A model generated the notes under the pieces. That model did not search any database. It worked only from the letters and a program-made list of their open reading frames with translations, and had not been told where the DNA came from. Positions 1-64,000 of a stretch of DNA of 64,000 nucleotides are shown piece after piece. Positions within the stretch are counted from its first letter, which is position 1. Every line of letters starts with the position of its first letter. Source of the DNA: Affinundibacterium baiyunense (GTDB lineage: Bacteria; Pseudomonadota; Gammaproteobacteria; Burkholderiales; Burkholderiaceae_D); assembly GCF_018139645.1 (NCBI RefSeq), contig NZ_JAGSPM010000002.1, positions 186,001-250,000 on the forward strand, written 5' to 3'. The translations under genes and the position numbers were made by a program.

Positions 1-356
1 GGCGAGATGACTTTCACATAGCCATCTTCCATACCGACTTCTAGACCCAAACCGATGAATTTTCCTTCTGTACCTTCGCGTAATTCTTTGAAAGCTTTCT
101 TGTCTAAATAAGCTGAATGCGGATCTAATGCGCCAAACATGCCGTTGATCGCTTCGTCTAATAATTTTTCGTCTTCCACTGCTTCAACATAATCTGACTT
201 AATCATGCCGAAAACTTCAGTGAACTCGCTGAGTTTTTCTAATGGCAAAGGCAAACCTTGCATTTTTTGTGCGAGCGCAGAATATTGCAGCGAAGCTGCA
301 ACTCCGACAACCACGCCGAATCCAACCAAGCCTAAACTTTTTAATTTACTGCCCAT
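1..356 (-). CDS. ctpA: S41-family C-terminal processing peptidase, N-terminal part (cut by window edge)
   Basis: This is the first 118 codons of a gene that runs off the left edge, starting at the ATG complementary to 354-356. The translation opens with a single hydrophobic segment that fits a signal anchor. It continues with a helical segment (FTEVFGMIKSDYVEAVEDEK) and then a GMFGALDPHSAYLD stretch, which is typical of the region before the PDZ domain in CtpA/Prc-type periplasmic serine proteases. The Ser/Lys catalytic domain lies outside the window. The family trims or degrades periplasmic and envelope proteins, often those controlling murein hydrolases. It follows envC on the same strand, the usual gpmA-envC-ctpA order in betaproteobacteria. 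The family call is firm; the exact substrate is unknown. Confidence 0.85.
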   Translation of the reverse strand, partial: MGSKLKSLGLVGFGVVVGVAASLQYSALAQKMQGLPLPLEKLSEFTEVFGMIKSDYVEAVEDEKLLDEAINGMFGALDPHSAYLDKKAFKELREGTEGKFIGLGLEVGMEDGYVKVIS

Positions 357-531
357 TTTCTTGCAATCGCCTTAATCGTACTTAATTATATCTATCGTAC
401 TAAACCTAGAAAACTCAGCATGGAAACCTATTCTGCTCCGCACCCCAAAACTACCCATTCTCTATTTCAGATTTGACTAGCTAAAGTGAACTGCCACGAT
501 TCACTATGATTAGGATTGCTCGTATTTCGTA

Positions 532-1926
532 TTATTTGCGCACCCATGTCATCGGATCAAATACCTGACCTTTGTAACGCATTTCAAAGTATAGACCTGT
601 TTCTTCATTACCGCCGCTGTTGCCCGCATTGGCGATCGTGTCGCCTGCTTTCACGACATCGCCAGCATGTTTTAACACCGCTTGCGCATTGCTATAAAGA
701 CTCAAGTATTGGCCGCCATGATCCAAAATAATCATATTGCCAAAACCACGTAGCCACTCGGCAAACACGACTTTACCAGCCGCGACCGCCTTCACTTCCG
801 CACCTTCATTGGCTTTGATAAACAAGCCTTTCCAACTCGGCCCATCACCGCGCTTTGTGCCAAAACGGGCAATTAACTCGCCCTTCACTGGCAAAAACAA
901 TTGCCCTTTAAGACGATTGAATTCTCGTCCATCAAACATTCCGGAGACTGGTGTTTGCTCAACTACCATGCCTTTGCTGGTTTTATTGTCCTCGACATCA
1001 GGCACTGACTTGCTTGAATTTTTACCTGCAACTTGATTTTTCTCGCGTTGTGCTTTTTCTTGTGCGAGGCGCTCTTGTCTCTGTTTTTCTAATTGTGCCA
1101 AACGCGCTTGTTCTGCTCTGGCCTGCTCTTCCATCAATTTATTCAGGCGAGAAACCAAATTGCTCAGACGTTGCTCGTCTTTTTCCAAACTCGCTGCTTC
1201 TTTCTTTTGCGTGTGTAGTTTGCTTGCCAATTGTGAAAGCAATGCAGCGTGACGCTTTTTCTCTTTTTCTAAACCTTGTTTATGCTCGCGCTCTTCTTGG
1301 GCGATTTCATCGAGCTCATCTTTAGTTTCCTGCGCCGCTTGTTTGTTCTTTTCGATTTCTTCCAAGCTAGTACGTAGCGCGGCGATCATTTTTGCCTGTG
1401 TTTGCGAGACATAGCTCATGTAATGCAAATCACGGTTAATTCGATTTGGGTTGTCGCCAGATAAAAGTAATTTAATGCGGTCACTATCACCGTGCATATA
1501 TTGCCGTCGCAGAAAATCAGACAATTGCTTTTTCTGCTGCTCTACTTGTGCGCTCAAACGGGCTTGCTCTGCGATTAATTGATTTAAGCGCTCATTGGCC
1601 GCTTGCTGCTCAAGCTGCAAATCACGAATCGAACGATTGGCTTCAGAAATAGCTTGTTCAGATTCTTCCAAGGCATCACTGGCTTTTTCTTTCGCAGACT
1701 CGGTCTTACTGATGTCTTTTTTCAGCGCCTTTAATTTTTGCTGCAATTCTATGCGGCTCGCTTCGGCCTGTTTCTTTTCTTTAGCACGTGAGCTTTGCGC
1801 AAATACAGGATTAGAAAACAAGACAGTCGAGCAAAGACCAAGTGTACAAAGCAAGCAAACCGCCTTTATCGAATGAGATAAAGGCCGTTTGCCGCGCAAT
1901 CTGTGACGAAACAAAGAAGAAAACAT
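532..1926 (-). CDS. envC: EnvC-like murein hydrolase activator
   Basis: The protein has a signal peptide ending near FSNPVFAQ, a long charged coiled coil (roughly residues 30-290) and a C-terminal LytM/M23 domain. The LytM domain looks non-catalytic: the first zinc motif reads KGLFIKA where active enzymes have HxxxD, and the HxH motif is replaced by LYFEMR. That degeneracy is the hallmark of EnvC, which activates periplasmic AmiA/AmiB-type amidases during septum splitting rather than cutting peptidoglycan itself. An in-frame ATG at 1995 exists but would overlap gpmA by 65 bp. I prefer the ATG at 1926, four bases after the gpmA stop, with a GGGAAG-like ribosome site inside the end of gpmA. It is probably co-transcribed with gpmA and ctpA. 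Confidence 0.9.
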   Translation of the reverse strand: MFSSLFRHRLRGKRPLSHSIKAVCLLCTLGLCSTVLFSNPVFAQSSRAKEKKQAEASRIELQQKLKALKKDISKTESAKEKASDALEESEQAISEANRSIRDLQLEQQAANERLNQLIAEQARLSAQVEQQKKQLSDFLRRQYMHGDSDRIKLLLSGDNPNRINRDLHYMSYVSQTQAKMIAALRTSLEEIEKNKQAAQETKDELDEIAQEEREHKQGLEKEKKRHAALLSQLASKLHTQKKEAASLEKDEQRLSNLVSRLNKLMEEQARAEQARLAQLEKQRQERLAQEKAQREKNQVAGKNSSKSVPDVEDNKTSKGMVVEQTPVSGMFDGREFNRLKGQLFLPVKGELIARFGTKRGDGPSWKGLFIKANEGAEVKAVAAGKVVFAEWLRGFGNMIILDHGGQYLSLYSNAQAVLKHAGDVVKAGDTIANAGNSGGNEETGLYFEMRYKGQVFDPMTWVRK

Positions 1927-1930
1927 CAAA

Positions 1931-2677
1931 TTATTTCGACTTCCCTTGACTCGCGACCGCTGCCAAAGCAGCTGCAATCGCCGCCTGATCGCCAAGGTAA
2001 TAGCTCTTAATTGGTTTTAAATCCGCATCAAGCTCATAAACCAATGGTTGTCCATTAGGAATATTTAAGTTGACGATATCCTCATCACTAATGCCATCTA
2101 ACATCTTGATCAAAGCACGCAAACTATTGCCGTGTGCCGACACAATAATACGTTTACCTGAACGAATTGCTGGCGCGATCGAATCTTCCCAAGCAGGAAC
2201 CACGCGGGCAACGGTGTCTTTTAGACATTCCGTTAGGGGAATTTGCTCACGCTTTAATGCGGCATAACGCGGATCTTTGAAAGAAGTACGCTCGTCATTT
2301 TCATCTAAAGGATTCGGCGGCGTGTCATAGCTACGACGCCATACCAAAACTTGTTCATCGCCGTACTTCGCCGCAGTTTCCGCTTTATTCAAGCCTTGCA
2401 ACGCACCGTAGTGACGCTCATTTAAACGCCAATCATGTTGAACTGGCAACCACATCAAATCCATCTCATCCAAAGTGCCCCATAGTGTACGAATCGCTCG
2501 TTTGAGGACGGATGTATACGCCAAATCAAATGTAAAACCAGCTTCTTTCAATAGTTTTCCTGCTTGACGCGCTTCTGCCACGCCTTTCTCCGTCAAATCA
2601 ACATCAGTCCAACCAGTAAAACGATTATCGAGATTCCAAGTGGATTCGCCATGACGCATCAATACAATTTTATACAT
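1931..2677 (-). CDS. gpmA: 2,3-bisphosphoglycerate-dependent phosphoglycerate mutase
   Basis: Full-length (248 aa) glycolytic enzyme that interconverts 3-phosphoglycerate and 2-phosphoglycerate through a phosphohistidine. The N-terminus carries the LMRHGES signature with the catalytic His in RHG. The family pattern continues with [12 protein letters not shown], the substrate-binding [13 protein letters not shown] segment and a second catalytic His in [10 protein letters not shown]. The length equals that of the usual cofactor-dependent family. It is the first gene of a minus-strand unit followed by envC and ctpA, and it is divergent from the rhodanese gene across a 144-bp spacer. Confidence 0.96.
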
Positions 2678-2766
2678 AATATTTGCTTAAATTACGAGGT
2701 TGAAAAGGACAAGATAGAATGTGCTTGATATTTAAAACAGTTTAAAACTAATTTCGCCATCTATTT

Positions 2767-2772
2767 TATAAT
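2767..2772 (+). promoter_or_regulatory. Putative -10 box upstream of the rhodanese gene
   Basis: A perfect TATAAT lies about 50 bp before the GTG start of the rhodanese-grxC pair, in the spacer divergent from gpmA. No convincing -35 box is seen at the standard distance, so this is only suggestive. Confidence 0.35.
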
Positions 2773-2821
2773 GAGGCGCTTGTCTTTAACCACTTATAAC
2801 CATTCTTAACGCGGGAAAACT

Positions 2822-3223
2822 GTGAATTTCATTAGCGACAATCTGTTTCTGCTTTCTATCGCCATCATTTCTGGCGGTGCTCTTTTACTTCCTAACTTGC
2901 AAAGACGTGGCGCCAGAGTCTCTCAACTACAAGCGACTCAATACATGAATCAAGCCAAAACCTTGGTCTTGGATGTGCGTAGTGCAGAAGAGTTTGCAAC
3001 CGGTCACTTGCCAAGCGCAAAAAACATTCCATTAAAAGAATTAGAATCAAGAATAAAAGAAATTGAAAAATCAAAGGGCAATGTCGTCATCACCGTGTGT
3101 GCCAGCGGTGTACGTTCAAGTTCTGCGGTATCAATTTTAAATAAAGCCGGCTTTGAGAAAGCATTTAGTTTAGACGGTGGTGTTGCGGCTTGGCAGTCGC
3201 AAGGCTTACCAACAATCAAGTAA
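2822..3223 (+). CDS. Membrane-anchored rhodanese-like protein
   Basis: A 133-residue protein with one N-terminal hydrophobic segment (about residues 5-22) followed by a single rhodanese domain. The domain shows the CH2A-like LDVRSAEEFATGHLPSAKNI run and an active-site loop ITVCASGVRSSSAV, whose Cys would carry the persulfide. The Cys is present, so sulfurtransferase activity is plausible, though the substrate cannot be read. The start is a GTG; no better start lies nearby. It sits nine bases upstream of grxC and in the conserved gpmA / rhodanese-grxC-secB-gpsA neighbourhood, which suggests a role in thiol or sulfur handling at the membrane. Confidence 0.9.
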   Translation: MNFISDNLFLLSIAIISGGALLLPNLQRRGARVSQLQATQYMNQAKTLVLDVRSAEEFATGHLPSAKNIPLKELESRIKEIEKSKGNVVITVCASGVRSSSAVSILNKAGFEKAFSLDGGVAAWQSQGLPTIK

Positions 3224-3232
3224 GGAGTGGTC

Positions 3233-3496
3233 ATGGTTGCCCATGTAGTAATGTATAGCACAGCTGTTTGCCCCTATTGTGTCATGGCAGAACGTTTGTT
3301 GAAATCAAAAGGTGTTGAAGAAATCGAGAAAGTAAGAGTCGATCTCGATCCTGCTGTGCGCGAAGCGATGATGCAAAAAACTGGGCGCCGTACCGTGCCT
3401 CAAATTTACATCGGAGAAACACATGTTGGTGGTTTCGACGATTTATCCGCCTTAGACCGTGCTGGAAAACTTGATTCGCTGCTAAATCCAACATAA
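3233..3496 (+). CDS. grxC: Glutaredoxin 3 (monothiol/dithiol exchange)
   Basis: An 87-residue glutaredoxin with a CPYC active site near the N-terminus, the cis-proline motif RTVPQIYI and the glutathione-binding GGFDDL segment. It reduces protein disulfides and glutathione mixed disulfides in the cytoplasm. A GTG at 3227 is in frame, but a TAAGGAG ribosome site at 3221-3227 points to the ATG at 3233, with five bases between. It follows the rhodanese gene closely, so the two are probably one transcript, ended by the hairpin just downstream. Confidence 0.95.
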   Translation: MVAHVVMYSTAVCPYCVMAERLLKSKGVEEIEKVRVDLDPAVREAMMQKTGRRTVPQIYIGETHVGGFDDLSALDRAGKLDSLLNPT

Positions 3497-3532
3497 ACCG
3501 CACTGCACAAGCGGCTTTGATTGCGGTTTTTT
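3495..3532 (+). terminator. Rho-independent terminator after grxC
   Basis: AAACCGCA at 3495-3502 pairs with TGCGGTTT from 3522, and a T-run follows. The hairpin starts at the grxC stop codon. Confidence 0.7.
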
Positions 3533-3549
3533 CACTCTGCTTGCTACAA
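3521..3549 (+). promoter_or_regulatory. secB: Putative sigma-70 promoter for secB
   Basis: TTGCGG (3521-3526) and TACAAT (3544-3549) are spaced by 17 bp, about 180 bp upstream of secB. The -35 box overlaps the grxC terminator, so this is a moderate call. Confidence 0.4.
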
Positions 3550-3729
3550 TAGAAGGCTGATTCTGTTTCGTCACCTCAGTTTGCTTGGTTAGTCAGCATA
3601 GTTTATTTGCATGAATTATTCGCAGCACGCATGGAGCACGGCAGAATGGGACTTGAATATTCTTCAATTGTCCCTATGTAAGTAGCTAGTTGTTCCTGAT
3701 TAATTTATAGAATTTTAAGAAAGTGTCAC

Positions 3730-4221
3730 ATGTCAGACCAAAATTTGCAGCCAATTTTCCAAATTCAACGCGTTTATCTGAAAGATTTATCGCTCGAACA
3801 ACCTAACTCTCCAGCGATTTTCTTGGAACAAGATGCACCAAGCATCGAAGTGACATTGGACGTAGGTGCAGAGCCATTGGCTGAAGGCATCGTTGAAGCT
3901 ACTGTGACCGTGACTGTTACTGCTAAAGTAAAAGACAAAGTTGCTTTCTTGGTAGAAGCAAAACAAGCAGGTATTTTCGAAGCGCGCAATATTCCACAAG
4001 ATCAAATGGATCCATTGTTAGGCATCGGCTGCCCAAATATCATCTATCCTTACCTGCGTTCTAACGTAGCGGATGCGATTTCTCGCGCTGGTTTCCCACC
4101 GATTCATTTGACAGAAATCAACTTCGAAGCTTTCTACCAACAGCGTTTGGCAAATATGGCTGAGCAAGCGCGATTGGCTGCAGAAGCTGGCAATACTGAC
4201 GCTGCTGCAACTACGCACTAA
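3730..4221 (+). CDS. secB: Protein-export chaperone SecB
   Basis: A 163-residue protein with the SecB fold signature: [16 protein letters not shown] at the start, the acidic strand [11 protein letters not shown], and [30 protein letters not shown], here cited in part. SecB tetramers keep secretory preproteins unfolded and hand them to SecA. The C-terminal tail is Ala-rich and lacks strong conservation, as is usual. It lies between grxC and gpsA, a typical betaproteobacterial order. Confidence 0.96.
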
Positions 4222-4265
4222 TTATTGCGACGCAATTTAAGCATTATGCGATGAATTGCATGACG

Positions 4266-4305
4266 AACCCACTAAGCCTGAAGTCAGACCTAGTGGGTTT
4301 TCTCT
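4266..4305 (+). terminator. Rho-independent terminator after secB
   Basis: AACCCACTA (4266-4274) pairs with TAGTGGGTT (4291-4299), followed by TTCTCTTTT. The arms are nine bases long and perfectly complementary. Confidence 0.85.
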
Positions 4306-4332
4306 TTTAGATCTTCATCCTAGGGTTACGCA

Positions 4333-4785
4333 ATGCGCCTTATCTCCAGACTATCAACACTGGTTTTGTTAGGATTGGGTTCTGTCTCCGCTTCTTCCTT
4401 CGCGCTCGAATTTCGCTCTGTTGGAGCGACGCCTATCATTATGTATGACGCGCCTTCAGCACGTGGCATGAAAATCTATGTAGCACCTGCTGGTATGCCA
4501 GTCGAAATCATTCTGACTTCAGGTGCGTGGTGCCGCGTGCGCGATATGAATGGCGACCTCAGTTGGGTAGAGGCAAAAGATTTAATCCCAAGACGCAACT
4601 TAATCGTCAAAACCGCGAATGCTAGGATTCGCGTTGCACCCGAAGAATCTGCGAGCATGGTATTTAGCGCAGATAAAAACGTTTTGTTAGAAATGGCCGA
4701 ACCGGCAATTGGTGCTTGGGTCAAAGTGAAGCACCGCGATGGTCAAACAGGATTTGTTCGAACCAGCGAAGTATGGGGACTATAA
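4333..4785 (+). CDS. Secreted protein with two bacterial SH3 domains
   Basis: A 150-residue protein with a cleavable signal peptide (cleavage likely after ASSFA) and two SH3b-like repeats. Each repeat has the pattern of a strand entering a 'vap' motif, then a GAW segment (SGAWCRVRDMNGDLSWV and IGAWVKVKHRDGQTGFV). The family is often annotated as an SH3 domain of the YraI/YgiM type and is thought to bind peptidoglycan or other envelope targets; no enzyme domain is present. It lies between secB and gpsA on the same strand, and the secB terminator separates it from secB. Confidence 0.85.
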   Translation: MRLISRLSTLVLLGLGSVSASSFALEFRSVGATPIIMYDAPSARGMKIYVAPAGMPVEIILTSGAWCRVRDMNGDLSWVEAKDLIPRRNLIVKTANARIRVAPEESASMVFSADKNVLLEMAEPAIGAWVKVKHRDGQTGFVRTSEVWGL

Positions 4786-4838
4786 GTTCCACCTTTGATC
4801 TGCACACTCTTATAACACACCGCTAAATTAGGTTGACG

Positions 4839-5834
4839 ATGAAAATTACCGTTCTCGGCGCTGGCGCTTGGGGTACTGCTTTAGCTATTTCACTTGCAGC
4901 AAAAAATCAGGTCATTTTGTGGGGACGCAATCAAGCTGCGATGGAGGCGGCACAAGTCGCGCGCGAAAATCAACATTACTTACTAGGTTTCCCACTTCCC
5001 GCAAATTTACAGGCAAGTGCTGACTTCGATTTAGCCCTAAGACATGCACTCGACGATGGATTATTGATTATTGCCAGTTCGGTGTCGGGCCTGCGACCTA
5101 TTCTGCAACAGTGCAAATCTTACCCCCTCAAAAATGTGGTGTGGCTATGCAAGGGTTTTGAAGAATCAACTCGCTTGCTTCCGCATCAAGTGGTTAAACA
5201 AGAGTTGGGAGATCAGATCCTAGCTGGCGCTTTATCAGGTCCTTCGTTTGCGCAAGAAGTCGCACAGGGCTTGCCTTGCGCGCTAACGATAGCTTCAAGT
5301 TCAAATGCGCTTTGTCGCATGGTGGTTGATGCTGCACATGGACCTAATCTTCGTATTTATTCTAGTGATGATGTGGTCGGTGTCGAAGTTGGTGGTGCTG
5401 TCAAAAATATTTTGGCGATCGCCACTGGCGTTGCCGACGGCTTGGGATTAGGTTTAAACGCACGTGCCGCACTGATGACACGAGGTTTAGCAGAAATCAA
5501 TCGACTCTCTACCGCGCTCGGTGGGCGTCTAGAAACCTTGATGGGGCTGACCGGTGTGGGTGATTTGATCCTGACATGCACCGGCAATCTCTCTCGCAAC
5601 CGCAAAGTTGGGCTGGCATTGGCAGAAGGCAAATCGCTGGACGTCATCGTACAAGAACTAGGTCATGTCGCCGAAGGGGTTCGCTGTGCGCAAGCAGTAA
5701 AAGCGTTAGCACAAGATTTGCACATAGAGATGCCAATTACCAATGCGGTCGCAGGTGTCTTATTTGAACAAGTAGCAGCACGTGAAATGATAGAGCGCCT
5801 GCTATCGCGCGACGCTAAAGCTGAATCAATATAA
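4839..5834 (+). CDS. gpsA: NAD(P)H-dependent glycerol-3-phosphate dehydrogenase
   Basis: A 331-residue enzyme that reduces dihydroxyacetone phosphate to sn-glycerol-3-phosphate for phospholipid synthesis. The N-terminal dinucleotide motif [10 protein letters not shown] is followed by WGRN. The substrate region has [11 protein letters not shown], and the catalytic-lysine region reads [13 protein letters not shown]. The C-terminal helical domain contains [19 protein letters not shown]. The TTG at 4833 is in frame, but the ATG at 4839 has a better spaced AGG (4830-4832), so I use it. The gene converges with a small minus-strand gene and overlaps it by nine bases. Confidence 0.95.
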
Positions 5835-6032
5835 GGGATAGTCGTTACCAATGACCCGAGTAATTACCGGCTCGGGTACATTTTTCTCGCGTAAAAATGC
5901 GATCGCTTTCAGCCCACCGAACGACTCGGCGTAAGTCATACCAAGGTCGACCAACATCCGCGTCAACAAATCTCGCCTACGCATAGGTCGCCGAAACTTA
6001 TTCAAGCATTTACGCTTTCTACAGCCTGGCAT
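5826..6032 (-). CDS. Small basic hypothetical protein
   Basis: A 68-residue protein, strongly basic at the N-terminus ([20 protein letters not shown]), with a conserved-looking core ([15 protein letters not shown]). No family is recognised. A GGAG six bases before the ATG supports translation, and the composition is not that of a shadow frame. It overlaps the gpsA 3' end by nine bases on the opposite strand. Confidence 0.5.
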
Positions 6033-6120
6033 ATCAGACTCCGTTGTTTAGACACTTCGAGATCTTGCAGCAATCATCTACATATCTCACTGTTGCAATC
6101 ACGCAATAAGCTATTGCAGT

Positions 6121-6315
6121 TTAATCCTGTTCCGTGTCGATTGGCAATTTCTTTAAGGCTTGTTTCTGTGCTTGTCGCAATGCCGCCGCATTTTTCTGAT
6201 GACTACCAGCACCGCCACGTTTGGCAAGTGCGGCGACAGGATTGCGCGGCTTGCTTTGAGCAGGATCGAGACGAAACACCAATTTTTGACGTGTGCCTAA
6301 AGTCTTATTTGCCAT
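6121..6315 (-). CDS. Small basic hypothetical protein
   Basis: A 64-residue Lys/Arg/Gln-rich protein with no membrane segment (motifs GTRQKLVFRLDP and RNPVAALAKRGGAGSHQK). A GGAGAG ribosome site lies just before the ATG. It is downstream of hslU on the same strand by 41 bp, so it may be read from the hslVU transcript. Function is unknown; the composition would suit a nucleic-acid-associated peptide, but that is a guess. Confidence 0.55.
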   Translation of the reverse strand: MANKTLGTRQKLVFRLDPAQSKPRNPVAALAKRGGAGSHQKNAAALRQAQKQALKKLPIDTEQD

Positions 6316-6355
6316 CCTGCTCTCCAGTTTACCGCTTTAATCGATCACCCCCACC

Positions 6356-7699
6356 CTACAATACGTAACGCGATAAATCTTCGTTCACCGATAAGGCTTG
6401 CAATCGTTCCTTTACATAAGCAGCATCAATCACCACCGTATTCCCGCTATTTTGATGCGCGTCGAATGAGATCTCTTCTAGCAGTTTTTCCATCACTGTA
6501 TATAGACGACGTGCGCCGATATTTTCCGTGGTCTCATTAACTGAATAAGCGATACCCGCTAAGCGTTGGATTCCTTCTGGCAAGAACTCAATCTTGACGC
6601 CTTCGGTCGCTAATAGCGCTTCGTACTGACGTGTCAAACAGGCATCGGTACTAGTCAAAATCCGTTCAAAATCAGCGATCGACAACGATTCCAACTCGAC
6701 CCGAATAGGGAAACGACCTTGTAATTCAGGGATCAAATCAGATGGCTTAGCAAAGTGAAACGCACCCGAGGCGATGAATAAAATATGATCGGTTTTGATC
6801 ATGCCAAACTTGGTATTCACCGTGGTGCCTTCTACCAGTGGTAGCAAATCTCGCTGCACCCCTGCACGAGACACTTCGGCACTACCTGATTCCGAGCGCG
6901 ACGCAATCTTATCAATTTCGTCTAAAAATACGATCCCGTTTTGCTCCACATTCTTGATTGCGGTTTGCTTTAACTCTTCTTCGTTAACAAGTTTTGCGGC
7001 CTCTTCCTCAATCATCAATTTCAAAGCATCTTTGATCTTCAAACGACGCGATTTTTTACGACCAGCACCGACACCAGAGAACATAGACTTAATCTGCTCA
7101 GTCATTTCTTCCATACCTGGTGGCGCCATAATTTCCATTTGCGGCACGGCATCTGCAACTTCAATATCGATTTCTTTATCGTCTAACTGCCCTTCACGCA
7201 GACGTTTTCTGAAAGTTTGGCGTGTCGCATTATCTGTGGAGTTGTTGTCAACTGCGGCATCTTGCCCAATGCCAAAATCTCGCGCTGGCGGCAAAAGCAC
7301 ATCTAAAATTCTGTCTTCGGCAGCATCTTCAGCACGCGTCCTGACTTTACGCATGGCAGCTTCGCGTGTTTGCTTAATCCCGATATCGACGAGATCACGA
7401 ATAATCGTGTCAACATCGCGCCCGACATAGCCAACTTCGGTAAATTTGGTTGCTTCAATTTTGATAAATGGTGCATCAGCAAGTTTTGCTAATCGACGTG
7501 CGATCTCAGTTTTACCAACACCAGTCGGTCCTATCATCAAAATATTTTTCGGTGTAATTTCGTAACGCAAGGGTTCTGCCACTTGCTGACGGCGCCAACG
7601 ATTACGCAATGCAATTGCAACGGCACGTTTCGCTTTATCTTGGCCAACTACATGCTTGTCTAATTCGGAAACGATTTCCTGCGGAGTCATGTTCATCAT
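6356..7699 (-). CDS. hslU: ATP-dependent protease ATPase subunit HslU
   Basis: A 447-residue AAA+ unfoldase (ClpY) that feeds substrates to the HslV peptidase. The opening [20 protein letters not shown] is followed by Walker [10 protein letters not shown] (about residues 57-65), the intermediate I-domain (residues 110-240), Walker [11 protein letters not shown] and sensor regions. The C-terminal tail ends LSRYVL, matching the tail that docks into HslV. Three ATGs sit at the start (7699, 7696, 7690); the first is used here. It follows hslV by 26 bp and is clearly in the same operon. Confidence 0.97.
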
Positions 7700-7725
7700 C
7701 TTGATCTCAATATCAAATACATTAC

Positions 7726-8262
7726 TTATTCTAGGGTCTCAATCGTGTGAGAGAGGTTGGTATAGATGCAAAGCTCGCCAGCAATCGTCAACGATTTCTT
7801 AACAATTTCCACCGGAGATAGATCGGTATTCTGATACAAGGCGATTGCCGCAGATTGCGCAAATGTACCACCAGATCCGATCGCACCAATGCCGTCATTC
7901 GGCTCTAACACATCGCCATTTCCAGTGATCACTAAAGTCGTGTCTTTATCCGCAACCAATAGCATCGCCTCAAGGCGACGTAGCATGCGGTCAGTACGCC
8001 AGTCTTTGGCCAATTCAACCGATGCGCGCATTAGGTGGCCTTGATGTTTCTCTAGCTTCGCCTCAAAACGTTCAATCAGCGTGAATGCATCGGCAGTCCC
8101 GCCAGCAAATCCAGCTAGTACTTTATTGTGATATAGCTTACGCACTTTACGGGCTGTACCCTTCATCACAATATTGCCCAAAGTGACTTGCCCGTCACCA
8201 CCTAATGCCACCACATTGCCTCTGCGTACAGTCAGAATTGTGGTGCCGTGAAATTGTTCCAT
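7726..8262 (-). CDS. hslV: ATP-dependent protease proteolytic subunit HslV
   Basis: A 178-residue proteasome-beta-like peptidase. The propeptide MEQFHG precedes [10 protein letters not shown], so self-processing would expose Thr7 as the catalytic N-terminal threonine. Further signatures are GGDGQVTLG and [12 protein letters not shown], and the C-terminal [10 protein letters not shown]. It acts as a double hexamer with HslU in degrading misfolded proteins in the cytoplasm. A heat-shock type promoter lies upstream. Confidence 0.97.
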
Positions 8263-8344
8263 AATGTCCTCGTAGAATTGCCGCCGAATAAAAGCATAGG
8301 CGAAAGCGACTTCATCAATCAGTTTGAAGTGCTGAGAAATACGG

Positions 8345-8372
8345 AAATGGGGTGTTTTTCGCTAATTACAAG
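8345..8372 (-). promoter_or_regulatory. hslV: Putative sigma-32 heat-shock promoter of hslVU
   Basis: Reading on the minus strand, CTTGTAA (complement of 8366-8372) is followed after 13 bases by CCCCATTT (complement of 8345-8352). The heat-shock consensus is CTTGAAA-N13-15-CCCCATNT, so one base differs in the -35 box. It lies about 80 bp before the hslV start. Confidence 0.7.
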
Positions 8373-8392
8373 GCTAAGGCCATAGAATCAGC

Positions 8393-9796
8393 TTAAGATT
8401 GCTTACGCGGGAAGATGGCAGCGACATTCTTTAGTCCCATTGCATTAAACAAATGCATAACCAAATAGTTCACTTCATGAAATTGCACCGATTTTTCTTT
8501 GCTACTAGAAATAGGGACAAGACCATTTAATAGCTGCGCTGATGCACCGAACTCAACACGATCCAATTGCGAGCAATCAAGAATGATGGTCTGATGATCT
8601 TTTGCAAAGTCACTAATTTGCTTAACCAATGCCTCTGTACTGCCTTCAATAGATTTAGGCATCAAGAATCGATCAGTATTTTCTTCCTCGCTAACAACTT
8701 CGGTGGTGGCCGTCGTTACTTTGCTAGTTGGCGCTTCATAAGCGGGCGGGGAAACCTCAAAGGTGACACAGTAATCAATACTAGCTTCTTCGAATACTTC
8801 TTTTAGCTGCAATAATTGCAAAATTTCAAGCAATAGCAACCAAGGTGCCTCAGTCTCATCACGGCGACCAACTTCGAGAATAGAACGAATTTGTTCTGTC
8901 AAATTTTGTGCAGCGACCAAGACTAAATCGTGCTTGGATTTTTGTAAGCTGCGAATTGCACGTAATAACAAGCCGCAACCAACTGGATCCACGGTCTTAA
9001 CGCGTCCAAAATCAAGTTTCAATACCTTGCTAGTCTCGCTAAAGGTACTTAATTTTTGCAATAACTTGATGATTTCGCCATCAAGCTTGGAGGGGAAAGT
9101 TAAACTTGGAACTGCACCTTCATCCTTCTTTTCTTCGGCATCTAGGTTGATCTCGGAATTGCGCCAAACAGGCGGCGAGGTTTCGTACTTGCCTGCGTAG
9201 TCCAAGGACAGGCTCTCAAACGCATATTGATTTTGTTCAATCTGATACAGATCGAATAACATGAACCAAGCTAAAGGCGTGGCGTTTCCTAAATTGTCCT
9301 GATCAATCGCACTGCGCAGCATATGCTCAGCAACTTTGGTTTGACCAGTGGCAAATAAAATCGCCGCCTCTTCCAATAGTGGCACAGATTCAATCTGCGC
9401 CATCGGCGCTACTTGTAAGTCCGTATGACCAAGAATAAGTTCTGTGGTTTGCATGCCGAGCGCAACGGTACTTTGAAAATCTGTTGCGACAAAATCGGTG
9501 TGAAATTGATTTGGAGCGGTGCGTGTTAGCGGCGTATCGCTGACAACTTTAGAGGGCACTGATTTTGGCCTGCCCATATCGCGCGACATTTCAAATTCAA
9601 TCGCATCGATCTTTCTTTCGGTGGCACGCGCGATATGCTTTTTCTCGGTCATCGCATGTGTCAAGGCCTCGTCATCTTGGACTTGTCCAATGACGGTATT
9701 TTGACCCTTCACTCGCGATTTTTTAGAGGCTGGTTTTTCAGAGTTTGTTCGCTCTTCACGACCTGGCTTCTTTCCGAAAAGCTTAAAAATCCCCAC
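8393..9796 (-). CDS. STAS-domain protein
   Basis: A 467-residue soluble protein. The N-terminal 60 residues are basic and low-complexity (GKKPGREERTNSEKPASKKS). A middle part is helical (LLEEAAILFATGQTKVAEHM resembles a TPR-like helix pair). Two STAS-like folds follow, around residues 235-345 and 375-460: each has a hydrophobic strand then a D/C-S-x-V pattern (LKLDFGRVKTVDPVGCGLLL and IILDCSQLDRVEFGASAQLL). STAS domains act as anti-sigma antagonists or scaffolds; there is no kinase or transporter domain here. It lies upstream of hslV but the hslV promoter separates them. Partner unknown. Confidence 0.75.
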   Translation of the reverse strand: MGIFKLFGKKPGREERTNSEKPASKKSRVKGQNTVIGQVQDDEALTHAMTEKKHIARATERKIDAIEFEMSRDMGRPKSVPSKVVSDTPLTRTAPNQFHTDFVATDFQSTVALGMQTTELILGHTDLQVAPMAQIESVPLLEEAAILFATGQTKVAEHMLRSAIDQDNLGNATPLAWFMLFDLYQIEQNQYAFESLSLDYAGKYETSPPVWRNSEINLDAEEKKDEGAVPSLTFPSKLDGEIIKLLQKLSTFSETSKVLKLDFGRVKTVDPVGCGLLLRAIRSLQKSKHDLVLVAAQNLTEQIRSILEVGRRDETEAPWLLLLEILQLLQLKEVFEEASIDYCVTFEVSPPAYEAPTSKVTTATTEVVSEEENTDRFLMPKSIEGSTEALVKQISDFAKDHQTIILDCSQLDRVEFGASAQLLNGLVPISSSKEKSVQFHEVNYLVMHLFNAMGLKNVAAIFPRKQS

Positions 9797-10209
9797 GGCA
9801 ACCTAACTTTTGATTAAATGATGCAAAAATCTTGTCCGATCAATCTTGTAAACAGACCAGCTTGTGCTCGTTTTTGAAATGCTTCAAATCAAGATTCAAA
9901 AACTAATTCTAAGTATAGTCGGAAATCGAGCAGTTTTGCTCATTTAGCACACTTGAAAATAAAAGCGATTTGAAAATTTTTGTATCAAAATCTGATATTC
10001 AACAAAAAATCTCTAGAACTCAACGAAGTCTCTTCGAAAAACGCATTCTGGCACATCGGCTTAGCCAATAATTTGAACACTTAATAGAACAAGAGTTCAA
10101 TACAAAAAACAATAGAGAAAAATACTTATTACTACTTACCTTATTCCACGAAGATGTAGGGAAAGGCCGAAGCCTCCCCCGCACGTCAAACTTCCGCAGA
10201 AGTCTCAAT
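9797..10209 (+). other. 413-bp spacer, no gene seen
   Basis: AT-rich DNA between the ZnuD-like receptor stop and the STAS gene start. The one open frame (10020-10235, minus) runs into the receptor gene in another frame and has no coding character. No terminator with a clear T-run was found. Confidence 0.5.
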
Positions 10210-12201
10210 CTAGAAATTAACGCGCATACCTGCAATAAATCCGCGCATAGGTTGCGGCACTGTTTCTTTCAATACGGAGGTCGCCAATCGAATATCTTGG
10301 TTCAATAAATTCTTCACTTGCGCAAACCATGTGATCTGCGTGTTCATATACGGATGGGTATAGGTAACATTCAAATCAACTTTCGTAAAAGACGGTGTCA
10401 CATAAGTTTCCGAAGTTGCTAAACGATCTTGTTTTTGCGCGTGTAATATGCTGATTGTGTTACGCCACGGTCCGCTACGATAACCGAGATCGGCTCCTAT
10501 ACGATTCGCTGGCTGTAAAGGCAAACTGCCGCGTGCAGACAAAGTACCGCGCGATGTATCGGCGAATCCACGAATAGAAAATCCTTCACCAAATTGGTTA
10601 TATGAAATCTCAGCTTCACCACCACGAATTGTTGCTTTCGCTTGCTTCCAAAAACGCTGCGTAAATTCACCATCAGGATCTTCATGCCCTTCTTCATCGA
10701 CACGTAGTCCGTCAATTTCGCCAAATACATAGTTATCGACTTTATTCACAAATGCATTGATCTTCCATTGCACCAAGCCTGATGTTTTTTGCAAACTCAA
10801 CTCAAGATTTCTTGATTTCTCACTCTTTAATTGATGATTACCAATGTCAAAAGTTAAGGTCGATTCATGCGGGCCGTTTGAATACAACTCTTCGGTGGTT
10901 GGTGCGCGCTGTGCTGTAGATAAGCTGGTCACAACCGCATAACCATTCGCAACTGGGATCAAGCCACCGACAGAAAACGAATGTAAATTAAATTCGCGCT
11001 GCGGCAAATTAAACTCAGCTTTTGGTTGACGCTTCACTTGTTCGATACGACCACCACCACTGATTGTTACAGGTCCAAAGTTCTTTTGTTCTACCAAGAA
11101 GACGGCATTTGATGTACTGCGTGTCGTTGGTACCGTATCGGCACGACCAGTTTCTGCAGACAAGGCAGAAAAGTTCGCATGTTCAGTCTGTACGCCTAGA
11201 CTACCTTCCCAGCCATTCCAATTGGTATGAGACAAACTTGTACGCGTTTCCAAGGTACGGTTTTTGAAATTGGTTGCTGGCGTACCGTCTTGTAGTTTCT
11301 CGGTATGTTGATAATCAGTTGAACCTAATTTAAATTTAAATGTATCAAATGCCAAAAATGGTTTGAAGACCGCGGCATCTATATCAAAACGGGTTTGGTC
11401 AAGATCGATATACGACATTTCCTCTGTGGGGATACCGTACACATCCTGCATATTTTGTATCGATGCACCAATATGCCCCCAAGGTTTAATTAAAGTCGCT
11501 CCAAATCCCAAGCTATGTTCACGCGTAAAACTATTGGATAAACGTCCTTTCATTTCGCTTTCACCGTGGGCATCAGCAAACCCAGGAATCTTATAGTCTT
11601 TGGTATCACGACTATTCCCGTCTAAGTGCAAAGCGATATCGTTGATGGAGCCATCTAAGAAAAATGAAGCGCTCTTCTCGGCATTCACGCCAACGTATTT
11701 CACCTCAAACTCACCATTTAACTGTTTGCTTAAACTAGTCGGAATGCGTCCGTCGACCACGTTAACCAAACCACCGATCGCGCCACTTCCGTACAACAGC
11801 GCAGCTGGGCCGCGCAAAATTTCGATTTGTTGTGAACTTGCCGTTTCACTAGCAACCGCATGATCATTCGACAACCCCGAAACGTCAGCGACCGCCATCC
11901 CGTTTTGCAGAATCTTTACGCGCGGACCTTCTAAGCCACGAATAATTGGACGTGATGCACCAGCGCCGAAGCCAGAAGCACTCACGCCCAATTCACTGCC
12001 CAAAGTTTCTCCCAAGGAGCTTCCGATCTTCGAGCGTAACTCAGAACCCGACAAGATCTTAGTCGGACTTAAAATCTGCAAACTCTCTTCTTTGCCTAAA
12101 GGATTGGCGGATACAGTAACGGTGGTGGATTGCGCCTGTGCGCTAAAAGGTGCGAATGCTGCGCAAACGGCAGCAGCTAACAAAGTGCGTTGTAATGACA
12201 T
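10210..12201 (-). CDS. znuD: TonB-dependent outer-membrane receptor, ZnuD-like
   Basis: A 663-residue receptor with a signal peptide (cleavage after FSAQAQ), a plug domain (about residues 40-150: RPIIRGLEGPRVKILQNG, then SGLSNDHAVASET, ILRGPAALLYGSGAIGG) and a 22-strand-type barrel ending in FIAGMRVNF with a terminal Phe. The plug order and the barrel motifs (AQRAPTTEELYSNGPH, FDIGNHQLKSEKS, NLLNQDIR) agree with my recollection of neisserial ZnuD, the zinc receptor; I could not align it. The longer ATG (12219) is less likely than 12201, which has AGGA seven bases ahead. Location beside a Zur-type regulator and COG0523 GTPase supports zinc uptake. Confidence 0.85.
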   Translation of the reverse strand: MSLQRTLLAAAVCAAFAPFSAQAQSTTVTVSANPLGKEESLQILSPTKILSGSELRSKIGSSLGETLGSELGVSASGFGAGASRPIIRGLEGPRVKILQNGMAVADVSGLSNDHAVASETASSQQIEILRGPAALLYGSGAIGGLVNVVDGRIPTSLSKQLNGEFEVKYVGVNAEKSASFFLDGSINDIALHLDGNSRDTKDYKIPGFADAHGESEMKGRLSNSFTREHSLGFGATLIKPWGHIGASIQNMQDVYGIPTEEMSYIDLDQTRFDIDAAVFKPFLAFDTFKFKLGSTDYQHTEKLQDGTPATNFKNRTLETRTSLSHTNWNGWEGSLGVQTEHANFSALSAETGRADTVPTTRSTSNAVFLVEQKNFGPVTISGGGRIEQVKRQPKAEFNLPQREFNLHSFSVGGLIPVANGYAVVTSLSTAQRAPTTEELYSNGPHESTLTFDIGNHQLKSEKSRNLELSLQKTSGLVQWKINAFVNKVDNYVFGEIDGLRVDEEGHEDPDGEFTQRFWKQAKATIRGGEAEISYNQFGEGFSIRGFADTSRGTLSARGSLPLQPANRIGADLGYRSGPWRNTISILHAQKQDRLATSETYVTPSFTKVDLNVTYTHPYMNTQITWFAQVKNLLNQDIRLATSVLKETVPQPMRGFIAGMRVNF

Positions 12202-12290
12202 AGGAATTCCTGAAAACAAATAGCGAAAAGCGTCGACTAAGCGACGTTGGTCAACAATAGGACTGTAAAAGTAGTCTTAAGGGCGTGTTA

Positions 12291-12668
12291 TCAGAAAGGC
12301 GGTGCGCGACTTAAAAAGTTAGCGTTAAAAGCGGCAAGCCATGCAAAATTACTATCCTGAACAGGGGATAAATCAAGCGAAGCCGTGGTGAATAGAACAA
12401 TAATGCTATGCTGCAAACCATCTGTTATGCATGCAGCATCAAACAAAAGACATGAATGCAGACTCGATTCGTTGGCATTACTTAGTTTTTGCACACCAAG
12501 ATACTTTGCGCCATCGGACGCTAAAGTCATTACCACACCGGTATTGGTGCTTATATGTGACATTCGATGTGCGAACCCTAGCCATTGGGCCGACAATAGA
12601 ACAAGCAACATAGTCCAAAGCAGGACGATGGCTTTCAGGCGTCTATTTTTTATCGACAAATTTTGCAT
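12291..12668 (-). CDS. DUF2946-like membrane/exported protein
   Basis: A 125-residue protein with an N-terminal hydrophobic segment (IVLLWTMLLVLLSAQWLG) followed by HRMSH, a middle HSCLLFDAACITDGL segment and the terminal LSRAPPF. That pattern (hydrophobic start, His pairs, HSC..FDA.C..D.L, RAPP end) is what I recall for DUF2946 proteins, commonly found beside metal-related TonB receptors. Function is not established; the His and Cys residues are compatible with metal binding. It lies 89 bp upstream of the receptor start on the same strand, probably co-transcribed. Confidence 0.7.
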   Translation of the reverse strand: MQNLSIKNRRLKAIVLLWTMLLVLLSAQWLGFAHRMSHISTNTGVVMTLASDGAKYLGVQKLSNANESSLHSCLLFDAACITDGLQHSIIVLFTTASLDLSPVQDSNFAWLAAFNANFLSRAPPF

Positions 12669-12696
12669 ACTAGGTTGGTGCTTTGATGATACTGAG

Positions 12697-12713
12697 GGAA
12701 TAATGCTATTTCC
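12697..12713. promoter_or_regulatory. Candidate operator upstream of the DUF2946-znuD pair
   Basis: The 17-bp imperfect palindrome GGAATAATGCTATTTCC lies about 30 bp before the DUF2946 start, roughly where a repressor site would be. It vaguely resembles AT-rich Zur sites, but the match is loose. Confidence 0.25.
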
Positions 12714-12816
12714 TAGAAATTTTCGGCATTTTATCGCAACAGGCTTGGCAATAAATGATTTAACGGGCAGTGGTGTATGACAAAGCTAGTACAACAAAGT
12801 TGCAGCACTAACGCAT

Positions 12817-12850
12817 AAAAAAATGCGCAGTGAAATTCTGCGCATTCTTT
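12817..12850 (-). terminator. dksA: Rho-independent terminator of dksA
   Basis: AATGCGCAG (12822-12830) pairs with CTGCGCATT (12838-12846), nine perfect pairs. On the minus strand the stem is followed by a T-run (complement of 12817-12823), and on the plus strand by CTTT, so it could act both ways. Confidence 0.9.
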
Positions 12851-12882
12851 GATTAACCAGCTTCATCAACCAGTGAACTGGC

Positions 12883-13338
12883 TTAGTCACCGTACAATTT
12901 TTGCTTTAATTCACGACGTTGTTGCGCTTCTAATGAGAGCGTGGCAGTCGGACGTGCCATTAAGCGCGGAACACCAATGGGCTCGCCAGTTTCTTCGCAC
13001 CAGCCATATTCGCCAGCATCAATTGCGGCAATCGACTGCTGCACTTTACGCAACAATTTACGTTCACGATCACGGGTACGCAATTCTAAAGAATGTTCTT
13101 CCTCGATCGTGGCGCGATCTGCTGGATCTGGTACTAAGACCGTTTCACGCAAATGCTCAGTCGTTTCGTCGGCATTCTTCAGCAAATCTTTTTCAAGTTG
13201 TTGCAGACGGGCTTTGAAAAACGCCAATTGTGCGTCATTCATGTAGTCCTTCTCGCCCATCTTCAAGATTTCTTCTTCTGTGAGGAGGGCTGCAGGAGCA
13301 CCAGCAGGTGCTGTTGATTTAGATGATTTAGTTGCCAC
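12883..13338 (-). CDS. dksA: RNA polymerase-binding transcription factor DksA (zinc-finger-less type)
   Basis: A 151-residue protein with an Ala/Lys-rich head, the coiled coil (about residues 45-110, with DPADRATIEEE at the tip carrying the functional Asp pair region) and a C-terminal globular part. The zinc finger of classical DksA (CxxC...CxxC) is reduced to CEETGEPIG and LSLEAQQRR, so only one of four cysteines remains. Such Cys-poor DksA forms are known from alpha- and betaproteobacteria and from Pseudomonas DksA2, which replaces DksA under zinc starvation. Here it sits inside a zinc-homeostasis cluster. It has its own terminator. Confidence 0.93.
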   Translation of the reverse strand: MATKSSKSTAPAGAPAALLTEEEILKMGEKDYMNDAQLAFFKARLQQLEKDLLKNADETTEHLRETVLVPDPADRATIEEEHSLELRTRDRERKLLRKVQQSIAAIDAGEYGWCEETGEPIGVPRLMARPTATLSLEAQQRRELKQKLYGD

Positions 13339-13516
13339 TTCGCTTACTTTCGATACAACAGGTTAATATACGCAAGTGCGGCCGAACACTCTTCTTTATT
13401 GGAATGTTGCTACCGACACTTTCCCTCAAGGACAAGTATATAGCGTGCTTGTTCCGCATACAAATCTATTCAATCAAGACAGAAAAGCGTCTGTTTCAAT
13501 TCAATAGGGCGCTAGT

Positions 13517-14563
13517 TTATACCAAACATTGCTCCAAACCTTGAATAAAAATCTCTTTCGGTAAATTTTTACCAATAAAGACCATTTTACTTTCTTTGAT
13601 TTCATCGTCCGCCCATTTTCCTCCTATGTCGGTACCCATAATTTGGTGTACCCCTTGGAAAATGACCTTGCGATCAGCGTGTTCCATATACAACACTCCT
13701 TTATAACGAAGCATGCGTGGACCATACACTTGAACCAATCCGCCAAGATAATAATCTAGCTTTTCTGTATTAAAAGGACGGGTAGTTTTATAGACAAAGG
13801 CTGCAACTTCATCAGAGTGATGTGCATGATGATGGTCATGATGCGCATGTGTACAATCATCGTGGCAATGTTCATCATGATGATGTTCGTGATCGTGATG
13901 TTCTTCTGCTACCAAAAAGTCTGGGTCAAGCTCTAACTTTGCATTTAAATTAAAGCCTTTCAAATCCAACACTTCACTAATGGCGATTTTGCCAAAATCA
14001 ACCGCCTTGATTGGCGCGCGCGGATTCATTCGAATAATGCGATTCTTTAGCAAGGCTAATTCTTCCGCACTCACTAAATCCGCTTTGGATAACAAAATCT
14101 TGTCGGCAAAACCGATCTGCCGCTGCGCTTCTTCATGTTCGTCTAATTGCATCATGCCATGTTTAGCGTCGACTACGGTCACCACCGCATCAAGCATGTA
14201 ATGCAAACCGACTTCTTCATCAACGAAAAATGTCTGTGCCACTGGGCCTGGATTTGCCAAGCCGGTAGTTTCAATAATGATGCGATCAAATTGCAATTCA
14301 CCCGCGTTTCTTCTTTGCGTTAAGGTATTCAAGGCGACGATCAAATCCCCGCGCACCGTACAACAAATACAGCCATTATTCATTTCGATAATTTGCTCAT
14401 TGCTGTCTTGCACCAAGATTTCATTATCAATATTTTCTTGGCCAAATTCGTTTTCTATCACGGCGATCTTATAGCTGTGATGCTCTTGCAGAATGCGATT
14501 TAATAATGTCGTTTTGCCAGCACCAAGAAAGCCGGTCAGTATGGTCGTTGGAATTAATGCCAT
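13517..14563 (-). CDS. COG0523/CobW-type GTPase, putative zinc metallochaperone
   Basis: A 348-residue G3E GTPase. The Walker A motif is GFLGAGKTTLLN (residues 11-22). The family metal site CxCC appears as NGCICCTVRGD. The Switch/Walker B region is IIIETTGLANPGPV, and the base-recognition motif is LLSKADLV. Between the two domains is a strongly His-rich loop (about residues 218-251, with about 18 His), suited to binding zinc. The CobW C-terminal domain follows. It is 26 bp downstream of a Fur/Zur-type regulator and shares its strand, so a role in zinc allocation during limitation (as for ZigA/ZNG1-type proteins) is the favoured inference; cobalamin genes are absent. Confidence 0.9.
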   Translation of the reverse strand: MALIPTTILTGFLGAGKTTLLNRILQEHHSYKIAVIENEFGQENIDNEILVQDSNEQIIEMNNGCICCTVRGDLIVALNTLTQRRNAGELQFDRIIIETTGLANPGPVAQTFFVDEEVGLHYMLDAVVTVVDAKHGMMQLDEHEEAQRQIGFADKILLSKADLVSAEELALLKNRIIRMNPRAPIKAVDFGKIAISEVLDLKGFNLNAKLELDPDFLVAEEHHDHEHHHDEHCHDDCTHAHHDHHHAHHSDEVAAFVYKTTRPFNTEKLDYYLGGLVQVYGPRMLRYKGVLYMEHADRKVIFQGVHQIMGTDIGGKWADDEIKESKMVFIGKNLPKEIFIQGLEQCLV

Positions 14564-14589
14564 GATGAATGTCGATAATTGAGATGAAA

Positions 14590-15111
14590 TTACGCCGCAC
14601 TACATTGATCACACCATCCTTTGATGGTGACTTCAATGTCGTGACTTTGAAAGCCTTTAAGCGCAGTCGAGGCTAGAGTTTCCTGCAATTGGTCGCGCAA
14701 ACTGTGATTGGTATCTGGCTGCTCTAGGCAAAACACTTTGGCACAGCGCGTACACTTAAAATGCCCATGATGATGTTGCGCATGAACACCTGGGACATAC
14801 GTGTTCGTGGTTTGTGCCATTTCACTACCCGCGCTAAAGCGAAAGACGCGATCATCGCTGGCAATCTTGTGCGCCAAACCTGCTTCCGTCAAACAATCGA
14901 GCGCACGATACAACGTAACTCTATCCATTTGCGGCATTGCGTCTTGCATTTCTGTGTGCGACATGGCGCGATGTTGGGCACACAGCAAAGCCAATACTTC
15001 TAGTCTCGCTTGCGTAACGCGAACCTGTGCAGCGCGAAGTTTGGCCTCGATTTCAGCCATATCAGCTTTAGCTGAAATCGGCACAATAGGAATACTTTGC
15101 TTAGTTTTCAT
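14590..15111 (-). CDS. zur: Fur-family transcriptional regulator, Zur-like
   Basis: A 173-residue winged-helix regulator. The DNA-binding half has VTQARLEVLALL and the recognition helix region MDRVTLYRALDCLTEAG. The metal-binding half contains HAQHHHGHFKCTRCAKVFCLE, cited in part, and a C-terminal CDQC, giving the two CxxC pairs of the structural zinc site. The family includes Fur, Zur, PerR and Nur; Zur is chosen because the next gene is a COG0523 GTPase and a ZnuD-like receptor lies nearby. It would repress zinc-uptake genes when zinc is replete. The regulatory identity is an inference from context. Confidence 0.8.
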   Translation of the reverse strand: MKTKQSIPIVPISAKADMAEIEAKLRAAQVRVTQARLEVLALLCAQHRAMSHTEMQDAMPQMDRVTLYRALDCLTEAGLAHKIASDDRVFRFSAGSEMAQTTNTYVPGVHAQHHHGHFKCTRCAKVFCLEQPDTNHSLRDQLQETLASTALKGFQSHDIEVTIKGWCDQCSAA

Positions 15112-15264
15112 GCGGGTCTTTTACTTACATTGAGCTTGCGAATTGCTTGCTGATTACTCATGTGTGATTTGATTGGGTCATTTGTTAGCATTTTTCTCTT
15201 GCAACCCGTGATCAATTTCGTCACAAAACGAATAAGCATTTCCAACATTATGCCTTAATGCAAT

Positions 15265-15284
15265 TGAGTTGCAAGATCAACTCA
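15265..15284. promoter_or_regulatory. Inverted repeat upstream of zur-GTPase operon
   Basis: TGAGTTG (15265-15271) and CAACTCA (15278-15284) form a perfect 7-bp inverted repeat with a 6-bp spacer, about 150 bp upstream of the regulator start. It may be an operator, for instance for autoregulation, but it does not match a Zur consensus I know. Confidence 0.35.
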
Positions 15285-15363
15285 GACATTTTGTGTGTTC
15301 GGCACGTTCTATCTAATTATCTAATGACGAGAAACTAACAACGACAAATCAAAATCCTTAAAT

Positions 15364-17388
15364 CTATATATCCACCGGATCAATTTCCACGCCCCACTTC
15401 ACACGCGTCTTTAGCGCACGCAGATCAGCAATCCATACTTTAAGAAAAGCTTGCAATGCCGGACGTGAGCTCGATTCGATCAATAACTGGGCGCGGTCAA
15501 CATTATGTACCCGTGTCATCGTCATCGGAATCGGATCATTGATCGTGATGCCTTGATGCGGCGTGCAATTCGCCGCCTCTTTCAAAAACAAAATTGCCGT
15601 TTCTAATTCTTTCGCTTCGGCACGTAATAAAGCTTGATAAATAAATGGCGGCATCGCTGCTTGTTGACGTTCTTCTAAAAGATCATCCGCGAAACCCTGA
15701 TAATTATGCTCCATCAAAGCGTGGTACAAAGGGTGATCTGGATAACGCGTCTGTATCAGCACCTCGCTTGCATTGCCCCCCTCTTTTTGCGCGGCTCGTC
15801 CAGCACGACCCGCCACTTGCATCAATTGCGCAAACAAGCGTTCACTGGCTCGAAAGTCTTGAGAGAACAACGCACTATCGGGATTTAACGCAGCCACTAG
15901 GGTTAGATTTTTAAAATCATGCCCTTTTGCCACCATTTGGGTGCCAATCAAAATATCCACTTCACCGCGATGCACGGTATCAAACGCAGCTTCGGCGCTG
16001 CCTTTGAGTCGGGTTGAATCGGCATCAATCCGAAAAACTCGGGCTTCCGGGAAGATCGCTTGTAAGCCTTCTTCCAAGCGTTGCGTACCGCGCCCCAGTG
16101 GTTGCAAATCGACATTGCCACAAGTTGGGCAAGCACGCGGAATTCTTTGCTCCAAACCACAATGATGACAGCGCAATTTCTTATCCAACTTATGCATCAC
16201 CAAATGCGCGGTACAGCGCGTGCAATTGCTAATCCAACCACAGGCATCACAATGAATCACGGGCGCATAACCACGACGATTCAAAAACAGTAGTGATTGC
16301 TCACCTTTCTCTAAACGCTGTCGAATCGCCGACACTAATCTCTGCGTTAAGCCTTCAGAAGGCTTTTCTCTTTCCGTATTAATAATTTTGACGACTGGCA
16401 AAACAGCGGACTGCACAGCGCGTTCAGTTAACTCTAGTTTTTGATAACGCCCAGCTTTGGCGTGCTGCCAGGTTTCCAAGGATGGTGTAGCGGAACCCAA
16501 AACCACCGGAATACCTAATTGATGTGCCCGCCACACAGCCAAATCGCGTGCAGAATATCGCAAGCCTTCTTGTTGTTTATACGAAGGATCATGCTCCTCG
16601 TCGATCACGATCAATTTAAGATGTCGCAAAGACGACAAAATGGCTAATCGGGTGCCGAGAATAATTCTCGCCTGACCAGTGTGCGCCGCTAGCCAATGGA
16701 GTAGGCGCTCACCTTCTGCCATACCGCTGTGTAAAGTTGCGATCTGCAAACCCGGAAATCGACCACGAATATTGCTTTCTAATTGCGGTGTCAGATTAAT
16801 CTCAGGTACTAAGATCAAGACTTGCGCTTGTTGATTCTGCGCCAACACCCGTGCTGCTGTTTGCAAATAGACTTCGGTTTTGCCACTGCCAGTCACGCCA
16901 TGTAACAAATAAGCGGCAAATGCGGTTTTGGCAGAAATAGTATCCACCGCATTCTGCTGCTGCGCATTTAAGGCAGGCTCTTGAACTGCGCGTACATCCT
17001 GCACTGCAGTCAGCTTTGCTAGTTTTTTTAAATTACGGTCCAGTGAGGTCGCTTTCGGCACACGCAAATTTTTTGGCAATGCTGGAATCGCTACCTCACC
17101 TAAAGGCCGTTGATAGTAATCAGCAGCGAATCGACATAAGTCTATCCAGCGGCTATCCAATGCCGGACATTGATGGCGCACTGCTAATACCGACTTGATT
17201 TTGTCGGTGGGAACGTCGGTCTGCGTTGTTACGGCCAAAATTACACCAGCAATTTCTTGCCGACCAAAAGGGACCAAGACAATTTGCCCAACTTGTGGCA
17301 AAGGAGCATCTGCAACCGGCTCCCAACGGTAATCAAACAACCTGTCAAGAGGGGTATCTAAAGCAATGGTGAGGTAAATAGGTTCCAC
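15364..17388 (-). CDS. priA: Primosomal protein N' (replication-restart helicase PriA)
   Basis: A 674-residue superfamily-2 helicase that recognises stalled forks and reloads the replisome. The N-terminal DNA-binding domain (residues 1-110: VPFGRQEIAGVIL) is followed by Walker A HGVTGSGKTEVYL, the DEEH box LIVIDEEHDPSYKQQ, GSATPSLET, and the zinc-binding insertion with CDACGW, CTRC, CHHC and CPTC pairs. Motifs VAGRAGRA and GTQMVAKGHDF close the helicase core. The length is slightly below that of E. coli PriA but no domain is missing. It is followed upstream by a 546-bp spacer that separates it from hemE. Confidence 0.97.
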   Translation of the reverse strand: MEPIYLTIALDTPLDRLFDYRWEPVADAPLPQVGQIVLVPFGRQEIAGVILAVTTQTDVPTDKIKSVLAVRHQCPALDSRWIDLCRFAADYYQRPLGEVAIPALPKNLRVPKATSLDRNLKKLAKLTAVQDVRAVQEPALNAQQQNAVDTISAKTAFAAYLLHGVTGSGKTEVYLQTAARVLAQNQQAQVLILVPEINLTPQLESNIRGRFPGLQIATLHSGMAEGERLLHWLAAHTGQARIILGTRLAILSSLRHLKLIVIDEEHDPSYKQQEGLRYSARDLAVWRAHQLGIPVVLGSATPSLETWQHAKAGRYQKLELTERAVQSAVLPVVKIINTEREKPSEGLTQRLVSAIRQRLEKGEQSLLFLNRRGYAPVIHCDACGWISNCTRCTAHLVMHKLDKKLRCHHCGLEQRIPRACPTCGNVDLQPLGRGTQRLEEGLQAIFPEARVFRIDADSTRLKGSAEAAFDTVHRGEVDILIGTQMVAKGHDFKNLTLVAALNPDSALFSQDFRASERLFAQLMQVAGRAGRAAQKEGGNASEVLIQTRYPDHPLYHALMEHNYQGFADDLLEERQQAAMPPFIYQALLRAEAKELETAILFLKEAANCTPHQGITINDPIPMTMTRVHNVDRAQLLIESSSRPALQAFLKVWIADLRALKTRVKWGVEIDPVDI

Positions 17389-17448
17389 GAACTTAATGTA
17401 AGGCTTGAGGTAATGCGCTAACTATCGGTTTCATAAGCTCTTTTTACT

Positions 17449-17686
17449 CTATCCACACAAACTGTGGATAACTTTGTGGACAAAGACATCTTGACAAGCC
17501 GCCAGCCTAGTCTCTATGCGGGTTTCAACAGAATGCACAATTGCGATGCACAAAAAAATCTGTTTATAAACAATGACTTAGAAAGAACAATTTGAAGCAA
17601 AAAACAAATTTTCATATTATTTTTTCGTGTGTCTTTTTTTGTGAATAACTACTAAAAAATCTAGACCGAAACCAGACTTATCCACC
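17449..17686. other. DnaA-box-like cluster in the priA-hemE spacer
   Basis: The 546-bp spacer 17389-17934 holds no gene. It contains TGTGGATAA at 17463-17471 (a perfect TTATCCACA on the minus strand) and three 8/9 matches: CTATCCACA at 17449-17457, TGTGGACAA at 17475-17483 and TTATCCACC at 17678-17686. Between them lies AT-rich DNA (about 17560-17660). Two of the boxes are only three to five bases apart. Whether DnaA binds here is not known. Confidence 0.55.
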
Positions 17687-17881
17687 GCGAAATCACTTGT
17701 TCTATCCGCGATTATGTTCGCGAAGCCGCATGAGTATTATGTTTTGCACAGCAACATGACGAAACTTCAAGCTTACACATTCAATATGGCTTTTCAGCAC
17801 TAATGCTGCTTGAAGATCCTACACAAAACCCAGGCAGCACTTCCGATCCAAACACACACCATTCCCACACCACTTGAACCA

Positions 17882-17915
17882 CGACCTTGTTAAATTCAAT
17901 AATTCCACAAGGTCG
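17882..17915 (-). other. Perfect 9-bp inverted repeat downstream of hemE
   Basis: CGACCTTGT (17882-17890) and ACAAGGTCG (17907-17915) can form a hairpin with a 16-nt loop, 20 bp after the hemE stop. No T-run follows on the minus strand, so it may mark a 3' end or a protein site rather than an intrinsic terminator. Confidence 0.45.
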
Positions 17916-17934
17916 AAGACCAATCATCAGCAGA

Positions 17935-19023
17935 TCAGGAGGCTTGACGTTGTTGACGACTCACTTCATGCACAGTTTCAACCAAAACACTGACCGCATC
18001 CGGTGAAGTAAATTGCGAGATACCATGTCCCAAATTGAAAACATGACCATGACCTGCACTAGGTTTGCCATAAGAATGCAAAGCTGCTGTGACCTCTCTG
18101 CGAATTTGATCAGGCTCAGCGAATAAAACGGCTGGGTCGAGATTGCCTTGCAGTGCCACTTTGTCACCGACACGCGCACGCGCCTGACCAAGATTCACAG
18201 TCCAATCCAAGCCCAAGGCATCAGCGCCAATATTCGCGATATCTTCTAACCACAGACCACCGCCTTTGGTGAACACGATACAAGGAATGCGCTTGCCATC
18301 TTTTTCTTTTTGCAATTTGCTGACCACATCTTGCATGTACTTCAATGAAAAACGTTGATAAGCCCCATCTGCCAAAGCACCGCCCCAGCTATCAAAAATC
18401 ATCACCGCCTGCGCACCTGCATCAATCTGTGCATTCAAATAGGTCGCCACCGCTTCTGCATTCAAAGTCAAAATGCGGTCCATCAAATCAGGGCGTTTGT
18501 ACATCAAGGTCTTCACACCATGAAACTCGCGCGAACCTTGCCCTTCCACCATATAGCAAGCTAAAGTCCAAGGACTACCAGAGAAACCAATCAAAGGCAC
18601 GCGACCATCCAAGGTACGGCGAATTTGAGTAACTGCATCGAATACATATTGCAAACTGCCCTCTTCTGGCACCTTCAAATCCAAAATAGATTTTTCATCC
18701 TTCAAAGGACGTTCAAACTTAGGGCCTTCGCCTTCTTCAAAATACAAGCCCAAACCCATCGCATCTGGCACGGTCAAAATATCTGAAAACAGAATCGCTG
18801 CATCAAGCTTAAAACGATCCAACGGCTGAATTGTCACCTCAGTCGCAAAATCGGGATTTTTCGCCAAACTCATAAACGAACCAGCACCCTTACGCGTAGC
18901 ACGATACTCTGGCAAATAACGCCCCGCCTGACGCATCAGCCACAAAGGCGTGTAATCAGTCTCTTGACGCAACAAGGCGCGTAAAAAAGTATCGTTTTTG
19001 AGCGGAGCAAATTGGTTAGACAT
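17935..19023 (-). CDS. hemE: Uroporphyrinogen decarboxylase
   Basis: A 362-residue enzyme of heme biosynthesis that removes four carboxyl groups from uroporphyrinogen III. The N-terminal signature [16 protein letters not shown] carries the catalytic Arg residues. Other family motifs are [33 protein letters not shown] and the C-terminal VFNLGHGI. The length matches the family. It is a single minus-strand gene next to priA, a common arrangement in betaproteobacteria. Confidence 0.97.
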
Positions 19024-19243
19024 AGCGTGCTTTCACAGAGCAATATAGGTAATCCGATATTATCCCTGATCTCAGCCCAAACCGCATACGTAAAATGTCA
19101 AAGACGCGTCATGATACTTAGCGAATATTTCTCACCAATCTAAAGATAAAAAACAATACGAGGACTTAAAAATAGCAAGAAAAGGTGAGATTGTGATTTA
19201 TGTAACTGCGTAAAATATGAACTTCTTAGGAGGTTTATCAAGT

Positions 19244-20125
19244 ATGACTTGGTCACAACGAATGAATCTTGCCATTGAGTATATTGAAAACAATTTGGAA
19301 AGCGCGCTCCATGTTGAGAATATCGCGACAGTAGCATGTTGCTCTAAATATCACTTTCATCGAATGTTCTTCGCTAATTTTAAAGTTACTTGCGCAGAAT
19401 ATGTTCGAAGTCGAAAGCTTAGCTTAGCGGCAATTGAACTAATGAGCACCAACAAAAGTGTCCTCGATATCGCTTTGAAATATGGATACGAATCTCCCAA
19501 TGCATTTGCACGTGCCTTTCGGAAAATGCATGGAATCAATCCGAGCCAAGCCCGCCGGAGTTCTACGACGCTCTCGACCTACGATCGAGTCTATTTCCCA
19601 TTAAGAAATCAAATTGGAGAAAATATGAACTATAAAATAATTACAATTTCAGATTTCCAAATTTTTGGTAAGAGCAAAGAATTTGAATTTGAAGAGTTCC
19701 TTAAAAGCGGTTCTAAATTCTGGAAAGAATACGTCAATTCAGAAAACTATCGAAAGCTTGGGGACCTACATCAGGGGCGACCAGGTTCCAAAACGAATGC
19801 GCCTATGCTGTCAGCCTATTTTCCAAAAGAAAATGGTAATCGAAACGAATTCATTGATGTTCTAGGCATAGAAGCGATAGACATATTGGAAACAGATGGG
19901 TTTGAATTCCACTCAGTTCCCTCAGCCACCTATGCGGAATTTTTTTGCACCTATAAAACATCAATGCAAACAAATCGGTATATCTATGGCGATTGGTTTG
20001 CCACAACTGCTTATGAAAGAGATGGAAATAAACCTGACATTGTGTCTTATTTTCCTATACCTTTTAGACCCATGAGCGAAATGCGTGTTCGCTGGTGGGT
20101 TCCAGTAATTTCCAAAAAAAAGTAA
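19244..20125 (+). CDS. AraC-family regulator with C-terminal GyrI-like effector domain
   Basis: About 293 residues. Two AraC helix-turn-helix motifs fill the first 100 residues (SKYHFHRMFFANFKVTCAEY and LDIALKYGYESPNAFARAFR). The rest resembles the GyrI/Rob effector-binding fold (SVPSATYAEFFCTY, then the aromatic MRVRWWVPV at the end). Such proteins sense small molecules or drugs and activate local or efflux genes. The ATG at 19217 is in frame, but a strong AGGAGG at 19228-19233 lies ten bases before the ATG at 19244, so the latter is chosen. It is divergent from hemE and no obvious target gene adjoins it. Confidence 0.85.
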   Translation: MTWSQRMNLAIEYIENNLESALHVENIATVACCSKYHFHRMFFANFKVTCAEYVRSRKLSLAAIELMSTNKSVLDIALKYGYESPNAFARAFRKMHGINPSQARRSSTTLSTYDRVYFPLRNQIGENMNYKIITISDFQIFGKSKEFEFEEFLKSGSKFWKEYVNSENYRKLGDLHQGRPGSKTNAPMLSAYFPKENGNRNEFIDVLGIEAIDILETDGFEFHSVPSATYAEFFCTYKTSMQTNRYIYGDWFATTAYERDGNKPDIVSYFPIPFRPMSEMRVRWWVPVISKKK

Positions 20126-20342
20126 TAATCCAAGTTGATTTATCTTGATGGTCGATAATGAAAAAGCTGAACTAAAAACCGCTGCCCCCAAATCAAAATA
20201 GTGTTTGACTGTGCCAGACATAATATGAACAACAGAGCATGCTGTTCTTAGTTCAAGTTATGCAGCAAATTTCCTGAAAATCGATTCAACAAATTAACTT
20301 TATACATATATCACTAACTTTCGGCGCGCAAAGGAGTAATCC

Positions 20343-20834
20343 ATGTCCGATATTTATGACGAATTTATAGGCAAAAAACCTCGTTGCTTTGGCACATTTA
20401 CGCTGATTGATGCGACAAATGCCCAATCGGATTGGGCAGTTTCAAAAGAATTTTTGAGCAAACAAATCTTGTGTTCTTGCGGCAATCCAATGCTGCATGT
20501 ATTTGCCTCACACAATGGAAAAATGCACTTAGCTCCCATCACTCTTGCTTGCCCTGTTTGTAAAAAAAGAGAAGAAATATTTTCACCCGACAAACATGGT
20601 TGGGATGGAATGAATGGCGACAATTGTACAAAAATAGGCACGCTCGAACCTCAACTGATCAACAACATAGCAAGCAGAATTGTTGTCGAATATTCGTATC
20701 AAGGCATTGAAAACTACGAAGATCTAATCGAAGATGAGATAGAAAATCCTGAAGATTACTTTGATGTTTTCAATCTATTTAAGATGGATGAGACTGGCAA
20801 TCTCGAGGAAATCGTTTGCTACGAGTGTGCCTAA
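20343..20834 (+). CDS. Hypothetical protein with zinc-ribbon-like cysteine pairs
   Basis: A 163-residue acidic protein. It has CSCG near residue 43 and CPVC near residue 75, spaced like a zinc ribbon, and a final CYEC at the C-terminus. A long acidic region (EDLIEDEIENPEDYF) precedes the end. I do not recognise a family. An AAGGAG site lies seven bases before the ATG, so it is almost surely translated. Neighbours give no hint to its function. Confidence 0.75.
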   Translation: MSDIYDEFIGKKPRCFGTFTLIDATNAQSDWAVSKEFLSKQILCSCGNPMLHVFASHNGKMHLAPITLACPVCKKREEIFSPDKHGWDGMNGDNCTKIGTLEPQLINNIASRIVVEYSYQGIENYEDLIEDEIENPEDYFDVFNLFKMDETGNLEEIVCYECA

Positions 20835-20884
20835 GTGAATAAAAGTTAAAAAGAAAATAGCGAACAATCAAGCTAGCTCAATAC

Positions 20885-21373
20885 ATGCTCAACACAAACC
20901 CCATCCCCGCCAACTTGCTGACTGAGAGTCTTCTACAAACACACCCAGTTTGGCAGTTTTGCGACGATGCGAAGAGCGATTCTGATTATGATGAGTCTTA
21001 CGTAAAGCCCTGCGAGGACGCCTTAGCCTTGGGTGCATTTGGCAGTTATCTGGTGGCGACAAATTATCAGCTAGCGAATGGTGACGTGCTTCCTGGTGCT
21101 GTGCAGCTTGACTTACTCGATGCGAAAGTTCACTTCACACCATCGACGATTTATGCAAAAGAAAAATCCATCGATCCTTTGGCGCACGATGCCAGTGTTC
21201 GGCTCACGCGGCTCACTAAAACTTCCAATACACAGCCCGTACAGTGGACTCTTGCGGTCAGCTTTAATGGAGAACAAAACTTAAGAAGTGGAAGAATCGC
21301 TAGGGCAAGATGGATAACTGCCTTGTCATTGCTAATACGCCTCATAAGCCTTCGCTTTAGTCGGCGACGCTGA
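20885..21373 (+). CDS. Hypothetical protein, possibly truncated at its C-terminus
   Basis: A 162-residue open frame. The first 138 residues have normal coding character (LLTESLLQTHPVWQFCDD, then YVKPCEDALALGAFGSYLVA). The last 24 residues are basic and hydrophobic in a different way (RWITALSLLIRLISLRFSRRR, cited in part), which suggests that the natural reading frame is lost near 21300. It ends inside the start of a VOC gene remnant. No known domain is recognised. The junction looks like a deletion that joined two unrelated genes. Confidence 0.55.
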   Translation: MLNTNPIPANLLTESLLQTHPVWQFCDDAKSDSDYDESYVKPCEDALALGAFGSYLVATNYQLANGDVLPGAVQLDLLDAKVHFTPSTIYAKEKSIDPLAHDASVRLTRLTKTSNTQPVQWTLAVSFNGEQNLRSGRIARARWITALSLLIRLISLRFSRRR

Positions 21374-21537
21374 CAAAAAATGTCGATACATGGTGGCAGC
21401 ACGTTCAGGCTAGCGGTGTGCTAGAAAAATACGACGTCAAGATGACAGAGATAGAAAAGCAAGCCTGGCAAATGCGTGATTTTTGCCTGATTGATCCGTC
21501 TGGTGTTTTATGGCGTATCGGGCAAAACAGTGATTAA
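21361..21537 (+). pseudogene. 3' remnant of a VOC (glyoxalase/bleomycin-resistance fold) gene
   Basis: Read in the frame beginning at 21361, the sequence gives about 58 residues containing NVDTWWQHVQASGVLEKYDV and MRDFCLIDPSGVLWRIGQN. These are the last strands of a VOC domain. A TAG lies directly upstream in this frame and the N-terminal half of the domain is missing, so the gene is broken. Confidence 0.75.
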
Positions 21538-21540
21538 CGA

Positions 21541-21870
21541 CTCTGGCTTTTTTGGATAATTGTCGCGCCTCACACACGCAAATATTTGCCCGACAGAAGC
21601 TGCAATTCATCTAAAAATCGTTTGCTTGACTAGGCTCAATAGAAAGATAGAATGTCTACAATTCCTCATATAACTTTTCACATCCAAAGTAGTACGATTT
21701 CAGATCACAAGATAGAATGCAAAACACCAATTTACGTGGGTCTTCAAGGGGGTACATAAAGTGCTCTGCAAGAAGTTAGTTTTTCGCGCATTACCAATAC
21801 GGTTAAAACTAATATGAGCGCATCCAATCCGTCCCGAGTCGACAGACCTTTTTTCTGAAGTCGCTCCAGT
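21541..21870 (+). other. 330-bp spacer, no gene seen
   Basis: Between the VOC remnant and the YggL-family gene. The single open frame here (21744-22007, minus) runs antisense into that gene and is not convincing. No hairpin terminator was recognised. Confidence 0.4.
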
Positions 21871-21888
21871 TTGAAAGAACCTATCGAA

Positions 21889-22242
21889 GTGAAATTAAAC
21901 CCACCTAAGTCTAAGAATCGTAGTCGACGCCAAATGAAAAAACTTCGGATCTGTGAGTTCAGACAGCTGGCCTTCTCAGTATCAATCGAATTGCAGTGTG
22001 CTCCCACCCACGAGATACTGGATGTGCTCTTCTCAGCATTTTTGGAGCAATTAGTCGAAGTTCGTGGTCTTTCTTATGGTGGTGGCGTGGACTCGGGGTT
22101 TGTATCTCGCGTGCGCGGATCGGCTACCGATGAAGATCGTACAGCGGTATCTGCATGGCTATCAGCCAGAGCGGAGATAAAGACTGTCGCTGTTGGTGCT
22201 TTGCAGGACGGTTGGCACGATGGGGCTCAATATGCGCTCTGA
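21889..22242 (+). CDS. yggL: YggL-family (DUF469) protein, 50S ribosome-associated type
   Basis: About 117 residues. The sequence KSKNRSRRQMKKLRICEF matches the start of E. coli YggL, and the following strand-helix pattern (LAFSVSIEL, then ILDVLFSAFLEQLVE) and the C-terminal VSAWLSAR...LQDGWHDG keep the family order and length. YggL was reported to bind the large ribosomal subunit. The start is uncertain: a GTG at 21889 or a TTG at 21871 are in frame, neither with a strong ribosome site. The ATG at 21934 would cut the conserved N-terminus. Confidence 0.75.
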   Translation: MKLNPPKSKNRSRRQMKKLRICEFRQLAFSVSIELQCAPTHEILDVLFSAFLEQLVEVRGLSYGGGVDSGFVSRVRGSATDEDRTAVSAWLSARAEIKTVAVGALQDGWHDGAQYAL

Positions 22243-22329
22243 AAACACTTTTGACTGATGAGTCGCCTCATGACTTCGCTTCTACTTTTGATGTCGCCTG
22301 CGACCCCGCCAGATTTTCGTTAAACGACC

Positions 22330-22698
22330 ATGTATCGATTCCCCACAGATTTAAATTTAAACGACATTGTTGGAAGTAACCTCGATCAGATTTGTGTGGG
22401 TGGGTTTGATGTTCAATTTGTTTTCGGATCGCAAACGAGGATTGCCGTCCAGAGTCGTGTCAGTGTTTTTGAAAACAATGTGCTTACGGCAGTATGGAAC
22501 GACATCAAAAGCTGGAACAATTTGTCTTTCCAGCGACTTCTAAATAAAACAGTGCAAAGCTATAAAGTAATTGATGACCAGACCTTAGAGATTCAATTTT
22601 CATGTGCATTAAGACTTCAACTGCATGATGATTCAGATCAGTATGAAAGCGTACAAATTTATCGAAAGAGTGACGTCAATGGACCAATCGTTGTTTGA
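22330..22698 (+). CDS. Hypothetical protein
   Basis: A 122-residue acidic protein with alternating hydrophobic residues (LDQICVGGFDVQFVFGSQTR and LEIQFSCALRLQLHDDSDQY). The pattern suggests an all-beta fold of the type seen in small cytoplasmic proteins similar to DUF6188; that likeness is from memory and weak. It has no signal or membrane segment and no catalytic motif. The coding character is normal. Confidence 0.6.
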   Translation: MYRFPTDLNLNDIVGSNLDQICVGGFDVQFVFGSQTRIAVQSRVSVFENNVLTAVWNDIKSWNNLSFQRLLNKTVQSYKVIDDQTLEIQFSCALRLQLHDDSDQYESVQIYRKSDVNGPIVV

Positions 22699-22821
22699 GC
22701 AGTCTAACCTGCCAACTAGGTCGAACACGACAGATTTTGGCATTTTTTATGTATGAATCACCAGATCTTTGATTGCCGCACAAATTTTACAGTCCCGAAT
22801 AGCTGAACTCTCTTCCCCTCC

Positions 22822-23202
22822 ATGACAAATCCAATTCAAAATTACCTATCAAAAGCTTTTCGCTGGCAACGCGGAAGGCAGGGTACCGGCTATGACAAAA
22901 TGCTTTTGCTGACAGCATCGTGGCCGATTCCGTTTGATTCGTATTTGATTCGCTATCCAGAAGGCTCGGCGATTCCGCCGCATGTCGATCAGGTGAAGTC
23001 AGGAAGACATTTTCGTTTAAATATCATTCTCAAATCACCAAAATCTGGTGGAGAGTTTATTTGCAAAGATCCGCTGTTCGCGACTTCACGAATCAAGTTG
23101 TTTCGGCCTGATGTGAGTGAACATAGCGTTACACAAGTCGTTGATGGTAGTCGCTATGTTTTTTCTTTGGGCTGGGTGCTCGGTAAAAATACCAAGACCT
23201 AA
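22822..23202 (+). CDS. 2OG-Fe(II) oxygenase-like protein
   Basis: A 126-residue single double-stranded beta-helix domain. The iron triad is visible as H54 and D56 (IPPHVDQV) and H101 (VSEHSV), with R111 ten residues on, placed where 2-oxoglutarate is bound. The aromatic strand YLIRYPEGS precedes the HxD, as is usual. The protein is short but contains all the core strands, so it may be active. Its substrate is unknown. It is the last plus-strand gene before the polysaccharide locus. Confidence 0.75.
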   Translation: MTNPIQNYLSKAFRWQRGRQGTGYDKMLLLTASWPIPFDSYLIRYPEGSAIPPHVDQVKSGRHFRLNIILKSPKSGGEFICKDPLFATSRIKLFRPDVSEHSVTQVVDGSRYVFSLGWVLGKNTKT

Positions 23203-23276
23203 AGTTTGCGATCTGAACTACGCACCTTGTGAAAGAAGTTTTTTGAGTAGTTCTAAGGCATGACATCATCTCGCTA

Positions 23277-25139
23277 TTACTTCGTAACAGCTTGGGGCAA
23301 TACCGGAACCCTCAGTTGTTGTATCGCACTACGACGGCCATCGGGTAATACTGTTAATACCTTTACGGTAACTGGCTGCGTTGGGCTAGCCGCAAATTGC
23401 AATGCTTGGGTCGTCGGTGCCGTCTTTTCGTCGGGGGTACTTCCGTCTAAGCTGACGTGCATGCGACTATTGCGGACGGGGGCGCGCAGTTGAATTCTTG
23501 CTTGCTCACCTTGCCACTGTACTTGATCTAAACCATGCGGACGCGGAATTCGATACCGGATTTGATGCCAATCTAATCGGGGATAATGTGCCTCTAGTCG
23601 TTCTTCAAATTGTGCGAACTGGCGCTGTTCTTGTGCGCTCCAAGCGACTTCAGCCATCGCCAGCAATCGTGGAAAAACCATGTATTCAACTTTTTCTTGG
23701 GTCGGTAAATATTCTGTCCAGACGTTGGCTTGCACACCGCGGATTAAGCGTTGTTGCGATGGACTAAGTACACTGGGAACAGGATCATAGGAATACACTT
23801 TTTGAATCGGAATTTCACCACCGAGTTGCCACAGTTCTTGCTCTTTCGGACCTTGCCCAGCATCAAAATAGCACCACGCTGTCGGTGTCATGATGACTTC
23901 ATGTCCTTCTTTCGCAGCGGCGATGCCACCGGCCTCGCCGCGCCAAGACATGACGGTGGCATTTGGTGCTAAGCCTCCTTCTAAAATCTCGTCCCAGCCT
24001 ATCATGCGCTTGCCTTTGCTTTGGATGAACTGGCCGACCCGGCGTATGAAATAACTTTGCAATTCTTCTTCGTTCTTTAAACCTTCACGTTGCATGACAG
24101 CTTGCGCCAATGGACTCGCTTTCCAGCGGGTTTTCGGTGCTTCGTCGCCGCCGATATGAATGTATTGGCCGGGGAATAAGTCGATTACTTCACTCAGTAC
24201 ATTATTTAAAAATTCGAAAGTCGTCTCACTTGGGCAAAGGATGTCATCAATGATGCCCCAAACGGTTCCAACTTCAAAGGGACCAGGAGTACAAGCTAAT
24301 TCTGGATAAGCTGCTAATGCAGCTAAAGAATGGCCGGGCAATTCAATTTCGGGCACCACGTCGATGTGCCTTGCTTGAGCATAGGCAACCACGTCTTTGA
24401 TTTGTTCTTGCGTATAAAAGCCACCATAAGGTTTGCCATCACCAATATAAGGATTGAAGTTACGGTCTTTGATGGTCTCTTTGCGATATGCACCAACCTG
24501 TGTCAATTTGGGATATTTTTTGATCTCGATACGCCAACCTTGATCTTCGGTCAAATGCCAATGAAAGGTATTCATTTTATAGATCGCCATTTGATCAAGT
24601 AGAGACTTAATAAACTCCACGCTATACATATGTCGACCAACATCTAAATGTAAGCCACGCCAAGCAAAACGCGGCTGGTCTTGGATCACTAAGGCGGGTA
24701 AACTCAGATTCTTTTTTAAGTCGATGGGCAGCATCTGTAACAGACTTTGCACTGCATAAAACTGACCGGTGGCATTACCTTGGAGTGTAATGCGATTGCG
24801 ATTGATTACTAATTGATAGGCTTCTTTCTTTGTAGTGTCCGTACTTGCAGTGTGCGCGAGCGCAGAAAAATTGATGACGTTATTTTGACCTGCGCTAGGG
24901 CGCCCCAATTTCACATTGAGGTGCCTGCCTTGTAATTGCTTAATCGCCAGCTGCAAAATTTTTGCATTCTGCAAGCTTGTCACATCTTGCGCATAAATCG
25001 TCGTTTGATTATTAAAAGTAAAACTGCCTTTTTCTACTTGTACGCTGTGTGGCAGTGGGATGATGGCAACTGTTGGCGTTGCTGATGCTGAAAAGGAAGC
25101 TAACACAAGGCTTGCAATGTTCAAGATACGTTGCCACAT
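23277..25139 (-). CDS. Beta-N-acetylhexosaminidase (GH20)
   Basis: A 620-residue exported enzyme that removes terminal GlcNAc/GalNAc. A signal peptide (ending near SASATP) precedes the GH20b N-terminal domain (residues 25-155). The TIM barrel follows with GLHLDVGRHMYSVEF, MNTFHWHLTEDQGWR and the catalytic Asp-Glu pair in HIGGDEAPKTRW. A C-terminal beta-sandwich of the chitobiase type ends the protein (about residues 525-615, PVRNSRMHVSLDGSTPDEKT). It is the last gene of the GH3-MFS-GH1-GH20 row, 28 bp after GH1. Its presence suggests a substrate with both glucan and chitin, such as fungal wall. Confidence 0.93.
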   Translation of the reverse strand: MWQRILNIASLVLASFSASATPTVAIIPLPHSVQVEKGSFTFNNQTTIYAQDVTSLQNAKILQLAIKQLQGRHLNVKLGRPSAGQNNVINFSALAHTASTDTTKKEAYQLVINRNRITLQGNATGQFYAVQSLLQMLPIDLKKNLSLPALVIQDQPRFAWRGLHLDVGRHMYSVEFIKSLLDQMAIYKMNTFHWHLTEDQGWRIEIKKYPKLTQVGAYRKETIKDRNFNPYIGDGKPYGGFYTQEQIKDVVAYAQARHIDVVPEIELPGHSLAALAAYPELACTPGPFEVGTVWGIIDDILCPSETTFEFLNNVLSEVIDLFPGQYIHIGGDEAPKTRWKASPLAQAVMQREGLKNEEELQSYFIRRVGQFIQSKGKRMIGWDEILEGGLAPNATVMSWRGEAGGIAAAKEGHEVIMTPTAWCYFDAGQGPKEQELWQLGGEIPIQKVYSYDPVPSVLSPSQQRLIRGVQANVWTEYLPTQEKVEYMVFPRLLAMAEVAWSAQEQRQFAQFEERLEAHYPRLDWHQIRYRIPRPHGLDQVQWQGEQARIQLRAPVRNSRMHVSLDGSTPDEKTAPTTQALQFAASPTQPVTVKVLTVLPDGRRSAIQQLRVPVLPQAVTK

Positions 25140-25167
25140 GCGATTTTCTCCAATCGGCTAGGTTTAA

Positions 25168-26556
25168 TTAAGTAGGCTCACGACTTGTTGATGTGCCTTT
25201 GGTTGAGGATCTCCAGTGCTGAAACTGTTGTACAAACCCTTTAAACCAAATCGCACTGTCTTTCCAAATCCGTCGCTGACTTACATAGTCGACGTAAATC
25301 AAGCCAAAGCGGCGTAAGTAACCGGAGTTCCATTCAAAATTATCCAACAAGCTCCAATAAAAGAAGCCTCGTATATCTACCCCTGCCTCAATTGCTTTGG
25401 CGACTTCTTGAAAGTGGCGTTGCATGTAGTCAATGCGTCGGCTGTCGTGGATTTGCTCGCCTTCTAATTGATCTGCAACCGCCATACCATTTTCTGTTAT
25501 ATAGATCGGTGGCAGTCCTAAATCTTTGTATTCTTGGTGTATGCCTATCAAGAGACGACTAAGCCCTTCGGGATAAATTTCCCACCCCATATCTGTTATG
25601 CCAAGTTTGGCCTCTGGCAAACGAGGTGGCGTCTCGGTACTGACATAGGCGCGGAAATAATAATTGATACCTAAGAAATCAATCGGCTGTTGAATCGTTT
25701 GCATATCTTCTGGGGCGACGATAAAGCGACTACGATCGATTTTGGCGAGCGCGAGCTCTGGATAATGTCCTCGAAAAATCGGGTCCATGAACCACTGTAC
25801 TGAACGTGCGTATTCCCACGCAGCGGCGGCACGATCCTCCTCACTGTCGGTCGCTGGATCGGCAGTCCACTGATTCAACACGATCCCTAACTTGGCGCTT
25901 TTATTTTGCTTACGCATTGCCTGTATCGCCAAGCCGTGCGACAACAAGAGATGATGCGATACTTGCAAAGCAGCGACAGGGTCTACGACACCTGGCGCGA
26001 ATTGGCCATTACCATAACCCAAATTGGCGGTACACCATGGTTCATTATGGGTAGCAATACTAGCTAATTGGTCTCCAAAACGGGCTGCCATTTCTTGCGC
26101 ATAACGGGCAAAATGAACAGCAGTATCACGATTCAACCATCCACCTTGCTCTTGCAAAGCTTGTGGCAAATCCCAGTGATACAGAGTCATGTGCGCCCGA
26201 ATATTCTTTTGCGTTAATGCTTCAATCAGTCGGGCGTAAAAAGCCATTCCTTCTTCATTCCACTCACCGCAACCATCAGGTTGAACGCGCGACCATGACA
26301 CAGAAAAGCGATACGCATCCAGCCCCAAGTTGGCGATATGTTCAACATCTTCTACATATCGATGATAATGATCACAGGCGACATCGCCATTACTCTGATC
26401 GAGAATTTTTCCGGGCGTATGGCTAAAAGTATCCCAAATCGAAGGCGCTCTACCACCTTCATTGGCTGCCCCCTCGATCTGATACGCACTAGTCGCCACA
26501 CCCCAAACAAATTTAGCAGGGAATTTATGGGCTAAAGTATCTTGTTCTGGCATCAT
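25168..26556 (-). CDS. Beta-glucosidase (GH1)
   Basis: A 462-residue cytoplasmic enzyme. The family start KFPAKFVWGVATSAYQIEGA is followed by SIWDTFSHTPGKI, the acid/base motif THNEPWC (Glu) and the nucleophile motif IYITENG (Glu). The C-terminal YWSLLDNFEWNSGY and FGLIYVDY are typical. The ORF could start at 26601, but that overlaps the MFS gene; the ATG at 26556 has AAGGA five bases before it and is preferred. It would hydrolyse imported cellobiose- or laminaribiose-type disaccharides. It is 13 bp after the MFS gene. Confidence 0.94.
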   Translation of the reverse strand: MMPEQDTLAHKFPAKFVWGVATSAYQIEGAANEGGRAPSIWDTFSHTPGKILDQSNGDVACDHYHRYVEDVEHIANLGLDAYRFSVSWSRVQPDGCGEWNEEGMAFYARLIEALTQKNIRAHMTLYHWDLPQALQEQGGWLNRDTAVHFARYAQEMAARFGDQLASIATHNEPWCTANLGYGNGQFAPGVVDPVAALQVSHHLLLSHGLAIQAMRKQNKSAKLGIVLNQWTADPATDSEEDRAAAAWEYARSVQWFMDPIFRGHYPELALAKIDRSRFIVAPEDMQTIQQPIDFLGINYYFRAYVSTETPPRLPEAKLGITDMGWEIYPEGLSRLLIGIHQEYKDLGLPPIYITENGMAVADQLEGEQIHDSRRIDYMQRHFQEVAKAIEAGVDIRGFFYWSLLDNFEWNSGYLRRFGLIYVDYVSQRRIWKDSAIWFKGFVQQFQHWRSSTKGTSTSREPT

Positions 26557-26569
26557 GAATTCCTTGCTC

Positions 26570-27895
26570 TTAGTAGGCAGATTTGTCATACATACCGGCA
26601 TATTTCAAACCGAAAAATAGAATAAATATGTAGCAAACCGCTGGTACAAAGAAAGACCATTGCAGACCAATCTGATCCGCAAAATAGCCCTGAACAAATG
26701 GAACGATGGCACCACCCACAATCGCCATACATAAGACGCCTGAACCTTGTCCAGTGTGTCTTCCCAAATCTTTTAAAGCCATACTAAAAATCGTAGGGAA
26801 CATGATTGAGTTACACAATCCCACCGCAATCAAGGCCCACATTGCGGCGGCACCAGTACCAAATATCGCTAACAGGATCAATACAATCGAGCAAGCGGCA
26901 TTAAAAGCGAGTGCTTTGCCTGGGCTGACTTTACGCATCACAACGAAACCGATAAAGCGCCCAATCATTGCGCCACCCCAGTAGTAACTAACGTAATGTG
27001 CAGCATCTGCAGCACTTAAATTAGCAATCTTGGCTTCACCTAAGAAGTTGATCAGGAAACTACCGATACTCACCTCACCACCAACGTACAAGAAAATACC
27101 GATCGCACCCAATACCAGATGACGATGCGAAAACACAGAGTCATCTTTTCCTGTGGCGGTGGTTGAAGCTGCTTGTACTTCATCTTGATGCACAATTTTT
27201 GGCAAGCGTGCCAAGGCAAATAGAACTGCCAACACCAATAAAGCTGCTGCCAAAGCTAGATAAGGTCCTTGTACTGCCGCAGCTTCTTTGGCGCGATGTG
27301 CCAGCTTTTCTACCTCAGGCAAGGCATCGAACTGCGCAGCGGTAAGTACTGTGCCAGATAAGATCAGTAGGCCGCCCAATGCTGGTGCGATGGTGGTACC
27401 AAGTGAATTGAATGCTTGTGTCAAAGTTAAACGACTCGATGCGGTCTTCGCGTCTCCCAACACCGTTACATATGGATTTGCTGCAACTTGCAGGATCGTG
27501 ATGCCAGATGCGAGCACAAAAAACGCTAGTAAAAACACGCCGTAACCACTGGTCGCCGCAGGATAAAACAAAGCACATCCAACAGCAGCGATGACCAATC
27601 CAGTCACCGCGCCGCTCTGATACCCGATTCGCTTAATCAACGCCCCCGCAGGCCATGAAACAATAAAGTAGGCTCCAAAAAAACAGAACTGCACCAACAT
27701 CGCCTGTACATAGCTAAGTGTATAGACTGCCTTCAAATGCGGAATCAAGACATCATTGAGGGATGTCAGCAGCCCCCACATAAAGAATAGTAAGGTCACA
27801 ATCACCAAAGCACTTTGATGCTGGTTTCCGGCACTACTAGCTATGTGGCTCGTAGCTGAACTGGCGACTGAACTGCTACTTGGTTGGCTAGCCAT
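26570..27895 (-). CDS. MFS sugar transporter, FucP/GluP type
   Basis: A 441-residue inner-membrane protein with a Ser/Ala-rich cytoplasmic start and 12 predicted membrane segments. Family motifs include [19 protein letters not shown] in the first segment, [20 protein letters not shown], the [11 protein letters not shown] loop and [17 protein letters not shown]. These are typical of the glucose/galactose-fucose branch, which imports hexoses with protons. Within a beta-glucan operon it probably imports glucose or a disaccharide released outside. It is flanked by GH3 and GH1 on the same strand. Confidence 0.9.
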
Positions 27896-27957
27896 AGAAT
27901 GTCTCCCTTTTCTATTTACTTTGCGATGTTATTTTTAGTGATGTCGTTGCGAATGAT

Positions 27958-28014
27958 GCTTCGTTTTGATGCGTCGTTCTGGTGCTTCGTTTTAGTGCTT
28001 CGTTTTAGTGCTTG
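27958..28014. repeat. 13-bp tandem repeats between MFS and GH3 genes
   Basis: Four units of TGCTTCGTTTTAG-type (27958-27970, 27971-27983, 27984-27996, 27997-28009) and a partial fifth. Units three and four are identical; one and two differ by a few bases. The array sits directly at the 3' end of the GH3 gene. Confidence 0.8.
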
Positions 28015-28016
28015 AT

Positions 28017-30602
28017 CTACTTGCCGGTTAGCTTGTCGCATGCAAGCGCATCGACATCTTTTGCTGCACCACCAACGATTTGGATGTCGGCAAAATCGGC
28101 GGTAAAACTGCCCTCGGTGCTGACACTAAACGGTGTTTTGACTTTACGCATATCGACGCCAAGCGCGGCAAAACATGCGAGCGGGATTTTCACAGTCTTA
28201 ACGCCTGCCCCTAGGTAGCTTTGAAAGCTCTTACTCAAATCAAGGCTGGATACACAATTCTCGCCGCACTCCATCCACATACTGACCTTGCCACTAGGTG
28301 CTTGATGTACTTGGGTCTTAAATTGCAATACCCCCTCGTTAATAAGATATGCTGGAATAGGTGTTGCGAACGGCGCAGAGGCTTCATAACGACCTTTGCC
28401 GCGCCAACTCACCTGCTTGCCGACGACATTTGCCAAAGTCACAGGCTTCACACTGACTGTGTCATTGCTATGACTAATTGCCAAATCTTGCGCCAGGGTA
28501 ACCTTGCGAGTACCCGTCGTGACAAACAAGGGATATGTGGTCAAATCGGATGGACCAGAAATGAGCAAGGAATTTCCGCTCGTACACTGGTTTATATGGT
28601 CTTCGGGCAAACTGCCGATCGTCTTGGCTTTGCCGTATTGCAGGCCATAGCCATACTTAAAGAGAACTTGCTTGCCACCGTTTGCAACTGCCTCATTCAA
28701 ACAGGCTTGCGCTGGCCAAGAAAACGATAGGCGTCCCTTCATTGGATGATTAATTTTGCCTTGCGCATTTTTAAACAAGACATCGGCAACACCCTTGCCT
28801 TCTGTTCCTGGCAACCATGCTGCGACAAAACTATCTGACATATTCATCAAGTCATTGGCATATACCGCACGGCCACTGACCAATACCGTCACAACAGGCT
28901 TGCCTTTTGCCGCGACCTTTTTCAGAACCGCCAAATCTTCGGGAAATAAATGGCTATGGCTTAGTGGCCGACTTGTCGCAACATCGCCAAAACCTTCTGC
29001 ATACGGCGTCTCGCCGAGCACAGCTAACACCACATCAAACTGAGCTACATCAACATCGTCGGCATTTGCACTGTAATGCACATTCACCGCTCCAGCCGCT
29101 TCTTTGATCCCCGCCAAAATAGTGTCGCCTGGTGTGTAATCGCTTTCTTTATTTTCTGTTCCTTGCCAGGTGATAGACCAGCCACCTGATTGGTTAATCA
29201 TGCTGTCAGCGCTTTTGCCGACCACCAAAATTTTCTTACCTCGTGCCAAAGGCAAGGTTTGCTGATCATTCTTTAGCAACACTAATGACTCACGTACAGC
29301 TTGACGCGCTAGGTCGCGTGCTTGCAAGGCATCTTGCTTGCCCGCATATTTGTTGTCGGACGGTTTTTTACCAAACAAACCAGCGCGCATTTTTACTCGA
29401 ATAATCCGCGTCACGGCATCATCAATACGCGCCATTGGAATTTCGCCTGCTTCCACTTGTTTAATCGTATTGGCGATAAAGTTCTTCCAATTCTCTGGCA
29501 CCATCACCATGTCGATACCAGCATTGATCGCTTGCGCACAGCTGTCGTTGCTACAACCGGGCACTTCGGCAATACCATCCCAATCAGATACAACGAAGCC
29601 ATCAAATCCCATTTTGTCTTTTAACGCATCTGTCAGCAGCGCTTTGCTACCGTGCATTTTTCCGTAATTGACACCTGCTGCTACGTCGTTCCAACTATTG
29701 TATGAAGCCATCACGGTTTGCGCACCAGCGGCAAATGCACCGTAGTAACCTTGAGCGTGCACATTAATCATTTCGTGCAAAGTCGATTTAGTGACGCCGC
29801 GATCTATACCTTTATCCGTACCACCATCACCAATGAAATGTTTGGCTGTTGCAACGACATTTCGATCATCTTTGAAACTACCTTGCAACCCTTTCACATA
29901 GAGTGCGCCATATTCTTTAACGAGCTTACCGTCCTCTGCAAAGCTTTCATAAGCGCGTCCCCATCGAGCATCACGAACCACCGCCAAAGTCGGGGCAAAC
30001 ACCCAAGCAATACCTGTGGCGCGTACAGATTTACCGACATGTTCGGCCATCTGCGAAATGATTTTTGGGTTACGTGCTGCGCCTAAACCGATGTTATGCG
30101 GGAACAAGGTTGCACCAACCACGTTACTATTTCCGTGAATCGCATCAATACCCCAAATGACTGGTACTTTATCAACCATATCGGTACTCATCGATGCTGC
30201 GTAATATTGGTCTGCAAGACTCACCCAATCAGCAGCTGTCGCATACTTGTTCATTTTTGGCCAGCTACCACCCCCGTTGAGTACTGAACCTAAATAATAT
30301 TTACGCACGTCGTCGGGCGTAATAAATTTGATTTCTGGTTGCGTCATCTGCCCAACTTTTTGTGCCAGGCTCATTTGCCCGACCATCTTTGCAATTTTCG
30401 CCTCCATCACAGGATCTTTTGCAATGGCACTTTTCACCCGTGGCCATGTCTTTAAACTTGATTTGTCTGTCGGGCTTTTGATCACCGCTGCTACTTCAGG
30501 GCCGCTTTGTGTGTATGCATACGCTGTAGTGCAACTAAATGCGAATGCCAAACTGAGTGGCACGGATTTAAGTAAAGTCTTTTGATATTTGTTTGATTTC
30601 AC
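28017..30602 (-). CDS. Exported beta-glucosidase (GH3) of the exo-1,3/1,4-glucanase type
   Basis: An 861-residue enzyme with a signal peptide (cleavage near TTAYAY). The GH3 N-terminal barrel contains KVGQMTQPEIKFI, the substrate-binding AKHFIGDGGTDKGIDRG, and the nucleophile region DGFVVSDWDGIAEV (Asp in SDW). The C-terminal alpha/beta domain carries LVLLKNDQQTLPL and VLGETPYAEGFGD. A further beta-sandwich of the ExoP galactose-binding type forms the last 170 residues (SKVT... region to ADIQIVGG). It releases glucose from non-reducing ends of beta-glucan oligomers. It is the first gene of the row continuing into MFS, GH1 and GH20. Confidence 0.93.
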   Translation of the reverse strand: MKSNKYQKTLLKSVPLSLAFAFSCTTAYAYTQSGPEVAAVIKSPTDKSSLKTWPRVKSAIAKDPVMEAKIAKMVGQMSLAQKVGQMTQPEIKFITPDDVRKYYLGSVLNGGGSWPKMNKYATAADWVSLADQYYAASMSTDMVDKVPVIWGIDAIHGNSNVVGATLFPHNIGLGAARNPKIISQMAEHVGKSVRATGIAWVFAPTLAVVRDARWGRAYESFAEDGKLVKEYGALYVKGLQGSFKDDRNVVATAKHFIGDGGTDKGIDRGVTKSTLHEMINVHAQGYYGAFAAGAQTVMASYNSWNDVAAGVNYGKMHGSKALLTDALKDKMGFDGFVVSDWDGIAEVPGCSNDSCAQAINAGIDMVMVPENWKNFIANTIKQVEAGEIPMARIDDAVTRIIRVKMRAGLFGKKPSDNKYAGKQDALQARDLARQAVRESLVLLKNDQQTLPLARGKKILVVGKSADSMINQSGGWSITWQGTENKESDYTPGDTILAGIKEAAGAVNVHYSANADDVDVAQFDVVLAVLGETPYAEGFGDVATSRPLSHSHLFPEDLAVLKKVAAKGKPVVTVLVSGRAVYANDLMNMSDSFVAAWLPGTEGKGVADVLFKNAQGKINHPMKGRLSFSWPAQACLNEAVANGGKQVLFKYGYGLQYGKAKTIGSLPEDHINQCTSGNSLLISGPSDLTTYPLFVTTGTRKVTLAQDLAISHSNDTVSVKPVTLANVVGKQVSWRGKGRYEASAPFATPIPAYLINEGVLQFKTQVHQAPSGKVSMWMECGENCVSSLDLSKSFQSYLGAGVKTVKIPLACFAALGVDMRKVKTPFSVSTEGSFTADFADIQIVGGAAKDVDALACDKLTGK

Positions 30603-30992
30603 GATTGTCTCTCTTATTTATCTTGATTCCATTGCATTGATACTCAGCATTTCTTACTCTGCTATGTGAGTCATTGCGCACTCGTTTAACATTGATTTCA
30701 AAAATTCTTCGTGCTTTGTTTCGCAGATAGAGCACACACTTTGTTCACGTGACTCGACTGGATATTTATCTTCGTGTTTCCTGCAGTTTTGCATATTGGT
30801 GAATAAGGCAAAACTTACTGAGAATGGGTAATCCATCAGTTTGCAGATAAGCTTGATCAACGTTTGCTTCGACAAGAAAGCACTGAGATTGGGTATTACA
30901 GGCTTTCATAAATTCAGGAAATGTCGATCAACCCCTATTCAAATCACACCTTTTTCCCAATGTTTACATCTGACTGGGAAGCTTTCCGTTTT

Positions 30993-31022
30993 ATTCTAAA
31001 TCAATTTTGGAAACGTTACCAA
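30993..31022 (-). promoter_or_regulatory. Promoter with LacI-type operator for GH3-MFS-GH1-GH20
   Basis: On the minus strand TTGGTA (complement of 31017-31022) and TAGAAT (complement of 30993-30998) are 18 bp apart. The operator TGGAAACGTTACCA at 31008-31021 covers the -35 box and the spacer, so a bound repressor would exclude RNA polymerase. Confidence 0.65.
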
Positions 31023-31077
31023 TTATTTTTAAAAAATTTTTCTCGCCTGTTTCTGCTTAGCTTCATGCCCAGAATGC

Positions 31078-31118
31078 GGGGCGAACAACAGCAAAACCTA
31101 CATGCCTTTGTTCGCCCC
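31078..31118 (-). other. Strong hairpin after the GH5-GH1 operon
   Basis: GGGGCGAACAA (31078-31088) and TTGTTCGCCCC (31108-31118) form an 11-bp perfect stem with a 19-nt loop. No T-run follows, so it is a transcript-end or stability hairpin rather than a classical terminator. Confidence 0.6.
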
Positions 31119-31206
31119 CACTCTCACCTCTCCCCCCCCGGGAAAAGTCGTACAAACAGCCTAGCTTCTAATTTAGAGAAGAAGCATTTCACTGTCAAAA
31201 TCATCG

Positions 31207-32610
31207 CTACTTTTTCAACTGTAAAAAGTCTCTAAACCAATACCCACTTTGCTTGATTGTTCTGACTTGTGTCGCAAAATCGACATACACCATGCCAAAT
31301 CGACGCAAATAGCCTTCCGCCCACTCAAAATTATCTATCAAACTCCAAGCGAAATAACCGCGCACATCAACACCCGACTGTCTCGCTTGCTTTAATGCAT
31401 CAAGGTGACGAATAAAATAATTACGTCGACTTGTATCTTGTATCTGCCCATCTTGATCTAGATGATCATCATAGCTGGAGCCGTTCTCGGTGAGATAAAT
31501 AGGAATACTCGGATAGTCTTGCTTTATTCTACAAAGAAGCTCTTGCATACCATCTGGCGCAACTTCCCAACCAAAACCAGTTCGCTCACGATCGGCTAAT
31601 AGCTTTAATTCCGTATGTAATGGCGGATTCTGTGGTGCTGCTGATATGGTCTCAGGGAAGTAGTAATTAACTCCTAAGAAGTCGATTGGTACCGCAATAG
31701 CGTCCATGTCTCCTGGTAGCATCTCCGGTAAGTATTCAGCACAATGTGCTTGTATATCAAGCGGATAGCCAAGGCCAAATAAAGGATCAAGGAACCATCG
31801 ATTTCGTAAGCCATCATGTCTTTGCATAGCTTCTTGATCTTCTTCATTTTTGCTGGCGGCACGCAATGGATGAAGACTTAATGCAATACCGACGCTAGAT
31901 TCAGTCACATTGGCTCTGATGATTGGTGCCGCTAATCCGTGTGACACCATCACATGGTGTGCAACCTGTAGAGCTACTTTGAAATCTTTTTTCCCTGGTG
32001 CATGCATACCATCCCAATTCCCGTGCATTGCGGTACACCATGGTTCATTGTGGGTAATCCAATGTTTAACGCGATCACCCAAGTGTCGAGTCATTACATC
32101 CACATAACTTAGATAGGCATCGATCGTCGAACGATTTTCCCATCCGCCCAGATTTTGTAAGTACTGCGGTAGATCCCAATGGTACAAAGTCGCCCAAGGC
32201 TGTAATCCACGCTCCAACATGCCATCAACCAAGCGAGAATAGAAATCCAAGCCCTGCTGATTCGGGACGCCACCTGGTTCGGTAATAATGCGCGGCCAAG
32301 CAATTGAGAATCGATAAGCGTTCACACCGAGTTGTTTTGCGATATCTAAATCCTCGGGCCAACGATGATAGTGGTCACATGCTACGGAGCCGTCGCTACC
32401 ATCACGAATGGCACCGGGTTTGGCACAAAAAGTATCCCAGATCGATGGCACTCGACCATCGGTGAGAGCCGCCCCTTCAATTTGAAAAGACGACGTGGAA
32501 CAGCCCCAAACAAAGTTGGACGGAAAATCCATGCGAGTTACGTTTGGCAATGGCACGGCGGAAGTCACGGCTGTATTAAGGATTGCTGATGAATTCATTG
32601 AGGACATCAT
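31207..32610 (-). CDS. Beta-glucosidase (GH1), second copy
   Basis: A 467-residue enzyme without a signal peptide. The start region FPSNFVWGCSTSSFQIEGAA leads to SIWDTFCAKPGAI, acid/base motif THNEPWC and nucleophile motif IYLTENGSS. The C-terminus has FAWSLIDNFEWAEGYLRRFG. It is clearly a paralogue, not a recent duplicate, of the GH1 at 25168-26556. It begins only two bases after the GH5 gene, with ATG at 32610 and 32607 both possible, so the two are co-translated. It probably hydrolyses different linkages or lengths of imported beta-glucosides. Confidence 0.94.
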   Translation of the reverse strand: MMSSMNSSAILNTAVTSAVPLPNVTRMDFPSNFVWGCSTSSFQIEGAALTDGRVPSIWDTFCAKPGAIRDGSDGSVACDHYHRWPEDLDIAKQLGVNAYRFSIAWPRIITEPGGVPNQQGLDFYSRLVDGMLERGLQPWATLYHWDLPQYLQNLGGWENRSTIDAYLSYVDVMTRHLGDRVKHWITHNEPWCTAMHGNWDGMHAPGKKDFKVALQVAHHVMVSHGLAAPIIRANVTESSVGIALSLHPLRAASKNEEDQEAMQRHDGLRNRWFLDPLFGLGYPLDIQAHCAEYLPEMLPGDMDAIAVPIDFLGVNYYFPETISAAPQNPPLHTELKLLADRERTGFGWEVAPDGMQELLCRIKQDYPSIPIYLTENGSSYDDHLDQDGQIQDTSRRNYFIRHLDALKQARQSGVDVRGYFAWSLIDNFEWAEGYLRRFGMVYVDFATQVRTIKQSGYWFRDFLQLKK

Positions 32611-32612
32611 GT

Positions 32613-34022
32613 TTATGGTTGAGCAAAAGGATTAGGAGCAACCGCGCTAGTCATCCAGGTCATAACGGCTTGTTGCGGTTCGTAGGGAATACTGCCAAAG
32701 CTAAGGAACAGGACTTCAATTTCTTTAAGACTAGCGGTGTTGAAATCCAATGCTGGAATTGGCTGTCCACTTTTATTCGTGACTAAGCCCCAAGTCCCAT
32801 TGCCCTGACCGCCGTTGTTACTTACCAGCTTATAAGACCAACTAGTCGCAGCCCAACCAAGCGATGCATAGGTGTCGTAAGTGACGCGTGTAATTTGCCC
32901 ACCGAGTTCAGCGCCTAAACCTGCCCATGGTTGAAATTCTCCAATAAACAAGGCTGTGTTTAAATTTTTTAGACGGCGATTCCATTCGCAAACACCGACA
33001 GTTCCACTCAAGCCTGCACCATTACAACGCAGCCAATCTTTATGCACTTGCAAACTTGGTTGCCCCCAACCAAAGAATCCGGGATATGGATGGATTTCAA
33101 ATGCGACATTCCGTAATCCTTGCTCATCAGGACGACCATAAGCATCAATACCGCTTGAATGACCAGGCAAGATAATCACGTGGTTGGGATCTACTGCACG
33201 CACCACCTGATACAGGCGCTTTACTTCCCTCGCCATCACTTCAGGACTTGCGCCCCATGGCTCATTGAGTAGACTGTATCCAGCGACCGCGGCTCGATCT
33301 TTATATCGACCCGCAACTTGCTGCCATAGCCACATAGTGCGTTCCTGAAATTCGGCGTTATCCCAATAGAGATTTTTTCCAGCGCAACCAGAATGATGCT
33401 CCCAGCCTTGACTCCCTACCGCACCATGCAAGTCGAGGATCACATGCATTCCACGTTGCTCAGCTTGCGCAATCGCATCATCAAGAAATTCCCAAGCATC
33501 GGTACGCAATTTGCGTGGATTTTTTTCGTCTTCGATCAAACTCCAAATAAACGGTAGGCGTACCACGTTCAAGCCAAACTGTTCGATCAAATCCCAATCT
33601 CTTGTGCGCATCCAATTTTGTCGAAAGAGGCGATACAAACGTTCACGCTCCGCATAACCGAAACGTTGATCCAATACCGCTTCGAGCTTACATTGATCAT
33701 CTATTCCGTTCGTACCCTGTCCCATCATCCAAAACTCTTGCATCAACCAATTACCAAGGTTGACTCCCTTTAGTATTTTTTGCGTGCCGTCAGGGCGCAA
33801 CCATTGCGTGCCTTCTGTCCGCAGCATGACTGGTTTTTCACGCACCACAACTTGTGGAACTGGCACGATCGTAGTAACGCTCGCGGTTACCGCACTGGCA
33901 TTTGTTGCACCACTTGAGCCGCAGGCGTTGATACTAATGCACAAGCTCATCATTAATACGCCTCGCGAACACCAGTGCATACCCGTTTGACGCAATGATT
34001 TGAGGTAGTTTGTATAAATCAT
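32613..34022 (-). CDS. Lipoprotein GH5-family glucanase
   Basis: A 469-residue protein. A lipobox-like ISINAC near residue 34 suggests an outer-membrane lipoprotein, followed by a Ser/Thr/Val linker. The catalytic domain opens with KGVNLGNWLMQEFWM, the start seen in exo-beta-1,3-glucanases of GH5. It continues with VVRLPFIWSLIED, LDLHGAVGSQ, the acid/base Glu in SLLNEPWG, HPYPGF and the nucleophile Glu in FIGEFQPW. It would attack glucan at the cell surface. It heads the GH5-GH1 operon behind a LacI-type operator. Confidence 0.9.
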   Translation of the reverse strand: MIYTNYLKSLRQTGMHWCSRGVLMMSLCISINACGSSGATNASAVTASVTTIVPVPQVVVREKPVMLRTEGTQWLRPDGTQKILKGVNLGNWLMQEFWMMGQGTNGIDDQCKLEAVLDQRFGYAERERLYRLFRQNWMRTRDWDLIEQFGLNVVRLPFIWSLIEDEKNPRKLRTDAWEFLDDAIAQAEQRGMHVILDLHGAVGSQGWEHHSGCAGKNLYWDNAEFQERTMWLWQQVAGRYKDRAAVAGYSLLNEPWGASPEVMAREVKRLYQVVRAVDPNHVIILPGHSSGIDAYGRPDEQGLRNVAFEIHPYPGFFGWGQPSLQVHKDWLRCNGAGLSGTVGVCEWNRRLKNLNTALFIGEFQPWAGLGAELGGQITRVTYDTYASLGWAATSWSYKLVSNNGGQGNGTWGLVTNKSGQPIPALDFNTASLKEIEVLFLSFGSIPYEPQQAVMTWMTSAVAPNPFAQP

Positions 34023-34177
34023 GGCTTGCCCTCTCTACTGATTTTTTGTAAAGCACTTAGTTTTGACCTGCTCACTTTTTTACCTCACGTCTTTTTTCAA
34101 CTATCTAAATCAAAAAGTACCGACTTTGATTCACCAACGACCTTGTTCTAACTCAGCAAATTTTGCACTCATTCAAT

Positions 34178-34191
34178 TGGAATCGTTTCCA
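34178..34191. promoter_or_regulatory. LacI-type operator upstream of GH5-GH1
   Basis: TGGAATCGTTTCCA lies between the lacI-type gene and GH5. It is the exact reverse complement of the operator in front of GH16 (41679-41692). A TTGACA lies upstream on the minus strand but no convincing -10 box was placed. Confidence 0.75.
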
Positions 34192-34267
34192 TTTGGCATT
34201 CAAAAAAAACACGCTAAATCGCATGTTCTTTTGTGACCTAAGGCTGTCAACCTACAGCGTTTATCGC

Positions 34268-35296
34268 CTATCGTTTGCGAAAAGAAGCACGTGGTGCTTT
34301 TTCCACTGAGTTGCGCCAAGTCATACTTACTGGAAATTTTCTTTGCACTGGTCGTTCAAGATCGTAGCAACGATTCAGTAAAAAACTAAGTCCACTCATC
34401 GTCATTTCACGCCAAGCAATGTGAACCGAAGACAGACGTGGTGCTGAAAACGCTGCCGTTTCTGTATCATCATAGCCGACCACCGAAACCTCACCTGGTA
34501 CATCTATACCCGCGTGTTGAAAATACGATAAAGTACCAATCGCCATCTCATCATTGGCGCAAAATACAGCGGTAAAATCATAATCTGACTCGACTAATTC
34601 TTGTGCAGAAGCCCAGCCACCGTCTGGTGCAAAATTGCTCTCTGCAACCCACATCTTGCTGACATCGATTCCACCAAGTTCTAGCTCATGCATAAAACCG
34701 CCAATCCGATCTACGTTATCGGGCGCACTAGAGGGACCAGCAATCACTGCAATTTTTTTGTGTTTATGTTTTAACAGAGCTTGTGCTGCCATACGTCCAC
34801 CCAAATTATGATCGGCAGTAAAACATTGATCAGCGATACAATCATATCGATGATTTAAGACCACCAAGTTGGTCTTCTTATTCCCTAGCACCTCGATATC
34901 AGCATCTTCGAGCGCATTACTCATCACAATCAAGCCATCACAGCCTCGCTCAATTAAAAAATTAATCCCATCGATGGCTTGTTCTCGGAAATTTCCTGCA
35001 CCAACACCAAACGCCACAACCATGTGCAATCCTTCGGCGCGCAGTTCATTGTCAATCGACTGCAAAATCGGCATGTAGAATGTCCCTTTGAGTAGTGGTA
35101 TATACACCCCTATCATACGGGTCGATCCCGACAGCAAAGAACGTGCTGCATGGGAGGGCCGAAAATCTAATTCTTCAATCGCCTTTTTTACTTTTTCCAA
35201 AGTTGCAGGCGACACCGACCCCTTGCCACTCACGACGCGTGAGGCTGTTCCCAATCCGACTCCCGCTAAACGGGCTACATCTTTTATGGTTGCCAT
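34268..35296 (-). CDS. LacI-family repressor of the glucan locus
   Basis: A 342-residue regulator. The DNA-binding head MATIKDVARLAGVGLGTASR is a textbook LacI HTH, and the hinge helix reads RPSHAARSLLSG. The periplasmic-binding-protein-like core follows (IGVYIPLLKGTFYMPILQSI, VVGYDDTETAAFSAPRLSSV). The head type fits the TGGAAACGATTCCA-like operators found at four places around it. The inducer is unknown, probably a glucan disaccharide or glucose derivative. It lies between the GH5 and halogenase genes on the same strand. No copy of the operator is seen at its own promoter. Confidence 0.93.
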   Translation of the reverse strand: MATIKDVARLAGVGLGTASRVVSGKGSVSPATLEKVKKAIEELDFRPSHAARSLLSGSTRMIGVYIPLLKGTFYMPILQSIDNELRAEGLHMVVAFGVGAGNFREQAIDGINFLIERGCDGLIVMSNALEDADIEVLGNKKTNLVVLNHRYDCIADQCFTADHNLGGRMAAQALLKHKHKKIAVIAGPSSAPDNVDRIGGFMHELELGGIDVSKMWVAESNFAPDGGWASAQELVESDYDFTAVFCANDEMAIGTLSYFQHAGIDVPGEVSVVGYDDTETAAFSAPRLSSVHIAWREMTMSGLSFLLNRCYDLERPVQRKFPVSMTWRNSVEKAPRASFRKR

Positions 35297-35515
35297 AATC
35301 TCTTTTACTCTCGCTTCCCTTGCAGGGTTCCGCGCTCAACAATTCTGGAAAGAGGTATTGTAACGCGCTCTTTCATCTTCCTATCAATTCCAATACTTCA
35401 CCGACACCGTACCGATACATCGTTTAAAACCACTTGTAAGAATACTGGTCTGCGTGTTGCCGCCTTAAGAATGCAATTTTGTTGTCACGGCACCAGACCC
35501 TCGCCCCATAGAAAA

Positions 35516-37105
35516 TTAAGTACCATAGCGCGGCGATTGCGGCATCACACCAAAATCCACTTTTTCAGCAGCACATGTGGCAGCAATAAACTCAGCATGC
35601 GTAGGCATCACATCGACACATTTTTGTATCGTTTTTTCAACTTGACTAAGGAAATAAGCTATATCTTCCTCACTGCGCTGATCAACTAAAGGATGGTAAC
35701 CATTGGCACGCAAACCTTGCCCATGCATGACTTGCAGCCAACTCGCCTCTGCAAACAATTCTTCTCCTAGCCTAAAAATGCGCCCATGGCTACGATATAA
35801 ATCAATTCTATGCTGTACTTCTTTTGGTACTTCCATTTCACGGCAATAACGCCAAAACGCTGAATCTGGATGCTGATTTAACTTGTAATGCATAATCAAA
35901 AAATCCCGAATACGCTGATATTCTTCATCATTTTGTGCATTATAGGTGTCAATATCCACCTGACTGAAACCACGGTCAGGGAACAAACTCAGAAGTCGCA
36001 TGATCGCCGTTTGTATCATGTGAATACTGGTCGATTCGAGTGGCTCCATAAACCCGCCAGACAATCCGATAGCTACGCAATTCTTATTCCAAGCGCGTTT
36101 ACGCTTACCAGTGGTAAAACGAATCAAGCGTGGCTCTGCTAGTGCCTCGCCATCTAAATTACGCATCAAGATGGCTTGTGCCTCATCTGCACTCATGAAC
36201 TTACTGCAAAAGACATGACCATTACCAGTCCGATGTTGCAGGGGAATACGCCACTGCCACCCGGCCTGATGCGCCGTTGAACGTGTGTAAGGCAACAAGG
36301 TTTCAGATGAGGTGCATGGCACGGCAATCGCACTATCAGCTGGTAAATAATGACTCCAATCCTCATACCCAGTCTGCAGAGTCTTTTCGATCAGCAGGCC
36401 AGATAAACCTGAGCAATCAATAAAGAAATCTGCACTGATCAGATCATCACTTTCCATTCGTAAAGCAGTGATATGCCCATTCTGTGCATTGGTCTGCACT
36501 TCGACGATCCGACCTTCGGTACGCAAAACACCTTGACGCTCTGCGATACCGCGCAAATATCGGGCATACAAACCTGCATCAAAATGAAAGGCATAAGAGA
36601 TATCCGACAATGGAGAATTCGGCATATCTTTGGGTGGCCGCATAAATTTGGCATGGCGCGGAGCAACGGTATTAATCGAAAACGCTTCTAAATCTGGAGC
36701 CTTTCCAGCCTGATACATCTTGAGCCAGTATTGATAGAACTTAGCAACTACCTGATCGCGCCCAATCTGACCGAATCCATGAATATAAGAATCACCGGGC
36801 TTCCCCCAATTAACAAATTCAATACCGAGTTTGAAAGTCGCCTGCGTCTGACGGATAAACTCATCTTCGTCTAAGTTTAATAATTGATTAAAGGCGCGAA
36901 TACTCGGTATCGTTGCTTCGCCAACCCCAATCGTTGAAATCTGATCAGATTCCACTAAACGAATACGTAAACCCTGTGGCAAACAACGTGATAAAGCTGC
37001 GGCGGTCATCCAGCCTGCGGTGCCACCGCCAACAATAATTAAATCTTTCAAAGCACGTGTATTTTGTGCGTTTGCATCAGTATTGAGTGTCAATTCACTT
37101 TGCAT
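35516..37105 (-). CDS. Flavin-dependent (tryptophan) halogenase-family protein
   Basis: A 529-residue FAD protein. Residues 24-32 give the dinucleotide motif VGGGTAGWM. Motif GVGEATIPSI (60-69) follows. The catalytic Lys of flavin halogenases is conserved as K92 (ATFKLGIEF), and the second catalytic residue as E357 in EPLESTSIH. The halogenase signature WxWxIP is present at W283-W285 (WQWRIP). It therefore keeps all hallmarks of an active halogenase. The natural substrate cannot be Trp on this evidence alone. It begins ten bases after the ABC ATPase gene, so it seems to be the last gene of the sugar-transport operon. Confidence 0.93.
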   Translation of the reverse strand: MQSELTLNTDANAQNTRALKDLIIVGGGTAGWMTAAALSRCLPQGLRIRLVESDQISTIGVGEATIPSIRAFNQLLNLDEDEFIRQTQATFKLGIEFVNWGKPGDSYIHGFGQIGRDQVVAKFYQYWLKMYQAGKAPDLEAFSINTVAPRHAKFMRPPKDMPNSPLSDISYAFHFDAGLYARYLRGIAERQGVLRTEGRIVEVQTNAQNGHITALRMESDDLISADFFIDCSGLSGLLIEKTLQTGYEDWSHYLPADSAIAVPCTSSETLLPYTRSTAHQAGWQWRIPLQHRTGNGHVFCSKFMSADEAQAILMRNLDGEALAEPRLIRFTTGKRKRAWNKNCVAIGLSGGFMEPLESTSIHMIQTAIMRLLSLFPDRGFSQVDIDTYNAQNDEEYQRIRDFLIMHYKLNQHPDSAFWRYCREMEVPKEVQHRIDLYRSHGRIFRLGEELFAEASWLQVMHGQGLRANGYHPLVDQRSEEDIAYFLSQVEKTIQKCVDVMPTHAEFIAATCAAEKVDFGVMPQSPRYGT

Positions 37106-37114
37106 AATTATTTC

Positions 37115-38179
37115 CTATAGTCGCTGTTCAGTGCGAGGATCAAACAAAGAAATCTTGCTTGTATCAACGCCATACGACACACTCTGACCAATAGCGAATG
37201 AGCGCTGTTGATTCACTATGCACGAAACCGTTTGTGCTCCCGCCTGCAGCCAAACGACCAAATGATTTCCCATCGGCTCTACCAAAGTAACCACGCCGTT
37301 AAACTGTCCATCATCACGGATTTGAATTTGCTCAGGACGCACACCAAGAACCACATCACCGCGACACTCGCCGTCGGCGGCAAAGACATAAGAAGATAAG
37401 TCTAGACTTAACGATTCGGAAACAAAGCACTGTTGCGCATCCAATTGCCCCTGAATAAAATTCATCGCTGGCGCACCTAGAAAACCCGCCACAAACAAAT
37501 TTACCGGGCGCTCGTACACACATTCTGGTGTACCGATCTGCTGAATTTTACCTGCTTGCATGACCACAATCCGCGTCGCCAAGGTCATTGCCTCGACTTG
37601 ATCATGGGTCACATAGATCATGGTTGACTGCAATTGCTGGTGCAGTAACTTTAATTCGCGACGTAAGTTGGTGCGTAGTTTCGCATCCAAATTCGACAAA
37701 GGCTCATCAAACAAAAACACTTCCGCTTCACGCACCAAAGCTCGTCCAATCGCTACCCGTTGTCTTTGTCCACCCGATAGTGCCGCGGGCTTACGTTTCA
37801 ATAGCGGCGTCAGATGCAACATCTCGGCGACTTTATTGATACGTCTTTCGATCTCTGCCTTAGGAGTGCCGTTAATTCGCAGACCAAAGGACATGTTTTT
37901 CTCAACAGTCATGGTCGGATATAACGCATAGGATTGAAACACCATTCCGATTTGGCGTTCGCTAGGATCAGCCCATGTCATGTCTTGACCGGCTATCTCA
38001 ATACTGCCCGCGCTGACATCGATCAAGCCTGCAATAGCGTGCAACAGAGTCGATTTGCCACATCCAGAGGGACCAAGCAAAACCAAAAACTCCCCAGCGT
38101 CCACTGCCAGATCGAGTTCTGAAATAATCTGATTACCGCTCAGATTGATGCCCAGATTTTGCAAACGAACATTCGCCAC
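37115..38179 (-). CDS. Sugar ABC transporter ATP-binding protein, MalK/UgpC type
   Basis: A 354-residue cytoplasmic ATPase that powers the CUT1-type importer. Walker A is GPSGCGKSTLLHAI, the Q-loop is MVFQSYALYPTMTV, the signature is LSGGQRQRVAIGRALV, Walker B is VFLFDEPLSNLDAKLR and the switch His is in YVTHDQVEAM. The last 110 residues are a TOBE/OB regulatory domain. It lies 70 bp after the second permease gene and ten bases before the halogenase gene. Confidence 0.95.
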   Translation of the reverse strand: MANVRLQNLGINLSGNQIISELDLAVDAGEFLVLLGPSGCGKSTLLHAIAGLIDVSAGSIEIAGQDMTWADPSERQIGMVFQSYALYPTMTVEKNMSFGLRINGTPKAEIERRINKVAEMLHLTPLLKRKPAALSGGQRQRVAIGRALVREAEVFLFDEPLSNLDAKLRTNLRRELKLLHQQLQSTMIYVTHDQVEAMTLATRIVVMQAGKIQQIGTPECVYERPVNLFVAGFLGAPAMNFIQGQLDAQQCFVSESLSLDLSSYVFAADGECRGDVVLGVRPEQIQIRDDGQFNGVVTLVEPMGNHLVVWLQAGAQTVSCIVNQQRSFAIGQSVSYGVDTSKISLFDPRTEQRL

Positions 38180-38249
38180 GTTGTATCCTTTATTTCCCTT
38201 TTTGTGCTGCTTAATAGATGTACTGTTAATCGTTTCTCAAGTGAATCAA

Positions 38250-39155
38250 TCATCCCTTGACTGCACCTGCAGCTATGCCGCGCACAAACCATCGTCCTGA
38301 CACAAAGTACAGCGTCAATGGCACTAATGAAGTCAAAATTGTCGCCGCCATGTTCACGTTGTATAGCCGTGTACCGGTCGTCGTGTTAATCACATTGTTG
38401 AGTTGCACCGTCATCGGCAAGTGATCGCGCCCGGCAAAGACCAAACCCAGAATGTAATCGTTCCACACGCCCGTCAATTGCATAATCGCCGCCACCACAA
38501 TGATCGGGGTTGACATCGGCAACACCAACTGCACGAAAATACGAGCAAAACCTCCACCATCGATACGTGCCGCCTGAAACAATTCATGTGGAATGGTGCT
38601 GTAATAATTGCGGAACAGAAGCGTCATTACCGGCATACTAAACACCGTGTGAACCAAGACGATACCGGGTAAGGAACTATATAAGTCAATGCTCGCTAAG
38701 ATTCTGACCAACGGAAAAATCATTACCTGTACAGGAATGAATGCCCCCACCATTAAAATACCGAACAAGACGTTTGCACCACGCGGTCTCCAAAATGACA
38801 ATGCATAGCCATTAAGGGCCCCTAACAAGATCGGAATAATCGTACTAGGGATAGCAATTGACAATGAATTCATAAAGCCACTACGAATGCCTTCACAGGC
38901 TATACCTGTGCAGGCACTGGTCCACGCAGCAATCCAGGGCTCGATGGTAAATTGAGTCGGTAAGGCAAAAATATTTCCCATCCGAATTTCATCCATGCTT
39001 TTCACGGAGGTGACGAGCATAATGTAAAGCGGCAACAAGAAGAACACAGCGGCGCTAAACAAAAAAGCGTAGATCCCTAAGCGGGCTGGCGTCCAGCTGC
39101 GTGTTGCGCGTTTTGCGTACTTAGGCTTATGTTGTACAGCCTTGGTGACAGTCAT
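38250..39155 (-). CDS. Sugar ABC transporter permease, MalG-like
   Basis: A 301-residue inner-membrane protein with six membrane segments and a long N-terminal cytoplasmic tail. The EAA loop is ELFQAARIDGGGFARIFVQLVLP, cited in part, and contacts the ATPase. The DPxxPMTVQL and WFVRGIAAGAVKG end are typical of MalG-type CUT1 permeases. Its start overlaps the end of the partner permease by four bases (ATGA), indicating translational coupling. Confidence 0.93.
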   Translation of the reverse strand: MTVTKAVQHKPKYAKRATRSWTPARLGIYAFLFSAAVFFLLPLYIMLVTSVKSMDEIRMGNIFALPTQFTIEPWIAAWTSACTGIACEGIRSGFMNSLSIAIPSTIIPILLGALNGYALSFWRPRGANVLFGILMVGAFIPVQVMIFPLVRILASIDLYSSLPGIVLVHTVFSMPVMTLLFRNYYSTIPHELFQAARIDGGGFARIFVQLVLPMSTPIIVVAAIMQLTGVWNDYILGLVFAGRDHLPMTVQLNNVINTTTGTRLYNVNMAATILTSLVPLTLYFVSGRWFVRGIAAGAVKG

Positions 39156-40030
39156 GCGAGCTTCCTCCGACTGCGGGCGTACACATAAGGAGCAAGAATC
39201 ACAATCACCGGCACTAGCAACATCACCGCGCCAGCAGAGGCAAGTGCAATATTTGCGCGACCAAACAAATGATCCATAATAAATTTGGCAGGAACCTCGC
39301 TGGCTGTTCCCGGACCACCTTGCGTCATCGCAACTACCGAATCAAATAGTTTTACCGCGGTTGTTGATAGCAACAGAAAAACCGTCGCCATCGCTGGCGC
39401 TAGCATAGGAATAATAATGGACACATAGACACGCCAGACAGGAATACCATCAAGGCGAGCGGCTTTCCAAATTTCTTCATCGATTCCGCGCAGTGCCGCC
39501 AACAGCAAAGCCATTACTAGACCCGCAGTCTGCCAAACGGTCGCAATCACAATCGTGTAAATGACTTTGTCTTGATCAATAATCCAATCAAAAGTAAAGT
39601 CGGGGAACCCCATTTGTTTTACCGCGTATTCGATCCCAATTCCTGGTGTCAGCATCCATTGCCAAATCAGACCCGTTGCCACAAATGACATCGCGTAGGG
39701 ATATAGAAAGACTGTACGCAATGCTCCCTCGGCCATCACTTTCTGGTCAATAAAAACAGCTAACAAAAAGCCCAGGATCATACTAATCAAAATGAATAAC
39801 ACGGTATAAACAGCAATGTTTTCAATTGATAGCAACCATCGATCGTTATCAAACAGTTTCACATACTGCGCAACGCCAACGAAAGTGTCGGTTGGCATAG
39901 TACGTGAGTTAGAGAACGACACCCTAATCGACCACAATGTCGCGCCCAAGTAGGCGACCAAGGTCACCAACGCCATCGGCACAATAGCGGCAACAGGAAC
40001 AACACGGCGGAACAAGTGCTTCAGATGCAT
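39152..40030 (-). CDS. Sugar ABC transporter permease, MalF/UgpA-like
   Basis: A 292-residue inner-membrane protein with six membrane segments. The EAA loop is EIWKAARLDGIPVWRVYVSI, and GGPGTASEVPAKFIMDHLF follows, as in CUT1 permeases. It forms a heterodimer with the next gene's product and lies six bases after the binding-protein gene. The operon order (binding protein, two permeases, ATPase) is standard. Confidence 0.93.
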   Translation of the reverse strand: MHLKHLFRRVVPVAAIVPMALVTLVAYLGATLWSIRVSFSNSRTMPTDTFVGVAQYVKLFDNDRWLLSIENIAVYTVLFILISMILGFLLAVFIDQKVMAEGALRTVFLYPYAMSFVATGLIWQWMLTPGIGIEYAVKQMGFPDFTFDWIIDQDKVIYTIVIATVWQTAGLVMALLLAALRGIDEEIWKAARLDGIPVWRVYVSIIIPMLAPAMATVFLLLSTTAVKLFDSVVAMTQGGPGTASEVPAKFIMDHLFGRANIALASAGAVMLLVPVIVILAPYVYARSRRKLA

Positions 40031-40036
40031 GAGAGA

Positions 40037-41323
40037 TCAATCCTTGAGCGCACTAGCGATGCTTTTTTGCACTTTTTCAACGGGAATACGGGTATTCCAG
40101 TATGCCGTCAAAATATCTTGTAACGCGCCGTTTTGATCTGGCGTCAAAAATATTTCGCTAATACCAACTTGACGTGACTTGTCTTTCATAATCGCCATGC
40201 CAGTTTGAGCACAAATATCCATGGTCGCTGTATCGACATCGTTACGAATTGGGATCGAACCTTTGAGCTTGTTAAATTCCAATTGCGTGGAGGGATTCAA
40301 TAAGACTTTGGCTAACAACTTTTGCGCTTGCACGGTGCTAGGATTATTGGTTCTTGGAAAAACAAACGCGTCACCTTGAATTAAGTACGGCGAGTTCTGG
40401 GTCAGCCCAGCGATACAACCAAAATCTTTACCAGCCACTTGCTTTGCCGCAGCAAATTCGCCCTTGACCCAATCACCCATAATCTGCACTCCCGCCTTAC
40501 CACTAATCAGCATTGCGGTAGCATCATTCCAATTGCGACCTGGCGAACCTGCATCTATGTAGCTCTGCATACGTTTGAATGCGAGTAGAACTTTTTTAAA
40601 CGCTTCTGAATTGATTGCCTTTTGATCTCGATCACGAATCACACTTAGATAAAGGTCCTTGCCACCAATATTAGCTAACATCGCTTGAAAGACGATCGTT
40701 TCCTGCCACGCTTGCCCGCCGTGTGCGAGAGGAATGATACCAACGGCTTTGAGTTTATCCATAGCCGCAAACATCTCATCCATGCTGGCAGGTTCTTTGG
40801 CTATTCCAGCCTTCTTAAACGCTGCCTTGGAATACCAAAACCAAGTTTGCATATGAATGTTCACGGGTACGGCATAGTAATGTCCATTTATGCGAATAAC
40901 GTTAAGGACAGGTTCCGGCAGAATTTTTTCCCAAGCTTCACTCTTCGCAACATCATCGACGTTGTTGAGCATACCCTGCTCAACCAAGTCGAGAAATTGC
41001 TTCGTTGTATTAAATTGTGCTGCCGTCGGCGGATTGCTTCCGACGATACGATTAATAGCCACTGCGCGAGCCTGATCGGCGCCAGCGATTGCGGTGTCTA
41101 CCCAAATGCCGCCAGCTTTGCGATAGTTTTCTGCGATTAGTTTGGCCGCTGCAGATTCACTATTCGAAGTCCACCAATGAATGATTTCTGCTTTTTCTAC
41201 GGGGATTGGCTTGGCCGCTCGCACCATGCTGTTTTGAGCAACAACATGCCCTGCCACCAAGGCGGATGCTGATGCGATTGAAGCGATACTCAATGACAGC
41301 AGCGTCTTTTTAAAATTCAACAT
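40037..41323 (-). CDS. Periplasmic sugar-binding protein of CUT1 ABC transporter
   Basis: A 428-residue exported protein with a signal peptide (cleavage after GHVVAQ). Family 1 features are EIIHWWTSNSESAAAKLI near the start, the HYYAVPVNIHMQTWFWYSKA segment, ASMDEMFAAMDKLKAVGIIP and QGDAFVFPRTNNP. It captures a sugar, probably a beta-glucan oligosaccharide given its neighbours, and delivers it to the permeases. It is the first gene of the operon behind a promoter with a LacI-type operator. Confidence 0.93.
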   Translation of the reverse strand: MLNFKKTLLSLSIASIASASALVAGHVVAQNSMVRAAKPIPVEKAEIIHWWTSNSESAAAKLIAENYRKAGGIWVDTAIAGADQARAVAINRIVGSNPPTAAQFNTTKQFLDLVEQGMLNNVDDVAKSEAWEKILPEPVLNVIRINGHYYAVPVNIHMQTWFWYSKAAFKKAGIAKEPASMDEMFAAMDKLKAVGIIPLAHGGQAWQETIVFQAMLANIGGKDLYLSVIRDRDQKAINSEAFKKVLLAFKRMQSYIDAGSPGRNWNDATAMLISGKAGVQIMGDWVKGEFAAAKQVAGKDFGCIAGLTQNSPYLIQGDAFVFPRTNNPSTVQAQKLLAKVLLNPSTQLEFNKLKGSIPIRNDVDTATMDICAQTGMAIMKDKSRQVGISEIFLTPDQNGALQDILTAYWNTRIPVEKVQKSIASALKD

Positions 41324-41494
41324 CCAGTCTCCTTACGATGCAGATACTTTGTCTGCATGATGTTTCTCTTTTTTTGAATCTATCGCAAATAATCGAAGAT
41401 ATCTTTCCTCGTATTGCTTGCGTCGTTCTTTGTCTTTTATTTTTCAGATATTTTTCAGTTTTTACGTTTCCGCACACTTTTTACAAGCCCACTT

Positions 41495-41547
41495 TGGAAA
41501 CGTTACCACGCTAAAAGACTATAGCATTCTTCAAATTTTACTGTCAA
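41495..41547 (-). promoter_or_regulatory. Promoter and LacI-type operator of the ABC-halogenase operon
   Basis: On the minus strand TTGACA (complement of 41542-41547) and TATAGT (complement of 41518-41523) are 18 bp apart. The operator TGGAAACGTTACCA (41495-41508) lies just downstream of the -10 box, in a blocking position. Its sequence equals the one in front of GH3. Confidence 0.8.
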
Positions 41548-41637
41548 ACAATTCGATTTAAGTCTTCATGTCTATATTTTCAGCAGATTGCGCTCTCATC
41601 GTTTGACGTGTTTTACCTAAGAATATTGGCTTTTCAG

Positions 41638-41692
41638 TTGACACTTGAAAATGAATAATGCCATACTTTACACCAAATTGGAAACGATTCCA
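41638..41692 (+). promoter_or_regulatory. Promoter and LacI-type operator of GH16
   Basis: TTGACA (41638-41643) and CATACT (41662-41667) are 18 bp apart. The operator TGGAAACGATTCCA (41679-41692) follows, near the expected transcription start. This mirrors the arrangement of the divergent ABC promoter. Confidence 0.75.
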
Positions 41693-41785
41693 CATTGTCG
41701 AAAGAAGAATACAACAGTGCGGAATTTGCTTCTTATTACTGATCAATCAACACTTACTGAGCACAACGCCATCGGAGATTCTGAC

Positions 41786-42727
41786 ATGAGGACAAACATT
41801 GAACTCACTTGGAACAACAGCAAAGTACGCTTGTCTGCGTGTTTGCTCAGTCTAAGTACCGCCTTAGTTGCACTCAACGCATGCGGTGGTGGCGCTTCCG
41901 CAAGCACCTCATCAAATAATGCCGCTGGTTCAGCCACGCCAGCGACGACGCCGAGTCAAAGCACGCCTGCCTTACCTGCCGCCGGTATTCCAACAAACTG
42001 GAAATTAGTTTGGGCGGACGAATTCGATCTAGCGGGCTTACCAAATTCCTCAAAATGGATGTTTGATACTGAACGGAATAAAGCAGGTTGGTATAACAAT
42101 GAGCGTCAATACTATTCCAAAGACCGATTAGAGAACGCACAAGTCGACAATGGCTTACTAACGATTACTGCCCGCAAAGAACAATTGAATAATGCAAGCG
42201 ATTATGGCGGGCAGGCCTACACCTCTGCGCGCCTGCTTACACGCGGCAAGGCTAGCTGGACTTACGGCTATTTCGAAATCCGCGCCAAACTCCCTTGCGG
42301 TCTAGGTACTTGGCCAGCAATCTGGACACTCGGCACCAAAGGCGTCTGGCCCGATGATGGTGAAATCGATATTATGGAACACGTTGGCAAGAACAAAGGA
42401 AAAATTCTTGGGAGTGCTTATACCGCTTTCTACAACTGGCCCAGTGGAACAGGCAACACCAAAGAAACTGTGGTCAACGACGCATGTGATGCCTTTCATA
42501 CCTATCAACTATTTTGGGATCAAGATCAAATTGCGATTGGAGTCGACAATAAATACTACTTCCAGTTTCTCAATCCCAAGAACGGTGACTACAAGAAATG
42601 GCCTTTCGATCAGCCGCAGTATTTAATACTAAATCTGGCAATCGGTGGTGATCTAGGTGGAGCAGTAGATGACAGCATCTTCCCTAGTAAGTTTGAAATT
42701 GATTATGTGCGGGTGTATCAAAAATAG
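41786..42727 (+). CDS. Lipoprotein GH16 endo-beta-glucanase (laminarinase type)
   Basis: A 313-residue protein. The lipobox LNAC near residue 33 is followed by a Gly/Ser/Thr/Pro linker and a GH16 jelly roll. The active-site motif is GEIDIMEHVG with both catalytic Glu residues. WKLVWADEFDLAGLPNSSKW and the end FEIDYVRVYQK are typical of beta-1,3-glucanases. The start at 41786 has GGAG eight bases ahead; starts further upstream would place the operator inside the gene. It likely cuts laminarin or similar glucan at the cell surface, making oligomers for the ABC importer. Confidence 0.93.
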   Translation: MRTNIELTWNNSKVRLSACLLSLSTALVALNACGGGASASTSSNNAAGSATPATTPSQSTPALPAAGIPTNWKLVWADEFDLAGLPNSSKWMFDTERNKAGWYNNERQYYSKDRLENAQVDNGLLTITARKEQLNNASDYGGQAYTSARLLTRGKASWTYGYFEIRAKLPCGLGTWPAIWTLGTKGVWPDDGEIDIMEHVGKNKGKILGSAYTAFYNWPSGTGNTKETVVNDACDAFHTYQLFWDQDQIAIGVDNKYYFQFLNPKNGDYKKWPFDQPQYLILNLAIGGDLGGAVDDSIFPSKFEIDYVRVYQK

Positions 42728-42730
42728 GCG

Positions 42731-43495
42731 ATGAATATGAACTCCGTTTCAATCAAGTCTAGCGAATACGTTATCGATCATCCCGCTCACCTATTTAATC
42801 CAGCGGCGAAGATACAGCGAATTCCGCTGTTTGATGGTCACCATTGTGTCGTAATTGATGATTTCTTAAACAATCCAAAAGCCTTGTTAGAACATGCTTG
42901 CCAGCAGCGGAACGCTTTTCGCTATGACCAAGACAACTTTTTCCCAGGTTTGGAAGTTAATTTAGGCCGACAATTTGCCATCGCATTAGGACAATACTTC
43001 ATGCTGCATTTGCGTCCGCACTTTCAAGCGAGGCGTGAGCTTGGTGTCGCCTGTCGAATGTCGATGACGACTTTGCAGCCCGCACAATTGCTTCCCTTGC
43101 AGAGGCTTTGTCATCGTGATGCTGAGAGTTTTCCGCCTGGTGTTGGCATCGCTGCCGCGGTTGTTTACTTGTTTGATCGTCCCGCATTAGGCGGTACCAG
43201 TTTTTATCGCCCACGACGTCATGATGATGAGATTCGACAATTACTTCATCACTTGCAGCACGCAAGTAACGACGTTTGCGACCAAGTACTGGAGACAAAA
43301 CCCGCCTATCTACATGCCAGCAACGCTTATTTCGAACTCATGCACACGATTGAAGCAAAATGGAATCGCGCGATATTCTATGAAGGAACCATCTTTCACG
43401 CGGCGCAAATCACACAAGCTGAATTATTGAACGATGATCCACGTAGTGCGCGCTTAGCACTAAACGGTTTTATCAAAATAAAGAAAAATGCTTGA
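42731..43495 (+). CDS. DUF6445-type protein, 2OG-Fe(II) oxygenase-like
   Basis: A 254-residue protein beginning three bases after GH16. The start CVVIDDFLNNPKALLEHA and the central HRDAESFPPGVGIAAAVVYL, then GGTSFYRPRRH, match what I recall of DUF6445 proteins from polysaccharide loci with tryptophan-halogenase-like genes. HxD (CHRDAE) and a later FHAAQI...SARLALNGF pattern place the iron ligands and the Arg that binds 2-oxoglutarate. Function is unknown; it is likely a hydroxylase. Co-transcription with GH16 and co-regulation with the halogenase gene are inferred. Confidence 0.75.
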   Translation: MNMNSVSIKSSEYVIDHPAHLFNPAAKIQRIPLFDGHHCVVIDDFLNNPKALLEHACQQRNAFRYDQDNFFPGLEVNLGRQFAIALGQYFMLHLRPHFQARRELGVACRMSMTTLQPAQLLPLQRLCHRDAESFPPGVGIAAAVVYLFDRPALGGTSFYRPRRHDDEIRQLLHHLQHASNDVCDQVLETKPAYLHASNAYFELMHTIEAKWNRAIFYEGTIFHAAQITQAELLNDDPRSARLALNGFIKIKKNA

Positions 43496-43504
43496 TGTAA
43501 AAGT

Positions 43505-44224
43505 TTAGCACTTACTTGTTTTGCGCTTTTTTCCTAGGTTGCCACGTTCGACGACTTTGCCGATGTAATCTGGCGCAAAAGGAACCTTACAGGATGTACC
43601 ACCCATATCGACGCTGATTTGTCCCATCTCTTGCCCTGCCACAATCGCTGCTTCTGTCAAATCGGGGACGTAGGAACCCAATGCAATGACAAACCCATTC
43701 ATGCAATAACGCACACGATTCGGTGCTTGATGAATCTGTGTTTGTACGCGCCTAAGTAATTTGCTAAATACCTTCAAATCCACTTTTGCATGATCGATCA
43801 CCGAAAGATAACTACTCAAAGTAGACCAACCAGCCGCTGCGATTTCTGCGTTACTTGAATCAATCCACGCCAGCGCCAAAGGCATGGCGAACGAACTCTC
43901 AGCCGTCACCCAGGCCACACTGTATTCACGTATGCCATGCGAGTTCGCCACTTCTACCCAATGCTGTAATTGCACTTCTGTCATTTTGCTGCCGTCGGCC
44001 AGCAAACCCGCCATGTACTGCGCATCATAAATACCCGTGTCAAACAAGGCGTAAGCAAATGCTAGATCGCCTTTGTATGGCTTCATCAGCTTCTTCATTT
44101 CTTCGATCTTGACACCAAAAATGGGCTCTTGCGCGCCGTGTTTTAGCATCGTGTTGCGATAAGAATCGAGCCCCAAGGATTTGAGCTGTGCGACCACCTG
44201 TTCAACTGCATCACTTGTGTTCAT
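43505..44224 (-). CDS. DNA alkylation repair protein (AlkD-like)
   Basis: A 239-residue all-helical protein of HEAT-like repeats, as in AlkC/AlkD glycosylases. Family-like segments are FGVKIEEMKKLMKPYKGD, WVTAESSFAMPLALAWIDSS and RYCMNGFVIALGSYVPDL. The C-terminal tail is rich in Lys and ends GNLGKKRKTSKC. The ATG at 44254 is possible, but AAAGGTAG just before 44224 supports the shorter form. It converges on the GH16-DUF6445 pair. It is not related to the glucan locus. Confidence 0.8.
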   Translation of the reverse strand: MNTSDAVEQVVAQLKSLGLDSYRNTMLKHGAQEPIFGVKIEEMKKLMKPYKGDLAFAYALFDTGIYDAQYMAGLLADGSKMTEVQLQHWVEVANSHGIREYSVAWVTAESSFAMPLALAWIDSSNAEIAAAGWSTLSSYLSVIDHAKVDLKVFSKLLRRVQTQIHQAPNRVRYCMNGFVIALGSYVPDLTEAAIVAGQEMGQISVDMGGTSCKVPFAPDYIGKVVERGNLGKKRKTSKC

Positions 44225-44385
44225 TTTTCTACCTTTCGAAGCCGTTTGATTCAAGATTTGCGCCTAGCTTATCAGAAGCCGGTCTGGCAACAAGCTAGTA
44301 CACCTCAATTTCAACAAGGGCTATACTCTACTCGCGTTGTTTTCGACCAACGCGCCAATTCAACAAAAGATTCAAGAGGATATCT

Positions 44386-45510
44386 GTGAGTGTGAATGCC
44401 AAAGCCAATCAACGACCAATCGTTAACCTCGCGCTACAAGGTGGCGGTTCACACGGTGCATTTACTTGGGGCGTATTAGATAGCTTATTAGACGACGGAC
44501 AGATTCAATTTGAAGGCATCAGCGGCACCAGCGCTGGTGCGATGAATGCGGTCGCGATGGCGCATGGCTTTGCGCTTGCTGATAAGAAATCCGATCTAGC
44601 AAAGCGCGAAGCAGCACGGCAGTCACTCAAAGATTTTTGGGATGGCGTGATTCAGATGGGCGCTATATCAAATAGTCTGGTGCAAGCGCAACGCGTACCG
44701 TTCGATATGATATTCGGCGGCATGGCAGCGCTGGTCGGCGCACCCTCGCCTGCACAACTCATCTCTGAATCGATTGGCAGTATGTGGAGCAACGCGGTCT
44801 CGCCGTATCAAAGCAATCCCTTAGACATCAATCCCTTAAAGGCATTTCTACAAAACCACATCGATTTTGAGCGTGTAGCAAACTGCAAATTGATGAAAGT
44901 GTTTGTGGTAGCCACCAAGGTCAGCAATGGCAAAGCCGAGATTTTTAGCGGCAAACGTTTGACTGCCGACGCACTGATGGCGTCGGCCTGTCTGCCCACG
45001 GTATTTCAAGCGGTCGAGATTGAAGGTGAACATTATTGGGATGGCGGCTACTCCGGCAATCCTGCCATCCATCCTCTCATTTACGAATGCAAAAGCCGCG
45101 ACGTGGTGCTGGTACAAATCAATCCTATCCAACGAGATAGTTTGCCAAAAACGTCGAGCGATATTTTGGACAGACTCAACGAAATGACCTTCAACGCCGC
45201 CCTCATCGCAGAAATGCGCGCGATTGATTTCGTTAAACGCCTTCTTGCCGATGGCAAGCTAGACCCGACGCGCTACAAAGACGTCCTCATGCATCGCATT
45301 GACGGCGGCGAAGAACTCGAAGCCTATTCCGCTGCCAGTAAATCTCAAACGGATACGCATTTAATTTACCAATTACGTGATCTTGGAAAAACCTGCGCGC
45401 AGCAATGGTTGCAATCCCAAAGACAGCATCTAGGCGTGTCGTGCAGTGTGAATATTGCGCGTGATTATTTGGATGATTTGCGGATGCCGGTTGGTGGGGA
45501 GAGTCGTTAA
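44386..45510 (+). CDS. Patatin-like phospholipase
   Basis: A 374-residue protein starting at GTG with AAGAGGA five bases ahead. The oxyanion motif GGGSHGAFTWG, nucleophile elbow GTSAGAM and the catalytic Asp in DGGYSGNP complete the Ser-Asp dyad of bacterial patatins. No signal peptide is present. It may act on membrane or storage lipids. The last codons overlap the first attC-like element of the accessory region, and a decayed copy of its last 120 bp recurs at 49204-49326. Confidence 0.92.
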   Translation: MSVNAKANQRPIVNLALQGGGSHGAFTWGVLDSLLDDGQIQFEGISGTSAGAMNAVAMAHGFALADKKSDLAKREAARQSLKDFWDGVIQMGAISNSLVQAQRVPFDMIFGGMAALVGAPSPAQLISESIGSMWSNAVSPYQSNPLDINPLKAFLQNHIDFERVANCKLMKVFVVATKVSNGKAEIFSGKRLTADALMASACLPTVFQAVEIEGEHYWDGGYSGNPAIHPLIYECKSRDVVLVQINPIQRDSLPKTSSDILDRLNEMTFNAALIAEMRAIDFVKRLLADGKLDPTRYKDVLMHRIDGGEELEAYSAASKSQTDTHLIYQLRDLGKTCAQQWLQSQRQHLGVSCSVNIARDYLDDLRMPVGGESR

Positions 45511-45594
45511 CGCAACGGTGAGCGGATGGCGGCCCACAAATTTATAAAACACTGAGCCACATCTCGGCCAGTCCGATCGATTGTCATGTTAGCC
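45506..45594 (-). other. attC-like recombination site (end of array A)
   Basis: An 89-bp imperfect palindrome bounded by GTTAACG (45507-45513) at the patatin stop and GTTAGCC (45588-45594). The interior (AGCGGATGGCGGCCCA ... CGGCCAGTCCGATCGATTG) is closely similar to the element at 52922-53016. Confidence 0.7.
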
Positions 45595-46041
45595 GCCATT
45601 CTTTACGCCCTCACACTTAAAAGTAGATTGATTCCAACGGCCGCCATTGTCAAAGCAGCGGTCTTGCTCAATGAATCGGCGGGCGGGTTGATAGAGAGGT
45701 AGCGCGATGAGTCCGCAGCAAAGCAAAACTCGAAGGCGTACTGCCCAAGTGCCGGTGCGGTTGTTTGCAAAGTGAGCGTGTACGCGCTCGACTACCTCAA
45801 CCGCCAACTCATCTATCGGGCCGACCCAGTAGCGACTGTTATCTCCAAACGGCTCTTCAATGGCGAATCGAGTACTAGCGATCTCGAATTCACAGAACCG
45901 ATCTTCGCGAAGGTTGGTGCTAACGATGCGGGCGCCTGGAACCGACGCGGAAACACGGCGAGCAAGCCTTCGCAATAGTACAGAACTTATCTCAAAGCCA
46001 ATAAGCCTTCCTTGGGTGTCATATAAAGGATACGTGCGCAT
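45589..46041 (-). CDS. Cassette protein with a C-terminal membrane segment
   Basis: A 150-residue protein of unknown family. It has a soluble N-terminal domain (TQGRLIGFEISSVLLRRLAR, then RFCEFEIASTRFAIEEPFG), one membrane segment (VLLCCGLIALPLY) and a short tail with two Cys (CFDNGGRWNQSTFKCEG). The base composition is more GC-rich than the surrounding genes. Its stop codon lies in a GTTAGCC core, as expected for an integron gene cassette. It is the second gene of the short array A. Function unknown. Confidence 0.7.
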   Translation of the reverse strand: MRTYPLYDTQGRLIGFEISSVLLRRLARRVSASVPGARIVSTNLREDRFCEFEIASTRFAIEEPFGDNSRYWVGPIDELAVEVVERVHAHFANNRTGTWAVRLRVLLCCGLIALPLYQPARRFIEQDRCFDNGGRWNQSTFKCEGVKNGG

Positions 46042-46052
46042 CGTCCGTGGCA

Positions 46053-46160
46053 GCTAACGTAAAGGTGACCGGCACGTTGCGGCAAGGTGTCACGAGGTGC
46101 AGGATGTTCAACGGCGCGGCGCCGTGCCGCAGCGTGTCCGAGTCGACTGACAAGTTAGCC
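46053..46160 (-). other. attC-like recombination site between cassettes A1 and A2
   Basis: A 108-bp element from GCTAACG (46053-46059) to GTTAGCC (46154-46160). The middle is strongly palindromic (GGCACGTTGCGGC ... GCCGTGCCGCAGCG). GTCCGAGTCGACTGACAA precedes the right core, resembling the other elements. Confidence 0.75.
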
Positions 46161-46616
46161 CTCATATGCCGAGATCATCGCCTGCAGTCTGTCCCTCTCC
46201 TCCGGCTCGAGCGCCGAGGTTTGATCCACGACCACCCCATTCACGAGGTAGTACTCCGTATCTGTCTTGATATGGCCTCGCTTGAGAATCCGCCGGTACA
46301 AGGCGGAGTAGCGGCGCCGGACCTCAGATAGCGTGAGCAACCCCGCGCCCCGGAGCGCTTGATCGAGCAGTTCTACGCTCTCCGGCGCGAGGTCACTCAG
46401 TTCTTCGGCGACATCATTCACGGCTTGGCGGGTGCCGACCAATGCCTTGGATCGGCCGTGCTCCCGAGCAATGCGTTCAGCTTCCGCTCTCAGCGTCGGC
46501 AAGTTGCAGATCGAGACAGGAAGCGTCGGCCTCTTGAGGTTCTCGAAGTAGAAATCTAAGAACGCCAGGAGCTCTTCGAACTCCTTCTCGCGTTCAGGTG
46601 ACATTGGGCGTGCCAT
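46155..46616 (-). CDS. Hypothetical cassette protein, GC-rich
   Basis: A 153-residue, charged, helical protein (SPEREKEFEELLAFLDFYFE, TLSEVRRRYSALYRRILKRG, EPEERDRLQAMISAYEG). No family is recognised. The GC content is well above that of neighbouring genes, so it comes from another genome. It is the first gene of array A: it starts four bases from a GGCTAACG core and its stop lies in the next GTTAGCC core. Promoter supply probably comes from the repeated leader upstream. Confidence 0.7.
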   Translation of the reverse strand: MARPMSPEREKEFEELLAFLDFYFENLKRPTLPVSICNLPTLRAEAERIAREHGRSKALVGTRQAVNDVAEELSDLAPESVELLDQALRGAGLLTLSEVRRRYSALYRRILKRGHIKTDTEYYLVNGVVVDQTSALEPEERDRLQAMISAYEG

Positions 46617-46618
46617 GA

Positions 46619-46820
46619 GGGCTAACGTGATTTAATTTGACAAGTTGCAAAGATAACCGACCACCTAATCTTTGGCAAATTGTTTCTATCCTCTTGAAGC
46701 CCGCATCAGGCTTAGCTTAATTTGCTTATGTTCTGTAAAGAATTGGTTTAAACAAACCGACAAAAAGTGCAGATGATTTTTGAGAAGGTTGCGTACGCGA
46801 AAAATACATTTCAGCAGGCA
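46619..46820 (-). repeat. Leader repeat R1 (promoter plus cassette junction)
   Basis: About 200 bp largely identical to 53665-53864 (R3) and in part to 48334-48475 (R2). Read on the minus strand it has a small hairpin (GGTTTGTTTAAACC), then TTGCCA-N16-TTATCT, then about 45 bases to GTTAGCC where the first cassette begins. The 365-bp interval 46617-46981 holds no other gene. Confidence 0.8.
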
Positions 46821-46981
46821 GCTCCGCTCTCCATCAAACCAACCGAACCGCCATCTGACTCGCATACAATGCCAATTCTTGTATCGATCTCAAAATAAGG
46901 GAAAGGAAAGTTCCCTCCCCCATTGTTAGATTCTGGCTGCCACAAAAATGAAGCAATTGCGACAAAAGCTTAGGGGTCACA

Positions 46982-47590
46982 CTACGTGAAAATTGGCGAA
47001 TTAGTAGCCGTGCGGTTTCGCAATTCGGCCAACATATCTCGTTCACTCAAGTTCGCAGCCCAGCTTGGACGAAGTTGAAAATGTGGCTGATCAACAATTG
47101 ATGTCCAGTTTCCCCCCCACTCCAAGCCTAAATCCATTCCGAGTACACCGACAGCCTTGTACTTAGGTGATTCTGGCAGATAGCTGTTGCCAGAAAAAAC
47201 GCCAACGTCAAACGCAATCCCAAAATTGTGGTTTGAATAGCCGCCGCGCGCTTTTGTGACCTTGTTTCCTAGGGAAGTTCGGCCTTGAGCATAAAGAGCA
47301 TCTTGTTCAGCGTAGGTTCGAAGCCCGCTAATTATTTTTATTGTGATTCCATTTGCCGCTGCTTTTTGAACCAATGCGCGCGCTAGGGGTTGAACTTCGG
47401 GGAGTAAGGTGGCGATGTTCCGTTCGCTCCGATCATCGGCTTTGGAGATGGCAAAGCTAGGATCTATCCCGTTAATCGATGGCTTAACAATCGCTGCATA
47501 AATCGCACCCCAAGTCTCGGTTCCCGCCTTACCATCGACTTCGATTTTCAGTTTCTTTTGAACTGCTTCAATCATCTCAGTAATTTGCAT
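46982..47590 (-). CDS. M15-family peptidase (endolysin/D-Ala-D-Ala carboxypeptidase type)
   Basis: A 202-residue protein. An N-terminal peptidoglycan-binding-like motif (EVDGKAGTETWGAIYAAIV) is followed by the M15 zinc site: SNHNFGIAFDVGVF supplies His and Asp and DQPHFQL the last His. SGLRTYAEQDALYAQGR is the typical family start. There is no signal peptide, as in phage lysins, so it could be a prophage remnant or an endolysin-like enzyme. The ATG at 47632 is less likely than 47590, with AAGGAG seven bases ahead. Confidence 0.85.
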   Translation of the reverse strand: MQITEMIEAVQKKLKIEVDGKAGTETWGAIYAAIVKPSINGIDPSFAISKADDRSERNIATLLPEVQPLARALVQKAAANGITIKIISGLRTYAEQDALYAQGRTSLGNKVTKARGGYSNHNFGIAFDVGVFSGNSYLPESPKYKAVGVLGMDLGLEWGGNWTSIVDQPHFQLRPSWAANLSERDMLAELRNRTATNSPIFT

Positions 47591-47680
47591 TCTTCTCTCC
47601 TTGAAATAAGTATTAGTTGAATGTGAAACCACAACGACTATAGCCTTAGACGCTTTTTTTTACCCACGGTACCAATAAGC

Positions 47681-48309
47681 TTAGTAGAGCGTAGCTCGTT
47701 GTCTTGAGGGTAATTCACGGTCGTATTTTTCCCCATCGATTTGTTCATTTGTAAGGGCAGCCAACATCGTGCCAGCGCTTTGGACACGAGCCTTAGCGTT
47801 TGGTGCAATAGGTTGCCACAATTTTGAACGTTGAATTGCCCTCGCGCACTGAAAGAAGACAGCATCGACTTCGACGACGAGCACACACTTGGGTAAATTG
47901 CCTTCCATTGAAAAGCGTTGTAGTAGATCAGGGTCTGTAGTAATTCTAGCGCGACCGTTAACGCGCAATGTTTCGCCTACGCCGGGAATGAGGAACAGCA
48001 AAACGACCCGTGGATCAGTGAGTATGTTTCGCAAGCTATCGACGCGGTTGTTGCCTCTACGTTCGGGAATTAGCAACGTGTGTTCATCTTGAACGATCAC
48101 GAAACCGGGAGGATCACCACGGGGTGAAGTATCTAGCCCATCAGGATCACTCGTTGCCAACACGGCGAACGGAGATGCTTCAATGAGTGCCCGATCGTGC
48201 GGATGCAAGAACGAAACCTCTTTTTCAACGAGGCCTCACCAACCTCGCCGAAAAGCGTGGCCAATTGTTCCGCTGTGTTCACGATGTATTGCTCTGCGAT
48301 GTGAGTCAT
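47681..48309 (-). pseudogene. PPOX-class flavin protein (MSMEG_1061-like) with frameshift
   Basis: The main frame (47681-48208) gives 175 residues beginning HPHDRALIEASPF and containing DGLDTSPRGDPPGFV, RRGNNRVDSLRNILTDPRV and FFQCARAIQRSKLW, typical of this pyridoxamine-phosphate-oxidase-like group. The missing N-terminus exists in another frame: ATG at 48309, then AEQLATLFGEVGEASLKK. The two meet at a run of five T (48221-48225); one more base would join them as GEASLKKEVSFLHPHDR. So it carries a one-base deletion or a sequencing error there. Confidence 0.75.
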
Positions 48310-48333
48310 GGGATGAATTGAAAGAGTCTAAAA

Positions 48334-48475
48334 GCATTTAATAGGTTGCAAAGATAAGCGACGATCAAAAATTTGGCAATTTGTTATAACCGCTGAAAAC
48401 CCTTGCCAGGCTTGATTGAAATTACTTAGACCCAACAATAATTTGATTTATACAGCTCAACAAAAAGCGCTGTAA
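48334..48475 (-). repeat. Leader repeat R2 (partial copy)
   Basis: Shares with R1 and R3 the block around AGGTTGCAAAGATAAGCGA and TTTGGCAATTTGTT. On the minus strand it reads TTGCCA-N16-TTATCT into the PPOX gene. It lacks a GTTA core at its end. Confidence 0.7.
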
Positions 48476-48542
48476 TTCAACGTCATTGATACCGTAACTG
48501 CTAACAAATAATTTTTGTGTACCTAAAAACGTCTACATACTG

Positions 48543-49091
48543 TTACTCAATTTCGCTGTACATCACATCTGTACGTAAAACATACTTGGTGCCATTGAGC
48601 ACATTATTTGCTCGATGACTTAGCCTGTGAGGAAAGACTAAGGCCATGCCAGCTTTCGGTTGTATTTTTTCCCAAGGAAATTCGGTCTGACCTTGTTCAA
48701 AATCGTCACTAAGATAAATGAGAAACGTGAGCATGCTTTCTTCCGTATCGCTACGAATGAAAGTGCCGTCTTTATGCCATTTGAAATAATGTTCTTCACG
48801 ATAGCGATAGAAACGAAAGCGTTCGTTAAAGCCAGTCAGTCACCAGCCGTGCAAGGAAGCCGGCAAACATGCTCTGGCACGTTGAAATAACATGTTAGCC
48901 AATTCGACGTCATCAAAGATCACACGATCGTTATGACGAATTTCTTTGTTTATTTCTGGACCTGCAATCGCGTTGATTGTCGCCAGGTCATAGATCTTGT
49001 CTTCACTAATGTTGATGTAGCGCTCGCACTCTTGTTTTGACAAGAAATTGTCGATTGTAAAAACACCAGCACCTAAGTTTTCGATTTTCAT
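48543..49091 (-). pseudogene. Prolyl-4-hydroxylase-like 2OG-Fe(II) oxygenase with in-frame TGA
   Basis: One reading frame of 183 codons interrupted by a single TGA at 48840-48842. The first part ends FQRARACLPASLHGW, and beyond the stop it continues LTGFNERFRFYRYREEHYFK, then WHKDGTF (iron-binding HxD) and MLTFLIYLSDDFEQGQTEFP, then FPHRLSHRANNV with the distal His. The family normally has an Arg or similar residue at the TGA. All iron ligands are downstream of it. It is a nonsense mutation, a sequencing error or read-through. Confidence 0.8.
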
Positions 49092-49203
49092 GGTACTTCT
49101 CCTAAACGTGTTAATTCAATGAAAATTGACAGCTTGGCATATTAACTTGTGATAATTAAATTCACAATTTATTTCATACTCGAAAATATTTTCGACTGCC
49201 CTA

Positions 49204-49326
49204 CGGAAAACTTGACCAAGCGATGCTTGTAAATCCAAAGACAGCATTTTGGCGTCTGACATAGAAAAAGTATCACTGCGATTATTTGGATGATTTGCAG
49301 ATTGCAGTTAAAGAGCCTGGTAGTTG
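49204..49326 (+). pseudogene. Decayed copy of the patatin gene 3' end
   Basis: About 120 bp clearly related to 45384-45510. Shared blocks are AATCCAAAGACAGCAT, then GGCGT and GATTATTTGGATGATTTGC, the last encoding DYLDDL as in the intact gene. Several substitutions and indels break the frame upstream. It ends in TGA at the matching place. Confidence 0.8.
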
Positions 49327-49333
49327 AATACTT

Positions 49334-49783
49334 TTACCGATGCTCTTGGCAGTAACGCTTCAAGCCAAACAGTCGTGCCTTAATGATTTTTGAAAAATAC
49401 AGCGTCGCAAAATAATTGGTAATCCAAGGCAAAGCCCACTTTTTAGCTTTGATCACGTACACAAATTTTGCGTTGGTGCTCCCTCGTGAATTGGCTTTAA
49501 AAATCCAACTTCCTGAAAAATTCTGAATAAAGAATGGGCGAGATACCATCTTGATGGCAGCAATACTGGGGGGAGAAACTGGAATAAATTCCACCACCAT
49601 TTTTAGACCATTCCTTGCCAATACCAAAACTTGCACACCTTTTTCTATAGCGCTTGCACCGTGTAATAGCGCGATCCTTTCAGGAAAAGGATCCCAATCG
49701 TAGCGTACAGAATAGTCTTGTGAAACTTGATAAACGAACTCGACTGGCGCTTCTATTTCAATTTCAAATTCAACTTTTGCCAT
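49334..49783 (-). CDS. SRPBCC-family protein
   Basis: A 149-residue START/Bet v1-like protein. The opening EFEIEIEAPVEFVYQVSQDY is the usual first strand and helix of polyketide-cyclase-like SRPBCC proteins, and the long C-terminal helix (YFATLYFSKIIKARLFGLKR) closes the cavity. The ligand is unknown. It is downstream of nothing obvious on the minus strand; the patatin remnant lies just after its stop. It may or may not belong to the cassette region; no attC-like site adjoins it. Confidence 0.75.
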   Translation of the reverse strand: MAKVEFEIEIEAPVEFVYQVSQDYSVRYDWDPFPERIALLHGASAIEKGVQVLVLARNGLKMVVEFIPVSPPSIAAIKMVSRPFFIQNFSGSWIFKANSRGSTNAKFVYVIKAKKWALPWITNYFATLYFSKIIKARLFGLKRYCQEHR

Positions 49784-49899
49784 ATTCTAAGCTTGCCTGA
49801 TTCAACGAGTTCAAAGATACCAACAGCTGAGCGCAATGGTAAAGAAAGTGCACAATTTTTTCGGTGTTCCATGGATCAAAAAATGAAGCGAGAGTCTCT

Positions 49900-50598
49900 T
49901 CAGTTCTGACGTAAATTCACAGTCAGGTTAAGACCTCGAAATAGAAAGTGTAATGCATTCAGAATACGCTCAACCTCTTCATTAAAAGTATCGAAACGAA
50001 CTAGAAAACGTGAAATATGAAACAGATCTTTTACTGATGGATCAATCTCACCTTCGTAAGAGGAAATCCACTTTGTCGCCGGTGAAATTGAAAAAAGTAA
50101 GTAGTTCTTTGTATAGACTATATCAGCGCTTTCAATGAACGTATGAAGAGTATTACTCTGATACCCATAAAGTGGCTGGGTCAATTTTACGAAAATCCAA
50201 GCATTACCAGCTTCTCGTTCTATAGTTACTCCTCCTAACTTTAAGAAAGATGACAGATTTGAGCCTTTCGCAATGTTGATGTATTCTGGCTGGACTTGTC
50301 GATTAATTTGCGTAACATCCATCCTTCGACAAAATGATCTAAAGTCATAATCAAGATGGTGAAAATCCTTGGCAAGATGAACGAACCGACGAACTAAATA
50401 ACTCGGTGGTACTGTAGGGTCATCAAGCAGAGTAAAGAACAACTCAATCGCGTGAGCCATGATTTGTCTAGGCGTAGCACATTCTGATAGCCTAATAATA
50501 TAAGGCGTGGCGAACGCTGATCGTAGGATTCCACCTCTTTCAATTGTTAGTCGCCCGTCTAATGCGTCTAATGCTGCTTCATAATCTTCTCGATTCAT
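49900..50598 (-). CDS. Hypothetical protein
   Basis: A 232-residue soluble protein of mixed helix and strand (NREDYEAALDALDGRLTIER, then RQIMAHAIELFFTLLDDPTV). The C-terminal part is rich in aromatic residues (IVYTKNYLLFSISPATKWIS, ILNALHFLFRGLNLTVN). No family is recognised and no catalytic motif is visible. It lies between the last cassette-like gene and the SRPBCC gene, all on the minus strand. It has no clear attC at its end. Confidence 0.6.
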   Translation of the reverse strand: MNREDYEAALDALDGRLTIERGGILRSAFATPYIIRLSECATPRQIMAHAIELFFTLLDDPTVPPSYLVRRFVHLAKDFHHLDYDFRSFCRRMDVTQINRQVQPEYINIAKGSNLSSFLKLGGVTIEREAGNAWIFVKLTQPLYGYQSNTLHTFIESADIVYTKNYLLFSISPATKWISSYEGEIDPSVKDLFHISRFLVRFDTFNEEVERILNALHFLFRGLNLTVNLRQN

Positions 50599-50700
50599 GG
50601 GTGCAATGTCCTCAAAAGGCGGTCTTACGAAACGTCAAAAGGCGCGTGCGCCGATTAGTAACTCGAGAAAAGCAATCTTTTTCGAATCGCATATTAAATC

Positions 50701-51054
50701 TCACCTTGCCGCTTCCAACCCCACCCATAGTTGATTAAGACCAACATGCTGACCACAATAAACCACCACTACAACTGAAGCGGTGAGTGCAAAAAAACAG
50801 ACCATCTTGGTGCCCCATCCGAAGGCTAGCCAACGTCTACACAGCTCGTCAAAAGTTAGTCCAGAAATCAACTGGATTAGATAGTAGGGAATAAAGTACA
50901 AGGGGATGGACTGCACTCCTTGAGCTCGCCGAATACGGGATCCATTTTCAACAGTCCAAGCTAACGGCCCTTTCAGGGCAATGAATACGGCAACAGTCAC
51001 TAGCAGAAGAATTACAGCGAATAGGCGGGGTGAGAAGCGATGGTTGGAGTCCAT
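50701..51054 (-). CDS. Small membrane protein of the cassette array
   Basis: A 117-residue protein with three membrane segments (FAVILLLVTVAVFIALKG, IPLYFIPYYLIQLISGL, VCFFALTASVVVVVYC). No family is recognised. The ATG is seven bases from a TTAAC/GTTAAG core, as expected for a cassette. Downstream the attC-like element is degenerate (a GGCGCGTGCGCC palindrome near 50640 is all that is visible), so this is the last gene that I assign to array B. Confidence 0.6.
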   Translation of the reverse strand: MDSNHRFSPRLFAVILLLVTVAVFIALKGPLAWTVENGSRIRRAQGVQSIPLYFIPYYLIQLISGLTFDELCRRWLAFGWGTKMVCFFALTASVVVVVYCGQHVGLNQLWVGLEAAR

Positions 51055-51063
51055 AAAATGTCA

Positions 51064-51144
51064 CGTTAAGGTGTCGGGGTCGCCGCAAAAATAATTAAGA
51101 GAAAAACCTTCATTAGCGATTCTCTGACTTCCGCCATGTTAGAG
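51064..51144 (-). other. attC-like site after the 51169-51561 gene
   Basis: An 81-bp element between CGTTAAG (51064-51070) and GTTAGAG (51138-51144). The interior pairs poorly, so it is the weakest of the set. Confidence 0.5.
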
Positions 51145-51168
51145 CGTTTTTTCTTTCTATCTTTAGAA

Positions 51169-51561
51169 TCATTGAGTCAGTATAAGCCAAGGCATTTTCC
51201 CCAAGTACCAAGATTCTTCGATCTTTTTTACATCCTGCTCAAGTTCCTTTGCAAATATACACGTCTGCATCCCGCGAATCATTTCTCCTTGGCCGCCACC
51301 TCTTGGCCATTCATTAAAAAAACCATATTTACTATGATTCAGATTAATCCATTCACGAACCTCGTTAGCGCTCGACATGGTATTGAAAGCATTCTCGAAG
51401 CTTTTCGAATTTAAGGCTACAACATTGATAGTTAAGGTATCAGAACTCTTCGATTCAAAGCCTTTTACCAAATCTTTACTGCGTTTCATGCTGCGCTTTG
51501 AATACAATATGAGAACTACTCCAAACACGCCCAGCATAAGACCTAGCATCAAATTTTTCAT
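51169..51561 (-). CDS. Membrane-anchored cassette protein
   Basis: A 130-residue protein with one N-terminal membrane segment (LMLGLMLGVFGVVLILYS) and a soluble C-terminal domain (NTMSSANEVREWINLNHSKY, then FAKELEQDVKKIEESWYLG). The ORF opens earlier at 51597, but the ATG at 51561 lies just after the attC-like element and fits a cassette start. Family unknown. It is the fifth gene of array B. Confidence 0.6.
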   Translation of the reverse strand: MKNLMLGLMLGVFGVVLILYSKRSMKRSKDLVKGFESKSSDTLTINVVALNSKSFENAFNTMSSANEVREWINLNHSKYGFFNEWPRGGGQGEMIRGMQTCIFAKELEQDVKKIEESWYLGKMPWLILTQ

Positions 51562-51571
51562 GATCTGTAAA

Positions 51572-51654
51572 GTAACGGTGAGCTGTTTGCCGCACACATA
51601 ATTAATAAATGTTGATCCGCATCACGGCTAATACGTTCGATCATCCTGTTAGAA
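51572..51654 (-). other. attC-like site after the 51659-52081 gene
   Basis: An 83-bp element from GTAACGG (51572-51578) to GTTAGAA (51648-51654). GGTGAGCTGTTTGCCGCACA and the AATTAATAAAT centre resemble the 45506-45594 element (GGTGAGCGG, AAATTTATAAA). Confidence 0.65.
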
Positions 51655-51658
51655 AACT

Positions 51659-52081
51659 TCATTTCGATTGCTGCTTAACGATTTTTATAATTTCCTCTGG
51701 CTCATCAGGGAAAAAACCATATACTTGGTGGGAACCACCGCACATACCAATTTGCTCCTCCCCTTTGCGAAGGAAAATCACATATTTTTCTGCGACAGTA
51801 ATTGAAACTCCACAATCTCCGCCTGGTGGCCTAGTCTTCACAGTGACACTTTTAGGAACCTCACCTTTTAACTTTCGAATTACTCCGAACTCGACTTCAA
51901 CGTAAGATAAATCTTCATTTGCTTCGTTATGTACTCTTGCAGAAATTGCTTTCGCTAGAAAAATTCTTTCAGCACTATTCACATTCGCTTTTAGATCAGA
52001 CCTACAACTGCATGCGTAACTGCTTAACGAAGGAATAAGTAAGGTCACAAAAATAATCTTGCCTAGATTTGGATTTCTCAT
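51659..52081 (-). CDS. Secreted cassette protein with TIMP/NTR-like start
   Basis: A 140-residue exported protein. The signal peptide ends at SYACSCR, so the mature chain begins with the CSC pattern of TIMP/netrin-like domains. AERIFLAKAISARV and VTVKTRPPGGDCGVSI, then YVIFLRKGEEQIGMCGGSHQ continue the small OB-fold pattern. The likeness is from pattern memory. Alternatively it is a lipoprotein, though the lipobox is imperfect. It is the fourth gene of array B. Confidence 0.65.
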   Translation of the reverse strand: MRNPNLGKIIFVTLLIPSLSSYACSCRSDLKANVNSAERIFLAKAISARVHNEANEDLSYVEVEFGVIRKLKGEVPKSVTVKTRPPGGDCGVSITVAEKYVIFLRKGEEQIGMCGGSHQVYGFFPDEPEEIIKIVKQQSK

Positions 52082-52091
52082 TTACTATTCT

Positions 52092-52199
52092 TTAACTCCC
52101 AGGTTAATCGGCGCAGAAGCGCGGAGGGCACCAACACTGTCCATTAAAATGCCGAAGGCATGAGCAGTGTTGGCGTCCGAGTTGAACCGCCAGTTAGAC
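52092..52199 (-). other. attC-like site after the 52194-52913 gene
   Basis: A 108-bp palindromic element from TTAACTCC to GTTAGAC (52193-52199). CACCAACACTG pairs with CAGTGTTGGCG around an inner ATGCC/GGCAT hairpin. GTCCGAGTTGAACCGCCA precedes the right core, the classic attC look. Confidence 0.8.
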
Positions 52200-52913
52200 G
52201 ACATCCTCAGACTCCCAAAATCCCTTCGATGCTTTCTCAAGGTTCCTGTCTAAGCTGTCCCAAGAAAAGGATGCGTTGCGAACGATCAAGCCGATCTGCT
52301 CGATTATTTCTTGCATTTCAGCTATTGTTTCACCGATGTCTTTCCATTTGACGCCAAGCGAACCAATATCCAATGGTTGAAAAATTCCATTTACGAGGTT
52401 TACATCCAAATGTGCAGATGCTTTGTTCCTTATTTTCTTAAATGAATCAAGCGCAGGCTTGTTTTCAAGTTTTCGCCAATTTTCGTTGAGCCTTAAAACA
52501 AGCTCGTTGAAAGCTCTTCTCCTCTCAAGTTGCGCCTTTTCATCCATTCGCTTTAGCAAATCCAGAACCATTGGATCTTTTTCCTCGGATGGCGGTTCGA
52601 CGTACCAAACCGAAAATTCTTCCTCTAAAGTAGCTAGAAGGCGATCCTCTTGAAGTTTTTCAACGATACGTTTTATGCTTGGTGATGTGTCGTATTTATC
52701 CAAGGAAAGCTTTGCGATATCTTGGCAGCAAAAAAGGAAGAGGTTGTTTTTTATCGCTATGAAACCTCGCCCCATAACTCCCTTACCCTTCTTTTCAATG
52801 ACTGACATATTAAAAAGCATTGGCTCAAGCATCGCGTATCGTTCTCTCAAACCGAGAAATCCATCCAAAAGATGCTCGCTGTGGGCTTTTAGCTTCTGCA
52901 GTTCGATGCTCAT
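52194..52913 (-). CDS. Cassette protein with HEPN/AbiU2-like C-terminal domain
   Basis: A 239-residue helical protein. The region after residue 165 reads KKIRNKASAHLDVN, which fits the HEPN RNase motif Rx4-6H in the AbiU2-like group, where R-N and the later H are catalytic. The first half (residues 1-60) is helical, with an Arg-rich loop, and residues 95-155 are acidic and coiled. AbiU2-like HEPN proteins are linked to phage abortive infection. It is the third gene of array B, with its stop codon in a GTTAGAC core. Function in defence is a hypothesis only. Confidence 0.65.
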   Translation of the reverse strand: MSIELQKLKAHSEHLLDGFLGLRERYAMLEPMLFNMSVIEKKGKGVMGRGFIAIKNNLFLFCCQDIAKLSLDKYDTSPSIKRIVEKLQEDRLLATLEEEFSVWYVEPPSEEKDPMVLDLLKRMDEKAQLERRRAFNELVLRLNENWRKLENKPALDSFKKIRNKASAHLDVNLVNGIFQPLDIGSLGVKWKDIGETIAEMQEIIEQIGLIVRNASFSWDSLDRNLEKASKGFWESEDVV

Positions 52914-52921
52914 ATGTATTT

Positions 52922-53016
52922 ATGTTGACTATCGTCGAAAAGAGCGGATGGCCGCCCAGAAATTAATAAGAAACATAGCCGCATCGTGGCCACTCCGATC
53001 AATTGACATGTTATGT
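52922..53016 (-). other. attC-like site after the 53020-53283 gene
   Basis: A 95-bp element ending at GTTATGT (53010-53016). Its interior AGCGGATGGCCGCCCA and GGCCACTCCGATCAATTGACAT closely match the element at 45506-45594. The left core (GTTGACT) is degenerate. Confidence 0.7.
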
Positions 53017-53019
53017 GTT

Positions 53020-53283
53020 TCATAGATAGTCAGCCGCCATTCTCATAGCGCTAAAAGCGATATATTCATTTGAAAATTCCGATCCAGAAGCTTCAGCATC
53101 GGCAAGCCATTTATCTAATTCATCATCGTATTTTCCTATGATCGTTTTAAGTTCAACACGATCTGCAACGTTAGCTCGTTCAATAAGTTTAATACGCTTA
53201 CTGTCATCGGAAATTCCCCATCGTTCAGCCAATGGGATAAGGACTCGTAAAGACTCAGGAATATGCTCTGTATTCAGTTTCAT
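53020..53283 (-). CDS. Small acidic cassette protein
   Basis: An 87-residue protein with the conserved-looking stretch SLRVLIPLAERWGISDDSKR and a helical acidic C-terminus (KYDDELDKWLADAEASGS). I recall similar short proteins from bacterial integron cassettes but no function. No membrane segment or motif is present. It is the second gene of array B, between two attC-like sites. Confidence 0.65.
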   Translation of the reverse strand: MKLNTEHIPESLRVLIPLAERWGISDDSKRIKLIERANVADRVELKTIIGKYDDELDKWLADAEASGSEFSNEYIAFSAMRMAADYL

Positions 53284-53300
53284 CTAGTGCTCGTCTGACA

Positions 53301-53353
53301 CATAACGCCGAAATGACTGGCGCATTGCGTCCGAGTCGATTGTTGAGTTATAC
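53301..53353 (-). other. attC-like site after the 53348-53656 gene
   Basis: A short 53-bp element from CATAACG (53301-53307) to GTTATAC (53347-53353). It has GACTGGCGCATTGCGTCC and GAGTCGATTGTTGA, comparable to the others but near the minimum size of attC sites. Confidence 0.65.
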
Positions 53354-53656
53354 ATTGTGTCGTTTACAGAACTCTCGATATGACCAGTACTTGACTCCCA
53401 CTAACGCGCGTTCAAGTTCGTCCATGTCATCGTCGCCCAACTCTGTTGAAAAAGGCGCAGACAATATTGTTCGGCAGTTTGACAGCGCCATTAAACCCTC
53501 TGACTCAAGAAAATATTCGACAACAATCTCATTCCATTGTTCACGCGGCACATCGTGATACGCCGCGGTAATTCGGTCAAGTGATACCACCAACTCTTCA
53601 ATGTGTTTGAGCACGTTAACGATATCGCTTTTTTTAAACTCTAATTTATCTGCCAT
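53348..53656 (-). CDS. Hypothetical cassette protein (first gene of array B)
   Basis: A 102-residue protein with an amphipathic helix (KSDIVNVLKHIEELVVSLDR) and a core WNEIVVEYFLESEGLMALSN. No family is recognised. Its ATG lies nine bases from a GTTATAC core and its stop codon sits in the next GTTATAC core, so it is a compact cassette. It directly follows leader R3 on the minus strand and would be transcribed from the promoter in it. Confidence 0.65.
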   Translation of the reverse strand: MADKLEFKKSDIVNVLKHIEELVVSLDRITAAYHDVPREQWNEIVVEYFLESEGLMALSNCRTILSAPFSTELGDDDMDELERALVGVKYWSYREFCKRHNV

Positions 53657-53664
53657 ATCAGTTT

Positions 53665-53864
53665 GTATAACGCGATTTAATTTGACAAGTTGAAAAGATA
53701 ACCGACTATCAAAAATCTGGCAATTTGTTTCTACCCTCTGAAAACCCGCATCAACCTTAGATGAATTTGCTTATGCTCTGTAAAAACTCGGTTTAAACAA
53801 ACCGACAAAAAGTGCAGACGATTTTTAAGAAAGTGGAATACGCAAACGACACATTTCAGCAGAC
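53665..53864 (-). repeat. Leader repeat R3 (promoter plus cassette junction)
   Basis: Full copy of the element also seen at 46619-46820. On the minus strand CGGTTTGTTTAAACCG followed by AGTTTTT looks like a terminator. Further on comes TTGCCA-N16-TTATCT, and the copy ends at GTTATAC where array B begins. No other gene lies in the 308-bp interval 53657-53964. Confidence 0.8.
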
Positions 53865-53964
53865 AGTGGCATGCTTTATCAACATAAACAAAAAAGCACG
53901 GCTTCTGTTCGATTTTTTTGCTACCTAACAGCGAATTGACGGGTAATGCGTGACACAACAATGC

Positions 53965-54339
53965 TCACCGCTTCTCTTCCATCAATCCAACTAAGTTGCC
54001 ATCTAGGTCGCGTACAAATCCTATCCATAGCGCGTGATCGGGCATTTGTGCTGCTAGTTGTGGCGAGCGTTCTACTTGAGCGCCGCGCTGGACGATTTCG
54101 TTGAAGACGTTTTCTATCTGGTTCACTTTAAAATACAAAACGGAATTCGCGCCGACAGCGCCTGCGCCTTGTGGTGTGCTGAGCATAATTCGCACCGAGC
54201 CTGCGCGCAGAAATGCTAAGGTTGGTGCGGGGCTGAATAAAAATTCCAGACCAAGCACGTCACGGTAAAACACTAAGGCCTGTGAAACATCGCTGACTGT
54301 GATGGCGATTTGGCCGATGTCAGATACTTTGTGTTCCAT
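53965..54339 (-). CDS. VOC-family (glyoxalase-like) protein
   Basis: A 124-residue protein with two VOC beta-alpha-beta-beta-beta modules. GQIAITVSDVSQALVFYRDV is the first strand-helix with the metal His position replaced by Gln, and ALWIGFVRDLDGNLVGLMEE the last. The family includes glyoxalases, dioxygenases and antibiotic-binding proteins. The specific reaction is unknown. It lies just upstream of leader R3 on the minus strand and appears to be normal chromosomal DNA. Confidence 0.85.
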   Translation of the reverse strand: MEHKVSDIGQIAITVSDVSQALVFYRDVLGLEFLFSPAPTLAFLRAGSVRIMLSTPQGAGAVGANSVLYFKVNQIENVFNEIVQRGAQVERSPQLAAQMPDHALWIGFVRDLDGNLVGLMEEKR

Positions 54340-54354
54340 CGCTCTCTCCTCTGG

Positions 54355-54396
54355 TTTTGCTCGATTTGTTTTGCTTGATTTGTTTTATTTGGTTTG
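54355..54396. repeat. Three 14-bp tandem repeats upstream of the VOC gene
   Basis: TTTTGCTCGATTTG, TTTTGCTTGATTTG and TTTTATTTGGTTTG stand head to tail at 54355-54368, 54369-54382 and 54383-54396, directly before the VOC start. Confidence 0.75.
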
Positions 54397-54423
54397 CTCG
54401 TTTAGTGCGCTTGCTTTGACTGT

Positions 54424-54885
54424 TCAGCTTGTACGTGCAAGCAAGCGGCAATACAAAGTTCGCCACATCGCGACTGTAATCACCAACGTTAAAACCATCC
54501 ACAAAGCCGCAATCGCATAGAAAATGGGATCGATATCTGGGCTTGCTGGCGTCTTGCAGTGATGTGATTTGCGTAGGCTACAACGCAATTGCACAGCTTG
54601 ATTAGCGGGTGGAATTTCATCTGCGACCAGCGCATTTTCTAACTTTAAAATCTGTCCATCTAATAGACGAAAAGTGGGGAAGAAGCGTGGTCTACCTGAT
54701 GATGGATGTGCTGGCCCTACATCGATTAAGATGGCATCAACCGTCTTTAATCTTCCGAAAACGTAGTCGGCATCATTTTGCCAAAAGGCGGTTGCCATCA
54801 TCACGCAGCCCAGCAAAAAAGGCAGCGGGCACAATAGTAGTACAAGTGAGCTAGTGCGTTTTTGATTAGTTTGACGATCGTGCAT
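54424..54885 (-). CDS. Membrane protein, DUF3592-like
   Basis: A 153-residue protein with two membrane segments: LVLLLCPLPFLLGCVMMATA near the start and YAIAALWMVLTLVITVAMW near the end. The middle part is periplasmic (RPRFFPTFRLLDGQILKLEN). The layout suggests DUF3592, a family of unknown function, but the match is loose. It is 22 bp downstream of the next minus-strand gene and may be co-transcribed. Confidence 0.6.
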   Translation of the reverse strand: MHDRQTNQKRTSSLVLLLCPLPFLLGCVMMATAFWQNDADYVFGRLKTVDAILIDVGPAHPSSGRPRFFPTFRLLDGQILKLENALVADEIPPANQAVQLRCSLRKSHHCKTPASPDIDPIFYAIAALWMVLTLVITVAMWRTLYCRLLARTS

Positions 54886-54907
54886 TGCTCATCCTCGTGA
54901 ATTAGAA

Positions 54908-55360
54908 TTACACAAAGTCTAGTTTCAAACTACCGCCAATCGACACCGCTTGCCATTGTGCGCTGAGTTCTAAAAGCTTGTTGCGGACGGCTTCAATATC
55001 ATTTTCATCTAATGCTAAAGGCGCACATTGCCGTGCATGGCAAGTCACTTGATATAGCGCCAGCATATCCGCTGCTTGGTTAGTCCAGCCAGACCAGCCG
55101 TCTGCCTGAAACACTTCTACCAAGCGCTCTACGCCGTCACTCTCGGCGTCGGCGTCCATTTGAAACGAGGCGGCTTCGCCATGCAAGATACGATTCACAA
55201 AACCGCGTTTGTGCAAGATGCTTTCGACACCGTAATGCACCATGTCATGCGGAATGATGCCTTGTCTTGGACAAGCAATCGTTTCTACCGAAACGCCGTC
55301 CAACACCACGTCCATCTGATCGTGTTTGCCCGAGCCTTTGGTAAAAATCAATTGCTTCAT
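54908..55360 (-). CDS. Conserved hypothetical protein
   Basis: A 150-residue cytoplasmic protein (QLIFTKGSGKHDQMDVVLDG, then CPRQGIIPHDMVHYGVESIL). The segment RQGIIPHDMVHYGVE looks strongly conserved in type but I assign no family. Its start codon overlaps the stop of the upstream membrane-protein gene (TAATG), so the two are translated together. Confidence 0.65.
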   Translation of the reverse strand: MKQLIFTKGSGKHDQMDVVLDGVSVETIACPRQGIIPHDMVHYGVESILHKRGFVNRILHGEAASFQMDADAESDGVERLVEVFQADGWSGWTNQAADMLALYQVTCHARQCAPLALDENDIEAVRNKLLELSAQWQAVSIGGSLKLDFV

Positions 55361-55701
55361 TATTCGAAATCAGTCTTTTGTGTAGCGGAAGCAGCAGTTT
55401 CTGCACTGTCTTTGTGGTGCTTTTGAATGCGTATCAGCACCCAAACAGTAGTTGGCAAACTAAGCAACATCGTTCCCCAAAAGCCACCACGCACGATTGG
55501 TGCTTGTAGATAATGTGCAGTGATTGCTCCGATCGCAAAGCCAGCCAATCCAGCCCAAGCAATCTTGCGTTTTTCATGCTGTGCGAATGCAGCTACACTT
55601 CTCTGACTACGTTGATATTCTCGCTCTTGCGATGCTGAGGAAATTAAAGCGTCTGCCGCTTGTTCTGCCTGAAATTTATCCATGCTTCCTAACTCCTTCA
55701 C
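55360..55701 (-). CDS. Small membrane protein
   Basis: A 113-residue protein with two membrane segments (IAWAGLAGFAIGAITAHYL and FWGTMLLSLPTTVWVLIRI) and charged ends. It begins at 55701, overlapping the HD-domain gene by four bases (ATGA), although an internal ATG at 55683 is possible. No family is recognised. The three genes from 56291 to 54908 seem coupled translationally. Confidence 0.65.
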   Translation of the reverse strand: MKELGSMDKFQAEQAADALISSASQEREYQRSQRSVAAFAQHEKRKIAWAGLAGFAIGAITAHYLQAPIVRGGFWGTMLLSLPTTVWVLIRIQKHHKDSAETAASATQKTDFE

Positions 55702-56291
55702 GCCTTAGCTGCGAAATGCGCGCGTGCAGCTTGTTCACAATACGCCCACAAAGCAGGTGATCCGCGTTCAATTGTCGGGCCATAGCGTTGTAGCACCATC
55801 TCTAAACTGACATTGTTTTCAGCCCAAGTACCGCCATTGGTGGCGACATTGATTAGCAAAGGTTGCACGCGATCTAGCGCTTTCGCAAACTTGGCATCGT
55901 CGGTGCTGGCAGCTTCGAATTCGCACCATAAATCATGTAGCTCGGCGGCTTGCGCTGCTGGCAATAAGCCAAACAAACGTTTAGCGGCTTGTTGCTCTTG
56001 TAGCGCTTGATCTTGTTGCGAAGCACCACTATGAATTGGCGTATCACCGACATCCACTTCAACAATGTCGTGAATCAACAGCATCTTGATGACCCGCATT
56101 AAATTGACGGGACTATGTGCGTGATCATGTAGCAGTAAGGCGTACATTGCCAAATGCCAAGAGTGTTCAGCGCTATTTTCTTTGCGGCTTTGATCTAATA
56201 AAGGTGATTGCCGTATCACCGATTTTAGGCGATCAATCTCACGCAAAAAATTGAGTTGCTGCAGCATGGGATTGGTTTGCATGACAATCAT
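55698..56291 (-). CDS. HD-domain hydrolase (YfbR/HDDC2 type)
   Basis: A 197-residue metal-dependent phosphohydrolase. ENSAEHSWHLA gives the first His, and LLIHDIVEVDVGD the HD pair, then the ALDRVQPLLIN segment with the last Asp. The order matches the 5'-nucleotidase-like HD family acting on deoxynucleoside monophosphates. ATGs at 56291 and 56282 are both possible. It lies 23 bp after the sterol-desaturase-family gene on the same strand. Confidence 0.88.
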   Translation of the reverse strand: MIVMQTNPMLQQLNFLREIDRLKSVIRQSPLLDQSRKENSAEHSWHLAMYALLLHDHAHSPVNLMRVIKMLLIHDIVEVDVGDTPIHSGASQQDQALQEQQAAKRLFGLLPAAQAAELHDLWCEFEAASTDDAKFAKALDRVQPLLINVATNGGTWAENNVSLEMVLQRYGPTIERGSPALWAYCEQAARAHFAAKA

Positions 56292-56314
56292 CTGGCTTTC
56301 ACATAGTAATAGTT

Positions 56315-57583
56315 TTATTCTTGGTCGGTAGCACGCACACCCGCTTTACCAGCATCGCGTTTGCGACGTTGTGAACGTAGACGTGCCGCGGTGCCTGCGC
56401 GATATGGATCAACATGAAAAGGAAAACGCTGTTGTGCAGTAAATCCATCTGGCATGTAATCACCAAATACACCATAGTTTTTGGGGAAGCCAGTTTGTCC
56501 TTTAATCGCGCTTCCAAACAAATAATCAATAAACGAGAAATGCGCCGCATAGTTCTTATCGATAGCGATCTCGTCTGACGAATGATGCCAATGATGAAAA
56601 TCTGGCGTCACGATCACATATTTGAGCGGTCCCCAAGGAAGATGCACATTGGCATGATTAAATACTGCTTGGAATCCAACGACGATGATGTAGACATCCA
56701 TCACGGTTTTTTCAAAACCGAAAACGTATAAACTACCTAAAACCAAAACGCGCGTGACGATCAATTCCAAAATATGCATACGTGAACCCGCTAACCAATC
56801 CATCGTCTTAGTGCTGTGATGCACCGCATGGAATCGCCACAAAAACGGGACTTCGTGATAAGCGCGATGCGTCCAATACTGCGCCAGATCAGCAACAAAA
56901 ATACACAGAATCAGTTGCAGTACAAAAGGAATAGCCTGTACTAATTCTTGCAGCGCTGGAATCGCAATCCAACCAAAAATCTTGTGTATCAAGAAGTTGA
57001 CCGTCAATAAGGCTAGGCCAATAATGAAATGATTGACCGCAAAATGCACCAAATCGGTTTGCCATTCTTTTCTAAAAATCGGTTGACCACGATATAAAGG
57101 GAAAAGCTTTTCTAAGCCGACAAAAATCAAAGTCGAACCTAACAAATCCAAGATAAACCAATCCAAGCCGATATACGGCGTGTGATCTGGAAAATCGTCA
57201 ACTGGCACGTGTGATCCGCCTAGTAAGACACTAATTAATACCAGCAAACCCGCGACAGCATTAATGCTGCGAGCACGGTTCAAAATCAAATTCACCAAGC
57301 TAATCGATCCAGACAACACCAAGGCGGCGAACATCAAATGACGAATCAAATCAGGGGAATACTGACGCCGTAACTCTGGCGTCGTCAAATACTGTGGAAA
57401 ATGAAATGCCAACACACCGAGCAGGCACAAAATCGCTAATCCTAATGCCCATACGCCACTAACAATGCCATAGCCTTTTTTGAGTTCACCATCGGCAGCC
57501 ATCAATTTTGCGGTGTCTTTCGCAGCGCTTGCAATGGCGGCGACGGGCGTGGGTAACTTATCTTGATTCAATTTATCTGTCAT
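56315..57583 (-). CDS. Sterol desaturase / fatty acid hydroxylase family protein
   Basis: A 422-residue integral membrane protein with about seven membrane segments. The di-iron His clusters are HRAYHE, HAVHHS and HHWHH with a further His (NHANVH), which match the fatty-acid-hydroxylase superfamily. The N-terminal 110 residues add an extra hydrophobic part. The C-terminal tail is basic. Possible substrates are hopanoid or fatty acyl chains. It is the first gene of a minus-strand row that continues with the HD hydrolase. Confidence 0.9.
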   Translation of the reverse strand: MTDKLNQDKLPTPVAAIASAAKDTAKLMAADGELKKGYGIVSGVWALGLAILCLLGVLAFHFPQYLTTPELRRQYSPDLIRHLMFAALVLSGSISLVNLILNRARSINAVAGLLVLISVLLGGSHVPVDDFPDHTPYIGLDWFILDLLGSTLIFVGLEKLFPLYRGQPIFRKEWQTDLVHFAVNHFIIGLALLTVNFLIHKIFGWIAIPALQELVQAIPFVLQLILCIFVADLAQYWTHRAYHEVPFLWRFHAVHHSTKTMDWLAGSRMHILELIVTRVLVLGSLYVFGFEKTVMDVYIIVVGFQAVFNHANVHLPWGPLKYVIVTPDFHHWHHSSDEIAIDKNYAAHFSFIDYLFGSAIKGQTGFPKNYGVFGDYMPDGFTAQQRFPFHVDPYRAGTAARLRSQRRKRDAGKAGVRATDQE

Positions 57584-57771
57584 AGAAGCGGAATTGAAAA
57601 TACGAGATGCATAGTAGAAAAAATGCGCGATCAGTTGGCGGCGAATGACACCAGTATGCGCAGACGGCTATGGTAAGACATTTTTTGCAATTTGCACATT
57701 ATCAAGATTTACGAAAAAACCTTGGTCGCAACAATTATTTAGCGCGGACAAAATTTTATAGAGACGCTTAT

Positions 57772-58605
57772 TCAATTAACGATCAGTCTAGCTCGACCAG
57801 AAACACGAATTGAACTACCAAATTCAGCACTAAAGTCAGCGGCAATACGAGAACGCATGCCCATATCCTCACCTTGCACAAGATCGATGTGACCAGCATG
57901 AGGCCAATCTAAATCACGCAAATAACCGGCAAATGCTGCGCTAGCAGCACCAGTTGCTGGATCTTCTAACACCCCACCAGAAGCAAACGCATTGCGCGTG
58001 TGGAACAACTGATTGCTCTCTGCAAACACAAATAAAATCGTCACCAATGCTTCGCGATTCATCCAAACACGACCAGCCGACAAATCGTAATGCATCGCAC
58101 TCAATGCCGATCGCGACTTCAACGCCAATACCAAATGATCTGCGCCACCATGAATGCGCGCTGGTGGAATCCGTGGATCGAGATCCGTTTCGTGATAGCC
58201 AAACATCGCAAATGCTTCAGCAACTAATTGCGGCGAAGCGACCATGCTACGCGTTGGTGGCGATTGTAGTGCGGCAGAAATTCGCCCCGCTTCTGATTTG
58301 CCCTCGACCGTAATCACTGCCTGATTCAACTGTAGAGAAAATACGCCATTACCTTGTTGCAATGCCAGTGCCGCCCCGAGCGCAATCGTCGCATGACCAC
58401 AGAATGGCACTTCAGATTCTGGAGAAAAGTAGCGAACACGCCAATCTGTACCGATTGGCACTGCAAATACGGTTTCAGAAAATCCAACCGCAGCCGCGAT
58501 TTTCTGCATCTCGCTATCGCTTGGAAATTGTTCGGTGATACATACACCTGCAGGATTTCCCCCAGTTTCACCGTCAGAAAAAGCAGCGATTTTTTGAACT
58601 TGCAT
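57772..58605 (-). CDS. PhzF-family isomerase
   Basis: A 277-residue protein. The start QVQKIAAFSDGETGGNPAGV includes the family's GGNPAGV. The catalytic Glu is in GFSETVFAV. FCGHATIALG and DPATGAASAAFAGYL complete the two matching halves. PhzF-like enzymes isomerise small acids; only some make phenazines, and no phenazine genes are nearby. The ATG at 58698 is in frame, but AGGAG six bases before 58605 supports the shorter form. Confidence 0.9.
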   Translation of the reverse strand: MQVQKIAAFSDGETGGNPAGVCITEQFPSDSEMQKIAAAVGFSETVFAVPIGTDWRVRYFSPESEVPFCGHATIALGAALALQQGNGVFSLQLNQAVITVEGKSEAGRISAALQSPPTRSMVASPQLVAEAFAMFGYHETDLDPRIPPARIHGGADHLVLALKSRSALSAMHYDLSAGRVWMNREALVTILFVFAESNQLFHTRNAFASGGVLEDPATGAASAAFAGYLRDLDWPHAGHIDLVQGEDMGMRSRIAADFSAEFGSSIRVSGRARLIVN

Positions 58606-58699
58606 CCTTACTCCTGATCTTGAACATGCGAGTGATGATAATCGATTTGCACATTCGACTAAAAGATCGAGTTTCTCATAACAAATTGAAGCTGCCAAA

Positions 58700-59161
58700 T
58701 TATTTCAAGCTAGCACGATAACGGTTTGCATATTCATCCGCAGCAAGATGAAACGCACGCTGATCCTTACCAATCGCATCCAAGAATTGACTAAATAAGT
58801 CGAGCAAGATGTCGAGATTATGTTCATCGTCTTCAGACAGCGTTTCTGCCCAAACCCAATCTATCATTTTGGATCGGACCGCACGCTCACGTGGATATGA
58901 GTCACCAAAAAATGTCATACAAGCTGCGGTGATATCGGCAGCATCTGTTAAACCAATTCTTCGTAAAGCAATAAGCGCTTCTGGTGCCAATACGCCAGTT
59001 GAGTTAGAGAAAAACTGTGGAAACGCGCCATTCACTACTTCGGATACTAGCCAATGTGCAGCATATAAATCGCCAACAGCTTGCGGCAATTGGGTAAATT
59101 GTGTCAAAAAAGTTTCGGGATTGGTGTAAATATCGATCTGGTCCCAAATAGGCTCGAGCAA
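58700..59161 (-). CDS. DUF4375/DMP19-like protein, start uncertain
   Basis: A 153-residue protein with the family-like core GDLYAAHWLVSEVVNGAFPQ and FSNSTGVLAPEALIALRRIG. The family motif continues upstream of the TTG at 59161 (TASYWDL), but a TAG blocks it a few codons further. So the annotated start may be wrong or the N-terminus lost. Function unknown. It lies two bases before the alternative start of the PhzF gene, downstream of nothing else. Confidence 0.65.
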   Translation of the reverse strand: MLEPIWDQIDIYTNPETFLTQFTQLPQAVGDLYAAHWLVSEVVNGAFPQFFSNSTGVLAPEALIALRRIGLTDAADITAACMTFFGDSYPRERAVRSKMIDWVWAETLSEDDEHNLDILLDLFSQFLDAIGKDQRAFHLAADEYANRYRASLK

Positions 59162-59300
59162 ATCCCAGTAGCTTGCTGTGTCCTACACATTGCTCACCAG
59201 AGCCTCCTACAAGTAGATGCCGTGAACATGACACTGATTGTCGGTAGGGTCATCAAATAGTAAGTCACGCTGCGACACCAAGTAAACGCTAATCCTAGTT

Positions 59301-59759
59301 TCATGGAATGCGTTTCAATTGCACCAGTTTGCTATTCCAAGCTGCGATCGCCGATTTATCATCTACACCAGTGACGGTAATATTTACTAAGATGCCCTTG
59401 CGCACATAACTGATCGAGGCAAATGAGGGAGCATCAGCTTTGGCATTGATATGTACCGCTTTATCAGGGTCATTATTTACTGCGGTAAATGTCGTACCTG
59501 GTGGATTACTCATTTTTCGGTACATCTCAACTGATGGGGCTGGATTAGCACCTGCATCGATCCAGATTTTTGGCCCATCTGAACTATACACACAAGCCTT
59601 TCCCAATATTCCGCGCTCTGGCACGCCCGCTTTAAAAGGATGCCCGAAATGCTTAGACAAATACTCAGGCTCAAATGGGCATTGTGCAGCGGACGGTGTC
59701 TGTGCCGCAGCATAAGCAGCGCAATTTATTAGTGCGGTAAAAACCAAGATATGCTTCAT
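59301..59759 (-). CDS. Small exported protein
   Basis: A 152-residue protein with a signal peptide (HILVFTALINCAAYAAAQ). The mature part has two Cys (CPFEPEYLSKHFGHPFKAGV and KACVYSSDG), which may form a disulfide, and ends in a mixed alpha/beta stretch. No family is recognised. The ATG at 59759 is preferred over 59780 because an AAGGAG lies ten bases ahead. Confidence 0.7.
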   Translation of the reverse strand: MKHILVFTALINCAAYAAAQTPSAAQCPFEPEYLSKHFGHPFKAGVPERGILGKACVYSSDGPKIWIDAGANPAPSVEMYRKMSNPPGTTFTAVNNDPDKAVHINAKADAPSFASISYVRKGILVNITVTGVDDKSAIAAWNSKLVQLKRIP

Positions 59760-59812
59760 CACTTTGATTCTCCTTTTCATTTAGCTGATCTAGTTGAAAC
59801 GCTTTAGTTTGG

Positions 59813-60214
59813 TCATTGCAAAATATAGTTTTCAAGTGCGGGAATACTGTGCAAACGAATCTGTGTGTTGACCTGCTGAATCATTTCCTCAGTATTCGAG
59901 GAAGGCCACACCGTCCAGAATTTCTCCATTTGATTCTCAATAAGACGATGCTGAAAGTTGGATAGGCTTAGAGCTTGATCTAAACTACTGATGGCAAATG
60001 CTTGTTCGGCAGGTTTGACACCCGCATAAGAAACGATTTGAAATACCGTTCGCTTCGTGCCAACCTGCGGTATCTTCCTTAGGTTTATACATAGATAAAA
60101 CCTCGAACCCGTTGGACATTGCGTGAACCACGCTCCTTTTCGTTTGAATCCAAGGTCGACTAACATCTGGGCAACCCCAGACAAAATGCGCTTAAAATTC
60201 TCGGCAGAGCTCAT
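59813..60214 (-). CDS. DUF4304-like protein
   Basis: A 133-residue protein. MLVDLGFKRKGAWFTQCPT then SRFYLCINLRK resembles DUF4304, where a Gly-Phe-Lys-Arg start precedes a strand with INFQ-like residues. The resemblance is from memory. The start at 60214 (MSSAENF) is preferred over 60244 because the extra ten residues look untranslated. Function unknown. Confidence 0.6.
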   Translation of the reverse strand: MSSAENFKRILSGVAQMLVDLGFKRKGAWFTQCPTGSRFYLCINLRKIPQVGTKRTVFQIVSYAGVKPAEQAFAISSLDQALSLSNFQHRLIENQMEKFWTVWPSSNTEEMIQQVNTQIRLHSIPALENYILQ

Positions 60215-60493
60215 ACCTTGCAGTCTCAAACGGTTAAGTAACAATTACACGACAGTAGGCTAAATACCGATGTTGGTTCGATTGCTTGAATGCCAAATTG
60301 AGTCCTTAATTGACGGCTCAATTTTGACATAAGCCAAACCACATCGCGATTTTAATGCGTAAATATATACTTCAAAACGAAAATAATCTATGCATGCTAT
60401 CGATTAATTGTTAGTAAGCGCTTGAAAGCTTGGCACGGTAGTACCACGCATTGCGCCCGCGGCAGGAAGCTGCCACAAGCGCAAAGAGAAATT

Positions 60494-62026
60494 TCAGTTT
60501 TTCTTGGCAAAAAACTTCTCACCTAAATTCAAACCGACCACCTTACCGTCTTTCATCACGTAAGTCAGAATCTGGCCACGTCCTAACAACTCGGTTCTAA
60601 ATGCGTGCTCGTCTGCTTTATAAACTTCGGTATCTGCTTCGGCAATCCCCATCTTGAGTATCAGTTGATTGTCTTTAATCTGGCACTGCAAGCTTCCCAA
60701 CTCGTTCTCAAAAATTCCTGCGTAAGTGCTCATAGGCAGAGGTAATGGCAATTGTCGCGCTGCGCGTTTTTGCCTTTCGGCGAGCTGTGCTTGCAGCATC
60801 TTTGCATAGTTGCTTTGAAGCTTAGTCTCCGCTTCTAGTCGCTTTGTCTCATGCTCAGGTTCATTCAGTAAACTAGCGTAGATCACATCAACAATATGTT
60901 GATTCATCATGCTGGAGAGTGTCCCACCATTGCTCAAAACCACGACGCCAAAGCCACGCTCCGGCATCATCGACATGTGCGCGCTATAACCAGTGAAACC
61001 ACCTGGGCGCAAATAGACTTTTTGTCCTTTATATTCGGCGATATCCCAACCGAGTGACCAACCCACACGTTTCATACCTGCGACGGTACGATTTTGCGTG
61101 GCGGTTTGTTTCCAAGCATCTGCCACCAGTTCTGGCGGGAAAATCGCTTTTCCCTGCCATTGGCCTTGTTGCAGATGGACGCCCAACCACGCAGCTAAAT
61201 CATTTGCACTGCTATAAGTGCCGCCAGCGGCGTGCATGTTTTTATCAACTTTTTTCGCCTTACTCACCATAAACGCATCGCCAAAGAATTCATGTCCTTG
61301 CGCGATTTTTTGCGGATCTAGTTGCGTCAAACGATTTGCGCTATTACGCATATTCAAAGGGCGAAAGATCGATGCATCGACCAAATCTTGCCAAGCTTTT
61401 CCGGTGAGATGTTCGAGAATATAACCAGCAAGCACCGGACCTAGATTGGAATACTCAAAGTTATTTCCAGCAGCGGAGGCGGGATGATGCGACAAGAGTG
61501 CTAATAACTCCGAGCTCGATTGAAACTCGCCGGTAAAGGCGGTGCGATAAGTCACCGGACCATCACCACTAATGCCATGCGTGTGATTCAGTAAGCGCTC
61601 GAGCGTCACTTGTTCTGCACTCACGCTAGGATGAAAACGCAAAGTCGGCATCAATTTTTGTACCGGCGTTGTCATTAAATGCGGATGGGTACGTGCCAGA
61701 TCAGAACTGATATGGGCGGTAAAAGCTTTGGTACTGGAAGCGATATAAAATGGCGTGTCTGGTGTGACCGTAACACTACCACCAATCTGGGTTGTACCAA
61801 ATCCCTTAGAAAAAATCACTTTGCCATTCGAAACCACCGCTACTGCTAATCCAGGTGAGAATTGTTTGATCAGCTTGGGATTGAGAGAGCGTTCTAGACT
61901 TTCTGTTTCGCTAGACTTGGGCGCTAATGCTGAGTTTGTGGACTCAATAGGTGTTGCCGCAAGTACCGAACTCGGTGTAATGCTACTAGCTGCCATTACA
62001 AACAACATTTTTTGTAGATGATTCAT
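60494..62026 (-). CDS. Serine hydrolase of the beta-lactamase/esterase family
   Basis: A 510-residue exported protein. The signal peptide ends near SSVLAATP. The class C-type motifs are SxxK in IASSTKAF and YxN in YSNLGPV. A third motif appears as RPGGFTGY. After the hydrolase domain (to about residue 390) there is a helical linker and a beta domain (LPMSTYAGIFENELGSLQC). The start at 62026 has GAGG eight bases ahead. Such proteins include esterases, D-aminopeptidases and penicillin-binding-like enzymes; antibiotic hydrolysis is not implied. Confidence 0.9.
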   Translation of the reverse strand: MNHLQKMLFVMAASSITPSSVLAATPIESTNSALAPKSSETESLERSLNPKLIKQFSPGLAVAVVSNGKVIFSKGFGTTQIGGSVTVTPDTPFYIASSTKAFTAHISSDLARTHPHLMTTPVQKLMPTLRFHPSVSAEQVTLERLLNHTHGISGDGPVTYRTAFTGEFQSSSELLALLSHHPASAAGNNFEYSNLGPVLAGYILEHLTGKAWQDLVDASIFRPLNMRNSANRLTQLDPQKIAQGHEFFGDAFMVSKAKKVDKNMHAAGGTYSSANDLAAWLGVHLQQGQWQGKAIFPPELVADAWKQTATQNRTVAGMKRVGWSLGWDIAEYKGQKVYLRPGGFTGYSAHMSMMPERGFGVVVLSNGGTLSSMMNQHIVDVIYASLLNEPEHETKRLEAETKLQSNYAKMLQAQLAERQKRAARQLPLPLPMSTYAGIFENELGSLQCQIKDNQLILKMGIAEADTEVYKADEHAFRTELLGRGQILTYVMKDGKVVGLNLGEKFFAKKN

Positions 62027-62213
62027 TTCTTTTTCCTCTCGTATGAACATGAAAAAAATAGATTTTCATGCGACGTTCGGCATAACTACATCTGTTTAAC
62101 TAATGTCATGCCGGATATCAAAGAAATTGAATCGTAATCGCTGTGTGTAGTGGCGTCAGCGCAAAACCGACGAACTGCATTTTTCGATGAATAGACTGCA
62201 AAAGAGACGAAAT

Positions 62214-62618
62214 TTAACTCGGTTCTGGTCGACTAAGTAAAAACACCGCAACGGCCAAGAAAAGTAATGCGACAGCGCCCAGAACCCAGAGATTATTCAC
62301 GCGCAATAACATCAATGCGTAACTCACTATGAGCATCAATACCGCAATGATTTTGCTTTTTCGGGAAACGCTTTTATTGGTCTCCCAATCGCGCAACATT
62401 TTGCCAAACACCGCGTGGCTATGCAGCCATTGATGCAAGCGCGGTGAGCTTTTTGCGGACAACCAAGCAGCCAATAACAGAAATGGCACGGTTGGCAATC
62501 CCGGAACAAAGATACCGATGATTGCCAACATTAGGCAGAGGCAAGCCAAAAATACGATTAATAAGCGCAAGTATCGCAAGGTCGCTTCCCTATTTTTTAT
62601 GCGCGAGATCTTAGGCAA
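62214..62618 (-). CDS. DUF454-family (YbaN-like) membrane protein
   Basis: A 134-residue protein with three to four membrane segments. The family signature LAIIGIFVPGLPTVPFLLLA, SPRLHQWLHSHAVFGKMLRD and the basic SVSRKSKI turn are all present. Function is unknown throughout the family. It is a single gene with no clear operon partners. Confidence 0.88.
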   Translation of the reverse strand: MPKISRIKNREATLRYLRLLIVFLACLCLMLAIIGIFVPGLPTVPFLLLAAWLSAKSSPRLHQWLHSHAVFGKMLRDWETNKSVSRKSKIIAVLMLIVSYALMLLRVNNLWVLGAVALLFLAVAVFLLSRPEPS

Positions 62619-62771
62619 AATTGCTGATCACTGAAATCAATCAAATCAGTTTAGTCTAGATCCTAACGCTATCCATTTCGCCAGCAGTAGGAGCAAGAGA
62701 ACTACGCAAGAAAACGAATAATAGCGCAAGGCGCAACAACATCCGAACGTTCATGGCAAGCCTTCAGCGTG

Positions 62772-63182
62772 TTATCGCTCAATAATTTTATTGCCTACCC
62801 CACTCCTCGAAATGCGTGACACGAAACCTTTCGGTACATACAACGTATTCCCCTCGCCTTCTAAATCAATTTGCTCGACCGTTGCGCTATTGCGTATGGA
62901 GAGATCATTGTTAACGCCTGTCACACGTATGCGACCAACTTGATTTTTCTCGGCGATGACAATGTTATTGCTAGTGCCAGTGAGATAGACGTTATAACGT
63001 CCAGATTTATTAATGATACTGTCAAGCTTGTGTCCATCAATCACGACTTCGTTGCCACGATCATCGACATGACCACTGCTACCGCAACCCGCGATAATCA
63101 AACTCGTGAAGACCAAGGAAAAGCGAATAAGAAGGCGCAACACACCCTGATTAATGCCATCAACAAATGCCAAATAACGCAT
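62772..63182 (-). CDS. DUF3060-like lipoprotein
   Basis: A 136-residue protein with a lipobox IIAGC and a beta-helix-like repeat in which short strands recur (NVYLTGTSNNIVIAEKNQVG, RVTGVNNDLSIRN, IDLEGEGNTLYVPKG). That pattern is DUF3060. The start at 63182 is preferred over 63197 because it lies closer to the signal peptide. Function unknown. Confidence 0.8.
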   Translation of the reverse strand: MRYLAFVDGINQGVLRLLIRFSLVFTSLIIAGCGSSGHVDDRGNEVVIDGHKLDSIINKSGRYNVYLTGTSNNIVIAEKNQVGRIRVTGVNNDLSIRNSATVEQIDLEGEGNTLYVPKGFVSRISRSGVGNKIIER

Positions 63183-63361
63183 AAAAATATCCCTCAAAAA
63201 ATAGAAATCTATCCGAACTTCGCTGCTGATCTTTCAATGACCAACAACGTGAGACCGCATCATCCTTGCTTGATAAGAGGGAATCGAGAAAGATGCGACC
63301 GATCGGCTATTTTTATGCCTTAGGGACTGGGAATTTGGCGCGAATGGCAGAGCAACTGCAT

Positions 63362-63392
63362 AAAAAAATCCGCCATATTGCTAAGGCGGATT
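63362..63392 (-). terminator. Rho-independent terminator of the PPIase gene
   Basis: AATCCGCC (63368-63375) and GGCGGATT (63385-63392) form the stem. On the minus strand it is followed by a T-run (complement of 63362-63369). It lies 30 bp after the PPIase stop. Confidence 0.85.
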
Positions 63393-63421
63393 CTTCTCAA
63401 AACCTTGCTACGCAAAATAAC

Positions 63422-64000
63422 TTATTTCTTTTGTTGCCCTTCTCCTAGAAAAGCTTTTGCTTCTGCACCAACGCGTATTACACGAATTTGTCTGAGCTCA
63501 GTATTGCTATCTATTTTGTTCAAAGTCTCTTGTCCGGCAGTGAATCTACCGATTACATTAAATTCATTCGTAAATGGACTATCTGCCGTGGCTATCAATA
63601 AATGACCTTGCGCATTGATTGCGACCACATGACCCTGTGAGTTAGCAGCCTTTTTAGTTATCTCATTCAATGCTGTTTCTGGCCATTTACCATGCAAACG
63701 AAACTCCCATTTGCCATTAATGATGTTTGCCTGCCCAATCGGCGCAGGTGGCGTGCTTAGACGAGCGGCACCAGGATTAAATGCAGGCGGTTTAAAGTTT
63801 GTTTCAAGCTGAGCAACCAAACGCCCTACATTGGCGGGAGCTAGTTCTGCTTGCAACTCGACTAAAACATTACCTTGATTTGTGACTAGCTCGACATACA
63901 GACCAGACGGCAAGTAATAACCATCACGACTCAAGGTCTCTGGCGCATTTGCTACTTCATAGGCCATCAATGCAATAGCGATTGCCGAGTGTTGCTGCGC
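63422..64000 (-). CDS. Cyclophilin-type peptidyl-prolyl isomerase, 5' end cut by window
   Basis: At least 182 residues; the frame stays open to the window edge, so the N-terminus is probably outside. LYVELVTNQGNVLVELQAEL is the cyclophilin first strand pair, APANVGRLVAQLETNF follows the usual NF..L helix, and NEFNVIGRFTAGQETLNKID the last strand-helix with the F..GR motif. Some catalytic residues look altered: the usual FHR motif is not evident. It may be periplasmic, and low or changed activity is possible. Confidence 0.75.
   Translation of the reverse strand, partial: AQQHSAIAIALMAYEVANAPETLSRDGYYLPSGLYVELVTNQGNVLVELQAELAPANVGRLVAQLETNFKPPAFNPGAARLSTPPAPIGQANIINGKWEFRLHGKWPETALNEITKKAANSQGHVVAINAQGHLLIATADSPFTNEFNVIGRFTAGQETLNKIDSNTELRQIRVIRVGAEAKAFLGEGQQKK

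Follow-up and report, generated by a model that had tools for sequence, protein, structure and literature searches.

The window, a 64,000-nt stretch of the Affinundibacterium baiyunense genome, harbors an integron cassette with a single gene, whose product belongs by its sequence to the already known family HEPN_AbiU2. The gene is a good candidate for a portable anti-phage gene. In the explanation that we favor, to which we assign roughly even chances, the cassette supplies a solo, latent HEPN RNase that acts as a conditional growth-arrest or abortive-infection effector. The established part of this explanation consists of the cassette unit, the family membership, the invariance of one Arg and one His, purifying selection, and the presence of relatives in several other integrons. 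The features of the gene and its cassette are as follows.

52194..52913, reverse strand: HEPN_AbiU2 gene, 239 aa, ATG start (open reading frame list; PF18734 match)
52410..52430, reverse strand: codons R162 to H168, the HEPN R-x5-H motif RNKASAH (both end residues invariant across the 21-member alignment)
52698..52700, reverse strand: codon D72, a nearly invariant acidic residue and candidate third active-site residue (21-member alignment)
52093..52933, reverse strand: the cassette as a unit (gene and attC), about 840 nt (blastn match to a Leeia oryzae locus, L014, ending at core sites on both sides)
52090..52199, reverse strand: attC of the HEPN cassette, its R'' box overlapping the stop codon of the gene (homology to attC sites of Leeia and of contig C79 of the same genome; DNA fold)

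The Pfam model HEPN_AbiU2 (PF18734) matches residues 6-231 of the protein with an E-value of 4.6e-27, covering model positions 2-192 of 193, and the score of 95.2 bits lies well above the curated cut-off of 26.8. It is the only HEPN_AbiU2 gene in its genome. NCBIfam offered just an unrelated family, at 12 bits and far below the cut-off, and PADLOC assigned no family to the protein or to any of 21 aligned members. No relatives on phages, plasmids or viral contigs were found, including in three scans of viral contigs. The HEPN/AbiU2-like identity that a sequence-only reading of the region had proposed is upheld by this full-length match together with the invariance of R162 and H168 among the 21 aligned members.

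The motif RNKASAH (residues 162-168) has the form R-x5-H, with a polar residue after the Arg as in the Rx4-6H motif of HEPN proteins, and is followed by L-D (D170). Of the 46 window open reading frames with 150 aa or more, 34 contain the bare Rx4-6H pattern, as do 42% of 5000 shuffled versions of the HEPN protein, and the pattern was dropped as proof of a HEPN domain; the narrower form R[NDH]x4H is present in 5 of the 46 and in 2.2% of the shuffles. Because the pattern is so common by itself, the conservation of the motif was tested instead. The 23 AbiU2 members comprise the window protein, the Leeia oryzae homologue and those of 21 further loci; 21 of them were aligned, leaving out L024, which is truncated and lacks the His, and L035, which lacks the Arg. 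At a mean column identity of 22%, no column but those of R162 and H168 is fully invariant, and M1 and D72 are conserved at 90% or more. In a profile-profile alignment of the window subfamily against six further members (E 0.00068, with a probability of just 27), Arg fell over Arg and His over His. The earlier recognition of an Rx4-6H motif holds, and its weight comes from the Pfam match and the invariance of the two residues. The Asp that had been pointed out soon after the motif fares differently, since the D170 column holds Asp or Glu in only 12 of the 21 rows; a catalytic role of D170 is not supported, and D72 is nearly invariant instead. HEPN RNases are described as having the Arg, the His, a polar residue after the Arg and an acid in helix 2 (PMC3710099, in the part available), and in its residues the window protein fits this picture, with D72 as the candidate acid in a putative helix 2.

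Structural comparison contributed little. HEPN domains are four-helix bundles in which Arg and His lie where helix 3 ends. An AlphaFold2 model built from two sequences only is helical, with the motif within a helix at residues 153-171, yet its mean pLDDT of 37.9 is too poor for use. Sequence searches of solved structures with the window protein and with the 21-row profile recovered no HEPN structure, and PDB entry 3JRT was absent from the matches of both at E-values up to 10. The profile matched designed helical bundles best (E 2.8e-5), along with further proteins with long helices, and none of these was accepted as a homologue.

The cassette is delimited by its counterpart in Leeia oryzae, which carries the same gene-plus-attC unit. 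The two match at 77% of DNA positions (651/850 nt, blastn) over window positions 52093-52940. On the side of the ATG the match begins immediately ahead of the upstream core site (52940), and behind the attC it ends at the GTTA core (52093), with nothing beyond. The Leeia unit is flanked by GTTAGAC and GTTAGAA, and another attC comes next. The HEPN attC shares 82% of 107 nt with the attC behind the Leeia homologue and 75% of 114 nt with one attC of the C79 integron, and a three-way alignment of these sites has a mean column identity of 85%. Folded as DNA, the HEPN attC was matched by 0 of 200 shuffles (z -2.7); among eight sites folded in this way, three (the HEPN attC, 46066-46157 and the C79 site) clearly beat their shuffles and five do not. 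The gene therefore forms, with its own attC and core sites at both bounds, a one-gene integron cassette, as had been supposed from the sequence, and its presence in two different contexts suggests that it moves as a unit. The 840 nt have room for the 720-nt gene and the attC only, so that the gene stands alone, in agreement with the earlier description, and no partner or antitoxin gene is present in the cassette. The core upstream of the gene (52927-52933, reverse strand) reads GATAGTC where the Leeia equivalent reads GTTAGAC, and this degenerate boundary may no longer recombine, which may impair excision of the cassette.

The cassette is part of a small array, all on the reverse strand, with the following further features.

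53668..53866, reverse strand: leader repeat D1, which heads the HEPN array, with a GTTA core at its end (repeat comparison)
53348..53656, reverse strand: ORF of the first cassette in the array, 102 aa, without Pfam match (ORF list, Pfam)
53300..53353, reverse strand: attC of the first cassette (PWM score 21.6, outside the training set; fold no better than shuffles)
53020..53283, reverse strand: second cassette ORF, 87 aa, without Pfam match (ORF list, Pfam)
52927..53016, reverse strand: attC of the cassette preceding HEPN, with a degenerate R' core, GATAGTC (same family as 51570-51654 and 45505-45594)
51659..52081, reverse strand: cassette ORF after HEPN, 140 aa, without Pfam match (ORF list, Pfam)
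51570..51654, reverse strand: attC-like site with a degenerate R' (GTTACTT), of the same family
51169..51597, reverse strand: last ORF assigned to the array, 142 aa, no Pfam match above the cut-off, no clear attC behind it

The attC sites at 52927-53016, 51570-51654 and 45505-45594 form one family with a mean column identity of 80%, and the four neighboring array ORFs (87-142 aa) have no Pfam match over the cut-off. No integrase lies beside the window array, which is located on contig C47; the only match above the integrase cut-off in the draft genome is on contig C79 (130101-131045, 465 bits). The window array is thus an attC cluster lacking an integrase and not a complete integron, which would have both intI and attI. 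The C79 integron is complete and chromosomal: the stretch read (L036 10093-15004) contains an integrase, an attI region and seven attC sites, and the integrase is preceded by a sequence that we take to resemble a LexA box.

Both arrays of the window begin at the 199-nt repeat D1 ending in the GTTA core. Full copies lie at 53668-53866 and 46623-46821 (both on the reverse strand) and a partial copy at 48336-48470. The second array (45505-46821) is small; its two cassettes, encoding 153 and 150 aa, are flanked by D1 on one side and by a patatin gene on the other. At the same D1-to-patatin site, the sibling genome G132 (L090 10162-11300) has a different, single cassette, between flanks that are 91% and 90% identical. 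The family sample has D1-like copies in 6 of its 195 genomes, the genus sample in 12 of 43. An attC-like site (score at least 20) lies within 1.5 kb downstream of D1 in 14 of the 30 distinct copies (32 rows) and upstream in 2 rows, which represent one site; 16 of the 30 distinct copies lack a downstream attC-like site, some of them ending at contig ends. Among the six D1 genomes of the family sample, only that of the window has an integrase match at E 1e-60, as 27 genomes of the sample do in all. D1 contains a promoter-like and a terminator-like site, such sites being no commoner in the region than in shuffles. A 9-base identity between D1 and the C79 attI region, in reverse orientation, was discarded, as 9% of shuffles have a shared 9-mer. 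D1 looks like an attI-like or relic landing site that is free of an integrase. Insertion at attG, reportedly described by Loot in 2024, is among the nearest published ideas. Another is that of delta-attI cassettes, as far as outlined in the available part of PMC12901181.

To place the gene among its relatives, attC sites were sought in the DNA surrounding each of the 21 other AbiU2 loci (4 to 18 kb per stretch), with 20 control stretches drawn from 18 of the 20 genomes concerned. The position weight matrix (PWM) scanner used here was the third; the first of two earlier ones was blind even to the known array and the second missed the HEPN attC. The HEPN attC scores 27.2 with the PWM and 18.6 when its two homologues are removed from training, and our claim for this site accordingly rests on homology and the cassette boundary, not on the scanner. 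At a score of 22, there were 22 hits in 551 kb-strand around AbiU2 genes compared with 1 in 593 kb-strand of controls. An attC-like site lies within 250 nt on the coding strand of 6 of the 21 AbiU2 genes (L040, L045, L047, L053, L056 and L059), whereas none of 120 fixed control positions and none of 348 control ORFs has one. The same six were retained after removal of the two homologues from training, with which smaller set extra hits of 22.5 and 20.2 appeared on the forward strand of the window outside the arrays and control hits rose from 1 to 2. At a seventh locus (L015/L039), an attC 88% identical to one of the C79 integron lies about a dozen nt past the stop codon. This gives 7 of 21 other loci with attC, or 9 of 23 when the window and Leeia are included, these two being starting points and not independent; neither the PWM scan nor homology located an attC at the remaining 14. 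Integron carriage of AbiU2 genes is thus common but not general. At L056 (genome G230), the AbiU2 gene lies between an integrase (C121:5366-6298, forward strand) and a run of attC sites, in what looks like the position of a first cassette.

Genome G326 has two AbiU2-type genes in separate places (L053 and L059), each beside attC-like sites; the second, L059, falls short of the Pfam cut-off and is missing the Arg of the motif.

In a tree of 21 members, eight of which were labelled integron-borne, the labels change five times, and at least four of these changes are forced by well supported branches; 51 of 500 label shuffles gave equally low numbers, with 9 of the 18 inner branches left open. The distribution of integron-borne members over several branches fits repeated capture, although the deep branches are weak and losses may also have contributed. 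Integrases were more frequent in genomes with AbiU2 genes than in others, both in the class sample (7/9 versus 131/360, p 0.016) and in the family sample (4/13 versus 20/182, p 0.06), with the genome of the window itself counted in both. A literature search, mostly of non-subscription sources and with the 2025 Science papers on integron defence outside its range, gave no earlier report of an AbiU2 gene as an integron cassette among the matches listed. A wider reading would be that AbiU2 HEPN genes are recurrent integron cargo drawn from several subfamilies, as uncatalogued one-gene defence cassettes, and that the window array was captured at D1 as one of a set of dispersed, integrase-free, promoter-carrying attI-like sites; we offer it tentatively and consider it doubtful as a whole.

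Comparison of the window and Leeia genes revealed 29, 23 and 124 differences at codon positions 1, 2 and 3, respectively (124 of 176 at the third). The resulting pN of 0.11 and pS of 0.76 (pN/pS about 0.14) indicate, at the level of codon substitutions, that the HEPN protein is under purifying selection, a portion of which may be older than the arrival of the cassette at the window locus.

According to our preferred explanation, the HEPN_AbiU2 protein would be a helical, probably dimeric, metal-independent endoribonuclease with an active site of R162 and H168, perhaps aided by N163 and D72. The protein would dimerize and cut RNA, and it may stay latent until it receives a signal, for instance from phage infection, after which the activated RNase would arrest translation and growth and thereby limit the spread of the phage (abortive infection). 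Within AbiU, the resistance gene is said to be abiU1 rather than abiU2. Six Abi families, including AbiU2, have been proposed to be HEPN RNases (PMC3710099, in the part available), and, in the available part of PMC12409362, phage defence was provided by at least 16 of 179 integron cassettes from Vibrio cholerae and 9 of the 57 that were tested from V. parahaemolyticus. What speaks most strongly against it is that AbiU2 of Lactococcus, when expressed by itself, left the growth of Escherichia coli uninhibited, as stated in the available part of PMC3985639. Of the suggestion that this gene is a HEPN-type phage-defence cassette, the HEPN/AbiU2 and cassette parts stand, whereas the defence step remains conjectural, with no PADLOC model for the 21 members and with that harmless lactococcal protein.

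The same RNase could instead be toxin-like and serve stress dormancy or array maintenance without being tuned to phages, so that growth would be arrested after general stress. Toxin-like cassettes are common in integrons, and the Pfam match and the invariance of Arg and His support this alternative as much as the preferred one. HEPN proteins of integron cassettes have also been hypothesized to induce dormancy (PMC3710099, in the part available), but the 840-nt cassette is without an antitoxin and lactococcal AbiU2 alone was not toxic in E. coli (PMC3985639, in the part available), and we regard this alternative as possible but rather unlikely. Less probable still is that the protein is a non-catalytic or regulatory RNA-binding helical protein and that AbiU2 types modulate another factor instead of cutting RNA. 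In AbiU, abiU2 is reportedly an accessory gene, which would agree with such a role. The absence of the Arg or His in 2 of the 23 members would agree with it as well, as would the lack of toxicity of the lactococcal protein (PMC3985639, in the part available); against it, exactly these two residues are invariant in the other 21 despite the low mean column identity.

The cassette could also be a stranded relic in an integrase-free array with degenerate sites, having lost expression and selection. The upstream core GATAGTC and another degenerate attC, the location of the sole full integrase found on another contig (C79), and the promoter-like sites at chance level are all in line with this, while the intact open reading frame and the pN/pS of about 0.14 relative to the Leeia copy are not, even if the selection partly predates arrival. 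We consider a relic very improbable.

Among the closest known systems is the AbiU2 of Lactococcus lactis (PF18734), a family that takes its name from lactococcal AbiU; the window protein is alike in its full-length profile match and R-x5-H motif. The lactococcal AbiU consists of two genes, abiU1 and abiU2 (PMC3985639, in the part available), whereas the window has a single gene in an integron cassette. The gene thus encodes an AbiU2-type protein and is not an AbiU system, its neighbors being short and without Pfam matches over the cut-off, in a comparison limited to ORF length and Pfam profiles. Vpc_cass2 (PDB 3JRT) is also a HEPN protein in an integron cassette (PMC3710099; PMC3548836), but its family is listed apart from AbiU2 in the available part of PMC3710099. 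The anti-phage cassettes of Vibrio and mobile integrons (Darracq 2025; Kieffer 2025; Getz 2025) are likewise small and often missed by defence catalogues; according to the available parts of PMC12409362 and PMC12444791 they were phage-tested, whereas the window cassette is known from its sequence alone. HepT/MntA (HEPN-MNT) likewise has a HEPN RNase toxin (PMC7641770, in the part available), which is paired with an MNT antitoxin, in contrast to the window cassette, and Pfam detected none in the neighboring array ORFs.

If the reading of D1 is true, cassettes could be expressed from many places of the genome, with the integrase elsewhere. Being a single short gene whose predicted active site is clear, the HEPN gene allows inactive controls at R162 and H168, which makes the question of whether AbiU2 is an effector or a helper directly testable. 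If the defence function is true, an RNase class missed by PADLOC would join the growing list of anti-phage integron cassettes, and the capture of several AbiU2 subfamilies by integrons, if upheld by more extensive sampling, would indicate that the gene is selected as a portable function.
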